Virus record (IMG/VR): IMGVR_UViG_3300032665_000073
Location: 1 to 41,949 of that record
DNA from: a virus
Reading direction: 5' to 3' (one strand)
DNA length: 41,949 nucleotides
Each line of letters begins with the position of its first letter. Positions within the stretch are counted from its first letter, which is position 1. The translations under genes and the position numbers were made by a program. Shown piece by piece: positions 1-41,949 of this stretch. The notes under the pieces are model-generated. The model saw nothing but the letters and a program-made list of their open reading frames with translations, was not told the origin of the DNA and did no database searches.

Positions 1-196
1 TATTAACAATGCTACTGGCGTAGAAACTGCTATTTTGCAACAAGCATTTACTTCTGTTTACACAATTTATAGAAGCCAAGTACCATTTTTGTATCCAGAA
101 AAAACTGATATTCAATGGCAAGTAGGTACTTCAAACAGTTCTGCTGTTCAAGTTGGTGTTATTGTCGCTGGTAAGTTAATTTCTAATGGCAAATAA
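1..196 (+). CDS. C-terminal end of an unidentified virion-region protein (partial)
   Basis: An open frame enters from the left edge (first full codon at position 2) and stops at 194-196, giving 64 residues that end in VGVIVAGKLISNGK. The visible part looks like a folded beta-rich segment, with a Gln/Thr/Ser-rich stretch and no membrane helix or known motif. It sits two bases before the next start and immediately upstream of the connector genes, so a capsid-associated or other structural role is an inference from position only. The start and most of the gene lie outside the window. Confidence 0.75.
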   Translation, partial: INNATGVETAILQQAFTSVYTIYRSQVPFLYPEKTDIQWQVGTSNSSAVQVGVIVAGKLISNGK

Positions 197-198
197 TC

Positions 199-462
199 AT
201 GGCAACTAAGAAAAAAGGCCCATCACTTGCAGTAGGTAGAGGTGAAAAGCTTCCAGTATCAAAAGGTGCTGGTCTTACCGCCAAAGGTCGTGCAAAATAT
301 AACAGGGAAACGGGGTCTAATTTAAAGGCTCCGCAACCTGAAGGTGGTCCTCGTAAAAAATCATTTTGTGCAAGAATGTCTGGTATGCCTGGTCCAATGA
401 AAGATGAAAAAGGGCGCCCTACTCGTAAGGCAGCTAGTTTAAAGCGGTGGAATTGCAAATGA
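199..462 (+). CDS. Small basic conserved phage protein (DUF6321-like)
   Basis: This 87-residue, very basic protein begins MATKKKGPSLAVGRGEKLP and has the central pattern GLTAKGRAKYNRETGSNLKA, followed by KKSFCARMSGMPGPM. From memory this arrangement matches the small DUF6321 family common in environmental phages, but I cannot check it here. There is no signal peptide or membrane segment. High Lys/Arg content suggests nucleic-acid or capsid-interior binding, which is inference. It opens two bases after the preceding stop and overlaps the next start by four bases (ATGA), so it is translationally coupled. Function unknown. Confidence 0.85.
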   Translation: MATKKKGPSLAVGRGEKLPVSKGAGLTAKGRAKYNRETGSNLKAPQPEGGPRKKSFCARMSGMPGPMKDEKGRPTRKAASLKRWNCK

Positions 463-707
463 CCGAAATGGACCCAATAGAGACAGCTAGAGAATTAGCT
501 ACCCACGCAAGCAATATCCAACACTTACAGGTAGATATGGATAAAATGGTAAAAGAGATGGAAGAAATCAAAATTGCCATTCAAGCTATTAATAAAACTT
601 TATCTGAAGCTAAAGGTGGTTGGAAAACATTGATGGCTATTGGTGGCGCAGTTAGCGTATTAACAGGTGTTATTGGGTTAGCTATTGGGTATTGGAGTCA
701 TAAATAA
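459..707 (+). CDS. Small coiled-coil plus membrane-anchor protein (XhlA/holin-accessory-like)
   Basis: An 82-residue protein with a charged heptad-like helix at about residues 10-50, then a linker and one hydrophobic helix at about 57-78 ending YWSHK. This layout resembles XhlA-type holin-associated proteins (coiled coil followed by a C-terminal membrane anchor), but sequence identity to that family is not demonstrated. I chose the ATG at 459, which overlaps the previous stop as ATGA, over an in-frame GTG at 447 that lies deeper in the upstream gene. It is odd that it sits among head/connector genes and not in the lysis cassette at 11740-13454. A virion membrane-contact role is equally possible. 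Confidence 0.75.
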   Translation: MTEMDPIETARELATHASNIQHLQVDMDKMVKEMEEIKIAIQAINKTLSEAKGGWKTLMAIGGAVSVLTGVIGLAIGYWSHK

Positions 708-1000
708 TGCCAAGTAAAAGCAAGAAACAACATAACTTAATGGAAGCCGTGGCGCATAGCCCAGCTTTTGCTAAGAAAGTTGGTATAAAGCAATCAGTAG
801 GTAAAGAGTTTGCCAAGGCTGACAAAGGTAAGAAGTTTGGTTTGGGTGGTGGTGTTGGTGTTACTCGAGGCGGCAAGAACCAAATTAACCGCCAAGAGAC
901 AAGGTTTGGTAGTATTCTAGGGCAACAGAAGAATGTACCTGATGTTAATTTAAACAAATACGCCGGCAAAAAATCTGGCGGAAAGGTGAAGACAAAATGA
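707..1000 (+). CDS. Small Lys/Gly-rich phage protein
   Basis: A 97-residue basic protein opening MPSKSKKQHNLMEAVAHSP. Its middle is Gly-rich (KKFGLGGGVGVTRGGK) and it ends KKSGGKVKTK. The N-terminal pattern SKKQHNLM.AVA..PAFAKKVGI is one I recall from other environmental phages, always without a known function. It starts inside the preceding stop codon (TAATG) and overlaps the next start by four bases, so it is part of a coupled string of microproteins. A helical N-terminal half and a disordered basic C-terminal half are likely from composition. Confidence 0.8.
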   Translation: MPSKSKKQHNLMEAVAHSPAFAKKVGIKQSVGKEFAKADKGKKFGLGGGVGVTRGGKNQINRQETRFGSILGQQKNVPDVNLNKYAGKKSGGKVKTK

Positions 1001-1173
1001 TGGCAACTAAAAAATTCTCTCAAAAAGAGACAATGGGTAGCGAGTCTATGGGCAAAGTTAAAACTGGCGCTCCTAGCATTGATGGTATTGCAGAACGTGG
1101 TAAAACTAAAACCAAGTACCCAAAAATGGCTGGTAACACAATTGGCAATGGTCCTTTAGTTCACATTAAATAA
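997..1173 (+). CDS. 58-residue basic microprotein
   Basis: This short gene starts with ATGATG at 997, overlapping the previous stop (ATGA), and ends with TAA at 1171-1173. The product begins MMATKKFSQKETMGSESMGK, continues with a Gly/Ala stretch, then the basic run RGKTKTKYPKM, and ends NGPLVHIK. There is no cysteine, no membrane segment and no recognised domain. The start is supported by the tight overlap. The end is followed at once by a strong ribosome-binding site (AAGGAG) for the next gene. It shares the MATKK opening with the protein at 199-462. Function unknown. Confidence 0.7.
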   Translation: MMATKKFSQKETMGSESMGKVKTGAPSIDGIAERGKTKTKYPKMAGNTIGNGPLVHIK

Positions 1174-1183
1174 GGAGTTTAAA

Positions 1184-1351
1184 ATGGAACACAAACACAA
1201 CGTAGATCACGTTAAACATCATTATGGCAGCGGTCATGCACATGAGCATGAGCAAGACAAAGTCGGCAAAATGTATAAGCAAGAGCCACACAAAATGCAC
1301 CACGAGCATGTAAAAGCTATGTGCATGGGTGGAAAGTCTACGGCTAAATAA
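1184..1351 (+). CDS. 55-residue histidine-rich microprotein
   Basis: An ATG at 1184 follows the ribosome-binding site TAAGGAG at 1171-1177 with good spacing, and the frame closes at 1349-1351 in a TAATG overlap with the next gene. The product has 12 histidines in 55 residues, mostly spaced as HxH, HxxxH or HH (positions 3, 5, 9, 12, 13, 18, 20, 22, 36, 39, 40, 42), interleaved with Glu/Asp/Lys. It ends CMGGKSTAK. This composition can bind divalent metals such as zinc, nickel or copper, or switch charge with pH. These are inferences. No family recognised. Confidence 0.75.
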   Translation: MEHKHNVDHVKHHYGSGHAHEHEQDKVGKMYKQEPHKMHHEHVKAMCMGGKSTAK

Positions 1352-1605
1352 TGCGAGCCTCTCGTGGTATGGGGTCAGTAGCCCCATCTAAAATGCCTAA
1401 AGCCAAAACGATTGTTCGTAAGGATGATCCAAATGATGTCACCATGATTAAAAAAGGTGGTAAGGTTGGTTTATATGCAAATATTCATGCGAAGCAAAAG
1501 CGTATTGCAGCTGGTTCTGGTGAGCACATGCGTAAAGTTGGGTCTAAGGGTGCGCCTTCTAAAGCGGACTTTATTAAATCTGCTAAAACTGCAAAGAAGA
1601 AGTAA
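1351..1605 (+). CDS. Small Lys/Gly-rich conserved phage protein
   Basis: An 84-residue basic protein opening MRASRGMGSVAPSKMPKAKT. It has the motif MIKKGGKVGLYANIHAKQKR, then GSGEHMRKVGSKGAPSKADF, and ends KSAKTAKKK. The NIHAKQKRI.AGSGE..RK segment is one I recall as strongly conserved in environmental phages, function unknown. It starts within the preceding stop (TAATG). The next 62 bases are a long inverted repeat, not coding. No membrane or enzymatic motif is visible. An internal basic head protein or DNA-binding peptide is possible. Confidence 0.85.
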   Translation: MRASRGMGSVAPSKMPKAKTIVRKDDPNDVTMIKKGGKVGLYANIHAKQKRIAAGSGEHMRKVGSKGAPSKADFIKSAKTAKKK

Positions 1606-1667
1606 TTCCATTGGCTTAACCGCAGACACAAAAAGCCTATAGTTGGCGGTCGGGTTAGCTAATGGAA
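1606..1667 (+). promoter_or_regulatory. Long stem-loop RNA element upstream of the 1685 gene
   Basis: Positions 1606-1621 pair with 1653-1667 to give about 15 base pairs, with one G-U pair and one unpaired T (1617). A second small hairpin with a GCC/GGC stem (1635-1637 with 1645-1647) can form in the loop. It begins directly at the stop of the preceding gene and ends five bases before the ribosome-binding site AAGGAG of the next gene. No T-run follows the stem, so it is not a standard terminator. An RNase processing site, RNA stabiliser or translation switch would fit. Confidence 0.55.
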
Positions 1668-1684
1668 ACCACAAGGAGAAGAGA

Positions 1685-1894
1685 ATGAAATTTATTATTA
1701 ATTGGGCAATAGGTTTATTCCGAAAGCCAGAAGTAGAAATTACGTTTGAACCCGAGGTAAAAGCTTGGCCTTTTCCTGCACCGGCAGAAAAGAAAAAGCC
1801 GAAAGTAGCAAAAGCTACGACCCGTAAGGCTAAGAAACCGGCAGAAGTACCGGCAAAAAAAGTTGCTAAAAAGACTGCTAAAAAGGTTAAGTAA
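1685..1894 (+). CDS. Small protein with histone-H1-like lysine/alanine tail
   Basis: A 69-residue protein. The first 35 residues form an amphipathic/hydrophobic start (MKFIINWAIGLFRKPEVEI). The second half is a Lys/Ala/Pro tail with KKPKVAKATTRKAKK and AKKVAKKTAKKVK, resembling histone H1 or bacterial HctB-like tails in composition. I chose the ATG at 1685 because AAGGAGAAGAG precedes it. An upstream in-frame start would lie inside the 1606-1667 hairpin. It overlaps the next gene by one base (TAATG). A DNA-condensing or membrane-proximal head-interior role is inference. Confidence 0.75.
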   Translation: MKFIINWAIGLFRKPEVEITFEPEVKAWPFPAPAEKKKPKVAKATTRKAKKPAEVPAKKVAKKTAKKVK

Positions 1895-2841
1895 TGAGTA
1901 CCAGCGGAACCACTTCGTTTAATTTAGACATGGGCGACCTTATCGAGGAAGCCTTTGAGCGTTGTGGTCAACAACTCCGCACGGGTTATGACTTTAGAAC
2001 TGCTCGTCGTAGCGTCAACATGATGACTATTGAGTGGGCAAACCGTGGTATTAACTTATGGACTATTGAGCAGGGACAGATTCCTATCAATATTAATGGC
2101 GGTCAAATTAGCTACCCTATTCCTGTAGATACTATTGACTTATACGACCAAGTTATTCGTACTGGTACAGGACAGAACCAAGTTGATATTAACCTAACAC
2201 GTATCTCTGGCGATACATACCTTACAATACCTACTAAAAACGCCTATGGGCGACCTATTCAAGTTTGGATAGATAGACAGTCAGGTAATGTAGATGCAAC
2301 CGCTACGACCACTTTAAGTCAACCTGCATTAGCAACTGATACTACTTTGTATGTAACATCTACTGCTAATATGCGTAGCCAAGGCTATATCAACATAGAT
2401 GGTGAAACAATCCTTTATCAAAACCTTGGACAAGCTAATTCTAGCAACGCAAATCAGTTATTAAACTGCTATCGTGGAGTTAACAATACAACTGCAACTG
2501 CCCATAATTTAGGGGCAAGTGTATATACAAACTATCTTCCTAACGTCAATATTTGGCCTACAGGACAGCCTGGAACTCAATATACCCTTATTTACTGGCG
2601 TATGCGTCGTCTGCAAGATGCTGGTACAGGTGTAACTACTGAAGATATTCCGTTCCGATTTATTCCTTGTATGGCTGCTGGATTAGCATTTTATATATCC
2701 CAAAAGCTACCGGGCATGGATTTAACTCGTATTCCATTCTTAAAATCGGAGTATGAAGAACAGTTTAAGTTGGCTGCGGATGAAGATAGGGAAAAAGCCC
2801 CCGCTCGTTTTGTACCACGTAATATGTTCTATTCTAGATAA
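1894..2841 (+). CDS. Putative head-to-tail connector/adaptor (P22 gp4-like N-terminus)
   Basis: A 315-residue protein. Residues 10-60 have a helical pattern (LIEEAFERCGQQL followed by NMMTIEWANRGINLWTIEQG) typical of gp4/gp11-type connector proteins, which form the ring below the portal and need D/R..N.M..EW..rGI.LW-type helices. After that comes a beta-rich insertion (about residues 130-215, with repeated VTSTANMRSQGYINIDGE-like strands), then a C-terminal helical part ending near FVPRNMFYSR. It is larger than P22 gp4 because of the central beta domain. Position before the other adaptor (3982) and nozzle genes supports a neck role. The exact family assignment is inferred. Confidence 0.6.
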   Translation: MSTSGTTSFNLDMGDLIEEAFERCGQQLRTGYDFRTARRSVNMMTIEWANRGINLWTIEQGQIPININGGQISYPIPVDTIDLYDQVIRTGTGQNQVDINLTRISGDTYLTIPTKNAYGRPIQVWIDRQSGNVDATATTTLSQPALATDTTLYVTSTANMRSQGYINIDGETILYQNLGQANSSNANQLLNCYRGVNNTTATAHNLGASVYTNYLPNVNIWPTGQPGTQYTLIYWRMRRLQDAGTGVTTEDIPFRFIPCMAAGLAFYISQKLPGMDLTRIPFLKSEYEEQFKLAADEDREKAPARFVPRNMFYSR

Positions 2842-2843
2842 CT

Positions 2844-3272
2844 ATGCCAAATAGATTTGCATCGGGTAAACATGCTATTGCGCAATGTGACCGTTGCGGG
2901 GAAAGATATAAGCTAACTCAGTTAAAAATTCAAACCCTTAAAACTAAGCCTTATAAAGTCAAAGTTTGCCCTACTTGCTGGGATCCGGATCAGCCACAAT
3001 TACAACTTGGTATGTATCCAGTAAATGATCCCCAAGCAATACGTGACCCAAGGCCGGATATAGGATATTATTCTGCTGGTAATACTGGTTTATATACGTC
3101 ACCTGTAGCTAGTAATAATGTAAATAATGCTGGATATCCTACAGATGGTAGTAGGCAGATACAATGGGGTTGGAACCCTGTTGGCGGTGCAAGGGCATTT
3201 GACCAAGCTTTAACACCAAATAGCTTGATTCCTGTTATAACAATCGGTACAGTAACAATAGCAACTACTTAG
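2844..3272 (+). CDS. Zinc-ribbon virion-region protein
   Basis: A 142-residue protein with an N-terminal four-cysteine zinc site: C15/C18 in QCDRCGERY and C42/C45 in VCPTCWDPDQ, separated by 23 residues. This is followed by a Pro/Gly/Asn/Tyr-rich low-complexity segment. The C-terminus (VITIGTVTIATT) is beta-like. It starts two bases after the connector stop, so it is co-translated with it. A structural zinc ribbon in a neck or head-completion protein is the likeliest reading. Zinc binding is inferred from cysteine spacing and is not otherwise shown. Confidence 0.75.
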   Translation: MPNRFASGKHAIAQCDRCGERYKLTQLKIQTLKTKPYKVKVCPTCWDPDQPQLQLGMYPVNDPQAIRDPRPDIGYYSAGNTGLYTSPVASNNVNNAGYPTDGSRQIQWGWNPVGGARAFDQALTPNSLIPVITIGTVTIATT

Positions 3273-3282
3273 GAGTATTAAA

Positions 3283-3489
3283 ATGGCAAAAATGAAACAT
3301 GACGACGAAGCTCAAGATAAAAAACTTATCTCTAAAATGATTAAAGCGTCTGAGAAAAAAGAACCTGAAGGCATGAAAAAAGGCGGTAAGATAAAAAAGA
3401 TGAAACAAGGCGGTCCTACAGGCACTGATATGAAAGCTATGGGTCGCAACTTAGCCCGTGCTCGTAATCAAAAACCAGGAAGCAAATAA
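3283..3489 (+). CDS. Small KKGGK-motif phage protein
   Basis: A 68-residue, very basic protein with a charged N-terminal half (MKHDDEAQDKKLISKMIKA) and a second half containing MKKGGKIKKMKQGG and then MGRNLARARNQKPGSK. An AGGAG ribosome-binding site lies seven bases before the start. The KKGGK[IV] motif is shared with the 1351 product and echoes the end of the 707 product, which suggests related microproteins on both sides of the connector gene. Function unknown. Nothing indicates membrane or catalytic activity. Confidence 0.8.
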   Translation: MAKMKHDDEAQDKKLISKMIKASEKKEPEGMKKGGKIKKMKQGGPTGTDMKAMGRNLARARNQKPGSK

Positions 3490-3490
3490 A

Positions 3491-3793
3491 ATGGCTACCC
3501 AAATCAAACCAACAACCAAAAACAGTTCGCCTATGCGCACTGGCCACGCTAAAAATAATGGTCCTGCAGAACAGTACGAAGCTAATGGCACTGGCGTAGC
3601 TGCTGAGCGTAAAGCAACAGGCCATGATATGCAAGATCCAAATACCTTAAGAGCTGATGAATTAGTTCCTGGTGGTCCTGCTATGAGTGTGTCTATTGGT
3701 AATAAAAATCGTGGACCAAAAACTGACGGTATTGAAATGCGTGGCGCTGGCGCTGCTACAAAAGGTCGTATGTCTAGAGGTCCAATGGCATGA
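3491..3793 (+). CDS. Small hydrophilic phage protein, unknown
   Basis: A 100-residue protein, rich in Gly, Asn, Lys and Met and predicted to be largely disordered (MATQIKPTTKNSSPMRTGHA, later MRGAGAATKGRMSRGPMA). I chose the ATG at 3491, which follows the previous stop by one base. Earlier in-frame starts would run deep into the upstream gene. The stop overlaps the next start as ATGA (3790-3793). No domain is recognised. The composition is like other members of this microprotein run. Confidence 0.75.
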   Translation: MATQIKPTTKNSSPMRTGHAKNNGPAEQYEANGTGVAAERKATGHDMQDPNTLRADELVPGGPAMSVSIGNKNRGPKTDGIEMRGAGAATKGRMSRGPMA

Positions 3794-3978
3794 GTTTTGA
3801 TCCAAATACTCAAATTAAGCTTGAATTAACACTAAATGAAGTAGATGGTGTTATGGCTGGGCTTGGTGAACTACCAACTAAAACAGGTGCTTTCTCATTG
3901 CTAATGAAGATTCGTGCACAAGTAGGTTCACAATTACCCCAAGAAGAGCCAAAAACTGAAGAACCTGCTCAAGGATAA
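3790..3978 (+). CDS. 62-residue acidic conserved phage protein
   Basis: Unlike its basic neighbours this small protein is acidic and well ordered: KLELTLNEVDGVMAGLGELPTKTGAFSLLMKIRAQVGSQ reads as two or three amphipathic helices, followed by a charged tail (PQEEPKTEEPAQG). I recall similar LTL.EV..VM..LGELPTK.G...L..KI sequences in other phages, all without a function. The ATGA overlap with the upstream gene supports the start. It may be a small oligomerising helper protein for the neck, which is inference from position. Confidence 0.75.
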   Translation: MSFDPNTQIKLELTLNEVDGVMAGLGELPTKTGAFSLLMKIRAQVGSQLPQEEPKTEEPAQG

Positions 3979-3981
3979 TTT

Positions 3982-4911
3982 ATGGCAATGAATTACGAGA
4001 TTCTGTACAACACTATTCAGTCCTATGCGGAAAATACTGAACAGTTGTTTGTAGCTAATATTCCTGTATTTGTGCAGGAAGCAGAATCTCGTATTTATAA
4101 CTCTGTAAACTTACCATCATTACGCAAAAATGTTACTGGCACTCTTACTTCTGGTAATCAATACCTTTCTTTGCCTAATGATTGGCTGGCTAATTATTCT
4201 TTAGCTGTAGTTGACTCTAGCGGTAATTACACTTATTTACTTAATAAAGATGTTAACTATTTAAGAGAAGCCTATCCTTCAGCTTCAACTTCTAGCTTGC
4301 CAAGATATTATGCTTTGTTTGGTTCTCAGTACGGGAATATTAATGAACTGTCATATATCCTAGCGCCTACACCAGATCAAAACTACACGGTAGAAATGCA
4401 CTATTTCTACTACCCACCTACTATCGTCCAAGGTCAAATTGCTACTTTAGGCGCTATTACTGCTGGCTCGCTATATACCAATGGTGTATACCAAAATGTG
4501 GCTTTAACTGGCGGGTCTGGTTCTAATGCAACAGCAGACATTGTTATTGCTGGTGGAGTTGTTACAAGCGTTAGCCTTCAGTTTGGTGGTAATTTTTATG
4601 TAGTTGGTGATGTTCTTTCTTGTTCTTCCCTAGGTAGTACTGGCTCTGGGTTTAGTATTCCAGTAGCTTCAATATCAAATGCAACGGGTACTAGCTGGCT
4701 TGGTGATAACTATGATCCTGTCCTATTCTATGGATCTATGCGTGAAGCTATGCTATTTATGAAACAAGAACAAGACTTAGTGTCCTATTACGAGCAAAAA
4801 TATGTAGAAGCATTAAATGAACTTAAACGTCTTGGTGATTCTCTTGATAGGGGTGATTTCTACAGAGATGGTCAGACTAAGCTTAACAACAACCTTAAGG
4901 GCAATATTTAA
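3982..4911 (+). CDS. SU10-type head-to-tail adaptor with inserted beta domain
   Basis: A 309-residue protein. The N-terminal part (FVANIPVFVQEAESRIYN, then NLPSLRKNVTGTL) and the segment SYILAPTPDQNYTVEMHYFY match the pattern I know for SU10/P22-like phage adaptor proteins, which sit between portal and tail. The C-terminal helix region (LGDNYDPVLFYGSMREAMLF) is also typical. Residues about 151-235 are an extra beta-structured block with ALTGGSGSNATADIVIAGG and FGGNFYVVGDVLS, of the Gly-Gly-Ser type often found as inserts in phage structural proteins. The stop overlaps the next ATG by one base. Confidence 0.7.
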   Translation: MAMNYEILYNTIQSYAENTEQLFVANIPVFVQEAESRIYNSVNLPSLRKNVTGTLTSGNQYLSLPNDWLANYSLAVVDSSGNYTYLLNKDVNYLREAYPSASTSSLPRYYALFGSQYGNINELSYILAPTPDQNYTVEMHYFYYPPTIVQGQIATLGAITAGSLYTNGVYQNVALTGGSGSNATADIVIAGGVVTSVSLQFGGNFYVVGDVLSCSSLGSTGSGFSIPVASISNATGTSWLGDNYDPVLFYGSMREAMLFMKQEQDLVSYYEQKYVEALNELKRLGDSLDRGDFYRDGQTKLNNNLKGNI

Positions 4912-5369
4912 TGGCTATTGTTCAAGGTTCTACAACCACTTTTGCCCAAAACCTACTAAATGGTAATGAAAACTTTACCACCGGTACTTATTACATAGCG
5001 CTTTATAACGCAAACGCTAATTTAGACCAAACAACCACTGCTTACACTACAGTTAATGAAGTTGTGGGTAGTGGGTATACGGCTGGTGGCAAGCCTTTGA
5101 CTATTACTGTTACGCCGACTATAGATAATCAATACAACACCGCTTATATTTCATTTGCCAATGCGGTTTGGAACCCAGCTAGCTTTACTACTAGAGGGGC
5201 TTTGGTCTACAATTACACTACAAAGGCGGCATGTTTTGTGTTAAATTTTGGATCAGACAAGACATGTAGTAATAGTTTTACCGTGCAGTTCCCGGCAGCG
5301 ACTAGTACGTCTGCTATTTTATCCATTAGCAGCTACACAAGCGCTAATATCATTAGTTCTGGAGATTAA
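4911..5369 (+). CDS. Small beta-rich tail/virion protein
   Basis: A 152-residue, Thr/Asn/Tyr-rich, beta-strand protein. Diagnostic patches are YYIALYNANANLDQTTTAYT, EVVGSGYTAGGKPL and RGALVYNYTT..ACFVLNFGSD. This ALY..A.LD..T.AYT..E..G.GY.AGG pattern recurs in many phage genomes next to tail fibre genes, usually without an assigned function. No signal or membrane segment. It starts at the last base of the adaptor gene (TAATG). A tail-tip or decorating role is inferred from fold style and position. Confidence 0.75.
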   Translation: MAIVQGSTTTFAQNLLNGNENFTTGTYYIALYNANANLDQTTTAYTTVNEVVGSGYTAGGKPLTITVTPTIDNQYNTAYISFANAVWNPASFTTRGALVYNYTTKAACFVLNFGSDKTCSNSFTVQFPAATSTSAILSISSYTSANIISSGD

Positions 5370-5371
5370 TT

Positions 5372-5977
5372 ATGCAAAAAGAATTTGCAAGTTGTGGCGA
5401 TAAGGCAGAAATTAGTCTGCAAGCTGGCGCTGCTAAAAATGAAACCGTTGGCGTTGAAGGTATCTATCACGTAGAATGCCGTGATGCTGCTGGCAATTTA
5501 AAGTGGACTGAAGAGTTCCCTAACTTAGTTAACGCTGTTGGTAAACAATTGATGTTAGATACCTTGTTAAAAGGTTCTGCTTACACAGTTACTGGTCCAT
5601 ACTTAGGTTTGATTGGTACAACTAGCCCAACATTTGCGGCTTCTGATACTATGACTTCACACTCTGGTTGGACTGAGTTTGTTAACTATACAGTTGGCGG
5701 TTCTGCAGTTCGTGGTACTGCAGTGTTTGGCTCTTCTACATCAAGCGGTTCTAGCCCATCTAACGTAACAACTTCTACGGCTTCTGCTATTACCTACACT
5801 ATTACTGGTGCAGGCGGTAACGTAACAGGTTGCTTTTTAACTTTGGGTTCAGGCGCTTCTTCTACTCAAAGTAATACTGGTGGAACATTATATAGCGCTG
5901 GAGCTTTTGGTACGGCTAAGACTACAACTGCTGGCGATACTGTTTCTGTAACTTACGCAACCACCGCTACCAGCTAA
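5372..5977 (+). CDS. Tail-associated beta-rich protein
   Basis: A 201-residue protein with a short N-terminal tail, then YHVECRDAAGNLKWTEEFPNLV, LDTLLKGSAYTVTGPYLGLI and a long Ser/Thr/Gly beta region ending TVSVTYATTATS. The V.C.D..GNLKW.......N.V...G...LDT.L.GSAYT pattern is familiar from phages, where it lies beside tail fibre genes. It contains three cysteines, no membrane segment and no catalytic motif. It begins two bases after the previous stop, and its own stop overlaps the TAAGGAG ribosome-binding site of the fibre gene. Confidence 0.75.
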   Translation: MQKEFASCGDKAEISLQAGAAKNETVGVEGIYHVECRDAAGNLKWTEEFPNLVNAVGKQLMLDTLLKGSAYTVTGPYLGLIGTTSPTFAASDTMTSHSGWTEFVNYTVGGSAVRGTAVFGSSTSSGSSPSNVTTSTASAITYTITGAGGNVTGCFLTLGSGASSTQSNTGGTLYSAGAFGTAKTTTAGDTVSVTYATTATS

Positions 5978-5987
5978 GGAGTCCTAA

Positions 5988-8693
5988 ATGGCTCTGGTGT
6001 TATATGATCGTGTCCAAGAGACTACGAGCACTACTGGTACAGGGTCAATAACCCTAGCTGGTGCTGTATCGGGTTATCAATCTTTTGCTGTTGTTGGCAA
6101 TGGTAATACTACTTACTACACAATTCTTAATGGAACTCAGTGGGAAGTAGGTATTGGTACGTACTCAACTACAGGACCTACTTTAGCTCGCACAACAATT
6201 CTTTCCAATTCAAATGGAAATACATCGCCAATTAATTTATCTGGTGCATCAAACGTATGGTGCGACTACCCAGCAGAAAAGTCAGTTAATTTAGATGCAA
6301 ACGGCAACGCCAATATTAGCTATACACCTAATACAACTACATCAGTTGGCAAACTAAACGTAGGTGACAATACATATAGCCAGTCTTTAACTGGGCAAAT
6401 TGCTATTTTTGCCGGGGCCGATACTATATCAAGCAATATTTATCTTGTTAATACAAATAATACAAGCAACACAGCATATTCCTCTATTGTTACGGGCGCA
6501 AACAACTACGCTAGTATTTATATGGAGATGGGAACAAATAGTTCCTTATATAGTTATTCGGCAGCCGGATATGCAAACAACGCATTAAATCAACCAAATA
6601 ATTCTTTTTTACAGGCTTATGGCTCTGATTTGGTTTTGTCTACATGGACATCCAACGCAATCCATTTTGTACAAAATGCCTCTTCTGCAACATCTGACTC
6701 AATGACGTTGTTTGCTGACGGCGGCGCTTCTTTGGGCGGCCTTGGCGACCCCGGCATTGGAAACATAGCAATTAATAACGCTGTTGTTGGGTTTACTTCT
6801 ATTACATCAGCCGCTGGAACAACTGTATTAACTTCATCATCTACACAGGTTCAGGCAGTTACTGGCTCTACTACACAAACTATTCAGTTACCACAAGCAA
6901 CCACTTTGCTTAAGGGTACTTTCTACACAATTTCTAATGCTTCTTCTGGTCTTGTAACAGTTAAAGACAATGCGGGAACTACATTAGAAACAATACCTTC
7001 TGGTGGCGCAGCCCAGTTTTTATGTATAGCAAACGGTACTTCAGCTGGTACTTGGGGTATTCGTGTTTTTGCGGCTTCCAATACTACTTGGGGTAATACA
7101 GCACTTAACTATACAGGTAACATTACTGGCGCTACTTGGCAAGGAAATACGATTGCCTATAACTATGGTGGTACAGGGTTAACTACATTTACTGCAGCCA
7201 ATAACGCACTATACTCTACATCTGCTTCTGCTTTAACCGCAGGTACTTTGCCAGTTGCTGCTGGCGGTACTGGAGCTACGACTCTTACTGGGTATGTTTA
7301 CGGTAATGGAACGTCAGCAATGACTGCTTCCACTACAATCCCTACCAGTGCTTTATCTGGTAATTTTGTAAGTACGTTTAGTGCAGGTACTACTGGTTTT
7401 ACTCCTTCTACAGCAACTACTGGAGCAGTAACTTTAGCCGGTACTTTAGGCGTTGGTAACGGCGGTACTGGTCTTTCTTCAACACCGACAAATGGTCAAA
7501 TTGACATTGGTAATGGTACAGGGTTTACTCGTTCAACCATCACAGGCACAGCAAGCCAAGTAACAGTAACAAATAGTGCTGGCGGCATTACATTAAGCTT
7601 ACCATCACCTATTAACGTTAATACTAGCGGTAGCGCTGGTTCTGTAACTAATGCAGTTACATTTAATAATGGCGGGGCTGGTGCTGCTTCTGGGACTACA
7701 TATAACGGTTCTGGTGCAGTTACTGTTTCCTATAATACTATTGGTGCTCAAGTTGCTGGTACTTATGTTACTTCTGTAACAGGCACTTCTCCAGTCAGTT
7801 CTTCTGGCGGCACAACTCCTGCAATTAGTTTAGCTTCAGGCTACGGAGATACACAGAATCCCTATGCTTCTAAAACTGCTAATTACTTTTTAGCAGCCCC
7901 TAACGGTTCAGCTGGTGCCCCTACGTTTAGAGCTGTAGTAGCAGCAGATATACCAACGCTAAATCAAAATACAACTGGTACTGCATCTAACGTAACTGGT
8001 ACCGTAGCAGTAGCTAACGGTGGAACTGGAGCAACTTCGGCATCAGCAGCTTTAACTAACCTTGGCGCTTATGCTGCATCAAACCCATCTAACTACACAA
8101 GTAATACACTGACAGCTGGTACTGGTATTTCTGTTAGCGCATCCACAGGTGCTTCAACAATTACAAATACTGGCGTAACTTCTATTGTTGCTGGTACTGG
8201 CATTTCTGTTTCTGGCTCTACTGGCTCAGTTACTATTTCCTCTACAGCATCTGGCGCAACAATTACAGGCACTACCTCTAACACAACTTATTATGTAGTT
8301 GGAACCTCATCTACTTCTGGTACTTTATCTACAGCATCTATTTCAAACACCAACGTAGTTTCTTATAATGCTTCTACCGGCGCTTTGTCTGCAGTATCTC
8401 ATGTGTCTTCTTCTGATGAACGTTTAAAAACAGACTGGGTTAATTTAAGTACAGATTTTGTAGACCAATTAGCCGATGTTAAGCACGGTACTTTTCAGCG
8501 TATTAGCAGTGGCGATCGTGAGGTTGGTGTAACAGCACAATCACTTAAAGAAATATTGCCAGAAGCTGTAGTAGCAGATGAAGAAGGATATATGTCGGTT
8601 AACTATGGCGCTGCAGCATTGGTTGCCGCTATTGAATTGGCTAAAGAAGTTAAAGCACTACGGGCTGAAATTGCTGCGCTAAAGGCTAAGTAA
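5988..8693 (+). CDS. Tail fibre with C-terminal S74 self-cleaving chaperone
   Basis: A 901-residue fibre. The N-terminal 110 residues (MALVLYDRVQETTSTTGTGS, WEVGIGTY, LARTTIL) form a head-binding-type module. The middle is a long Ser/Thr/Gly array with repeated GGTG motifs (AAGGTGATT, GNGGTGLSS, ANGGTGATS). The last ~95 residues are a peptidase S74 intramolecular chaperone: SSSDERLKTDW near residues 807-817 contains the Ser/Lys region where such domains cut themselves off after trimerisation. EVGVTAQSLKEILPEAV and a C-terminal coiled coil (IELAKEVKALRAEIAALKAK) follow. Start follows TAAGGAG. Confidence 0.9.
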   Translation: MALVLYDRVQETTSTTGTGSITLAGAVSGYQSFAVVGNGNTTYYTILNGTQWEVGIGTYSTTGPTLARTTILSNSNGNTSPINLSGASNVWCDYPAEKSVNLDANGNANISYTPNTTTSVGKLNVGDNTYSQSLTGQIAIFAGADTISSNIYLVNTNNTSNTAYSSIVTGANNYASIYMEMGTNSSLYSYSAAGYANNALNQPNNSFLQAYGSDLVLSTWTSNAIHFVQNASSATSDSMTLFADGGASLGGLGDPGIGNIAINNAVVGFTSITSAAGTTVLTSSSTQVQAVTGSTTQTIQLPQATTLLKGTFYTISNASSGLVTVKDNAGTTLETIPSGGAAQFLCIANGTSAGTWGIRVFAASNTTWGNTALNYTGNITGATWQGNTIAYNYGGTGLTTFTAANNALYSTSASALTAGTLPVAAGGTGATTLTGYVYGNGTSAMTASTTIPTSALSGNFVSTFSAGTTGFTPSTATTGAVTLAGTLGVGNGGTGLSSTPTNGQIDIGNGTGFTRSTITGTASQVTVTNSAGGITLSLPSPINVNTSGSAGSVTNAVTFNNGGAGAASGTTYNGSGAVTVSYNTIGAQVAGTYVTSVTGTSPVSSSGGTTPAISLASGYGDTQNPYASKTANYFLAAPNGSAGAPTFRAVVAADIPTLNQNTTGTASNVTGTVAVANGGTGATSASAALTNLGAYAASNPSNYTSNTLTAGTGISVSASTGASTITNTGVTSIVAGTGISVSGSTGSVTISSTASGATITGTTSNTTYYVVGTSSTSGTLSTASISNTNVVSYNASTGALSAVSHVSSSDERLKTDWVNLSTDFVDQLADVKHGTFQRISSGDREVGVTAQSLKEILPEAVVADEEGYMSVNYGAAALVAAIELAKEVKALRAEIAALKAK

Positions 8694-9604
8694 TGTTTGG
8701 TTTATCTACCTTTGCTCAAACACCATTTGCTGCTTTGGGTGGGGGTAATCAGTACGCACTAGCAATTACAGAGGCCTTTACTTCTGGCGATATAGAATCT
8801 ATAGCTGCTGCGCTTTTACAAGCCATAGCTGAACCCGTCACTATGACGGACAATAACTCTGAAGCGGGTAGTATTTTTATTGAAGCTATTGTAGAAGGTC
8901 TTACCTTTAATGATTCAAATTCTGTTTTAGCTGCTTTACTTCAATCTATTTCTGAACCACTAACCTCTAATGACTCCGAGTCTATTTCTGCGCAGTTTGC
9001 CGCATCACAAACAGAAAACTCAGGATTAGCCGATTCTAGTGCGCAGTATTTTGCGGCTTTAGAAAGCCGTACAGAATCAATAAGTAGTGTTTTGGATGTT
9101 CTAGCTGCAAACGCTCAGTTCCAAAGCGCCATTACAGAGACAATTACTTCCGCCGAAACCGAATCAATTACAGCCCAGTTTAAGTCTAGTATTACAGAAA
9201 ACATAGCTATTCAAGACGTACTTACGGCAGCGGCTCAGTTTGCCCAGACTATTACTGAAAATGTCACAATGGCTGACATAGAAACCATCATTTCTGTGTT
9301 TATTTTAAGTATTACAGAGCCTACAACCATAGCAAACACTCAAGCAATATCGGCTCAATTTGTCCAATCTATTACAGAAAAATTAACTTCTGGGGACTCT
9401 AACTCGGTTCAGGCAGCTTTTGTTGCGGCTATTACTGAGAACATTTACATGCTAGACTCGCTAATTGCCCGTGGATGGATTAAAATTAACGACAACCAAA
9501 CGGCAAATTGGGCTAATATTAACAATGCTGGTGGTGGTTCTTGGTCTCAAATTAATGATACTCAGAATCCCGGCTGGACCCAAATTAACGATTTTCAAGG
9601 GTAA
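8693..9604 (+). CDS. Repeat protein with ~20-residue ITE units and WxxIND tail
   Basis: A 303-residue protein with a short leader (MFGLSTFAQTPFAALGGGNQ). About twelve ~20-residue repeats follow, from residue 25 to about 260. Each opens like ITEN/ITEP/ISEP, then T..D..S and A.F..S. The C-terminal 40 residues carry four short units with Trp, Ile and Asn (WIKIND, WANINN, WSQIND, WTQIND). Acidic, Ser/Thr-rich, no cysteine. It lies between fibre genes and overlaps the S74 fibre stop by one base. A fibre shaft or spacer is the best inference. Confidence 0.75.
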   Translation: MFGLSTFAQTPFAALGGGNQYALAITEAFTSGDIESIAAALLQAIAEPVTMTDNNSEAGSIFIEAIVEGLTFNDSNSVLAALLQSISEPLTSNDSESISAQFAASQTENSGLADSSAQYFAALESRTESISSVLDVLAANAQFQSAITETITSAETESITAQFKSSITENIAIQDVLTAAAQFAQTITENVTMADIETIISVFILSITEPTTIANTQAISAQFVQSITEKLTSGDSNSVQAAFVAAITENIYMLDSLIARGWIKINDNQTANWANINNAGGGSWSQINDTQNPGWTQINDFQG

Positions 9605-9607
9605 ATT

Positions 9608-10360
9608 ATGGCATCAACTTATACAACTAGTTTAAAAATCCAAGAAATCGGTAATGGCGAACAGGCTGGTACTTGGGGTTCTACAACTAATACAAACTGG
9701 ACTTTAATTGAACAAGCTGTTGCTGGTGTGCAAACCATCACCATGGCAAATTCTAACTATACGTTGAGTAACCTTAATGGTACTTTAGACGAAGCCCGTA
9801 ATGCCGTTTTAGTTGTTGCTGGTACAAATTCTGGTGTTTATCAAGTTATTGCGCCACTAGTAACTAAGACCTATATTGTCTCTAACCAAACTACTGGCGG
9901 GTATGCAATTACTATTGGCGGTGCCTCTGGTTCGGTAATCACTATCCCTAACGGACTAAATACTATTGTTTATTGCGACGGTACTAATTTCTATTCTGGT
10001 ATTACTGGGTTAACTGGCAACCAAACTATTAGTGGTAATTTAAGTGTTAGTGGTACTTTAGGTGTTACTGGAGCGGCAACGTTCTCTAGCACATTATCTG
10101 CTGGCGCTATTACAGGAACTTCATTTAATGGGTCTGGTTCTGGTTTAACTGGTACAGCGGCGAGTCTTTCTATTGGCGGTAATGCGGCAACGGCAACAAG
10201 CGCAACATCTGCTACTAATATAACTAATTCAGGCGGATGGTCTGTAACACCAAGTGGAACAAAACTGTATTTTAATTACAACGGAACTAACGTAGCTTCG
10301 TTAGATTCTTCTGGCAACCTTATTACACTTGGCAGTCATACTGCTGGCGGCACACCTTAA
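9608..10360 (+). CDS. Tail fibre-like protein
   Basis: A 250-residue protein. The N-terminal module reads MASTYTTSLKIQEIGNGEQA, AGTWGSTTNTNW and LIEQAVAGVQ, a common start of phage tail fibre proteins (L...EiG.GeqAGTWG..tN.n..liEqA). After ~135 residues it becomes a Gly/Thr/Ser repeat region (GNLSVSGTLGVTGAATFSST) and ends with SLDSSGNLITLGSHTAGGTP. There is no S74 domain. It may be an accessory fibre or the platform carrying the following glycine-rich protein. The ribosome-binding site is weak and the start lies three bases after the upstream stop. Confidence 0.8.
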   Translation: MASTYTTSLKIQEIGNGEQAGTWGSTTNTNWTLIEQAVAGVQTITMANSNYTLSNLNGTLDEARNAVLVVAGTNSGVYQVIAPLVTKTYIVSNQTTGGYAITIGGASGSVITIPNGLNTIVYCDGTNFYSGITGLTGNQTISGNLSVSGTLGVTGAATFSSTLSAGAITGTSFNGSGSGLTGTAASLSIGGNAATATSATSATNITNSGGWSVTPSGTKLYFNYNGTNVASLDSSGNLITLGSHTAGGTP

Positions 10361-10378
10361 TTTTTAGGAGCAATATAA

Positions 10379-11128
10379 ATGGCAATTACACAATCGGGTA
10401 CTTCGATAACATTTAACGATGCTACCGTACAAACTACTGCTTTTACTGGCGGATACACTGCTGGTTTAGCCGGTCAAATCTTTACATCATCAGGAACATT
10501 TACTGTTCCTTCTGGGGTTACTGCTGTTAAGGTAACTTGTATAGGTGGTGGCGGTGGTGGTTCTGGCGGTGCTGCTCACGGATCATCAGGCGGTGGCACA
10601 GGTGGTACAGGCGGAACTTCCTCTTTTTCTACTTATTGTTCTGCTACTGGTGGCGCTGGTGGAGTTTATGGAAACCCCTATGTAACTGTTGGTGTTGGTA
10701 CTACTGGTTCATTTTTATTATCAGGATTTGAAGGTGGTGGTGGTCAATCATATTGCTCTTGCCCTTCAATTTATTTAGGCGGTGTAGGGGGAGGAAGTGC
10801 CTCTGGTCCAACTACAAGTGCAACTAGCGGAACAAATAGTGCTGGTGGTCGTGGATATTTTGGTGGAGTTGGAGCAACCCCTACATCATATAGTGCACCT
10901 GGAACTGCAACTGGTTATGGAAACGGTGGTGGCGGTGGTGGTTCATCGGGTGGGTCTGGAGGTGCTGGTGGCGGTGTAGCTATTGCTTATGTTACTGGTT
11001 TAACTCCTGGTGGAACTGTAACTGTTACTGTAGGTAGTGCTGGTACGGCTGGTAGTGCTGGTGGCGGTGGTGGTGGGTCAGGCGGCGGTAGTGCTGGATC
11101 TGCTGGTGTTGTTTTAGTTGAATGGTAA
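10379..11128 (+). CDS. Glycine-rich tip/adhesin-like protein
   Basis: A 249-residue protein. A ~45-residue lead (MAITQSGTSITFNDATVQTT, FTSSGTFTVPSGVTAVKVTC) is followed by a body dominated by glycine runs of up to six residues (CIGGGGGGSGG, GNGGGGGGSSGG, SAGGGGGGSGGG) separated by short variable segments, ending AGVVLVEW. This is the pattern of glycine-rich domains and of S16/T2 gp38-type adhesins, where polyglycine-II sandwiches display receptor-binding loops. Position after the fibres fits. Start is preceded by TTAGGAG. Receptor binding is inference. Confidence 0.75.
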   Translation: MAITQSGTSITFNDATVQTTAFTGGYTAGLAGQIFTSSGTFTVPSGVTAVKVTCIGGGGGGSGGAAHGSSGGGTGGTGGTSSFSTYCSATGGAGGVYGNPYVTVGVGTTGSFLLSGFEGGGGQSYCSCPSIYLGGVGGGSASGPTTSATSGTNSAGGRGYFGGVGATPTSYSAPGTATGYGNGGGGGGSSGGSGGAGGGVAIAYVTGLTPGGTVTVTVGSAGTAGSAGGGGGGSGGGSAGSAGVVLVEW

Positions 11129-11139
11129 AAGGAAAAAAT

Positions 11140-11406
11140 ATGCAAGCATTAATTTCACCAAATCAAATTTCAAGCTATATTTCATCATGGGAAAAGGGCA
11201 GACCTATTTTTACAATAGTTGGTGCTCGTATTGCAGAAGTTGCTGAAACTCCTTTTGAAGTTGGTCAGCCTTTGTTTTGGGTAGAGTGTTCTCCAGATGT
11301 TGTAGCAGACCAGTGGGCATATGATATGCAAACTGCTGTAATTTCTAAAATACCGCCTAGTGTTGAACCGCCACAACCAGTTACAACAGGAACACAAACT
11401 TTTTAA
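11140..11406 (+). CDS. Small tail-region protein, unknown
   Basis: I start this 88-residue protein at the ATG at 11140, because AAAGGAA (11128-11133) precedes it. A longer reading from 11122 would start inside the previous gene. It begins MQALISPNQISSYISSWEKG and contains AEVAETPFEVGQPLFWVECS and DVVADQWAYD, ending in a Pro-rich tail. LFWV.C..DV.aDq..YD is a pattern I recall from small genes downstream of phage fibre genes, possibly fibre chaperones or caps, but no function is established. Confidence 0.7.
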   Translation: MQALISPNQISSYISSWEKGRPIFTIVGARIAEVAETPFEVGQPLFWVECSPDVVADQWAYDMQTAVISKIPPSVEPPQPVTTGTQTF

Positions 11407-11458
11407 GTATACATAACAGGTTTTATGTTAGCGTCTTTTAAACAAATGGAATGAACCA

Positions 11459-11740
11459 ATGGTAACCAATATTATTCCTACTCATTCTTTTGTGTACGAT
11501 GGGGCGCAGTTAAATATTTATCATGCTGATAAAGGTGAAGGCTTGCCAAAGCACGAACATTCATGGAGTCATGCAACAATTTGTATGGCTGGTTCTTGTA
11601 TGGTTCGAAAAGAAGGCAAAGAACTTATGATCAATAAATTAAGTCAGCCTTTAGATTTATCAGCAAACGAATGGCATGAAATTGAAGCATTAGAAAATGG
11701 AACAGTATTTGTAAATGTATTTGCAGAAGGAAAGTATTAA
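11459..11740 (+). CDS. Small single-domain cupin
   Basis: A 93-residue protein fitting one cupin barrel. GEGLPKHEHSWSHATICMAG is cupin motif 1 (two His in HEH and a further His), and LSANEWHEIEALENGTVFVN is motif 2 with a His. Many such domains bind a metal ion, but no substrate can be read from the sequence. It follows a 52-base gap holding a weak CATAA/TTATG inverted repeat, and its ribosome-binding site is poor. Its stop overlaps the next gene (TAATG). Cupins in phage virion operons are usually unassigned. Confidence 0.7.
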   Translation: MVTNIIPTHSFVYDGAQLNIYHADKGEGLPKHEHSWSHATICMAGSCMVRKEGKELMINKLSQPLDLSANEWHEIEALENGTVFVNVFAEGKY

Positions 11741-11964
11741 TGCAAGATATTCTTAAGCAACTTCTGACTGGTAAGGATAATAAAACCCATGATATTGGGC
11801 GATGGACTTGGCTTATTGGGTTTATTGCGATTATTTGTATCGCTGTTTACGAAGTTATGCAGGCCCATCAGATTAGCCTTACTGAGCTTGCCGAAGCGCT
11901 TGGCCTTGTTTCTGGGGCTGGCGGTGCTAGTGTAATGATGAAGAAAGATTCAGAACCACAGTGA
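11740..11964 (+). CDS. Small membrane protein at head of lysis cassette (holin candidate)
   Basis: A 74-residue protein with one clear membrane helix at about residues 22-40 (WTWLIGFIAIICIAVYEVM) after a basic lead containing NKTHDIGRW. A second weaker helix (ELAEALGLVSGAGGASVMM) follows, with a short charged tail. I recall DN.THDIGRW proteins near phage lysis genes, so holin or holin-partner is a fair guess, not proof. It is coupled to the cupin gene (TAATG) and, through a GTGA overlap, to the i-spanin gene. Confidence 0.7.
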   Translation: MQDILKQLLTGKDNKTHDIGRWTWLIGFIAIICIAVYEVMQAHQISLTELAEALGLVSGAGGASVMMKKDSEPQ

Positions 11965-12362
11965 ACTTTACATATGTCAAAATTGGTCTGGCTATTGCTC
12001 TTGTACTCGGCATTTTTGGTTCTGGGTATAGGATGGGTTATTCACGATATTTGGAATATAAGGCAAGCGTTGAAGCCGTTGCCAAAGCGCAAGAAGCCCA
12101 CAACCAAGCAGTCGAACAACAACACCAATTAGTCAACGAAGGAATCAAAAATGAATACGAAGGTAAGCTCGCTGCTTTGCGCAATTATTATGGCAGGATG
12201 CAGCTCAACCCCAGTAGCAGTCCAATGTCCGGCATTTCCCCAGCCCCCAAAGGAACTGATGCAGAAACCGCCTACCCAATACTTGCTGGACAATGCGCTG
12301 AAACAACCCTCCAAGTAAATCTTTGGCAAGAGTGGGCTACAAAAAACGGATTGATTCAGTAA
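11961..12362 (+). CDS. Rz: i-spanin (Rz-like)
   Basis: A 133-residue protein starting at a GTG that overlaps the preceding stop (GTGA, 11961-11964). One N-terminal membrane helix (about residues 7-25, IGLAIALVLGIFGSGY) is followed by a long periplasmic coiled coil (about 30-80, VEAVAKAQEAHNQAVEQQHQ, YEGKLAALRNYYGRM), then a Pro/Ser segment and a C-terminal part with CAETTLQVNLWQEW. This is the layout of Rz, the inner-membrane subunit that with Rz1 fuses the two membranes at lysis. A lipoprotein gene lies nested in its second half in another frame, as expected for Rz/Rz1. Confidence 0.85.
   Translation: MNFTYVKIGLAIALVLGIFGSGYRMGYSRYLEYKASVEAVAKAQEAHNQAVEQQHQLVNEGIKNEYEGKLAALRNYYGRMQLNPSSSPMSGISPAPKGTDAETAYPILAGQCAETTLQVNLWQEWATKNGLIQ
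12151..12318 (+). CDS. Rz1: Nested o-spanin lipoprotein (Rz1-like)
   Basis: A 55-residue ORF lies entirely inside the i-spanin gene, one frame over (+1). It begins MNTKVSSLLCAIIMAGCSST: two basic/polar residues, a hydrophobic stretch, then a lipobox-like M-A-G-C17, the expected lipidation cysteine. The mature part is short and Pro-rich (CPAFPQPPKELMQKPPTQY), as in Rz1 proteins. Position, length and composition all fit the outer-membrane spanin subunit. The -3 residue is Met, not the more usual Leu. No strong ribosome-binding site is visible upstream (GGAATCAAAA), as is common for nested Rz1 genes. Confidence 0.85.
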   Translation: MNTKVSSLLCAIIMAGCSSTPVAVQCPAFPQPPKELMQKPPTQYLLDNALKQPSK

Positions 12363-12508
12363 TGGATATGGTTGATGTTTTAGCTAAGATTTGGCCTATG
12401 GTTGTAGGCTTTGTTGCTTTGGTAATTGCATTAGCTAAGATGGAAGTACGTATCGGTGTGTTAGAAGATAAAGTCAAAAGCTTGTTTGAACTATGGAATA
12501 AAAAATGA
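12362..12508 (+). CDS. 48-residue membrane protein of lysis cassette
   Basis: Starting at the ATG overlapping the i-spanin stop (TAATG, 12360-12364), this frame encodes MDMVDVLAKIWPMVVGFVAL and a second half VRIGVLEDKVKSLFELWNKK. One membrane helix (about residues 8-26) is followed by a short amphipathic coiled coil. A longer TTG-initiated reading from 12323 would overlap the i-spanin by 40 bases and lacks support. The helix-plus-coiled-coil layout is like small holin accessory subunits. The stop overlaps the next gene by four bases. Confidence 0.7.
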   Translation: MDMVDVLAKIWPMVVGFVALVIALAKMEVRIGVLEDKVKSLFELWNKK

Positions 12509-12864
12509 TGGATGAACAATTAGAAACTGCAAAAGAAGTTGCTGGTAAATCAATCGGTAAACATGGGTTAGCATACATTACGGCTATTATTGTTATTAGT
12601 GTTGCTGCTAGTATTTTTCTAGATGCTTCTAAAATCGCTGCGGTTATTGGTATGGCTGGCGGTGCAATTATGGCTATTATCAATATGATGAACGCAGTAT
12701 CAGGTACAACTGAAAAAGAAGAAAAGCCAGAGTTTACTGTTATTCAAAACCTTATTGAAAAGCTAGACCATTTGGCTGATAAAGAGCCTCCAATGTCGGT
12801 AACAGTAGATGGCGATAAAGTCACAGTTACTAAAGGTTCAGATACTATTACAACCCAAAAATGA
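12505..12864 (+). CDS. Two-helix membrane protein, holin candidate
   Basis: A 119-residue protein with a charged N-terminal helix (MMDEQLETAKEVAGKSIGKH), two predicted membrane helices at about 22-39 and 44-60 separated by a tight turn (DASK), then a soluble acidic tail with a helix (IQNLIEKLDHLADKE) and a short beta-like end (MSVTVDGDKVTVTKG). Two-helix class II holins have this scale, and the gene directly precedes the endolysin with a four-base overlap. Holin function is therefore the best inference. It competes with the genes at 11740 and 12362 for this role. Confidence 0.7.
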   Translation: MMDEQLETAKEVAGKSIGKHGLAYITAIIVISVAASIFLDASKIAAVIGMAGGAIMAIINMMNAVSGTTEKEEKPEFTVIQNLIEKLDHLADKEPPMSVTVDGDKVTVTKGSDTITTQK

Positions 12865-13454
12865 ATAGCTCCCAACTGCAAGCACTCGGTATAGACCAAA
12901 AATGGCTAGACCCGCTAAATGAGACTTTTCAAAAGTACGATATATCTACCCCTGCACGGCAGGCTTTCTTTATAGGGCAGTGTGCTCATGAGTCTAATAA
13001 TTTTAGAGTATTGGAAGAAAACCTTAATTACTCTGCTTCCCGTCTTATGGCTGTTTGGCCTAGCCGCTTTCCAACACTTAACGCAGCCGCTCCTTATGCT
13101 AACAACCCAGAAAAGCTAGCCAATAAAGTATATGGCGGCAGGGCCGACCTTGGCAATAAAGAAGATGGGGATGGGTTCAAGTTTCACGGAAGAGGCTGCA
13201 TACAACTAACTGGGCGTGATTTATATGAGCGATGTGGAGAAGCTATTGGCGCTGACCTTATTAATCAACCACAGCTTTTGGTTGAGCCTCATTATGCTGC
13301 TTTGTCTGCGGGATGGTTCTGGAACAAAAAAGGACTAAACGCCTTGGCCGATGCCCAAGATTACGATACAATGACTAAACGCATTAATGGCGGTTTAATA
13401 GGACTTGATGACCGCAAAGCTAAAATTGCCAAAGCCATATCCGTATTAGGGTAA
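12861..13454 (+). CDS. GH19 chitinase-like endolysin
   Basis: A 197-residue lysozyme-like glycoside hydrolase family 19 domain that cleaves peptidoglycan glycan strands. Seen motifs: FFIGQCAHESNNF with the likely acid Glu44, a second acidic pair in VLEENLNYSASRL, YGGRADLGN, the signature GFKFHGRGCIQLTGRDLYE, and the C-terminal segment AGWFWNKKGLNALAD with RINGG. There is no signal peptide, so export would rely on the holin. The length is that of a single-domain phage endolysin without a separate wall-binding module. It overlaps the holin candidate by four bases (ATGA). Confidence 0.93.
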   Translation: MNSSQLQALGIDQKWLDPLNETFQKYDISTPARQAFFIGQCAHESNNFRVLEENLNYSASRLMAVWPSRFPTLNAAAPYANNPEKLANKVYGGRADLGNKEDGDGFKFHGRGCIQLTGRDLYERCGEAIGADLINQPQLLVEPHYAALSAGWFWNKKGLNALADAQDYDTMTKRINGGLIGLDDRKAKIAKAISVLG

Positions 13455-13457
13455 ACC

Positions 13458-15875
13458 ATGCCATTACAAAAACTACAATTTCGTCCGGGCGCTAATAGAG
13501 AAGGCACAATCTATAGTAATGAAGGCGGTTGGTATGATATGGACCACGTACGTTTTCGTTCTGGACTTCCTGAAAAAATTGGCGGCTGGCAGCAGCTTTC
13601 GCCCCAGCAATACAAAGGTATTTGCCGTTCTATTTGGGTTTGGTTAGATGGCGATGCTGGTGTAGGAACACTTTATATTGGCGTAGGTACAAGCTCCAAG
13701 TACTATATTTACTCGGCAGGTGCTTATAACGATATAACTCCGCTTATCCAAACCGACACCCTAACAAACCCGTTTAGCACCCAAAATACGTCAAATGTTG
13801 TTACCGTAACTGATGCTTCATACCTTCCTAATGTGGGAGATTACGTTATATTTTCCGGTGCTAGCTCAGTAGGCGGTTTAACTATTAACGGTGAATATAT
13901 TGTTACAAACGTAACTAGCGCTACTACTTACCAAATTACTACTACAAATCCTGCAACATCAACTGCAACTGGTGGTGGTACGGTAACTGTTCAATACGAA
14001 TATCCATCAGGTAATACTATTTATTCCGTTGGTACTGGCTGGGGTGCAGGTCCTTGGGGCGGTCCACTTATACCTGTAGTTGTTAGTTTAGGCAATAACC
14101 CTTTTGCTACTACATCTTCGTCTGGTACAGTTACAGTAACTCAAACTGCTCATGGTATGACTAACGGTACTTATGTTGCCTTTACAGGAGCTACTGGGTT
14201 TGCTGGTATTTTAGCTAGTACACTAAACTCAACTTTTGTTATTTCTGGCGTAACCACTAATACCTATAACATCACACTACCAAGCTCTTCTGTTGCAACT
14301 GCTACTACTTCTGGTGGTGGCTCTTCTGTTGTTGTAACTGAAGGTTCTGGTTCTCGTGGTTGGGGTACTGCGTACTCTTCTGGTATTGGGCAGCAGCTCC
14401 GTCTTTGGTCTAATGATAACTTTGGTGCTGACCTTGTTATTGCCCCACGTGGTGGTCCTATTTTTTATTGGCAAGATTCTACAGGTGTTGGTGTTCGTGC
14501 CCAATATCTAAGCAGTGTTGCTAATACAACCACAGCACTAACTGATGCATCTACATTTAGTGGAAGCGCAACTTCAATTACTGTTACTTCGGCTAATGCG
14601 CCTTATATCTACCCATACATGGTGATTACTGGTACTAACTTGCCTGCAGGGACTAAAGTAGCTTCTAACTATATTACAGGTGCAACAACTGTACCAATTA
14701 CGACAACAACTACTGGCGCTAGCTCTGGTAACTATAATTTTTCTTATGCTGGTGCTTATGTGCCAACGTCTACATTCCAGGTAATTACTTCAGAAGTACA
14801 AGAATTTGTTATTGCTTTTGGCGCTAATAACTATGTACCTGGGAATGCAAGCTCGCCGTTTAACCCAATGCTAGTTCGTTGGGCAGATCAAGCAAATGCT
14901 TTCCAATGGGTACCAGAATTAACTAATCAGTCTGGCGAATATACTTTAAGTAATGGTTCATTCATTATGGGTGCACGTGCAACCCGCCAAGAGATTTTGG
15001 TTTGGACTGATTCAGCTATTTACTCGATGCAGTATATCGGTGCTCCTTATGTTTGGGGTTTCCAGATTTTGATGGATAACATTTCCATTATGTCGCCTAA
15101 TTGCATGATTACTGTAAATAATATTACCTACTGGATGGGTAAAGACCGCTTCTATATGTATGACGGTACAGTAAAAACATTGCCCTGCTCATTAAAACAA
15201 TATATTTTTGAAGACATTAATCAAGACCAAGCCTATCAAGTATTTGCCGGTGCTAATGAAGGATTTAATGAAGTATGGTGGTTCTACTGCTCTGTAGATG
15301 GAAATGGTGGAACTCGTGCTAATCCTAATACTTCAGTTGATAAATACGTTATCTATAACTACCTAGATAATTGTTGGTATTACGGCACAATGGCAAGAAC
15401 TGCTTGGTACCAAACTGGGGTACAACAATACCCAATCGCTGCCGACTATAACAACAGACTTTTGGACCAAGAAGTAGGATGTGACGATAATTCAACATCA
15501 ACTACTATGCCTATAACTGCCTATATACAATCATCTGATTTTGACATTGGTGATGGTCAGCAGTTTGGGTTTGTATGGAGAATCTTGCCTGACGTAAACT
15601 TTAATAGTTCAACAGGTAACCAGCCATCAGTAACGATGCAAGCTATTCCACGTCAAAACTCTGGTAGTCCATATACATCTGCAGATAACCCACAAGTTCA
15701 AAGCCCACAAAACTTTACCAATATCCCTGCCTATACAGTCAACCAATTTACTGGTCAGGTCTACACCCGTCTGCGTGGTCGTCAAATGGCATTTAGGATT
15801 GAATCTACAGACATTGGGGTAGCTTGGCAGCTAGGTGCACCCCGTATTGATATTAGACCTGACGGACGAAGATAA
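13458..15875 (+). CDS. Tail nozzle / packaged-DNA stabilisation protein (P22 gp10-like)
   Basis: An 805-residue protein. The N-terminal signature FRPGANREGTIYSNEGGWYD...HVRFRSGLPEKIGGW is typical of the phage stabilisation protein family that includes P22 gp10, functionally comparable to the T7 gp12 nozzle, forming the hub below the adaptor ring. The middle (residues ~90-280) has Thr/Ser-rich Ig-like blocks (SGTVTVTQTAHGMTNGTYVA), an insertion relative to a minimal nozzle. The C-terminal half resumes with WADQANAFQWVPEL, YWMGKDRFYMYDG and AFRIESTDIGVAWQLGAPRI. It is separated from the adaptor genes by the fibre and lysis genes. Confidence 0.8.
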   Translation: MPLQKLQFRPGANREGTIYSNEGGWYDMDHVRFRSGLPEKIGGWQQLSPQQYKGICRSIWVWLDGDAGVGTLYIGVGTSSKYYIYSAGAYNDITPLIQTDTLTNPFSTQNTSNVVTVTDASYLPNVGDYVIFSGASSVGGLTINGEYIVTNVTSATTYQITTTNPATSTATGGGTVTVQYEYPSGNTIYSVGTGWGAGPWGGPLIPVVVSLGNNPFATTSSSGTVTVTQTAHGMTNGTYVAFTGATGFAGILASTLNSTFVISGVTTNTYNITLPSSSVATATTSGGGSSVVVTEGSGSRGWGTAYSSGIGQQLRLWSNDNFGADLVIAPRGGPIFYWQDSTGVGVRAQYLSSVANTTTALTDASTFSGSATSITVTSANAPYIYPYMVITGTNLPAGTKVASNYITGATTVPITTTTTGASSGNYNFSYAGAYVPTSTFQVITSEVQEFVIAFGANNYVPGNASSPFNPMLVRWADQANAFQWVPELTNQSGEYTLSNGSFIMGARATRQEILVWTDSAIYSMQYIGAPYVWGFQILMDNISIMSPNCMITVNNITYWMGKDRFYMYDGTVKTLPCSLKQYIFEDINQDQAYQVFAGANEGFNEVWWFYCSVDGNGGTRANPNTSVDKYVIYNYLDNCWYYGTMARTAWYQTGVQQYPIAADYNNRLLDQEVGCDDNSTSTTMPITAYIQSSDFDIGDGQQFGFVWRILPDVNFNSSTGNQPSVTMQAIPRQNSGSPYTSADNPQVQSPQNFTNIPAYTVNQFTGQVYTRLRGRQMAFRIESTDIGVAWQLGAPRIDIRPDGRR

Positions 15876-16180
15876 TGAGTATCCCACTATATCAATCCTA
15901 TAACGGCACCCCGTTAAATCCAGCGCCACCTAACTTGCCGGTAGTAGCCCCTCTGACTTACGATGTTAGTTTTGAGAACCAGATTCTAAGCGTTTTACGG
16001 TTGTACTTTAACCAGCTAAACAACTATACACAGGCTACAGCAACCCCAGATTACGGTACTACAGTTAATAGACCAACTAATAAACTGCAAATTGGGCAGA
16101 TTTATTTTGATACAACCTTAGATATTCCAATTTGGTGGAATGGTTCTAAATGGGTAAATGCTTCCGGAACGGGAGTTTAA
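15875..16180 (+). CDS. Small virion-region protein, unknown
   Basis: A 101-residue protein, Pro/Asn/Thr-rich, starting at the last base of the nozzle stop (TAATG). The C-terminal segment IGQIYFDTTLDIPIWWNGSKWVNASG is a beta-hairpin-like patch I recall in many phage proteins, often at fibre or base components. The N-terminal part has ENQILSVLRLYFNQLNNY, likely a helix. There is no catalytic or membrane feature. It may be a small component assembling with the nozzle, which is inferred only from coupling. Confidence 0.75.
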   Translation: MSIPLYQSYNGTPLNPAPPNLPVVAPLTYDVSFENQILSVLRLYFNQLNNYTQATATPDYGTTVNRPTNKLQIGQIYFDTTLDIPIWWNGSKWVNASGTGV

Positions 16181-16215
16181 ATGGTAAAATCGGCAAAAAT
16201 ACTAAGGAATATGTT

Positions 16216-16689
16216 ATGAACGGTGGACAAGGTATCGGTGAACTTATGCTCATGAAATCGGCTATGGGCGGGATGAACCCTGCCGAAAGTAGCCAAGGTA
16301 TAGCTAGTGCCCCTGCACAAAAGCCGTCTGAAAGTGCCTTAAAGATTTTAACAAATTACTTCCAAAATAGGGGTATACCCTTACAACAAGGCTATGCTGC
16401 GGTGCAGAAAGAGCTTGGCGAAGGACTAAAACTCTTACAGTTTAAAAATTCTGTCTTAGCAATCAAGCACTTAGGTGGTGGTGTTGCTCAGATTCATTTT
16501 TTTACTCTTGATGATGAAGCTACACTTAAAGAAGACATTAAACACTTTATTGATTTGATGCGTAAAGCTGGCATCCATACTATCTATGATAAAGATCAAG
16601 ATCCGGTATTTATGCAAGCAGCCCAAGAGTTTGGTGCCCAGCCCCAGCAATCAGATAATCCACAGTTTAAGATGATGGCTACTCTATGA
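16216..16689 (+). CDS. Putative GNAT-fold-like phage protein
   Basis: I start this 157-residue protein at the ATG at 16216, preceded by AAGGAA. A longer reading from 16150 overlaps the previous gene. The first 35 residues are Gly/Met/Ala-rich and flexible. The rest has alternating strands and helices: NSVLAIKHLGGGVAQIHFFT, then a helix LKEDIKHFIDLMRKAGI, then a strand and a terminal helix VFMQAAQEFGA. I recall similar proteins being assigned a GNAT-like fold in phages, but the acetyl-CoA-binding loop is not obvious. It overlaps the next gene by four bases. Confidence 0.6.
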   Translation: MNGGQGIGELMLMKSAMGGMNPAESSQGIASAPAQKPSESALKILTNYFQNRGIPLQQGYAAVQKELGEGLKLLQFKNSVLAIKHLGGGVAQIHFFTLDDEATLKEDIKHFIDLMRKAGIHTIYDKDQDPVFMQAAQEFGAQPQQSDNPQFKMMATL

Positions 16690-17075
16690 ACCAAGTAGTA
16701 GAAACCACCCAGAAAGTAGACGCACTAATGCAGTCTATGAGGGCTATGCCGCAGGTTGAATGTACTGAGAAGCATTATTTTGCCCCCGGAATCTACGTTA
16801 AAGAAGTTACTATGCCTGCTGGTTCTGTTATTGTAGGTAAGCCACATAAGACTACGCACTTGTGCGTGATGCTACAGGGTCGTATGGAGATATTAAAAGA
16901 TGATGGCAGTATTGTAGAGCTAGTTGCTCCAATGACTTTTGTGGCGCCCCCAGGAAGAAAAGTAGCTCATATTATTGAGACTGTAGTATTTCAGAATATT
17001 TTTGCAACCGACGAAACCGATGTGGAGAAGCTAGAGCACATGTTCGTTGAGAATCCGTTATTGGAAGGAAACTAA
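16686..17075 (+). CDS. Cupin-like protein
   Basis: A 129-residue protein with an N-terminal helix and then a single cupin-type barrel. IYVKEVTMPAGSVIVGKPHKTTHLCVMLQGRMEIL is the first motif region (two His, then the Gly turn), and VELVAPMTFVAPPGRKVAHI the second (one His). The C-terminus is acidic (FATDETDVEKLEHMF). This form with GK.HKT.H is common in phage structural operons, where no enzyme activity is known. It overlaps its upstream neighbour by four bases. It is not closely similar to the other cupin at 11459. Confidence 0.75.
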   Translation: MNQVVETTQKVDALMQSMRAMPQVECTEKHYFAPGIYVKEVTMPAGSVIVGKPHKTTHLCVMLQGRMEILKDDGSIVELVAPMTFVAPPGRKVAHIIETVVFQNIFATDETDVEKLEHMFVENPLLEGN

Positions 17076-17076
17076 T

Positions 17077-18327
17077 ATGGCATTTGTTGACGTTGGTGTA
17101 GCCGTTGCTGGAGCATTTGGCGCTGAAAGTATTGGAGCAGTTGGTGCTGGTATGATTGGTTCCGGCCTAGTAGGCGCTGGTACAGGTGCGTTGATGGCAG
17201 GTTTATCAGGTAAAAATATATTAAACGGTGCTTTAATTGGTGGAGGCCTTGGCGCTATAGGTGGCGGTATTGGCGGTGCGTTTGGTTCTACTACCACTCA
17301 AATTCTTAATGATGGATCTATTGCAACTGTAAACGGTCTTGGACAAATTGTAGGTGGTACCGCAGCAGATGGTAGTGCCCTTACTTCAGATGCTATAGCT
17401 GCTCTTAATCAAAGTGGTTCTGCTGCTACTGGCGCTACCGCTGCTTCTTATGGTACTAGTGCTGGAGCTGGTGCTTCTGGTGCTACTGTTCCTGGTACTA
17501 ATGCAACTACTGCTCCCGGTACAAGTAATGTGGCTACAAATGCTGCTAAAACTGCTATGACTAATCCGCCCCCAACACCTACAAACTATGGACAATATTT
17601 AAAGTACGGTGTTCCTGCAGCTATGATGATGTATGGTTCAGGTATATTTGGTAACAAGACTACTAACCCCGGTATTACCCAGCAATCTACTGTAGGCCAA
17701 TCACAACCAAACCCAAACATTAGAGGGCTATCGTCTAATTATCAAAGTAGTTACCCACAGTCTCTTATGGCTGCGGAAGGCGGTATTATGAAGTTAGCTA
17801 CTGGTGGTACAGGTGAAGCAGGAATGACCCCTGCGGTTACACAATCTACTTATAATCCTGCGGATGTAAATGCAGCGCAAAGCTCAACCTTATCCCCAGC
17901 AACACAAGCTTTGTTAAACCAATATGGTATTTCTACAACCCAAGCCCAACCTATATTATCCGCACTGCAAGGCCAAGGTATTGGTACTAGAACAGCGGCT
18001 GAAGGTGGCATCATGGGTTATTTCCACGGGGGCAGTGCCGAATATAACTTAGGATCTTACTCTGATGGTGGTCGATTGCTTAAAGGGCCTGGCGATGGTA
18101 TGAGTGATGAGATTCCAGCTACGATTGCACACAAGCAACCTGCTCGTTTAGCTGAAGGCGAGTTTGTCGTACCCGCCGATGTTGTATCTCATTTAGGTAA
18201 CGGTTCTACTGAAGCTGGTGCAAAGCATCTTTATAAGATGATGGACAATGTACGACATGCACGTACTGGCAAAAAGAAACAAGCTAAACAGATTAAGGCA
18301 GATAAGTTTTTACCAAAAACTAAATGA
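17077..18327 (+). CDS. Gly/Ala-rich candidate ejection protein
   Basis: A 416-residue protein. The ATG at 17077 follows GGAAGGAA and lies one base past the upstream stop. The first ~75 residues are a glycine-zipper-like hydrophobic array (AVAGAFGAESIGAVGAGMIG, ALIGGGLGAIGGGIGGAFG) able to insert in membranes. A disordered Ser/Thr/Asn middle carries AEGGIM motifs. The C-terminus has SDGGRLLKGPGDGMSDEIPA, RLAEGEFVVPADVVSHLG and a basic end. This C-terminal block is strongly conserved in environmental podoviruses by my recollection. An internal virion protein ejected into the envelope is the likely role. Confidence 0.65.
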   Translation: MAFVDVGVAVAGAFGAESIGAVGAGMIGSGLVGAGTGALMAGLSGKNILNGALIGGGLGAIGGGIGGAFGSTTTQILNDGSIATVNGLGQIVGGTAADGSALTSDAIAALNQSGSAATGATAASYGTSAGAGASGATVPGTNATTAPGTSNVATNAAKTAMTNPPPTPTNYGQYLKYGVPAAMMMYGSGIFGNKTTNPGITQQSTVGQSQPNPNIRGLSSNYQSSYPQSLMAAEGGIMKLATGGTGEAGMTPAVTQSTYNPADVNAAQSSTLSPATQALLNQYGISTTQAQPILSALQGQGIGTRTAAEGGIMGYFHGGSAEYNLGSYSDGGRLLKGPGDGMSDEIPATIAHKQPARLAEGEFVVPADVVSHLGNGSTEAGAKHLYKMMDNVRHARTGKKKQAKQIKADKFLPKTK

Positions 18328-18731
18328 TAATTAACCACGTACAACCAACACATTGTGCTCAAATATGGAAATCAGTTGAACCATTTATAATTGAAGCCCA
18401 TAAGCAAGATAGTGAAGATTATTCGGTAGAACAAATAAAAGCTTTTGTATTAACAGGACAGTGGATATTATTAATAGCAGTAGATGAACAAGGTGCAATA
18501 CATGGAGCAATGACGGTAAGTTTTTTAAACTACCCTAACGATAGAATTGCTTTTATAACATCTACTGGCGGTAAAACGATTATTAGTGAAAATACTTTTA
18601 ATCAGATGGCGGTAATTTTAAAAAGTTTTGGAGCGACAAAAGTGCAGTCAGCGGTAAGAGAATCAATGAGTCGATTGCTTAGTCGTGTTGGATTTAATAA
18701 CAGATATATTGTTGCAGAAAAAAGAATTTAG
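18324..18731 (+). CDS. GNAT-like protein (T7 gp13/internal virion protein A-like)
   Basis: A 135-residue alpha/beta protein. WILLIAVDEQGAIHGAMTVSF resembles the central beta4 strand of a GNAT domain, followed by NDRIAFITSTGGKTI, a helix NTFNQMAVILKSFGATKV, and RESMSRLLSRVGF near the C-terminus. This pattern (strand, long helix, then R.S..RLL.R.GF) is what I know of phage GNAT-like proteins, some of which are internal virion proteins of the T7 gp13 type. Its place among ejection proteins supports that. The stop-start overlap with the upstream gene is ATGA. Catalytic activity is unproven. Confidence 0.6.
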   Translation: MIINHVQPTHCAQIWKSVEPFIIEAHKQDSEDYSVEQIKAFVLTGQWILLIAVDEQGAIHGAMTVSFLNYPNDRIAFITSTGGKTIISENTFNQMAVILKSFGATKVQSAVRESMSRLLSRVGFNNRYIVAEKRI

Positions 18732-18739
18732 GAGGCTTT

Positions 18740-21418
18740 ATGGGTGGCGGCGGATCTAGCGGTGGTGGTGGTGGAACCACACAATCAGTATCAAATTCTT
18801 ATAGTAGTTTATCTCCTTGGATAGCTCCTTATGTAACATCTATGCTTGGTGCTGCGCAGCAACAAGTATTTAATACCGACCCCACAACTGGTCAAATTAC
18901 CAGTATGAACCCATACCAAGCGTATGGTTCTATAAATCCACAAACGGGTCAACAGTATGGTATGTCTACTAGTGATATGGCTGCTGCTAATGCTTCTGTT
19001 GCACCATTTAGCCAATTACAAAATCAATCATTTCAAGGTGCCGGTAATTTACAAACCCCCGGTCAATTTGGTCAAGCTACTGGCGCTGCTGGTATGGGGA
19101 CAATGCAGTCATTAATGGCTGGGCAAAATTTAGCTAATCAGTCCACCAATCCTAATGCGGTTGGTGCATACATGAACCCTTACATCCAGAATGCCTTAAA
19201 TCCGGCATTGCAGTTAGCTAACCAACAGTACGGAATTGCTGGTACACAAATGGCTGGACAAGCTACTGGTGCTGGTGCTTTTGGTGGTTCTCGTAATGCG
19301 CTACAACAAAATTTAAACGCACAAAATCAGATGTTGGCGCAAAACCAATTAATCGGTAATGCCTATAACACTGCATATACTAATGCACAGAACCAAATGA
19401 ACACCGTAGCTAATGTTGGCTTACAAGGTGCTAATCAAGGTATTGCTGGAGCTAATACTTTAGCTAATATCGGCACAGGTCAATTAGGTGCACAACAAAA
19501 TATACTTAACCAACAAAATACATTGGGGCAACAACAAACTGCTGGTACACAAGCTATTATTAATCAGGCTATGCAGAACTACCAGACCGGTCAGCAGTAC
19601 CCAATGCAACAATTAACTAACCTTAAGAACTTGGCTAGTGGTATTCCTGTTACAGATACAACACAAACTATACAACAAGCTGCACCATCTACTGCTAACT
19701 TAATTGGCGGTGCTGGTATGACTTTATTGGGTGCTGGTTTAGCCGGAAGCGGCGGTAGTAATGTAACTATTAATAATCCTGCACCAGTAAAGTCTGCCCA
19801 AGGTGGCATTATGAAGCTCCAAACCAAAAAGTATTCTAATGGTGGTATTGGTTCTATCTACCGCAAGGCGCTTAATGATCCTGCATCAGTACCAAACCAA
19901 AGCTTACAAGATGGTACGATTAATGGTTTACCTGCGCAGTTAGTTCAGGCAATGAAACTTAATGAGCAACAACAGGCTCAAGCACCTGCACAAGCCCCTA
20001 CATCTACTGTTATACAAGATATTGATGCCAAAGCTGCACAGCAACAAGCCCAAGAGCAACAGATAGATGAACAGAAGTTATTAGCTCAACTGCCAACCAT
20101 TATGGCTGACTTGAAAGTTGCTAGAGATATTGCTAAAGAAAAAGGCGATAAAGAAGAACTTAAAGCTATTGATACAAAGATTTCAGAAATCTCTATGTTG
20201 GCACAACGTGCTCAAGAGAAGATGCAAATGCAACCAGCGCAGCCTCCACAAGTTGCTCAAGGTCCTTTAGCTGCGCCTGCCCCACAAGGTATCGAAGCGG
20301 CTATGGCTCAACAGCAGCAAGCGGCTCAACAGCCACAACAAATGGCGCAAGCTGCCCCACAACAAGCCCCTCAAGGTATCGCTCAGTTTTATAAAGGTGG
20401 CGAGGTAAAGCGCTATGAAGTGGGTGGTGTTCCTTTAATTTCTCCTGATATTACAAATTGGTTATCTGATAAAGCAAATACCATAGGAAGTGCATTGCAA
20501 AATGTAGGTAATATCAAACCAGTAATTAGATCAGTAGCGGGTGTAGATAATACTGCCCCAACTACTTGGGCAGATGAGGCGGACCAACCTATGACCCCAG
20601 GTAGAGCAACCCCAGAAAACCATATGACAACCGCAGAAATTGCTGCGGCTAACCCACCTAAAATTACTATTGGACCCCGTGGTGGACCTAGTGTAAAAGC
20701 ATCTGATGCCGCAAAAGAACTAAACATTGCTCAGTACGATGTTAAAGGTGCTACCAACGATGTTACTAGCATGATTAAAAATTGGTCTGATATGTTAATG
20801 GGGCAGTACAATAAAGATACTTCCTTACAAGATATTGGTCGTGGTCTTATGCATGGTGGCGCTCGTTGGGCTGGTTATACTGGTGCTGGTACTGGACTTG
20901 GTCAAGGCATTGCTGGATTTGGCGAAGGTTACGCACAAAGCTTAGAAGCAAGCGAAGCTAAAAAAGATAAGATGCTAACGCAACTTATGAGCCTTGGTTT
21001 ATCTGGCGCTCAACTTAAAATGGAAGCTGCTAAACTTGGTATTGCCCAAGAAGAACTTAAGGCTAAACTACCAGTACTTGCAGGACAAGCTGCGCTGTAT
21101 AGGGCTAAAGCAAATGCTCCGATTGGTGGTGTTGGTTTAGTAGCCCCCGGCCCAATTAACCCTTCAGATTTGATGAAGATTGACCAAAGATTTGATGCAC
21201 TTAAAAATAACCCTAAGTCAGATCCAGCGTTCTATAATAGCTTACCCCCTGCAGTTCAGAAGCAATTAGATTTGCCTAAAGATTCAGCAGGGTATAAAAC
21301 AGGTATGCAGAACGTAGAAAAAATTGTTCAGGACCAAAAGGATACTTTTATCCAAAGAGCACATAGAGAAGGGGCAAGATATAAAACTTCTCGAAGCTCT
21401 AGTGATTTAGACGAATAA
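18740..21418 (+). CDS. Large Gln/Ala-rich candidate ejection protein
   Basis: An 892-residue protein opening MGGGGSSGGGGGTTQSVSNS. Residues ~40-330 are Asn/Gln/Ala/Gly-rich with helical character (NPALQLANQQYGIAGTQMAG, AFGGSRNALQQN). Then come GGIMKLQTKKYSNGG, a Gln-rich coiled-coil stretch (~400-520) and FYKGGEVKRYEVGG. The C-terminal third is mixed helical with QDIGRGLMHGGARWAGYTGA. Start follows TTAGGAGG overlapping the upstream stop. Size, composition and position between two other candidate ejection proteins suggest an internal virion/DNA-ejection role comparable to T7 gp15. This is inference, since no defining motif exists. Confidence 0.65.
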   Translation: MGGGGSSGGGGGTTQSVSNSYSSLSPWIAPYVTSMLGAAQQQVFNTDPTTGQITSMNPYQAYGSINPQTGQQYGMSTSDMAAANASVAPFSQLQNQSFQGAGNLQTPGQFGQATGAAGMGTMQSLMAGQNLANQSTNPNAVGAYMNPYIQNALNPALQLANQQYGIAGTQMAGQATGAGAFGGSRNALQQNLNAQNQMLAQNQLIGNAYNTAYTNAQNQMNTVANVGLQGANQGIAGANTLANIGTGQLGAQQNILNQQNTLGQQQTAGTQAIINQAMQNYQTGQQYPMQQLTNLKNLASGIPVTDTTQTIQQAAPSTANLIGGAGMTLLGAGLAGSGGSNVTINNPAPVKSAQGGIMKLQTKKYSNGGIGSIYRKALNDPASVPNQSLQDGTINGLPAQLVQAMKLNEQQQAQAPAQAPTSTVIQDIDAKAAQQQAQEQQIDEQKLLAQLPTIMADLKVARDIAKEKGDKEELKAIDTKISEISMLAQRAQEKMQMQPAQPPQVAQGPLAAPAPQGIEAAMAQQQQAAQQPQQMAQAAPQQAPQGIAQFYKGGEVKRYEVGGVPLISPDITNWLSDKANTIGSALQNVGNIKPVIRSVAGVDNTAPTTWADEADQPMTPGRATPENHMTTAEIAAANPPKITIGPRGGPSVKASDAAKELNIAQYDVKGATNDVTSMIKNWSDMLMGQYNKDTSLQDIGRGLMHGGARWAGYTGAGTGLGQGIAGFGEGYAQSLEASEAKKDKMLTQLMSLGLSGAQLKMEAAKLGIAQEELKAKLPVLAGQAALYRAKANAPIGGVGLVAPGPINPSDLMKIDQRFDALKNNPKSDPAFYNSLPPAVQKQLDLPKDSAGYKTGMQNVEKIVQDQKDTFIQRAHREGARYKTSRSSSDLDE

Positions 21419-21426
21419 GGAACACC

Positions 21427-24400
21427 ATGCCAAAGGTAACTATACCGGGGGTTGGAGTAGTTAATTACCCCGATGCCATGTCTGATAAAGACATCATGGC
21501 CCATGCAGAAGATTTACGCAGTAAAGCATTATCAGGAAATAGATTAGGTTTAGATTTATCTTATGACCCAAGAGAGCAAGGTATTGGGCAGCTTATTTCT
21601 GGTGGTGTAAAACGTAGCTGGGAAGGTTTTAAAGGCGATGTGCTTGAGGGTTTACCCGCATTAGGTGCTTCTGCGCTTGGCTACAACGAAACTGCTAAAA
21701 ACTTGTTGGATCAATACCAGCAACGCATGGCTCAAGTAGAGGCAGAAAACCCTGCAGCTTTTTCATCTTATAAACAGGTTCGTGGTGTTGGTGATGTACT
21801 TCCATTCTTGGCCGAAAGTAGCGGGGAATTAGTACCGACTGCAGCTTCATTTATTGGTGGCGCTGGAATCGGCACACAGATTGGTAAGCAGGTAGCTAAG
21901 CGTGGTCTGGCTTCTGTTATTGAGAAGAATCTTGCCGAGCACATTGCCAAACGTGGATTAACTGAAGAAGCTGGTGCTGCATTACAGAAACGTATTACTG
22001 ATAGCGCTATTGCTAAAGGTGCTGAAATCGGTAGCAAGACTGGCTTATGGGGTTCATCTTTAGCTACTAACGTGCCTGATACGTTCCAGCAGATTTATCA
22101 AGATACTGGCGAACTGCACCCCGGTGTGGCATTAACTATTGGTCCTCTGGTTGCAGCACTAGATACATACTTACCTGAAAAGATATTACACCAACTTGGT
22201 TCGGCTGGTAAAACACAGCTAGCTGCTGAGTTACTTAAGAAGTCTAGTGTAGTTCCTGTTCCTTTTAAAAATGCGTTTATTAGCGAAGTATTAAAAACTA
22301 CTGGCGGTGAGGCATTAACTGAAGGCGGTCAGCAAGTATTACAGAATCTAGCGTCTACATTGTCTGGTGACAAGCAAGGCTTTTTCTCCCAGCAAAACAT
22401 TGACAACATTATTACTAGCGCACTTAAAGGTGCGGTTGGTGGTGCTTCGCTCGGTGCCCCCGGCGCTGCTCTGCAAGCTCGTCAAATTGCTAAGCAAACA
22501 AAAGCTGCTGCCGAACAACAAGCTGCTAATCAAGCACAACCCCCAGCACCCCCTGTAGCTACTGGTGAAGCTCCACTTACCCCAGCACAAATTCGTGAGC
22601 AAAAACAACTAGCTGCACGTCAACAGATTTATGGTGATTTGTTTGGTGAACCTATACCAGAAGGTCAACGTTTCCCTATTGCCCCAGAATCTCGTCCTGA
22701 ATGGATTAGAGCGCAACAAGCTGCAGATATGGAAGCTGGTAAACCTTTCACTACGCAAGCTATTCGCCAGCCTGTAGAAGGACAACAAGAGCTTAATTTA
22801 CAAGGCGCACCAGTACAAGGCGAACTTGATTTACGTCCAGCAGAAGCTGCACCTGCGCAATTTAAAACTGTTATTGATGAAGAGTCTTTGAAAGGAACTG
22901 GTCTCAGCAAGCAATCAGGATTCTTTAAACAATTAGTAAACAAAGACATAACTGTTCCTGAACAGCAACAACAAGTAGCTGCTACGTTAGCTAAAGTAAG
23001 AACTAACCCAAATTTAGCAGAATCGACTAAGATAGCTATTGAACGTGTTGCTATGAATGCATTTGGCGCATTAGCACAACAACAAGAGATGTTTGGACCA
23101 AAAGGTGGGATTTTAAAAGGAGCCGATTATGGACGAGTACAGCCTAGACCTAACGCTCCAACAAGTGGAGCAGGCATTGAAGTTCCTAGCGAGCAGGTAC
23201 CAAACGAACCTACCGGAGGAGCTGCAACATCTGAACCATCAGGAATGGGACCAACTGGAATACCTACTTCTGTGTCTGGAGCAGGAGAAGAAACACAGCG
23301 TAATCCATTAGTAGAGGCAGAAACATCCGAAGATTTTGCAACTATACAAAAACATATAGATGACAACTTACAAATTAAAACCACACCACCGGCTGCACCT
23401 GTTGCGCCTCGTAGTGAAGCTCCCGTTGCCGTTAATCCTGAAGAACAATTTGACGTACCGGATACTCAATTCACACGGGCGTTAAAGAAAACTATTGCCG
23501 CTACTAGAGATAGACTTGCAAAAGAAACTAATCCAGTAAAGCAAGCGTTTTACAAAAACGACATTGAAGAAGCTTTAGGCGAGTTACAAAGAGTAGCTAA
23601 CCAAAATGCTAATGCCCCCATGCGGGAGACTATTAAGTCTAAACCCGGTGCTGACGTTGGTCGCCTTATGGATATGTTTGGCCCACAGTTATATGGAAGC
23701 CCTAAAAACATAACTGCTGTTTCTATAAAAGAAATGTTGCAAAACTCTTTTGATGCTATTAAAGGCATGATAGAGCAGGGGGAAATGACTTCTGGCAATA
23801 TTGAAATTAACATGGACGAAACTAACCGCACTATATCTATTAAAGATGATGGTAGCGGTATGTCACCAGAAGTATTAAGTACTACATTTTTAACAATTGC
23901 CGGTACTAAAAAAGAAACTGAGTTTGGGTCTGGTGGTTTTGGTGTTGCTAAAATGTTATTCTTGTTTGGTAACAAAGAAGTTAAAGTTACTACATTACGG
24001 GATGGCAAACTTAGTACTCTTTCCGCTACTGGTGAAGAACTTAGTAATGCGCTTAGAAACCCAAATGATCCTTCATTAGCACCTAATATACAAGTTCTTG
24101 ATGTTGATGAAACTAACGGTCAAGCCGATGCTTTGTTTCCTAATGGGCATGGAACTCTTGTAACAGTAACAGTGCCTACAGAATATACTGATAATCAAAC
24201 AGGTAATATTGAGCCAATAGCATTTAAAGATAGTAAGTATGACTACGATGTTCTAAGATACAGCCCTTTATTTGCCAATATAAATGTTACATTTAATGGC
24301 TCTACTGTCTACAGTATGGGTTCAGACTTTGAAGCTGATGAATACAATACGTTTGTAGACGCTAAGTTTAATTGGGGTACTGCTCGTATATACGTATCAA

Positions 24401-27400
24401 ATGAAGAAAAAGATAAGTACGGTAGCAATACACACGTTCTTTCTAATGGTTTATGGCAGTTTAGTAAAGACCTAAAGCTAAACCCAATGGAGATGTTTGG
24501 TCCTAATATCCCACATCGGTTCTTTATAGATATTGTATCTAATGTAAAACCTGATGAGGCGGGGTATCCATTTCAATTTAACCGTCAAGGATTTACAAAA
24601 GACGCAGAAAAAGATCTGCAGTTAATCAACAACTATATTACATTACACTATAAGCAAAAAGATTTCGCTAGTACAGCGGCTAGTTTTGGTTCTGTTCAGT
24701 ATCTTACTTACGATGGTAAAACAGTTAAGACAACAACACAAACTGATTTAGTACCTAAAGCTGCAAAAAATAAAACTGTAACTAATAAGTCCCTTGCCGT
24801 TGGTTCTAAAGTAGAAGTAAAGAATGGTAAGTTAATAGTTAATGGGAAAACTGTACCATTGGTAACTCCTGAAGATTTAAAAAGCGCTACTATAGATACT
24901 GATGATTTAAAGATTCCACAGAATGAAGTTAAAGCTGACCAAGTAATGATTCATGATAACTTGGAAATCATTGGTACTGCTAGTAACAAAGATCGTCTAT
25001 ACAATATAGGTCAAAAACGTGATGCTATTTATTACAAACAAGAAGACATAAGAGCAGAAATTGACCAATTAACATATGGTTATATTGATAGTACAGGTAA
25101 ACGTGTTCAACCTTCTGATTCTAATAGTAGCAAAATTGCTAAACTTAATAAGGAATTAGTAAAACTTAATGGCGAAGATGCTATTTTAAGACAAAAGCAA
25201 GATGCGTTACATAACGAGGCTAAAAATGTATTTACTCCTATTACAGAATTAGCAAGAGAAAAATTTGGTCAACGTTTTGATGACTTTATGTTTCAAATTG
25301 GCAATACGTTTATGGCATTGCGTGATGGTGTTGCTAAACTCATGCCACCTAGAACTGACAAGTATAAGCCAAGAGATTATAAAGAACTAAGCAATGTAGC
25401 TGTTGGCGTGTCTTTTGATAAAGAATATCGTGGTGTAAATATAACATTACCTTTTGAAGGTATGTATATCAATCCTGCATTCCCTGAATATATTGGGACA
25501 CCAGAAGAAGCTGCTATTGGTATGTTTGGTACTATGATCCATGAGTTAGGTCATTTTCAAGAACGTAATCATGCGGCCGATTTCCCTGCGGAAATGCAAC
25601 GTATTATGATTCATTTGGAAGCTAACCCTGATTTTGATTTAAGATGGTTAAAGTACAAGTTTATTGAAGAAGTAAGAGCAAACAAAGATATTATTGATTA
25701 CTTAAATGAGGTAGGATCATATGCAGATAACAGGGCTATTGGACAGCGTTTCAAGGATGGCAGCAACCAAGCACGAAACGAAACTGTTCCTTCAAACGTT
25801 TCTCAAGAACGGGGTGAACGACGGGGCGGACAAGGATTACCTAGCGAAGCTGGACCAAGCTATCAAGCTATTGGACGAAAGCAACAGCCTACAGGAGTTC
25901 CACGAGAAGATACATCACCAGCAACTGTAGGTACATTCCGTAAGGAAAACACCCCTGCCGTAGAAGCTAAAGAAGCTAAGTCTATCTTTGATAGTTTTGC
26001 TGACCGTGTTGAACAATCGGGTGTATTTACCCCGGCCCGTGCAAATAAATTGCATGAGCTTATTAAAAACGGTATTTTCGGCAATGCACTTAAAGCTGCC
26101 TTATGGTGTTTACCTGTTAAGCCATTAACTGAAGAAGCTAAACGTGCTGGCTTGCCTATGGCATCAAAGTTCAATGAGATTATTGACGAGCACTCTGGTT
26201 ATGTAAATGGCCTTAACCAAAGCATTGAACCGCTTATTAAACGCTTAGAAGACTGGGCTAAAAAGATAGGTAAAAAGTTTGTTGATGCATTTAATGATGT
26301 AGTCTACGACAGTACTATTTCTAAAATTGATCCAACTAAACCTAAGAAAGACGATACAAGTCAAGAAGATTACGACCGAGTAAAAAACAAGTACCTTAAG
26401 TTAGACCCAATGGGCAAACAACTTTACGTTCAAATGCGCAATGCCTATGGTGCTATGTACCAAAATATTCTTGATTCTATTGAAGACCGTATTAATACAT
26501 TAGTTACTGATCCTAAAACACGTTTGCAAATGAAGCAGGACGTGTTAGAAAAGTTAGCTAAACGTGGTAAAATTGACCCGTACTTTGCATTGACTCGTAA
26601 AGGTAAATACTGGTTATCTTATAACTTAGGTAATGAACCTTACATTGAGGCATACGAGACTGAGCGTGAACGTAACAAGCAATATGATTTAATTGCTAAA
26701 GAAGGTGCCTCAGACTTATCTAAGTTCAGCCAGCTTTCAGAATATAAGTATAGCCGTGCTCCATCAGGTTCGTTTGTAAACAAAATGCTTAACATCCTCG
26801 AGATTAATAAGCCAAAGAATCTAAGCCCTGAAGCATCTAAACGCTACGATGAATCTGCCGACGAAGTAATGCGCTTGTACATCAGCACGTTGCCTGAAAC
26901 TTCTTTTGCTAAGTCTTTCCAAAAGCGTAAAGAAACCCTTGGTTTTAAGAAGGATGCTATCGAGGCACTACGTGACCGTATGTACAACACAGCTCAACAA
27001 CTTGGTAGGATGAGATACTCAGCAAAACTTAATAAGTTATTAGAAGAGATGAGAGAGTACTCTAAGCTTGCTAGCCGTGGAATGAGTACAGAGAAAGATG
27101 CTACCGGTAAACCTAAAGCTATTCCTAAAATAGATAACAAGGTAATTAACGATTACATTAGCGTGTTTGAAAAGCATGTAGAGTCAATTAATAATCCTAA
27201 TATTAGCTCTGTATCTAGGATGCTTAATACGCTCGGCTTTAACTATTTGCTAGGTTTTAACGTATCCTCTGCTCTTGTTAACATGGGTCAGGTTCCTATG
27301 ATTGTTGCACCGTTCTTAGCTGGTGAACATACATGGGGTCAAACTATGGGTGCTATTAATAATGCCTATAAGACCTATATGAATAGCGGCTACGGCAAAG

Positions 27401-28764
27401 ATGTTCGTTCTACTAGAATGATTGGCAGCAAAGAAATAGTTAAGCAAAAAGGTATGCCTTCAATTACTAACTATGGTGCTGATACCGCAATGGGTAAGAA
27501 GTACGCTACGTTAATTGAAGAAGGTCAGAAGCTCGGTCAGTTTAACCGTTCACAGTTCCATGATGTATTGGAAGTAGATGGTCGAAAAGACTGGGGTAGT
27601 ACTTTAAATGCTGCTTCTAGCTTTGCATTCCATCATGGTGAGCGTATGAACCGTGAAGTATCTATGATGGCTGCCTATGACCTGCAGATGGCTAAGCTCA
27701 AGAAGCAAGGTAAAACAGGTAAAGAAGCTGAAATTGAAGCAGCTAAGTATGCGTTTAACGTAACCGAAATGACTAACGGTGGTGTATCTGCCGCAAGTGC
27801 TCCGCTTATTGCCAAGAATAGCTTGGGTAAAGTCTTGTTCATGTTCAAACGCTATGGTGTTTCAATGTACTACATGTTATTTAAAGTAACACGTGATGCA
27901 CTTAAAGGTGAAAGCCCAGAAGTACGTAAAGCCGCTATGAGTCAGATTGCTGGTGTTTATGGTACGTCTGCACTCTTTGCTGGTTTACAAGGTATTCCAA
28001 TGTTTGGTGTTGCTGCTATGGTGTATAACTTGTTTGCAGATGATGACGAAGATGACATGGAGACAGCAACTCGTAAGTATGTAGGTGAGTTTGCCTATAA
28101 GGGTATGTTGAACTATGTTACTGGCGCTGAGATTGCATCCCGCACTAGCTTGAGCGATTTAATTTTTAGAAGCAATCCATCATCTAGTTCACAAACATTT
28201 GAACAAGGTATGCTAGAAACTCTTGGTGGTCCAGCATTTGGTGTAGCTTCTAAAATTAGACGTGGTTTACAGTTTATGAACGAAGGTAACATGCAGCGTG
28301 GCGTGGAGACTGTACTTCCATCAGCTCTTGGTAACATCTTTAAAGCTTATCGCTTTGGTACTGAAGGGGCCAAGAGTTTACGTGGCGATCCAATTACAGA
28401 AGACCTTAGTGCAGCTAGTATTGCAGCTCAAGCATTGGGCTTTGCTCCAGCAGAATATGTTCGCCAATTGGAAATTAATAGCCGTTTAAAAGGTGTTGAA
28501 AAAACTATCCTGCAACAGAAGTCTAAGTTACTCCAACAATGGAACGTAGCTAACCGTATGGGTGATGGTGAAGATGCTGCAAAGTATAAGCAGAAGTTAA
28601 AAGACTTAAATGCCAAGCATCCAGACTTAGGTATTACCGAAGATACTTTTGACGCATCGCAAAGAGCCTTTGAAGCAGCTACCAAGCGTACTGTAAAAGG
28701 GGTTCAGTTTAGTCAGAAACTCTATGACGAGATGATGCGTAACGCTGCCGAATACGACCAATAA
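21427..28764 (+). CDS. Giant ejected virion protein with GHKL ATPase and HELGH metalloprotease motifs
   Basis: A 2445-residue protein, the largest in the window, at the end of the virion operon (where T7 has gp16). Seen in order: an N-terminal IPGVGVVNYPDAMSDKDIM segment; Gly/Ala helices to ~340; Pro/Gln linkers; then a GHKL (Hsp90/MutL-type) ATPase with N-box E769..N773..D776, DDGSGM at 807-812 and GSGGFG at 834-839. A zincin motif HELGH follows at 1372-1376. The C-terminal ~900 residues are helical, with hydrophobic stretches and an acidic DDDEDDMET run. Multi-domain giants like this are called polyvalent proteins. No lytic transglycosylase motif is visible. Start follows AAGGA. Confidence 0.85.
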   Translation: MPKVTIPGVGVVNYPDAMSDKDIMAHAEDLRSKALSGNRLGLDLSYDPREQGIGQLISGGVKRSWEGFKGDVLEGLPALGASALGYNETAKNLLDQYQQRMAQVEAENPAAFSSYKQVRGVGDVLPFLAESSGELVPTAASFIGGAGIGTQIGKQVAKRGLASVIEKNLAEHIAKRGLTEEAGAALQKRITDSAIAKGAEIGSKTGLWGSSLATNVPDTFQQIYQDTGELHPGVALTIGPLVAALDTYLPEKILHQLGSAGKTQLAAELLKKSSVVPVPFKNAFISEVLKTTGGEALTEGGQQVLQNLASTLSGDKQGFFSQQNIDNIITSALKGAVGGASLGAPGAALQARQIAKQTKAAAEQQAANQAQPPAPPVATGEAPLTPAQIREQKQLAARQQIYGDLFGEPIPEGQRFPIAPESRPEWIRAQQAADMEAGKPFTTQAIRQPVEGQQELNLQGAPVQGELDLRPAEAAPAQFKTVIDEESLKGTGLSKQSGFFKQLVNKDITVPEQQQQVAATLAKVRTNPNLAESTKIAIERVAMNAFGALAQQQEMFGPKGGILKGADYGRVQPRPNAPTSGAGIEVPSEQVPNEPTGGAATSEPSGMGPTGIPTSVSGAGEETQRNPLVEAETSEDFATIQKHIDDNLQIKTTPPAAPVAPRSEAPVAVNPEEQFDVPDTQFTRALKKTIAATRDRLAKETNPVKQAFYKNDIEEALGELQRVANQNANAPMRETIKSKPGADVGRLMDMFGPQLYGSPKNITAVSIKEMLQNSFDAIKGMIEQGEMTSGNIEINMDETNRTISIKDDGSGMSPEVLSTTFLTIAGTKKETEFGSGGFGVAKMLFLFGNKEVKVTTLRDGKLSTLSATGEELSNALRNPNDPSLAPNIQVLDVDETNGQADALFPNGHGTLVTVTVPTEYTDNQTGNIEPIAFKDSKYDYDVLRYSPLFANINVTFNGSTVYSMGSDFEADEYNTFVDAKFNWGTARIYVSNEEKDKYGSNTHVLSNGLWQFSKDLKLNPMEMFGPNIPHRFFIDIVSNVKPDEAGYPFQFNRQGFTKDAEKDLQLINNYITLHYKQKDFASTAASFGSVQYLTYDGKTVKTTTQTDLVPKAAKNKTVTNKSLAVGSKVEVKNGKLIVNGKTVPLVTPEDLKSATIDTDDLKIPQNEVKADQVMIHDNLEIIGTASNKDRLYNIGQKRDAIYYKQEDIRAEIDQLTYGYIDSTGKRVQPSDSNSSKIAKLNKELVKLNGEDAILRQKQDALHNEAKNVFTPITELAREKFGQRFDDFMFQIGNTFMALRDGVAKLMPPRTDKYKPRDYKELSNVAVGVSFDKEYRGVNITLPFEGMYINPAFPEYIGTPEEAAIGMFGTMIHELGHFQERNHAADFPAEMQRIMIHLEANPDFDLRWLKYKFIEEVRANKDIIDYLNEVGSYADNRAIGQRFKDGSNQARNETVPSNVSQERGERRGGQGLPSEAGPSYQAIGRKQQPTGVPREDTSPATVGTFRKENTPAVEAKEAKSIFDSFADRVEQSGVFTPARANKLHELIKNGIFGNALKAALWCLPVKPLTEEAKRAGLPMASKFNEIIDEHSGYVNGLNQSIEPLIKRLEDWAKKIGKKFVDAFNDVVYDSTISKIDPTKPKKDDTSQEDYDRVKNKYLKLDPMGKQLYVQMRNAYGAMYQNILDSIEDRINTLVTDPKTRLQMKQDVLEKLAKRGKIDPYFALTRKGKYWLSYNLGNEPYIEAYETERERNKQYDLIAKEGASDLSKFSQLSEYKYSRAPSGSFVNKMLNILEINKPKNLSPEASKRYDESADEVMRLYISTLPETSFAKSFQKRKETLGFKKDAIEALRDRMYNTAQQLGRMRYSAKLNKLLEEMREYSKLASRGMSTEKDATGKPKAIPKIDNKVINDYISVFEKHVESINNPNISSVSRMLNTLGFNYLLGFNVSSALVNMGQVPMIVAPFLAGEHTWGQTMGAINNAYKTYMNSGYGKDVRSTRMIGSKEIVKQKGMPSITNYGADTAMGKKYATLIEEGQKLGQFNRSQFHDVLEVDGRKDWGSTLNAASSFAFHHGERMNREVSMMAAYDLQMAKLKKQGKTGKEAEIEAAKYAFNVTEMTNGGVSAASAPLIAKNSLGKVLFMFKRYGVSMYYMLFKVTRDALKGESPEVRKAAMSQIAGVYGTSALFAGLQGIPMFGVAAMVYNLFADDDEDDMETATRKYVGEFAYKGMLNYVTGAEIASRTSLSDLIFRSNPSSSSQTFEQGMLETLGGPAFGVASKIRRGLQFMNEGNMQRGVETVLPSALGNIFKAYRFGTEGAKSLRGDPITEDLSAASIAAQALGFAPAEYVRQLEINSRLKGVEKTILQQKSKLLQQWNVANRMGDGEDAAKYKQKLKDLNAKHPDLGITEDTFDASQRAFEAATKRTVKGVQFSQKLYDEMMRNAAEYDQ
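23129..23311 (+). CDS. Possible overprinted small gene inside the giant gene
   Basis: A 60-codon ORF lies one frame over (+1) within the giant gene. A stop in this frame (TAA at 23114-23116) is followed at once by AAGGAG and, six bases later, ATG at 23129, which is exactly the layout of a gene junction. The product looks like a real soluble helical protein: MDEYSLDLTLQQVEQALKFL, then LPEELQHLNHQEWDQLEYLL, ending EKKHSVIH. The giant protein's own frame here is a Pro/Gly/Ser/Thr linker. Expression is not shown. It may instead be a relic of a gene absorbed into the giant ORF. Confidence 0.5.
   Translation: MDEYSLDLTLQQVEQALKFLASRYQTNLPEELQHLNHQEWDQLEYLLLCLEQEKKHSVIH
25721..25930 (+). CDS. Second possible overprinted small gene inside the giant gene
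   Basis: A 69-codon ORF, again +1 to the giant gene. Its frame is closed by TAG at 25712-25714. AGGA (25713-25716) then precedes ATG 25721 by four bases. The product reads as amphipathic helices: MQITGLLDSVSRMAATKHET, LFLQTFLKNG, DYLAKLDQAIKLLDESNSLQ, ending EKIHHQQL. The giant frame across the same bases is a disordered Arg/Gly/Pro/Ser linker just after the HELGH domain. Translation is unproven and the ribosome-binding site is weaker than at 23117, but composition favours a true coding past or present. Confidence 0.45.
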   Translation: MQITGLLDSVSRMAATKHETKLFLQTFLKNGVNDGADKDYLAKLDQAIKLLDESNSLQEFHEKIHHQQL

Positions 28765-28791
28765 AAAAATCCCCAGCCTTTTGAGCCGGGG
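28763..28791 (-). terminator. Rho-independent terminator of the leftward operon
   Basis: Read on the - strand, a CCCC/GGGG-based stem (28771-28791, loop including CAAAAG) is followed by a run of seven T (28763-28769). It is the expected intrinsic terminator for the replication genes, 63 bases past their last stop at 28855, and lies directly on the stop of the giant + strand gene. On the + strand no T-run follows the stem, so any effect on rightward transcripts would be weaker. Confidence 0.75.
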
Positions 28792-28854
28792 ACCAAGGGG
28801 TAGTTCCTCACGAGAACAATGCAACAGGAGAATGAGCGTTGCGTAGAAAGTGTA

Positions 28855-29067
28855 CTACACAATTCGCCAAAAACGCATACCTAATTTTTTACCTTCAATT
28901 CTATCGAATCCTTTTACTTGGATTCCTTTAGTCTTTGCTATAGCTTGCATCTGTTTGTTTAACCTTGATAAGTTAACTGCAGGGATAAATACAGACATCC
29001 CCACATGAAAATTATCCCAATTTACATCAATAACTACACCATCAGGGCATACTTGCCCCAAGTGCAT
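28855..29067 (-). CDS. Small conserved phage protein, last gene of leftward operon
   Basis: A 70-residue protein if started at the ATG at 29067 (MHLGQVCPDG), overlapping the end of the primase-helicase gene by 26 bases. An upstream AAGG lies very close to that ATG, so the start is uncertain. The body WDNFHVGMSVFIPAVNLSRL, NKQMQAIAKTKGIQVKGF and KLGMRFWRIV looks like a compact alpha/beta fold, with a strand, a helix, a strand and a final RFWRIV strand. I recall similar small proteins (V..S.F.P...........A...G......R..G.RiWR) in phage replication modules, function unknown. Confidence 0.7.
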   Translation of the reverse strand: MHLGQVCPDGVVIDVNWDNFHVGMSVFIPAVNLSRLNKQMQAIAKTKGIQVKGFDRIEGKKLGMRFWRIV

Positions 29068-31912
29068 CACCTTCAATAGCGGCCTTGTGCGCTGCAATGG
29101 CGGCGAGTTCTTCTTGTCTGTCCTCATCCATAAATCCTTCACAGTTAACCCACAACACATCTAACGATGGTAGGCTCATACGAGTGCCTTTACCCATACG
29201 TTTCTTGTCAATCTTAGCTTTAGTTCTACCACGTTTCAAGGAGTCTACTAAGCCAGCATAGTCTACCTGCTTCTTAACACACCAAGCCTTAAACGGATCA
29301 GTATAAAGATACAACATATTAATATCATATTCATGTCGTGCTATAAAGTGCATCCTTGGTGTAGCATCAGGAATAACTAAGTGCTCTACTTCATCCTTGG
29401 GTAAACTACGGGCATCTTGTGTACTACTAATACGAAGCACGTTGTTCCAATTCTCTGCAAGGTAATTAGTTAAAGTACTTTCAGCACTAACATCCATAGA
29501 CTGTACTTGGCTTTTAATATTCTTAACTGCACTAACAACCCATTCAACTATAGGTTTAATGTCGTAGTCAATCAAACCAGCCCGTTTAGCAACCATCAAT
29601 CCTGTTATGCCATCTGCTACTAGTACAGAGTGAAAGCGATCTGCTGGAGTAAACCCACACTTTTGGTCAAGCCGATACTGAGTAGTCTTATATAACTCTT
29701 TGATACCAGCAATATCATTCATGACATATTGTAAAAACGGTATGTATGCGTGTCCATAGTTGTGCTGTAATGCGGCACTTAATTCGTCGGTTTCGGCTTT
29801 ATCTAAACCCTCTACAGGCTTAGCACGAACCTCAAGAATACGCATGGCTTCACCTTTTGGAAGAGCCTTATAAATACTCATCTTCTCCATAATAGAGGCA
29901 TTACCTGTGCTTACACCAACTTGTTTCCAAGGTTCACCACGATGACGCTCACCATTAGATGATGCAGTCATACGGTTCTTTTGTGAGCCTGATGTGTATT
30001 GATATACAAAGTCACTCAAGTCTTTAGCCGTAGCATTAGTAACTTCATCCATTGGTAGGAACAGATTGTTGTATAACTCAGCACGTAACATCTTAGAGTT
30101 TGTTGTATCTGATTCTTTTAACACCAGCTTAGTAGGGTCGCCCCAAACACTAGCTCCTGCAAACAGCGCAGTAGTTTTACCAATACCTGACTCAGGACTA
30201 AAGATATGTAAGAGTGCCGCATTGATAGGAGTAAAGTCTGTAAAAATCGAGCCGAACGCAAGACCAATCATAAATTGGTGCATCTCCATTCCGGGCTTCT
30301 TATAGAAAGCCATAGCTTCTCTCCACGCATCCATACTGCCTTTAGTCTGAAACGCATGAAACAAATGCCCTGTAGATGACGATGGTGGGTTATGGTCTAC
30401 ACGATCTGCACGAATTTCTTTATCACCAATAACAAACGCTTCGTACTTTTCATCAACCCAACCAAACTGCCGTCTTGCGGTGTCGGCTTTACCTTTTAAT
30501 TGCATATGATTTCCCCAAGCTATTAGATAAGACATAATCTCATCTATCTTTCCTTGCCATAAACCTTTAGAGGACAAGTACTTCCTTAATTCTTCTTTTG
30601 ATGTAACTGCAGATGCAGGCATTGTGAACTCACGCACCCCATCTCTAGGCAGGTGTAATCGAACAACTACAGCCTCACCCACTTCCGAATCATCCAAGCG
30701 ACGAGTCATATACATATCATTGTGATATACCAAGACTTCTACTTCGTCATCCTGCTTAACAACTCGTTTGTAGATGCCTCCATTTTTACCCCGGAAATAT
30801 GGCTCGGGGTATTTTGGTATAACGTATGTCTGTGTGTGACCTTGATCTACCTGGAACGGAACATCTTCAACAATGTTATCGTCATCATTAGCTTCCTGTA
30901 CTTCTCTGCCAAGAACAATAGGCGATTTGATTACACCCTTGTGTACGCAGTTGTCACAACCTCTAGGGTTATATTCTTCAAACTTAGCACACGTATAAGG
31001 ACCACCTTTGATATTACGTACCTTGCTGTCAGCAAATGTTGGGCTGTATTCAGGGTGATGCTCAGATATCTTCTTAATCGCAATATCTGCATCTATACAA
31101 AATTTGGCAATACTTAGGCCTGCTCTCCACATAGGTTCGGGCATAGTGGCCTGCTCTTTAATTATATGCGCAAGTTGCTGACAACCCTCACCTTTTATGG
31201 TTTTAATCATAATTGTCTTAAACCGATTGGTGTAGTTGCCAAGAATAGCCTTGGTTACATCATCCATCTCACCACGTGGTATATAAGACTTGCGAACAAT
31301 AGGCTCACCAATAATATCTTTTAGTGTGTTTAGTTCATATGAGCCTGATGAGCTACCGATTAACGTAACAGGTCTAGCCTCATCGTTCTTGTAGTTCAAT
31401 GTCCCCGGCACACGCAGGATTCGTACAGAGTCAGCCGTCACCACAGGGTCAGCAAACAGGTCGTGCTCATCGCACATGCTCTTTAACTTCTCAGCTAGTG
31501 GTGTCCATGTTTCACGTGAAACAGGTTCTGTTAGCGGCCAATATGCGTGTACTCCCCCGCCTGAGTTTACAAGCGTTGGTTTCGGCATACCCGTAGTTTT
31601 ACAAAAAGCCTTTAAACCTGCAAGTGCTTCTACCTGTGTTTCATAGGGTTTTCCCTGACCACAATCGAGGTCGATAAACAAAGACCTTAACTGCTTAACA
31701 TTAGCAGTTTTTCTTGACTTCCCATCTTCAAACGTAGCTAGAGCGTAGTACGCATCATAGCCTTCATTTTTTAAGTTCTCAGCAACATTTGCCGCATCTT
31801 CTAGCTTTTGGAAAAACTTTTGGACTGGTTTGTCCGAGTCTTTCTTTAGCCCAACTATGCAGTAGTATCCTTCGTCGCCAAGGACTTGCTGTAAAAATTC
31901 TAAATTGTTCAT
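29042..31912 (-). CDS. Primase-helicase: AEP-type primase plus DUF927/AAA helicase
   Basis: About 956 residues. Numbering here counts from a GTG at 31918 (MAMNN). I prefer the ATG at 31912, with a weak GGGTGG site. The N-terminal archaeo-eukaryotic primase shows FIDLD (D83, D85), NSGGGVHAYW (H124) and DSVRILRVPGTLNY (~163-176). A C..C zinc site (YTCAKFEEYNPRGCDNC, ~310-324) follows. The helicase half has Walker A SPESGIGKTT (574-583) and Walker B NLFLPMDEVT (D624, E625), with DUF927-like GSIFTDFTPINAALLHIF before it. The protein should make primers and unwind DNA at the phage fork, beside the family-A polymerase and ssDNA-binding protein. Confidence 0.8.
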   Translation of the reverse strand: MNNLEFLQQVLGDEGYYCIVGLKKDSDKPVQKFFQKLEDAANVAENLKNEGYDAYYALATFEDGKSRKTANVKQLRSLFIDLDCGQGKPYETQVEALAGLKAFCKTTGMPKPTLVNSGGGVHAYWPLTEPVSRETWTPLAEKLKSMCDEHDLFADPVVTADSVRILRVPGTLNYKNDEARPVTLIGSSSGSYELNTLKDIIGEPIVRKSYIPRGEMDDVTKAILGNYTNRFKTIMIKTIKGEGCQQLAHIIKEQATMPEPMWRAGLSIAKFCIDADIAIKKISEHHPEYSPTFADSKVRNIKGGPYTCAKFEEYNPRGCDNCVHKGVIKSPIVLGREVQEANDDDNIVEDVPFQVDQGHTQTYVIPKYPEPYFRGKNGGIYKRVVKQDDEVEVLVYHNDMYMTRRLDDSEVGEAVVVRLHLPRDGVREFTMPASAVTSKEELRKYLSSKGLWQGKIDEIMSYLIAWGNHMQLKGKADTARRQFGWVDEKYEAFVIGDKEIRADRVDHNPPSSSTGHLFHAFQTKGSMDAWREAMAFYKKPGMEMHQFMIGLAFGSIFTDFTPINAALLHIFSPESGIGKTTALFAGASVWGDPTKLVLKESDTTNSKMLRAELYNNLFLPMDEVTNATAKDLSDFVYQYTSGSQKNRMTASSNGERHRGEPWKQVGVSTGNASIMEKMSIYKALPKGEAMRILEVRAKPVEGLDKAETDELSAALQHNYGHAYIPFLQYVMNDIAGIKELYKTTQYRLDQKCGFTPADRFHSVLVADGITGLMVAKRAGLIDYDIKPIVEWVVSAVKNIKSQVQSMDVSAESTLTNYLAENWNNVLRISSTQDARSLPKDEVEHLVIPDATPRMHFIARHEYDINMLYLYTDPFKAWCVKKQVDYAGLVDSLKRGRTKAKIDKKRMGKGTRMSLPSLDVLWVNCEGFMDEDRQEELAAIAAHKAAIEGDALGASMP

Positions 31913-31995
31913 AGCCACCCATTGTTAGGTGGGGCGAGTGGTCGTTTAAGTCACCCTTTAAGTACGCAACACCCCAAAACTTCTACTACTTATTA

Positions 31996-32889
31996 TCAAT
32001 CATCCCATTCGCCAACTAGGTCTTCTAGTTTAGGCTCGTTGCCAACTACGGCTTTCTTAGGTGGTGATTTCTTTGGTTCGTCGATGACTTCGGCTTCAAC
32101 TGCCTCTACTACGGCAGGTGTAGTGCGCCCAATAGCCGTTACTTTCGGCTTATCCTTAACACCATCAGTCTGTGCTACCGTCAGGGTAATGGCGGCAATA
32201 GCTTCCTTAGATTCCTTAAGTTCTTGGATTTTCAAGAACTCATCCTCGGTTACAGGGCGCACAGGCTTAAATACTAACTTAGGTGTGGGGCTTGCTGTGT
32301 CAAACCGCATCTCAGTAACCACACCGGTAATGGGGGTACCGTGGTTCTTAAGATGGCGAGCATATGCCTGAAGAGGGAGCTTACCCTTTTCACCATCACC
32401 AAACACGGATGTAGGTGGCAGTACTAATTGGTAAACTTCTTCTTTATCAATTTCACCATCGATGACGACTGCGAGGCGCTGTTGATAACGGCAGGCACGG
32501 CTTTCACCCTGACCAGAACCTTTGATGTTTTGTGGGCAGTTCAAGCAGGTGGCTGATTGCTTGTTCTCTGCCTTGACTTTCTCATCAGGGCGCTGACTGT
32601 CGGATGACCAGCAAGTTGGGGATACTGCTTCACCTTCGGTATAGCTACCAGCATAAAATATGCGGGATACTTTCGGCGCAGCTTTAATAATCACTACGTT
32701 CATAGAGCGTTCTTCCGATACACGGAACTCTTTACCGCCAATGAACTCACGGAATACACCGCCTTTAATGCTAATACGACGTGCACCTAAACCACCTTCG
32801 CCTGTACCAGCTAGGGCATTGGTTGCATCATCTGAAGCTGCTTTTAAATAGGCTGGCAGTCCGCCTTTAAATAAAGTCATTTCGCTCAT
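31996..32889 (-). CDS. Probable ssDNA-binding protein with zinc knuckle and acidic tail
   Basis: A 297-residue protein whose central part is beta-rich (residues ~40-190). Four Cys at 93, 115, 118 and 133 (TCWSSD, CLNCPQ, RACRYQQRL) form a probable zinc site inserted in the fold. The C-terminus ends in an acidic tail, DLVGEWDD, with Glu/Asp-rich sequence before it, as in phage SSBs that recruit partners. I recall such sequences annotated as ssDNA-binding proteins in environmental phages. Position between primase and other replication genes fits. Ribosome-binding site GGAG precedes the start (MSEMTLFKGG). Confidence 0.65.
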   Translation of the reverse strand: MSEMTLFKGGLPAYLKAASDDATNALAGTGEGGLGARRISIKGGVFREFIGGKEFRVSEERSMNVVIIKAAPKVSRIFYAGSYTEGEAVSPTCWSSDSQRPDEKVKAENKQSATCLNCPQNIKGSGQGESRACRYQQRLAVVIDGEIDKEEVYQLVLPPTSVFGDGEKGKLPLQAYARHLKNHGTPITGVVTEMRFDTASPTPKLVFKPVRPVTEDEFLKIQELKESKEAIAAITLTVAQTDGVKDKPKVTAIGRTTPAVVEAVEAEVIDEPKKSPPKKAVVGNEPKLEDLVGEWDD

Positions 32890-32891
32890 TA

Positions 32892-33065
32892 TTATTCTCC
32901 TGAAATATATGCGCCAATCTTCTTGGCAATATCAATGATAGTATCTGAATCTACATCTTTAGCACGTGTTGCAAAATCGACACACATTGCTCGAAACTGC
33001 TTTTGCATCTGTGCTTCTTGCTCTGCTTTTACTGCTGGGTCTACTGCTTGGATTTGGTCATCCAT
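32892..33065 (-). CDS. 57-residue protein upstream of SSB gene
   Basis: A short frame with ATG at 33065 preceded by GGAG at a six-base distance, ending three bases from the start of the SSB gene. The product MDDQIQAVDPAVKAEQEAQM, then FRAMCVDFATRAKDVDS, ending ISGE, is helical and acidic with one cysteine. The good ribosome-binding site and tight packing on both sides argue it is real. No family is recognised. It may be a small partner of the SSB. Confidence 0.7.
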   Translation of the reverse strand: MDDQIQAVDPAVKAEQEAQMQKQFRAMCVDFATRAKDVDSDTIIDIAKKIGAYISGE

Positions 33066-33075
33066 GTCATTCTCC

Positions 33076-33348
33076 TTAAATGTCTTCGTCAGGGTTAAAA
33101 TTTAATGTCAGTTGGGCATCATTAGGGTCACAGTTAACCGTTAGACTTCCATCTGCTTCTTCTCTTACTAATTCACCGCCGCTTAGTTTTCGCAAGGCTT
33201 GCTCCACTTCGCCAATTTTGAAACGATATACACCGCCAATCTTTAGCGCAGGGATTAAGTCCTGTCGAATCCAACCACGAACAGTTGATACGGAAACAGC
33301 AAAGTATTTCGCAATATCTTCTATCGGTACAAAGGTTTCATCAACCAT
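33076..33348 (-). CDS. Helix-turn-helix (MerR/excisionase-like) DNA-binding protein
   Basis: A 90-residue protein. FVPIEDIAKYFAVSVSTVRGWIRQDLIPALKIGGVYRF is a winged helix-turn-helix of the MerR/excisionase (helix_turn_helix_17) kind. The recognition helix is VSVSTVRGWIR and the wing has KIGGVYRF. The C-terminal ~35 residues are acidic and may bind a partner. Preceded by AAGGAAATAAG. No integrase is visible, so an excisionase role is unsupported. A transcription regulator of the replication operon is more likely, by inference. Confidence 0.8.
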   Translation of the reverse strand: MVDETFVPIEDIAKYFAVSVSTVRGWIRQDLIPALKIGGVYRFKIGEVEQALRKLSGGELVREEADGSLTVNCDPNDAQLTLNFNPDEDI

Positions 33349-33349
33349 C

Positions 33350-33748
33350 TTATTTCCTTTTAATAGTCACGGAATATTCCATGTTTGCATTAAGCCCCGG
33401 CGGAAGCAAGTCGGGGTTTTCCTCTAAAAATGCCTGCATATTAGATTGGTTAATCGCTTTCACTAATAATTCAGGCACACCATGTTCAAGAATAAACTTG
33501 CCCATAGATTCCCAGTCTGTTGTCGCATACTTGGTCTTAACGGTTCGGTACACAACACCAGCATCAGTCCTTAAACTTTCAACTCCAAGTTCTTTCATTT
33601 GGTCGAGGATGGCAGTCTTAACGGTCTGCATATCATCTTCCAACTTCCCGATCTTTTGTTTAAGTTCGTGGTCTAATTCACTCTTCTTTTCTCGCATCTT
33701 GATGTAGACACGAGTCAGTTTTTCTATTGATAATCCTTCATTGTCCAT
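33350..33748 (-). CDS. Conserved phage protein with N-terminal coiled coil
   Basis: I start at ATG 33748, which follows AGGGAGAATGAG, giving 132 residues. A longer reading to 33802 overlaps the helicase gene. Residues ~8-50 form a charged helical hairpin or coiled coil (VYIKMREKKSELDHELKQKI, then MQTVKTAILDQMKELGV). The rest contains YATTDWESMGKFILEHGVPELLVKAINQ and NPDLLPPGLN, ending TVTIKRK-like. The pattern ..WE....FI.EHGVPELL......Q.nm..FLEENPDLLPPGLN is one I recall from phages. It looks like a Gam-type or structural helper, function unknown. Confidence 0.75.
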   Translation of the reverse strand: MDNEGLSIEKLTRVYIKMREKKSELDHELKQKIGKLEDDMQTVKTAILDQMKELGVESLRTDAGVVYRTVKTKYATTDWESMGKFILEHGVPELLVKAINQSNMQAFLEENPDLLPPGLNANMEYSVTIKRK

Positions 33749-33773
33749 CTCATTCTCCCTATCAAATATTACT

Positions 33774-35312
33774 TTACTCAAGTAAATTCTTGTAAAGTTC
33801 AACTAACTTTACGTGATCTGTAATACGGTTGTCAAGCATTTTATACATATGTTTTTCAGCGTTGCTTCCTTGCAACCTAACTACCGTAACTGGATGCTTC
33901 TGTCCTGCTCTATGCGCCCTTGCATTAGCTTGTGCGTATGTTTCTAGGCTTGGGGTCGGCCCCCACCAAATAATCGTATCAGCCGCCGTTAAAGTGACTC
34001 CATGAGCCGCCGCTAATGGTTGGATAATCAGGATGCGTGGGTCAGGCTTTTCTTGAAAATTCTTGAAAATCTCAGTGCGTTTATTGTGTGGCACATCCCC
34101 GTTGATAATCTCGGTACTAAAGCCGTCTAGTTCTAGCTTTTGCGCTAGGATTTGAATAGTGTTCTTAAACGGCACAAAGATCAAAATCTTCTGCTTGGTC
34201 TCATCAATAACTTCTCGCATAACTTTGTAGCGATTGGAAATATCAAACTCAAGTGTCTCCCCCGAATCTGAATAGACTGCACCACAAGATATTTGTAGGA
34301 GTTTGCTCATACCGACTGCAGCATTTACTGATGTAATTTGCTCACCTGATGTTGAAACGACAAGTTGCTTACGCAGTAACTCATAGTATTTCTTCTGTTG
34401 TGGTGTAAGTTCTACATCACGAGTCACAAAGATTTGTTCAGGTAAGTCAAGGCATTCTTCTTTGGTATAACGAATTGCTGGCTGTAATGCTTCAAATACA
34501 ATTTGATCTGCGTTTGGTCTGACTACCCAACGGAACTGCGACACCTTGTACATCACCATATCTTTAAATGCTGAATAGAATCTAGGCACTCCTGTTGGAT
34601 TCACTAACTTTGCTAGTCCATATGCGTCTACGGGTGACTGTGCGGCTGGTGTTCCTGTAAGCATCCATAACCATGTCTCTGGTTTCAATATCTTATTGAG
34701 TGTTTTCCAACGAGTCGTCTGGGCATTCTTGTATGCGTTCGCTTCGTCAATAACAATTAAGTCAAAGCCACCTGCTACTATATCGTCTTGTACAATTTCC
34801 ACTCCGTCGTAGTTGATGATGACGAACTCAGCGGTAGACTTAATAATCCTAGCCCGTTTCTCTTTACTACCATAAGCTATGTCTACTTGGCGGTGCATGG
34901 CAAACTTAAATAGGTCTGCTCTCCATGCTGAATCCATAATAGATAAAGGGCAGATGACTAGCACACGCTTGATCTTACCTATCTTCATTAGATAGTCTGC
35001 CGCCCAAATAACACTACCTGTTTTCCCTGTACCCTGCTCGTTAAGGCAGAATGCACGAGGGTTTAAGGTTAAGAACGATGATGTATCTTTCTGATGTTCA
35101 AACGGTTTGTGTACACCTTCCCACTTGTATTGCCCAAGTATCGGTGATGGTACATTTTTAATTGATAAATTTCTTAATACTCTTGCTTCGTCTAGCCCCC
35201 AATGCACAGCCACTTGATTCTCCCCAATTTGTTTACTCTTGGGAATGACGGTCGTAATCTTATTCGGGTTACGTAAATTCAGCAACAATACCTTGTTGTC
35301 TTTGATTTCCAC
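33774..35312 (-). CDS. SNF2-family helicase/translocase with DEAN box
   Basis: A 512-residue single-gene SNF2 helicase. N-terminal RecA core: Walker A with GTGKT at 94-98 (NEQGTGKTGS), motif II VIDEAN at 187-192, motif III LTGTP at 218-222. C-terminal core: motif VI QANARAHRAGQ at 461-471. SNF2 proteins move along duplex DNA and may remodel bound proteins or aid recombination. The usual DEAH is DEAN here. Start is a GTG at 35312, five bases after GGAG. It overlaps the following gene's alternative start only. A 23-base hairpin (35339-35361) lies upstream. Confidence 0.88.
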   Translation of the reverse strand: MEIKDNKVLLLNLRNPNKITTVIPKSKQIGENQVAVHWGLDEARVLRNLSIKNVPSPILGQYKWEGVHKPFEHQKDTSSFLTLNPRAFCLNEQGTGKTGSVIWAADYLMKIGKIKRVLVICPLSIMDSAWRADLFKFAMHRQVDIAYGSKEKRARIIKSTAEFVIINYDGVEIVQDDIVAGGFDLIVIDEANAYKNAQTTRWKTLNKILKPETWLWMLTGTPAAQSPVDAYGLAKLVNPTGVPRFYSAFKDMVMYKVSQFRWVVRPNADQIVFEALQPAIRYTKEECLDLPEQIFVTRDVELTPQQKKYYELLRKQLVVSTSGEQITSVNAAVGMSKLLQISCGAVYSDSGETLEFDISNRYKVMREVIDETKQKILIFVPFKNTIQILAQKLELDGFSTEIINGDVPHNKRTEIFKNFQEKPDPRILIIQPLAAAHGVTLTAADTIIWWGPTPSLETYAQANARAHRAGQKHPVTVVRLQGSNAEKHMYKMLDNRITDHVKLVELYKNLLE

Positions 35313-35338
35313 ACATTCTCCAATGAAGCGAATATCAG

Positions 35339-35361
35339 GTGAAAGTGGTCTCCCACTTCAC
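35339..35361 (-). other. Small hairpin between the HNH-like gene and the helicase gene
   Basis: GTGAA...TTCAC with GTGG/CCAC (nine pairs, one bulge, a four-base loop of TCTC) lies in the 77 bases between 35312 and 35390, the widest gap in this part of the leftward operon. No T-run follows on the - strand, so it is not a terminator. Regulation or RNA processing at this junction is a guess. Confidence 0.35.
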
Positions 35362-35389
35362 CCATCTAATTTGTACTACAAGTTTACTA

Positions 35390-35734
35390 CTATTTCTTTA
35401 ACTTTACAACCTTGCTTAACTTCTTTTCGCCCTTTTCTTTCTTAGTAGTTTCCCCTACTAAGTTGCTTTTCTTATCTCTTTTAAAGGCACGATTACCGCT
35501 TGCTGATTCGATGAACACACCGTTCTTATTTGAGCCACCCTTGTCAAGTGCTTTCACGTGGGCAACATCTTTACCTTCACGAATGTCTGCTTTACCATTT
35601 TTATTTTTATCAGGATACATCTTATCAATCGCACGTCTTGCACGTTGACGTTCCATACGACGCTCGAGTTCACCTCGATCTTTTTGTTGCTGGTATTCTT
35701 TAGCATAAGGACGAGGCTTATTTACGTAAGGCAT
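35390..35734 (-). CDS. Basic protein, HNH-like pattern possible
   Basis: A 114-residue, very basic protein (MPYVNKPRPYAKEYQQQKDR; ERRMERQRARRAIDKM; C-terminal KKEKGEKKLSKVVKLKK). The central part, YPDKNKNGKADIREGKDVAHVKAL, followed by DKGGSNKNGVFIESASGNRAF, resembles a reduced HNH/His-Me module in phage proteins (a His followed by D/N-rich loop and an N..R segment), but no full HNH set is present. It begins within the C-terminal 17 bases of its upstream neighbour. A DNA-binding role is likely from charge. Confidence 0.65.
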   Translation of the reverse strand: MPYVNKPRPYAKEYQQQKDRGELERRMERQRARRAIDKMYPDKNKNGKADIREGKDVAHVKALDKGGSNKNGVFIESASGNRAFKRDKKSNLVGETTKKEKGEKKLSKVVKLKK

Positions 35735-35897
35735 CTTTTAATTCCTTTATTTCCCACTCATCATTCCACACCGTAGTCTTTCCATCAGTCCACCCGTATT
35801 GAGTTTTTAAGACTGGATAGTAATACGCAGGGTGATCTATCACTAAATGGCTACGGCTAGTCAAGTGTGCGTTCTCCAACTCTAACATCTCACCCAT
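35718..35897 (-). CDS. 59-residue protein, unknown
   Basis: ATG at 35897 is preceded by GGAAGGA with good spacing and lies one base past the stop of the nuclease gene, so this start is better than one deeper in the nuclease (35987). The product MGEMLELENAHLTSRSHLVI, then DHPAYYYPVLKTQYGWTDGK, ending KELKDALRK, has an aromatic beta-like core and helical ends. No family is recognised. It links the nuclease and the following basic gene in an overlapping chain. Confidence 0.7.
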   Translation of the reverse strand: MGEMLELENAHLTSRSHLVIDHPAYYYPVLKTQYGWTDGKTTVWNDEWEIKELKDALRK

Positions 35898-35898
35898 A

Positions 35899-36564
35899 TC
35901 AGTTCCTTCCGTTGTGGGGGCATTCCAACACCAAACAGTGCTTTCGGCACAGTCCACTTGGTCGTGGATTCCACACATTGTTCTCATAGGCGAACTTCAT
36001 ACGATTGTATTCTGCAAGCCACTTAGCCCACATTTTATCTTGGTTTTCCTTGTTATACGAGTCTTTTATAAAGTTCTTGGAAATAACAAAGAACAATGCC
36101 CCTTTTACTAGGCGCAATTCGGGAAAGTGCTTGAACATAGCAAGTGCCATCAACTCTAGCTGGTCAGTGTCCGCATACTTGGCAGACTTTCCTGTCTTGT
36201 AATCAAGTACCCTGCCTTCGTCACCATTGATAACCGCTAGGTCAGCTACCCCTCGCCACCATACATCAGGGTCTTTAAATCCACATGGCTCTAAATTTTC
36301 AGTTAAACCCATCTCAAGTTCACAATGCTTCTCACCTTCTAACTGTTTTAGATTATCTAATGCAGACTTAGCAAATGCAAATTGTGGGGGTATGGGTGTA
36401 CCATCTCTAACATATAGTTCGGCCGCTTCGTGGAACTGCTTACCGTATAAGATCGCATCCGTTGGTGGTTCTTTAACGTCTTTTACTACACGCAGGTGGT
36501 AATATTTTTTAGGGCATTGGTCAAACAATTTAATGCTTGAATACGACCACGCTGGTAGTTTCAT
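35899..36564 (-). CDS. RecB/Cas4-type PD-(D/E)XK exonuclease with Fe-S cluster cysteines
   Basis: A 221-residue nuclease. Motifs: YSSIKLFDQCPKKYYH (C17); YGKQFHEAAE (H45); GVADLAV (D108); the catalytic LDYKTGK (D121, K123); TDQLELMA (Q135). A C-terminal cysteine trio C206, C210, C215 (GLCRKHCLVLECP) together with C17 should hold a 4Fe-4S cluster as in AddB/Cas4-like nucleases. The enzyme resects DNA ends and likely serves phage recombination or concatemer processing with the SNF2 helicase nearby. Start overlaps the upstream stop (ATGA). Length is that of a single-domain form. Confidence 0.85.
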   Translation of the reverse strand: MKLPAWSYSSIKLFDQCPKKYYHLRVVKDVKEPPTDAILYGKQFHEAAELYVRDGTPIPPQFAFAKSALDNLKQLEGEKHCELEMGLTENLEPCGFKDPDVWWRGVADLAVINGDEGRVLDYKTGKSAKYADTDQLELMALAMFKHFPELRLVKGALFFVISKNFIKDSYNKENQDKMWAKWLAEYNRMKFAYENNVWNPRPSGLCRKHCLVLECPHNGRN

Positions 36565-36743
36565 TTGAAGTCCACTTCTTTAATATAAGGTGCGTCAAAG
36601 ACAGGCACTCTAAAAACATTTACATCGCTGTCTGTTGTGCCTACGGGATTCCATCCTTGGGGAGTTACATCCGCCCGAATCCACTTATACTCACTATCTT
36701 TGTTTTTGCAAAGTGTCAGCCCGCCTAGCGTTAAGTTACTCAT
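36561..36743 (-). CDS. 60-residue protein ending in a YIKEVDF-type tail
   Basis: Start is ATG 36743, overlapping the previous gene's stop over eight bases (ATGAGTAA). The product MSNLTLGGLTLCKNKDSEYK, then WIRADVTPQGWNPVGTTDSD and a tail APYIKEVDFK, is beta-like and aromatic. The last codons contain an AAAGAAGTG sequence (36573-36581) that acts as the ribosome-binding site of the nuclease gene. Function unknown. It is one of three neighbouring genes with a YIKEV[DN]F end. Confidence 0.7.
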   Translation of the reverse strand: MSNLTLGGLTLCKNKDSEYKWIRADVTPQGWNPVGTTDSDVNVFRVPVFDAPYIKEVDFK

Positions 36744-36951
36744 CAAAGTTCACCTCTTTTATATAGTCTTTAGGTGCTTGCGCACCCATCTCCCAAATAC
36801 TAGCGGCAACTGCTTCCTTAGTCATACCTAAAGAGTTAGCCAGTGCAGTCGTATACTTATCTGCCATAACATTAGCTACTTGGTCTTCAATCATTTCATC
36901 GGTTATCGTGTAGCCGATGTTGTAGTTTTGCATCTTGTATATCTTGTCCAA
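36736..36951 (-). CDS. 71-residue protein with TTG start and YIKEVNF tail
   Basis: The frame opens at a TTG (36951), exactly six bases after AAAGGAGGTG (36956-36965), a near-perfect ribosome-binding site. The next in-frame ATG (36933, MQNYNIGYTI) lacks one, so TTG is preferred. The product is helical and acidic: MDKIYKMQNYNIGYTITDEM, then MIEDQVANVMADKYTTALAN, ending PKDYIKEVNFDE. Its first ~55 bases overlap the end of the upstream gene in another frame. No family recognised. The tail encodes the ribosome-binding site of the following gene (36751-36760). Confidence 0.7.
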   Translation of the reverse strand: MDKIYKMQNYNIGYTITDEMIEDQVANVMADKYTTALANSLGMTKEAVAASIWEMGAQAPKDYIKEVNFDE

Positions 36952-37072
36952 AATCCACCTCCTTTATATATGTTTGTGGGTCAAATTCTGTGTATGCTTT
37001 TTCAAATAACTCGTTAATCCCAGGCCTTAACAAGTCTAGTAGTTGTTTTCTAGTAATATTAGCAATCGCCAT
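36896..37072 (-). CDS. 58-residue protein downstream of DNA polymerase
   Basis: ATG 37072 lies inside the polymerase stop region (14-base overlap). MAIANITRKQLLDLLRPGIN then ELFEKAYTEFDPQTYIKEVDF reads as a helix-rich start. The opening ITR..LL..L.PG.N.LF resembles, from memory, the first residues of some phage major capsid proteins, which may be coincidence. The remaining tail (GQDIQDAKLQHRLHDNR) is read over the start of the next gene in another frame and is probably not selected as protein. An ATG at 37084 is an alternative start. Confidence 0.6.
   Translation of the reverse strand: MAIANITRKQLLDLLRPGINELFEKAYTEFDPQTYIKEVDFGQDIQDAKLQHRLHDNR
36956..36965 (-). promoter_or_regulatory. Strong ribosome-binding site that fixes a TTG start
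   Basis: AAAGGAGGTG on the - strand lies six bases before the TTG at 36951 and within the YIKEV codons of the upstream gene. It is the strongest Shine-Dalgarno match I see in the leftward operon and decides the TTG start of the 36736-36951 gene. Confidence 0.75.
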
Positions 37073-38894
37073 AGCTTTTCCCATATCCTGATTCACAATT
37101 AACAGGCAATCCTTCTGCCCACTCGGGTGTCCATTTCATACATTCTTCAATGTAGGCTTGGGCTTCCTCTACTTCATCTTCCTTAACTATACAGGCAATC
37201 GCATCGTGTACCGTTAAAACAACATCGTACTTCTTAGCTATCTTTATCATCTGCTCACCAATGATGCAACGGGCTAGGGCTTGGCAAACATTCTCAATAA
37301 CTTTACCGCCGTATATCTTATTCCAACCGTAACGAGTCTTGTATTGATATTGCAGTTTGTTGTTTTCGTCTTTAACTGCAACAAGTTTGTCGTATCGCAT
37401 AAAGAGTCCGCTAGGTAATCTAACCCCACGTTCTTTTGGGTCCACATACAGCACACCCTCTTTACCTAAAGATGTTGTCATGCCTTTGGTTATAGCGTCT
37501 AAGGCCCCCTGTGCTTGTCGCCACAAAGCGGTTATGTTTGGATAAGTCTCCCGATAGATTTGGATAATATGCCGTGCCTCATCTTCTGTAACTTCTGCGC
37601 CGAAAGTCTTAAGTTGCGCCCCGAATTTCTGCGCCCCCATGCCGTAGCCAGCCCCAAGGATTGTTGTCTTACCGACAAAGCGTTCCTCTTTGCTAATTTC
37701 CTCGACTGCCTTGCTATATATAGCAGAAGCCATGATTTTATATACATCCTCGCCATCTGTAAAAGCCTTTACTAAATCATCTTGTCCTGCCAACCACGCT
37801 AATACTCTTGCTTCAATCTGTGCTGAGTCAGCGTCAATAATTACATAACCTTCAGGTGCTTCGATAGCCTTCTTCAGCTTACCTGCATTCGTACCCCTGC
37901 TTGGCAAGTTCTGTAAGTTCAGCGAGTCGCTACCACCCCATCGCCCTGTATGAGCCGCATAATACTTGAGTGGGACTGGCATCAACCCTCGCTTGGCGAT
38001 TCCAATAAACCTTTCAGTACGAGTTTCTTCAAGCGTTGATTTCGACCCAATGCGAGCCGCTACTAAAGCCTGCACTCTTACATCAGGATGTTCAGACAAA
38101 GCCTTAAAGTCTTCGTCATTTTTAGCTAGAGCAAGGGCTTCTTTACCTGTTGTTGGGCTAATTTTTGTAGGGGGTTCTACACCTAACTGTTTTAATAGTT
38201 CGGCAAACTTCTGATTACTCATCAGTTCCTCACGACTAGTAATACCAGCTTCTATTAACAACTTAGCCTTTGCCGCCCTAACATCATCATAATGCTGTTC
38301 AAGTAAAGTTAAATTTAGTTCTAGTTTTGGTTGGCAGAACATCCGCATGGTCAGGTCTATTAACTTCATCTCTGATTTGGGGAAGCCTTTGGTAATCATT
38401 AGATTAAATAGTTTGTAGGTTAACTCCACATCATTGACACAGTAATCACCATATCTATCAAGATCTTCTTCTGTGAAGTCTGACCTGTATTTCCCGGTGG
38501 CGGCGATAACTTCATCACCCTTAACACCTAGTTTGTATCTTTCTACTAACACTCCAAGGCTGCCGCCAACTTCAACACCATGTAATGCACGAGCCATAGA
38601 TAAAGTATCAGCGTAGATTTTAGGATAGATACCAAAGCGTTCAGAAAGAATAAAGCCATCGAATACCATATTGTGCGCTATGCACATTGAGTTCTTCCAA
38701 TCAAAAGTTTTTAGGTAGCTTGCTAATTGTTCATGCGTACCACTAGCCCATTCGGTTTCGCCACCGTCTACTTTAACGGCTACACCGATAACTTCAAACC
38801 TATCATCACGCACATATTCCTCAGTCGTCATCTTTGACAGACTGAATGTTGACTTATCATAGTAAGTCTCAAAGTCAATCGTTATTATGCTCAC
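37059..38894 (-). CDS. polA: Family-A DNA polymerase with 3'-5' exonuclease
   Basis: A 611-residue polymerase, shorter than E. coli Pol I because the 5' nuclease is absent. Exonuclease motifs: DFET (D7, E9), AHNMVFD (N75, D79) and YCVND (D155). Polymerase motifs: A DSAQIE (D356, E361), B RFVGKTTILGAGYG (R405, K409, Y417) and C VHDA (H563, D564). At the residue equivalent to E. coli F762 it has L413. It replicates the phage genome with the primase-helicase and SSB here. Start is GTG 38894 in a GTGA overlap with the upstream gene. Confidence 0.93.
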   Translation of the reverse strand: MSIITIDFETYYDKSTFSLSKMTTEEYVRDDRFEVIGVAVKVDGGETEWASGTHEQLASYLKTFDWKNSMCIAHNMVFDGFILSERFGIYPKIYADTLSMARALHGVEVGGSLGVLVERYKLGVKGDEVIAATGKYRSDFTEEDLDRYGDYCVNDVELTYKLFNLMITKGFPKSEMKLIDLTMRMFCQPKLELNLTLLEQHYDDVRAAKAKLLIEAGITSREELMSNQKFAELLKQLGVEPPTKISPTTGKEALALAKNDEDFKALSEHPDVRVQALVAARIGSKSTLEETRTERFIGIAKRGLMPVPLKYYAAHTGRWGGSDSLNLQNLPSRGTNAGKLKKAIEAPEGYVIIDADSAQIEARVLAWLAGQDDLVKAFTDGEDVYKIMASAIYSKAVEEISKEERFVGKTTILGAGYGMGAQKFGAQLKTFGAEVTEDEARHIIQIYRETYPNITALWRQAQGALDAITKGMTTSLGKEGVLYVDPKERGVRLPSGLFMRYDKLVAVKDENNKLQYQYKTRYGWNKIYGGKVIENVCQALARCIIGEQMIKIAKKYDVVLTVHDAIACIVKEDEVEEAQAYIEECMKWTPEWAEGLPVNCESGYGKSYGDC

Positions 38895-39217
38895 TCTTGT
38901 GCCTTTCTTAGTATTGCTCTAGCAAAGCTATAAATACATATATCGTCAGGATAAATACTCCCCTGTTCATTTATATAAACACCACATTCAACGGCAATCT
39001 GCCTTATTTCTTCATCTGTTAGTAATTTTCTAGCATCACACCGAATACACCCTTGTTTGCAGTATTGGCACTTTGTATCTTCCTCATCTGTTAGTGTCTT
39101 TAACTGTGGTGAGCAAGTATGGATAGAATCGCCTGTAACTCTTTGACCACAAGTATTGCAAGCAGTCCAAGTATCATAAGCATTTAAAGTAATTGTTCCA
39201 TCATGGTTTGTTTTCAT
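38891..39217 (-). CDS. Small zinc-knuckle protein with FARAILRKA tail
   Basis: A 108-residue protein. First half: CNTCGQRVTGDSIHTC. Second Cys cluster: CQYCKQGCIRC, so one or two zinc sites. LKTLTDEED precedes the second cluster and KLLTDEEIRQIAVECGVY follows it, so the LTDEE motif is repeated on both sides. The C-terminus is FARAILRKAQE, which is shared, at both protein and DNA level, with the HNH gene at 39214. It overlaps the HNH gene stop (ATGA) and the polymerase GTG. Function unknown. Confidence 0.8.
   Translation of the reverse strand: MKTNHDGTITLNAYDTWTACNTCGQRVTGDSIHTCSPQLKTLTDEEDTKCQYCKQGCIRCDARKLLTDEEIRQIAVECGVYINEQGSIYPDDICIYSFARAILRKAQE
38901..38926 (+). repeat. 26-base direct repeat, copy 1
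   Basis: This 26-base block is identical to 39227-39252. It encodes FARAILRKA at the end of the zinc-knuckle gene. Identity at silent positions suggests recent recombination or duplication and not only protein-level conservation. Confidence 0.8.
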
Positions 39218-39840
39218 TTTTCGCTTGCCTTTCTTAGTATTGCTCTAGCAAATTCTCGTCTACCAGCATAGGTGTCAATAAGATTTGAAACTTCATCACC
39301 TACTGCATCTATTTCCTCATCTGTTAGTGTCTTTGCTGGATGGGTGTAATACTCAAAAGCCCAGCCTTTATGCGTGTATCGGTCTTTTTTAAGGCAAATA
39401 TCAGATACGCATTTAGGCTCAAATCCATCTCTAGCGGTAGCAGTTTGTGATGGGTATATGCGAACTTCACCTGTTTTTAAGCATATTGCTTTAACTGGCT
39501 TGCATAAGTTGCCCAATACTTCACGACTATGTTGTTCGTTTTCAGACCTTGTAACCCATTCAAGATTGCTTACATGATTGTTTAGCTTATTACCATCTTT
39601 ATGATTGACTTCCATTGCACAATCAGGAAAGCCTAAAAACGATTCAGCAACCACCCTATGAATTGATGTTTGTTTGCGCTTGCCGTTTTGCCATAGGTCT
39701 GCTTTGTAATAGCCAGCACCCATAGTATTTTTGGCTAATATTTTGCCTGTTTGTATGTTTCTAATATCACCAGTATTGGAAACTTCATAGTTTTCTTCAA
39801 ATCCAATTACTGGCATCCACGCTACTGGTTCATTGTTCAT
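39214..39840 (-). CDS. HNH homing-type endonuclease embedded in a small phage gene
   Basis: A 208-residue protein if started at ATG 39840, six bases after GGGAG. Seen in order: MNNEPVAWMP, a NUMOD4-like block (VIGFEENYEVSNTGDIRN), an HNH_3 core (HRVVAESFLGFPDCAMEVNH, H61 and N79-H80, then LEWVTRSENEQHS), a NUMOD1-like SQTATARDGF, and finally YYTHPAKTLTDEEI with FARAILRKASEK. The N- and C-terminal parts look like a separate small protein, into which the nuclease is fused in frame. Homing-type HNH enzymes nick or cut DNA to spread themselves. Overlaps its neighbours by TAATG and ATGA. Confidence 0.85.
   Translation of the reverse strand: MNNEPVAWMPVIGFEENYEVSNTGDIRNIQTGKILAKNTMGAGYYKADLWQNGKRKQTSIHRVVAESFLGFPDCAMEVNHKDGNKLNNHVSNLEWVTRSENEQHSREVLGNLCKPVKAICLKTGEVRIYPSQTATARDGFEPKCVSDICLKKDRYTHKGWAFEYYTHPAKTLTDEEIDAVGDEVSNLIDTYAGRREFARAILRKASEK
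39227..39252 (+). repeat. 26-base direct repeat, copy 2
   Basis: Identical to 38901-38926. Here it encodes FARAILRKA at the end of the HNH-containing gene. A second shared block of 21 identical bases (39081-39101 and 39314-39334) encodes KTLTDEE in the two genes. Together they mark a duplicated gene module. Confidence 0.8.
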
Positions 39841-40118
39841 TAACATCTCCCATCAATATCTACTTCTACTTCTTTTTTCTTTTTCTTTTTCTTTTTGATG
39901 GGTTTAATTGCTGGCTTTCTTCCTTTAACTGTTTTAGTAGACTCAGCACTAGCTCGTGCGCTAATTTGCTCGGCAGTGGCATATTCATTAACGGCTTCTT
40001 TAAGCATACTGATAAGCCCCCACTGTACGAGTGTTTCGAGGTCTTCTTTTTCGAACCTGATGAGAGCGTCAGCCGAACCATCTTTATTCTCCTTTTGAAT
40101 TGATACAGATATAGTCAT
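39840..40118 (-). CDS. Small phage protein with poly-lysine C-terminus
   Basis: A 92-residue protein: beta-helical N-terminal part (MTISVSIQKENKDGSADALI), a helix (LETLVQWGLISMLKEAVNEY), then a disordered basic stretch with eight consecutive lysines, ending EVEVDIDGRC. Ribosome-binding site GGAGAATG precedes the start. The Lys codons form an A-rich tract (about 39870-39897 on the - strand) that could favour slippage. No family recognised. Confidence 0.75.
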   Translation of the reverse strand: MTISVSIQKENKDGSADALIRFEKEDLETLVQWGLISMLKEAVNEYATAEQISARASAESTKTVKGRKPAIKPIKKKKKKKKEVEVDIDGRC

Positions 40119-40119
40119 T

Positions 40120-40545
40120 TCATTCTCCTAAATTTATTAACACAAATTCATTTGTTGGTACATCATAAAAATATTCACCCCGAGGAACTTTATAGTTACT
40201 AATCTCTTTGATGGGGTGCTTGCTAATATTCTTAGTTTCAATCCAATACGCAGACTGCATATCTTTGGTTAAAGCAAAGAACAAAGTACGATTGCTAAAG
40301 AACTTAGCCTTACGTTTAGGCACATGGATTGTGGGGTATGGGCAGTCAGGACTCCATTGCCTTACTTCTACTTCTGCGTACCCAACACATTTCTTATATC
40401 CTTTATACAAAAGCAAATCAACCCCGTATTGATCGGGGTTAGCTTGTACTGTCACACCACAAGTTCTTTCCATATACTTAGCTACCGCTTGTTTAGCGGG
40501 CGCATCATAAAGATCGTGTAGTTCTTGTTCGAATGGTTTACGCAT
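40120..40545 (-). CDS. PD-(D/E)XK-like phage protein
   Basis: A 141-residue alpha/beta protein. NPDQYGVDLLLYKG (D43), then YAEVEVRQW (E58, E60) and HVPKRKAKFF form a core like that of PD-(D/E)XK nucleases: an acidic residue on one strand, E.E on the next, then a Lys/Arg-rich helix. It closes with PRGEYFYDVP and an end strand. I recall this family (Q.G.DL......EvEv..W...fP....HvP.RK.kf) in many phages without defined activity. A DNA-repair, junction or restriction-type endonuclease is possible. Start ATG overlaps the next gene by eight bases. Confidence 0.65.
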   Translation of the reverse strand: MRKPFEQELHDLYDAPAKQAVAKYMERTCGVTVQANPDQYGVDLLLYKGYKKCVGYAEVEVRQWSPDCPYPTIHVPKRKAKFFSNRTLFFALTKDMQSAYWIETKNISKHPIKEISNYKVPRGEYFYDVPTNEFVLINLGE

Positions 40546-40708
40546 CAGGCAATGGGCTATTTTCTTCTTCTACATCAACCATGCCTGCAAACGGAATAGG
40601 CTCTGTTCGTCGTTCTTTTTTACCAAAGATAGCCTCAAAGTTTTTATCAAACTGTTCCATTGGCACACCTAAAGGTCTTGGTGTATCACCTTTACCACCG
40701 TCTCTCAT
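40538..40708 (-). CDS. 56-residue MRDGGKGDxPRPL family protein
   Basis: ATG 40708 opens a short gene ending at 40538. The N-terminus MRDGGKGDTPRPLGVPMEQF, followed by DKNFEAIFGKKE, is a very widespread signature of small phage (and phage-like) proteins with no known function. The tail is acidic (VDVEEENSPLPDA). It overlaps both neighbours (four bases with the 40705 gene, eight with the PD-(D/E)XK-like gene), so it belongs to the coupled operon. Confidence 0.8.
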   Translation of the reverse strand: MRDGGKGDTPRPLGVPMEQFDKNFEAIFGKKERRTEPIPFAGMVDVEEENSPLPDA

Positions 40709-40908
40709 TTGTCGCCTTCTCCTTTTGAATACTTCCGTGAACTTACCCTTTTATTACAGTTAAAACATTGCCACCTGTTACGTTTGCCTTCTATGATTTT
40801 GCCTGTTAAGGCAGGTTGCATACTCTGACAACTCGTACAAAACCGTTTACCTGTGATACTGTGTTCCGCTTCTCTTGCGGCTTTTCTTATATCAATTTTT
40901 TCTGACAT
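40705..40908 (-). CDS. Small zinc-ribbon protein
   Basis: A 67-residue basic protein with a helical start (MSEKIDIRKAAREAEHSITG) and a zinc ribbon of four cysteines: RFCTSCQSM and WQCFNCNKRV, 24 residues apart. It then ends SSRKYSKGEGDK. Such ribbons in early phage genes usually bind DNA, RNA or a host polymerase, but no partner can be deduced. Start lies after an A-rich, weak ribosome-binding site inside the upstream gene. Confidence 0.8.
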   Translation of the reverse strand: MSEKIDIRKAAREAEHSITGKRFCTSCQSMQPALTGKIIEGKRNRWQCFNCNKRVSSRKYSKGEGDK

Positions 40909-41095
40909 ACTTTCTCTTTTTAATTGTGGCTATACCATCGTCATTCTCGTCTTCATTGCGGACTGCAAGCATATGTTTTGCTATGGCAAGTGCTTCTCTT
41001 GCATCATCAGCTTTATTAGACAGAACATTACCCCGTATAATAATTCCTACCATGTTCAACATAAATGCCGCATCTACAAAGTCTTCATCGTTCAT
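40892..41095 (-). CDS. Small helical protein, unknown
   Basis: A 67-residue protein: MNDEDFVDAAFMLNMVGIII followed by RGNVLSNKADDAREALAIAK, a helix-turn-helix-like amphipathic arrangement, and a basic tail KKRKYVRKN. The start overlaps the upstream stop as ATGA, the end overlaps the zinc-ribbon gene by 17 bases. No membrane segment or metal site. Family not recognised. Confidence 0.75.
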   Translation of the reverse strand: MNDEDFVDAAFMLNMVGIIIRGNVLSNKADDAREALAIAKHMLAVRNEDENDDGIATIKKRKYVRKN

Positions 41096-41577
41096 TTAAT
41101 CTTACTCTCCTTTATTTTCTTGATGCGTTCAGCTTTACGCAAGTCGTGAGAATGTAGTTTTTTACCAACGGACTTAGGTACTTCACCAGCCGCTTCTGCT
41201 ACCTTCGCAGCTTTCTTACGGTTAACAACTTTACCGTTTGACAACTCAAACATATGCTTCGAGCCTTTAGCTTTCTTGCCTTCCTTTATGATTAGTTCTT
41301 CATGTGAATATGCTTTGCTCGGTGCTTCAACAATATTGCCTGACTTCTCTCGGATTGCAGGTACTTTAACTGTTAGTTTTTCTTTTGCCTTTGCCATAAA
41401 CTTTTCCTCTTCTCTAAATGCTAAATCAATAGCGTATCGTAATGTTTCCCAAGAATCCCTCTGCATTACCACAGTTACATATTCTTGACCTCTCCTGATA
41501 TTAGCAAACATTTCAGTTAAAGTCTTCGCTTGCCACTTCTGTTGCTTCCTAGTAGCGTTCTTAGGGATTTTGCTCAT
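41092..41577 (-). CDS. Basic DNA-binding-like protein, unknown
   Basis: A 161-residue, strongly basic protein. MSKIPKNATRKQQKWQAKTL, then QEYVTVVMQRDSWETLRYAI and a coiled helical stretch AFREEEKFMAKAKEKLTVKV, and a Lys-rich end (SHDLRKAERIKKIKESKIK). There is no known domain. It overlaps its neighbours by four bases on each side, in the manner of this operon. The charge suggests nucleic-acid binding. Confidence 0.75.
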   Translation of the reverse strand: MSKIPKNATRKQQKWQAKTLTEMFANIRRGQEYVTVVMQRDSWETLRYAIDLAFREEEKFMAKAKEKLTVKVPAIREKSGNIVEAPSKAYSHEELIIKEGKKAKGSKHMFELSNGKVVNRKKAAKVAEAAGEVPKSVGKKLHSHDLRKAERIKKIKESKIK

Positions 41578-41693
41578 GGGTTTCGGTGGTATCTGTCATT
41601 AGGGTTAACCAGCATGCTGGCAAGAAGTTCATCAATAGTCTTAAACCATTGAATTACCTTTAAACCATCATGCTGATAGATAGTGAAGCTCAC
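41574..41693 (-). CDS. 39-residue microprotein, GTG start
   Basis: A GTG at 41693 directly follows the stop (TAA, 41694-41696) of the upstream gene and opens MSFTIYQHDGLKVIQWFKTI, then DELLASMLVNPNDRYHRNP, ending in an ATGA overlap with the next gene. The tight packing makes it plausible, though it is short and no ribosome-binding site is seen. It could be a beta-hairpin peptide. No function suggested. Confidence 0.5.
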   Translation of the reverse strand: MSFTIYQHDGLKVIQWFKTIDELLASMLVNPNDRYHRNP

Positions 41694-41949
41694 TTAAAAC
41701 TCTTCGCCAATACCCCAAAAGGATTCAATCTTATCCTCAAGGTATTTAACTACGGCTTGCTTGTCCATGTATAAATGACGCAGTCGGTTGTTCTCTGACT
41801 GTAAGTCTGCAACTTGGGCAGTAAGTTTACCGTTAGCCTCGGCTAATTCTTTAATGCGTTTAACCATGTTTGTTTCTAGTGTGGTTATACGCTTGACTTC
41901 GGACTTGCTAGGCTCGGCAGGGGTTGTGCTTGTCTGAGTCTGACTGATG
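41694..41949 (-). CDS. Coiled-coil protein, N-terminus outside the window (partial)
   Basis: An open frame enters from the right edge on the - strand and ends with TAA at 41694-41696. The visible 84 residues are Ser/Thr-rich first, then a heptad-type coiled coil (ITTLETNMVKRIKELAEANG, LTAQVADLQSENNRLRHLYM), ending DKIESFWGIGEEF. It could start at internal Met codons but the frame has no break, so it is reported as partial. Function unknown, likely oligomeric. Confidence 0.65.
   Translation of the reverse strand, partial: ISQTQTSTTPAEPSKSEVKRITTLETNMVKRIKELAEANGKLTAQVADLQSENNRLRHLYMDKQAVVKYLEDKIESFWGIGEEF

Follow-up and report, generated by a model that had tools for sequence, protein, structure and literature searches.

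A single viral polypeptide of 2445 residues combines an N-domain and a middle domain of the GHKL type, similar to those of Hsp90 and MORC, with a Wss1-like zincin placed after them. It is encoded in a 41,949-nucleotide stretch of DNA (positions 1 to 41,949 of IMG/VR record IMGVR_UViG_3300032665_000073; this whole stretch is called the window below). On sequence grounds, the recurrence of this two-part unit suggests a real ATP-driven machine for cutting proteins and not a chance pair of motifs. The polyvalent carrier is of a known kind, whereas the GHKL-zincin pair is new within the literature and libraries that we searched.

The giant gene and its setting

The gene lies on the plus strand, its frame is open throughout, and the ATG is preceded by AAGGAA, a good ribosome-binding site. 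The features on which the analysis rests are the following (residue numbers are those of the giant protein):

13458..15875, +, virion structural (head) protein gene, upstream of the giant (phrog_3287, E 9e-66)
18740..21418, +, 892-residue gene upstream of the giant, possible ejection protein (phrog_4287, "DNA ejection protein", at E 1e-4 only)
21427..28764, +, giant polyvalent protein gene, 2445 residues
21427..22566, +, N-terminal region, residues 1-380, common to other giants, some with unrelated middles
23608..25758, +, GHKL-zincin cassette, residues 728-1444, a swappable unit (comparison of L009 and L003; alignment A2)
23659..24126, +, GHKL ATP-binding domain, residues 745-900 (HATPase_c_3, TRAP1/HtpG profile, Foldseek to Hsp90/MORC)
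23728..23757, +, N box KEMLQNSFDA (E769, N773, D776), kept in 76 of 78 aligned members
23845..23862, +, G1 box DDGSGM, D807 in 78 of 78
23926..23952, +, G2 box/lid GSGGFGVAK, with G839, A841 and K842 in 78 of 78
24127..24696, +, middle (transducer-like) domain, residues 901-1090 (R1053 in YPFQFNRQGF; Foldseek alignments)
25228..25758, +, Wss1/WLM-like zincin domain, residues 1268-1444 (Wss1p profile match, weak Pfam, AlphaFold2 model)
25540..25572, +, zinc site HELGHFQERNH (H1372, E1373, H1376, H1382), from its conservation in members
26086..26523, +, LPD39 polyvalent-protein domain, residues 1554-1699 (Pfam PF18858, E 1.1e-11, above cut-off)
26578..28722, +, PLxRFG/DarB-like C-terminal region, residues 1718-2432 (NF032893, E 1.8e-111; phrog_10089, E 7e-78)

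At its N-terminus (residues 1-352) the protein is 51% identical to the giant of locus L003, and its N-terminal region is 24-31% identical to those of L013, L016, L017 and L018. A motif of the type FPDxM(S/T)xxxI is found N-terminally in some giants (window, L032, L047, L048, L054), not in all. The C-terminal region is the PLxRFG "tail-700" domain of NCBIfam and a DarB-like antirestriction family in PHROGs; about 740 C-terminal residues are common to the DarB-like/PLxRFG proteins of phages of about 60 kb (Skulduggery, PEp14, LASTA), and in Skulduggery the corresponding gene likewise comes after the virion genes, in the same order. Unlike DarB, the window protein has no adenine methylase or SNF2 helicase domain in Pfam.

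With LPD39 and this C-terminus, the polyvalent-protein reading given by the first-pass annotation is borne out. Like the polyvalent proteins surveyed in 2017 (PMC5512222), which are giant, multidomain, close to late virion genes and rich in LPD38/39/22, ART-PolyVal, ddrB-ParB and metalloprotease domains, the window protein combines LPD39, a length of 2445 residues, an ATPase and a protease with late virion genes as neighbours. The domains found across the giants that carry the cassette (LPD38, LPD39, LPD22, ART-PolyVal, ddrB-ParB, FtsK_gamma, SLT) are mostly from the same vocabulary (PMC5512222). Among 20 upstream neighbours at other loci, seven belong to head, tail or connector families and one more to a virion RNA polymerase family, with nothing in these 20 that contradicts a late-gene setting. 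From the position of the gene after structural genes and from its family membership, the giant protein is probably injected together with the phage DNA.

Some further observations concern the surroundings of these genes. A tblastn search found no relatives of the 892-residue upstream gene in isolate phages, and the window also contains, at 5988-8693, a tail fibre gene whose product has a chaperone domain of the S74 (endosialidase) type at its C-terminus. At another locus (L078:248-9826), a 3193-residue frame directly precedes the cassette giant, which places two giant genes in tandem.

The two halves of the cassette

The three GHKL motifs are present exactly where the first-pass annotation had read them, each occurring once (EMLQNSFDA at 769, DDGSGM at 807, GSGGFG at 834), and E769 itself is kept in 76 of the 78 aligned members. 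Pfam places HATPase_c_3 at residues 765-875 (E 3.1e-9, above cut-off). A single-sequence search of the PDB with the window protein gave no match and profiles were needed: the profile of 14 cassettes (A2) retrieves TRAP1, HtpG and Hsp90 at 1e-9 to 1e-7, with TRAP1/HtpG at 1e-9. The AlphaFold2 model of residues 728-1444 has a pLDDT of 82.8 and a pTM of only 0.66, so that the model does not fix how the domains are placed with respect to each other. Its Foldseek matches are to Hsp90 (2.6e-10) and to MORC2/3/4 (about 1e-9); with about 400-470 columns, these alignments run through the N-domain and also cover the middle domain. The N, G1 and G2 motifs thus lie in a predicted Bergerat fold, the hallmark of the GHKL superfamily, and sequence and modelled fold together strongly support a GHKL ATPase in the region of residues 745-900. 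In the middle domain, R1053 is invariant (80/80 members) and, judging from its position in the layout, could be the middle-domain arginine of Hsp90-type ATP hydrolysis.

The cassette shares with Hsp90, HtpG and TRAP1 the GHKL N-domain and the middle domain, but the matched proteins have no zincin and residue identity is about 14%; no match to the Hsp90 C-terminal dimerisation domain is seen, and the sequence profile covers the N-domain only. With the MORC/MutL clamps it shares GHKL plus transducer, but the window protein has no CW, MutL C-terminal or nuclease domain in Pfam. Of the viral structures, an unnamed 1404-residue UniProt fragment (A0A516L4L2, 5.6e-48 over 728 columns) matches far better than any other and apparently contains the whole cassette; Hsp90-like proteins, topoisomerase II and many RIIA proteins come next. 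T4 RIIA and RIIA-like proteins, a poorly understood counter-defence group (PMC7824862), have an N-terminal GHKL domain and match at 1e-8 in structure and at E 5e-8 by profile. That profile match is limited to 120 GHKL columns, the two RIIA sequences compared have no HExxH and RIIA is not part of a giant fusion; membership in this family was rejected. Defence-system models (PADLOC) gave only weak partial matches (REase_II, E 0.0016; PDC-S24, E 0.019). In two giants (L013 and L017) the G1 box reads DDATGM in place of DxGxG, for which reason ATP use may vary among members; the same two have a second HExxH downstream (HEFSH, HELTH).

In the zincin half, HELGH occurs once, at residue 1372, and H1372, E1373 and H1376 are kept in 80/80 members. 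Position 1382, the likely third ligand, is His in 76 and Glu in 4 of the 80. The full zinc site is longer than HELGH and reads HExxHxxxxxHxxxF, which is the pattern of the Wss1/WLM and YgjP proteases, a likeness that the searches described below support. A Glu at the same position (HEINHxxxxxE) was noted at loci L069, L078, L079, L085 and L086. In the PolyVal MPTases, the helix that follows supplies a Glu as third ligand (Iyer et al. 2017, PMC5512222), in contrast to the cassette, where the third ligand is a His (rarely Glu) six residues after HExxH.

Against the PDB, the zincin profile (A4) retrieves Wss1p first (5xbn, E 1.7e-4), followed by snake-venom metalloproteases, proabylysin and S. 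pombe Wss1. Pfam models match weakly and below cut-off, WLM in 6 and YgjP-like in 8 of 14 cassette members; the best WLM E-value among the 14 is 7e-4, WLM is not listed for the window, and the window zincin itself stays below cut-off. The domain is modelled with confidence (pLDDT 89, pTM 0.85), yet Foldseek returned no match with E below 1e-3, S. pombe Wss1 being among the best at a non-significant level (probability 0.57, TM 0.50 by target). The structural match that had been proposed as a check was accordingly found for the GHKL fold (Hsp90/MORC, 1e-10) and not for the zincin fold, and the zinc metalloprotease claim holds through its invariant HExxHxxxxxH/E site, the Wss1p, WLM and YgjP profiles and the confident model. 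Site and profile give the zincin assignment good support, fold search less. The cassette zincin differs from Wss1/WLM and YgjP-like proteins in being fused to a GHKL domain, and its family-model and fold matches are non-significant. Between the middle domain and the zincin, the window protein has an insertion of about 56 residues (about 1202-1257; window 25000-25200), which is absent from the closest relative, L001; L012 and L016 also have insertions there.

Linkage, exchange and stand-alone forms

The first-pass annotation had described HELGH as a separate motif; this part of its claim fell, since GHKL and zincin form one linked cassette. We scanned 2.9 million viral contigs with GHKL peptide patterns and clustered the proteins at 90%, the window included: an in-frame zincin lies downstream in 57 of the 59 distinct proteins, and the remaining two run off contig ends. 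In a separate scan with zincin patterns, all of the 75 ORFs found have GHKL upstream. Pooled, the scans give 80 distinct zincin clusters, that is, at least 80 viral proteins, with both active sites kept. The order from GHKL to zincin is the same in 150/150 ORFs, with a median spacer of 126 residues; these ORFs include loci fetched twice, and the cluster numbers are the counts to use. The identities of the GHKL and zincin parts covary across members (Spearman 0.81), and in 18 full-length giants nearly all invariant columns fall inside the cassette. Both domains are under purifying selection, with dN/dS between the window and L001 of 0.06 for the GHKL domain and 0.10 for the zincin domain.

The cassette also behaves as a unit with respect to its carriers. 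Three giants (L003, L005, L010) are 70% identical to the window protein over the C-terminal 940 residues, with N-terminal parts at 51% and 39%, and have in the place of the cassette a short HEATGH region without GHKL. This HEATGH belongs to the HExxxH type of polyvalent protease, which has been described (PMC5512222). Conversely, the giant of L009 has a cassette whose two parts are 59% and 56% identical to those of the window, and no detectable similarity elsewhere. Since the cassette is absent from relatives that share its flanks and present in an unrelated protein, the unit moves as a block.

Outside the giants, the pair is also found by itself. One phage contig (L089) encodes a 482-residue protein consisting of the GHKL and zincin domains alone, and megaplasmids of Pseudomonadota encode similar proteins in Pseudomonas sp. 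FeN3W (558 residues), P. silesiensis (a 565-residue frame), Bosea (811 residues), R. leguminosarum (an 800-residue frame) and M. extorquens AM1 (a 932-residue frame); such annotations as exist read hypothetical or ATP-binding. Compared as profiles, the phage cassettes and four stand-alone proteins align over their whole length, in 461 columns (E 2e-20), and the pair can hence do without a giant carrier. The existence of these forms speaks for the GHKL-zincin pair as an enzyme in its own right. At one Pseudomonas megaplasmid locus (L171:5980-8786) the stand-alone gene overlaps by 4 bases a 378-residue gene of no known family, a possible operon partner. An "ATP-binding protein" of an Agrobacterium plasmid (L173) was rejected as a relative, having no HExxH.

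Searches in isolate phages yielded RIIA-like GHKL domains and short GHKL records without annotation, but no cassette. In 289 genomes from a single bacterial class, the profile found nothing beyond short matches to the GHKL domain, for the most part in frames of about 570-630 residues. Of two genome-contig scans, the first gave no match and the second GHKL-only fragments. In the accessible main texts we found no protein with both GHKL and zincin; the one paper that names the two together does so for different proteins. None of the terms GHKL, Hsp90 and HATPase appears in the main text of the 2017 survey (PMC5512222). The view that the pairing had gone undescribed stands for this survey text, the accessible literature and the libraries searched.

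Proposed function and its alternatives

The explanation that we prefer, and to which we give an even chance, is an ATP-gated clamp protease which is packaged, ejected and directed in the host at a DNA-bound or defence protein. In this mechanism, the virion would contain the polyvalent protein and release it along with the DNA; inside the newly infected cell, ATP binding would bring the GHKL domains of two copies together and the dimer would close as a clamp on its substrate, for which a DNA-bound or defence protein is the candidate; the zincin would then cut the clamped substrate, and ATP hydrolysis would reset the clamp. Delivery with the DNA and the disarming of host proteins, both suggested by the first-pass annotation, are part of this inference. 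The cassette itself would be a movable module swapped between phage giants, like other early-infection effectors. We counted in favour of a clamp the GHKL matches to Hsp90, MORC and RIIA, since these are known ATP-driven clamps or conflict proteins. Against it we counted the slot in L003, which is filled by another metalloprotease without GHKL, so that a common self-processing role is possible.

Such a role, in which the giant is cleaved by its own zincin, either in the head or once ejected, and GHKL is an ATP switch that times the cut, is also what has been proposed for most polyvalent MPTases (Iyer et al. 2017, PMC5512222), and L003 keeps a metalloprotease, if of another type, in the same place. 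However, another HExxH lies outside the cassette in 41 of 80 carriers, against 1.4 expected, which implies more than a plain processing role for the cassette zincin, and the stand-alone forms have no giant to process; we regard this explanation as unlikely.

We hold about as doubtful a DNA-directed, MORC/MutL-like clamp whose Wss1-like zincin removes proteins from the phage DNA; this would be a special case of the clamp protease preferred above, with which it overlaps. Its appeal lies in the action of Wss1 and SPRTN on DNA-bound proteins, namely DNA-protein crosslinks (PMC5127644), and in the MORC matches, which at 1e-9 are as good as most of the Hsp90 ones; Wss1p is moreover the best PDB match of the zincin profile, and the C-terminus resembles DarB, which protects DNA in cis. 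Nevertheless, the Hsp90 matches are as good as those to MORC, and the cassette showed no recognisable DNA-binding element.

Giant ejected proteins must pass the tail channel, and this passage, together with the fact that the best sequence and fold matches are to the Hsp90 family, would fit a chaperone: the GHKL part would refold the giant after the narrow ejection channel, while the zincin would trim misfolded copies or free domains. A chaperone system of phages (MoxR-vWA) in which the cochaperone is fused to a peptidase has been described (PMC7824862). We consider this less probable again, as close relatives without the cassette (L003) presumably still work and the stand-alone forms have no such client. 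Finally, the idea that the two motifs stand together by chance in so long a protein, conceivable because HExxH is short and frequent in polyvalent proteins (PMC5512222), is refuted for practical purposes by the two-way linkage in about 80 distinct proteins, the fixed order and the invariant active sites.

Taken more broadly, the cassette may define an undescribed family of ATP-gated zinc proteases, acting as an injected effector in phages and as stand-alone enzymes on bacterial megaplasmids, a proposal that we rate slightly below an even chance. The stand-alone forms of 480-560 residues make the GHKL-zincin pairing directly testable. Bacteria are known to carry out ATP-dependent proteolysis with AAA+ machines; if the proposal is true, selective proteolysis would here be powered without an AAA+ unfoldase, and the phage proteins would represent a new class of early-infection effector.
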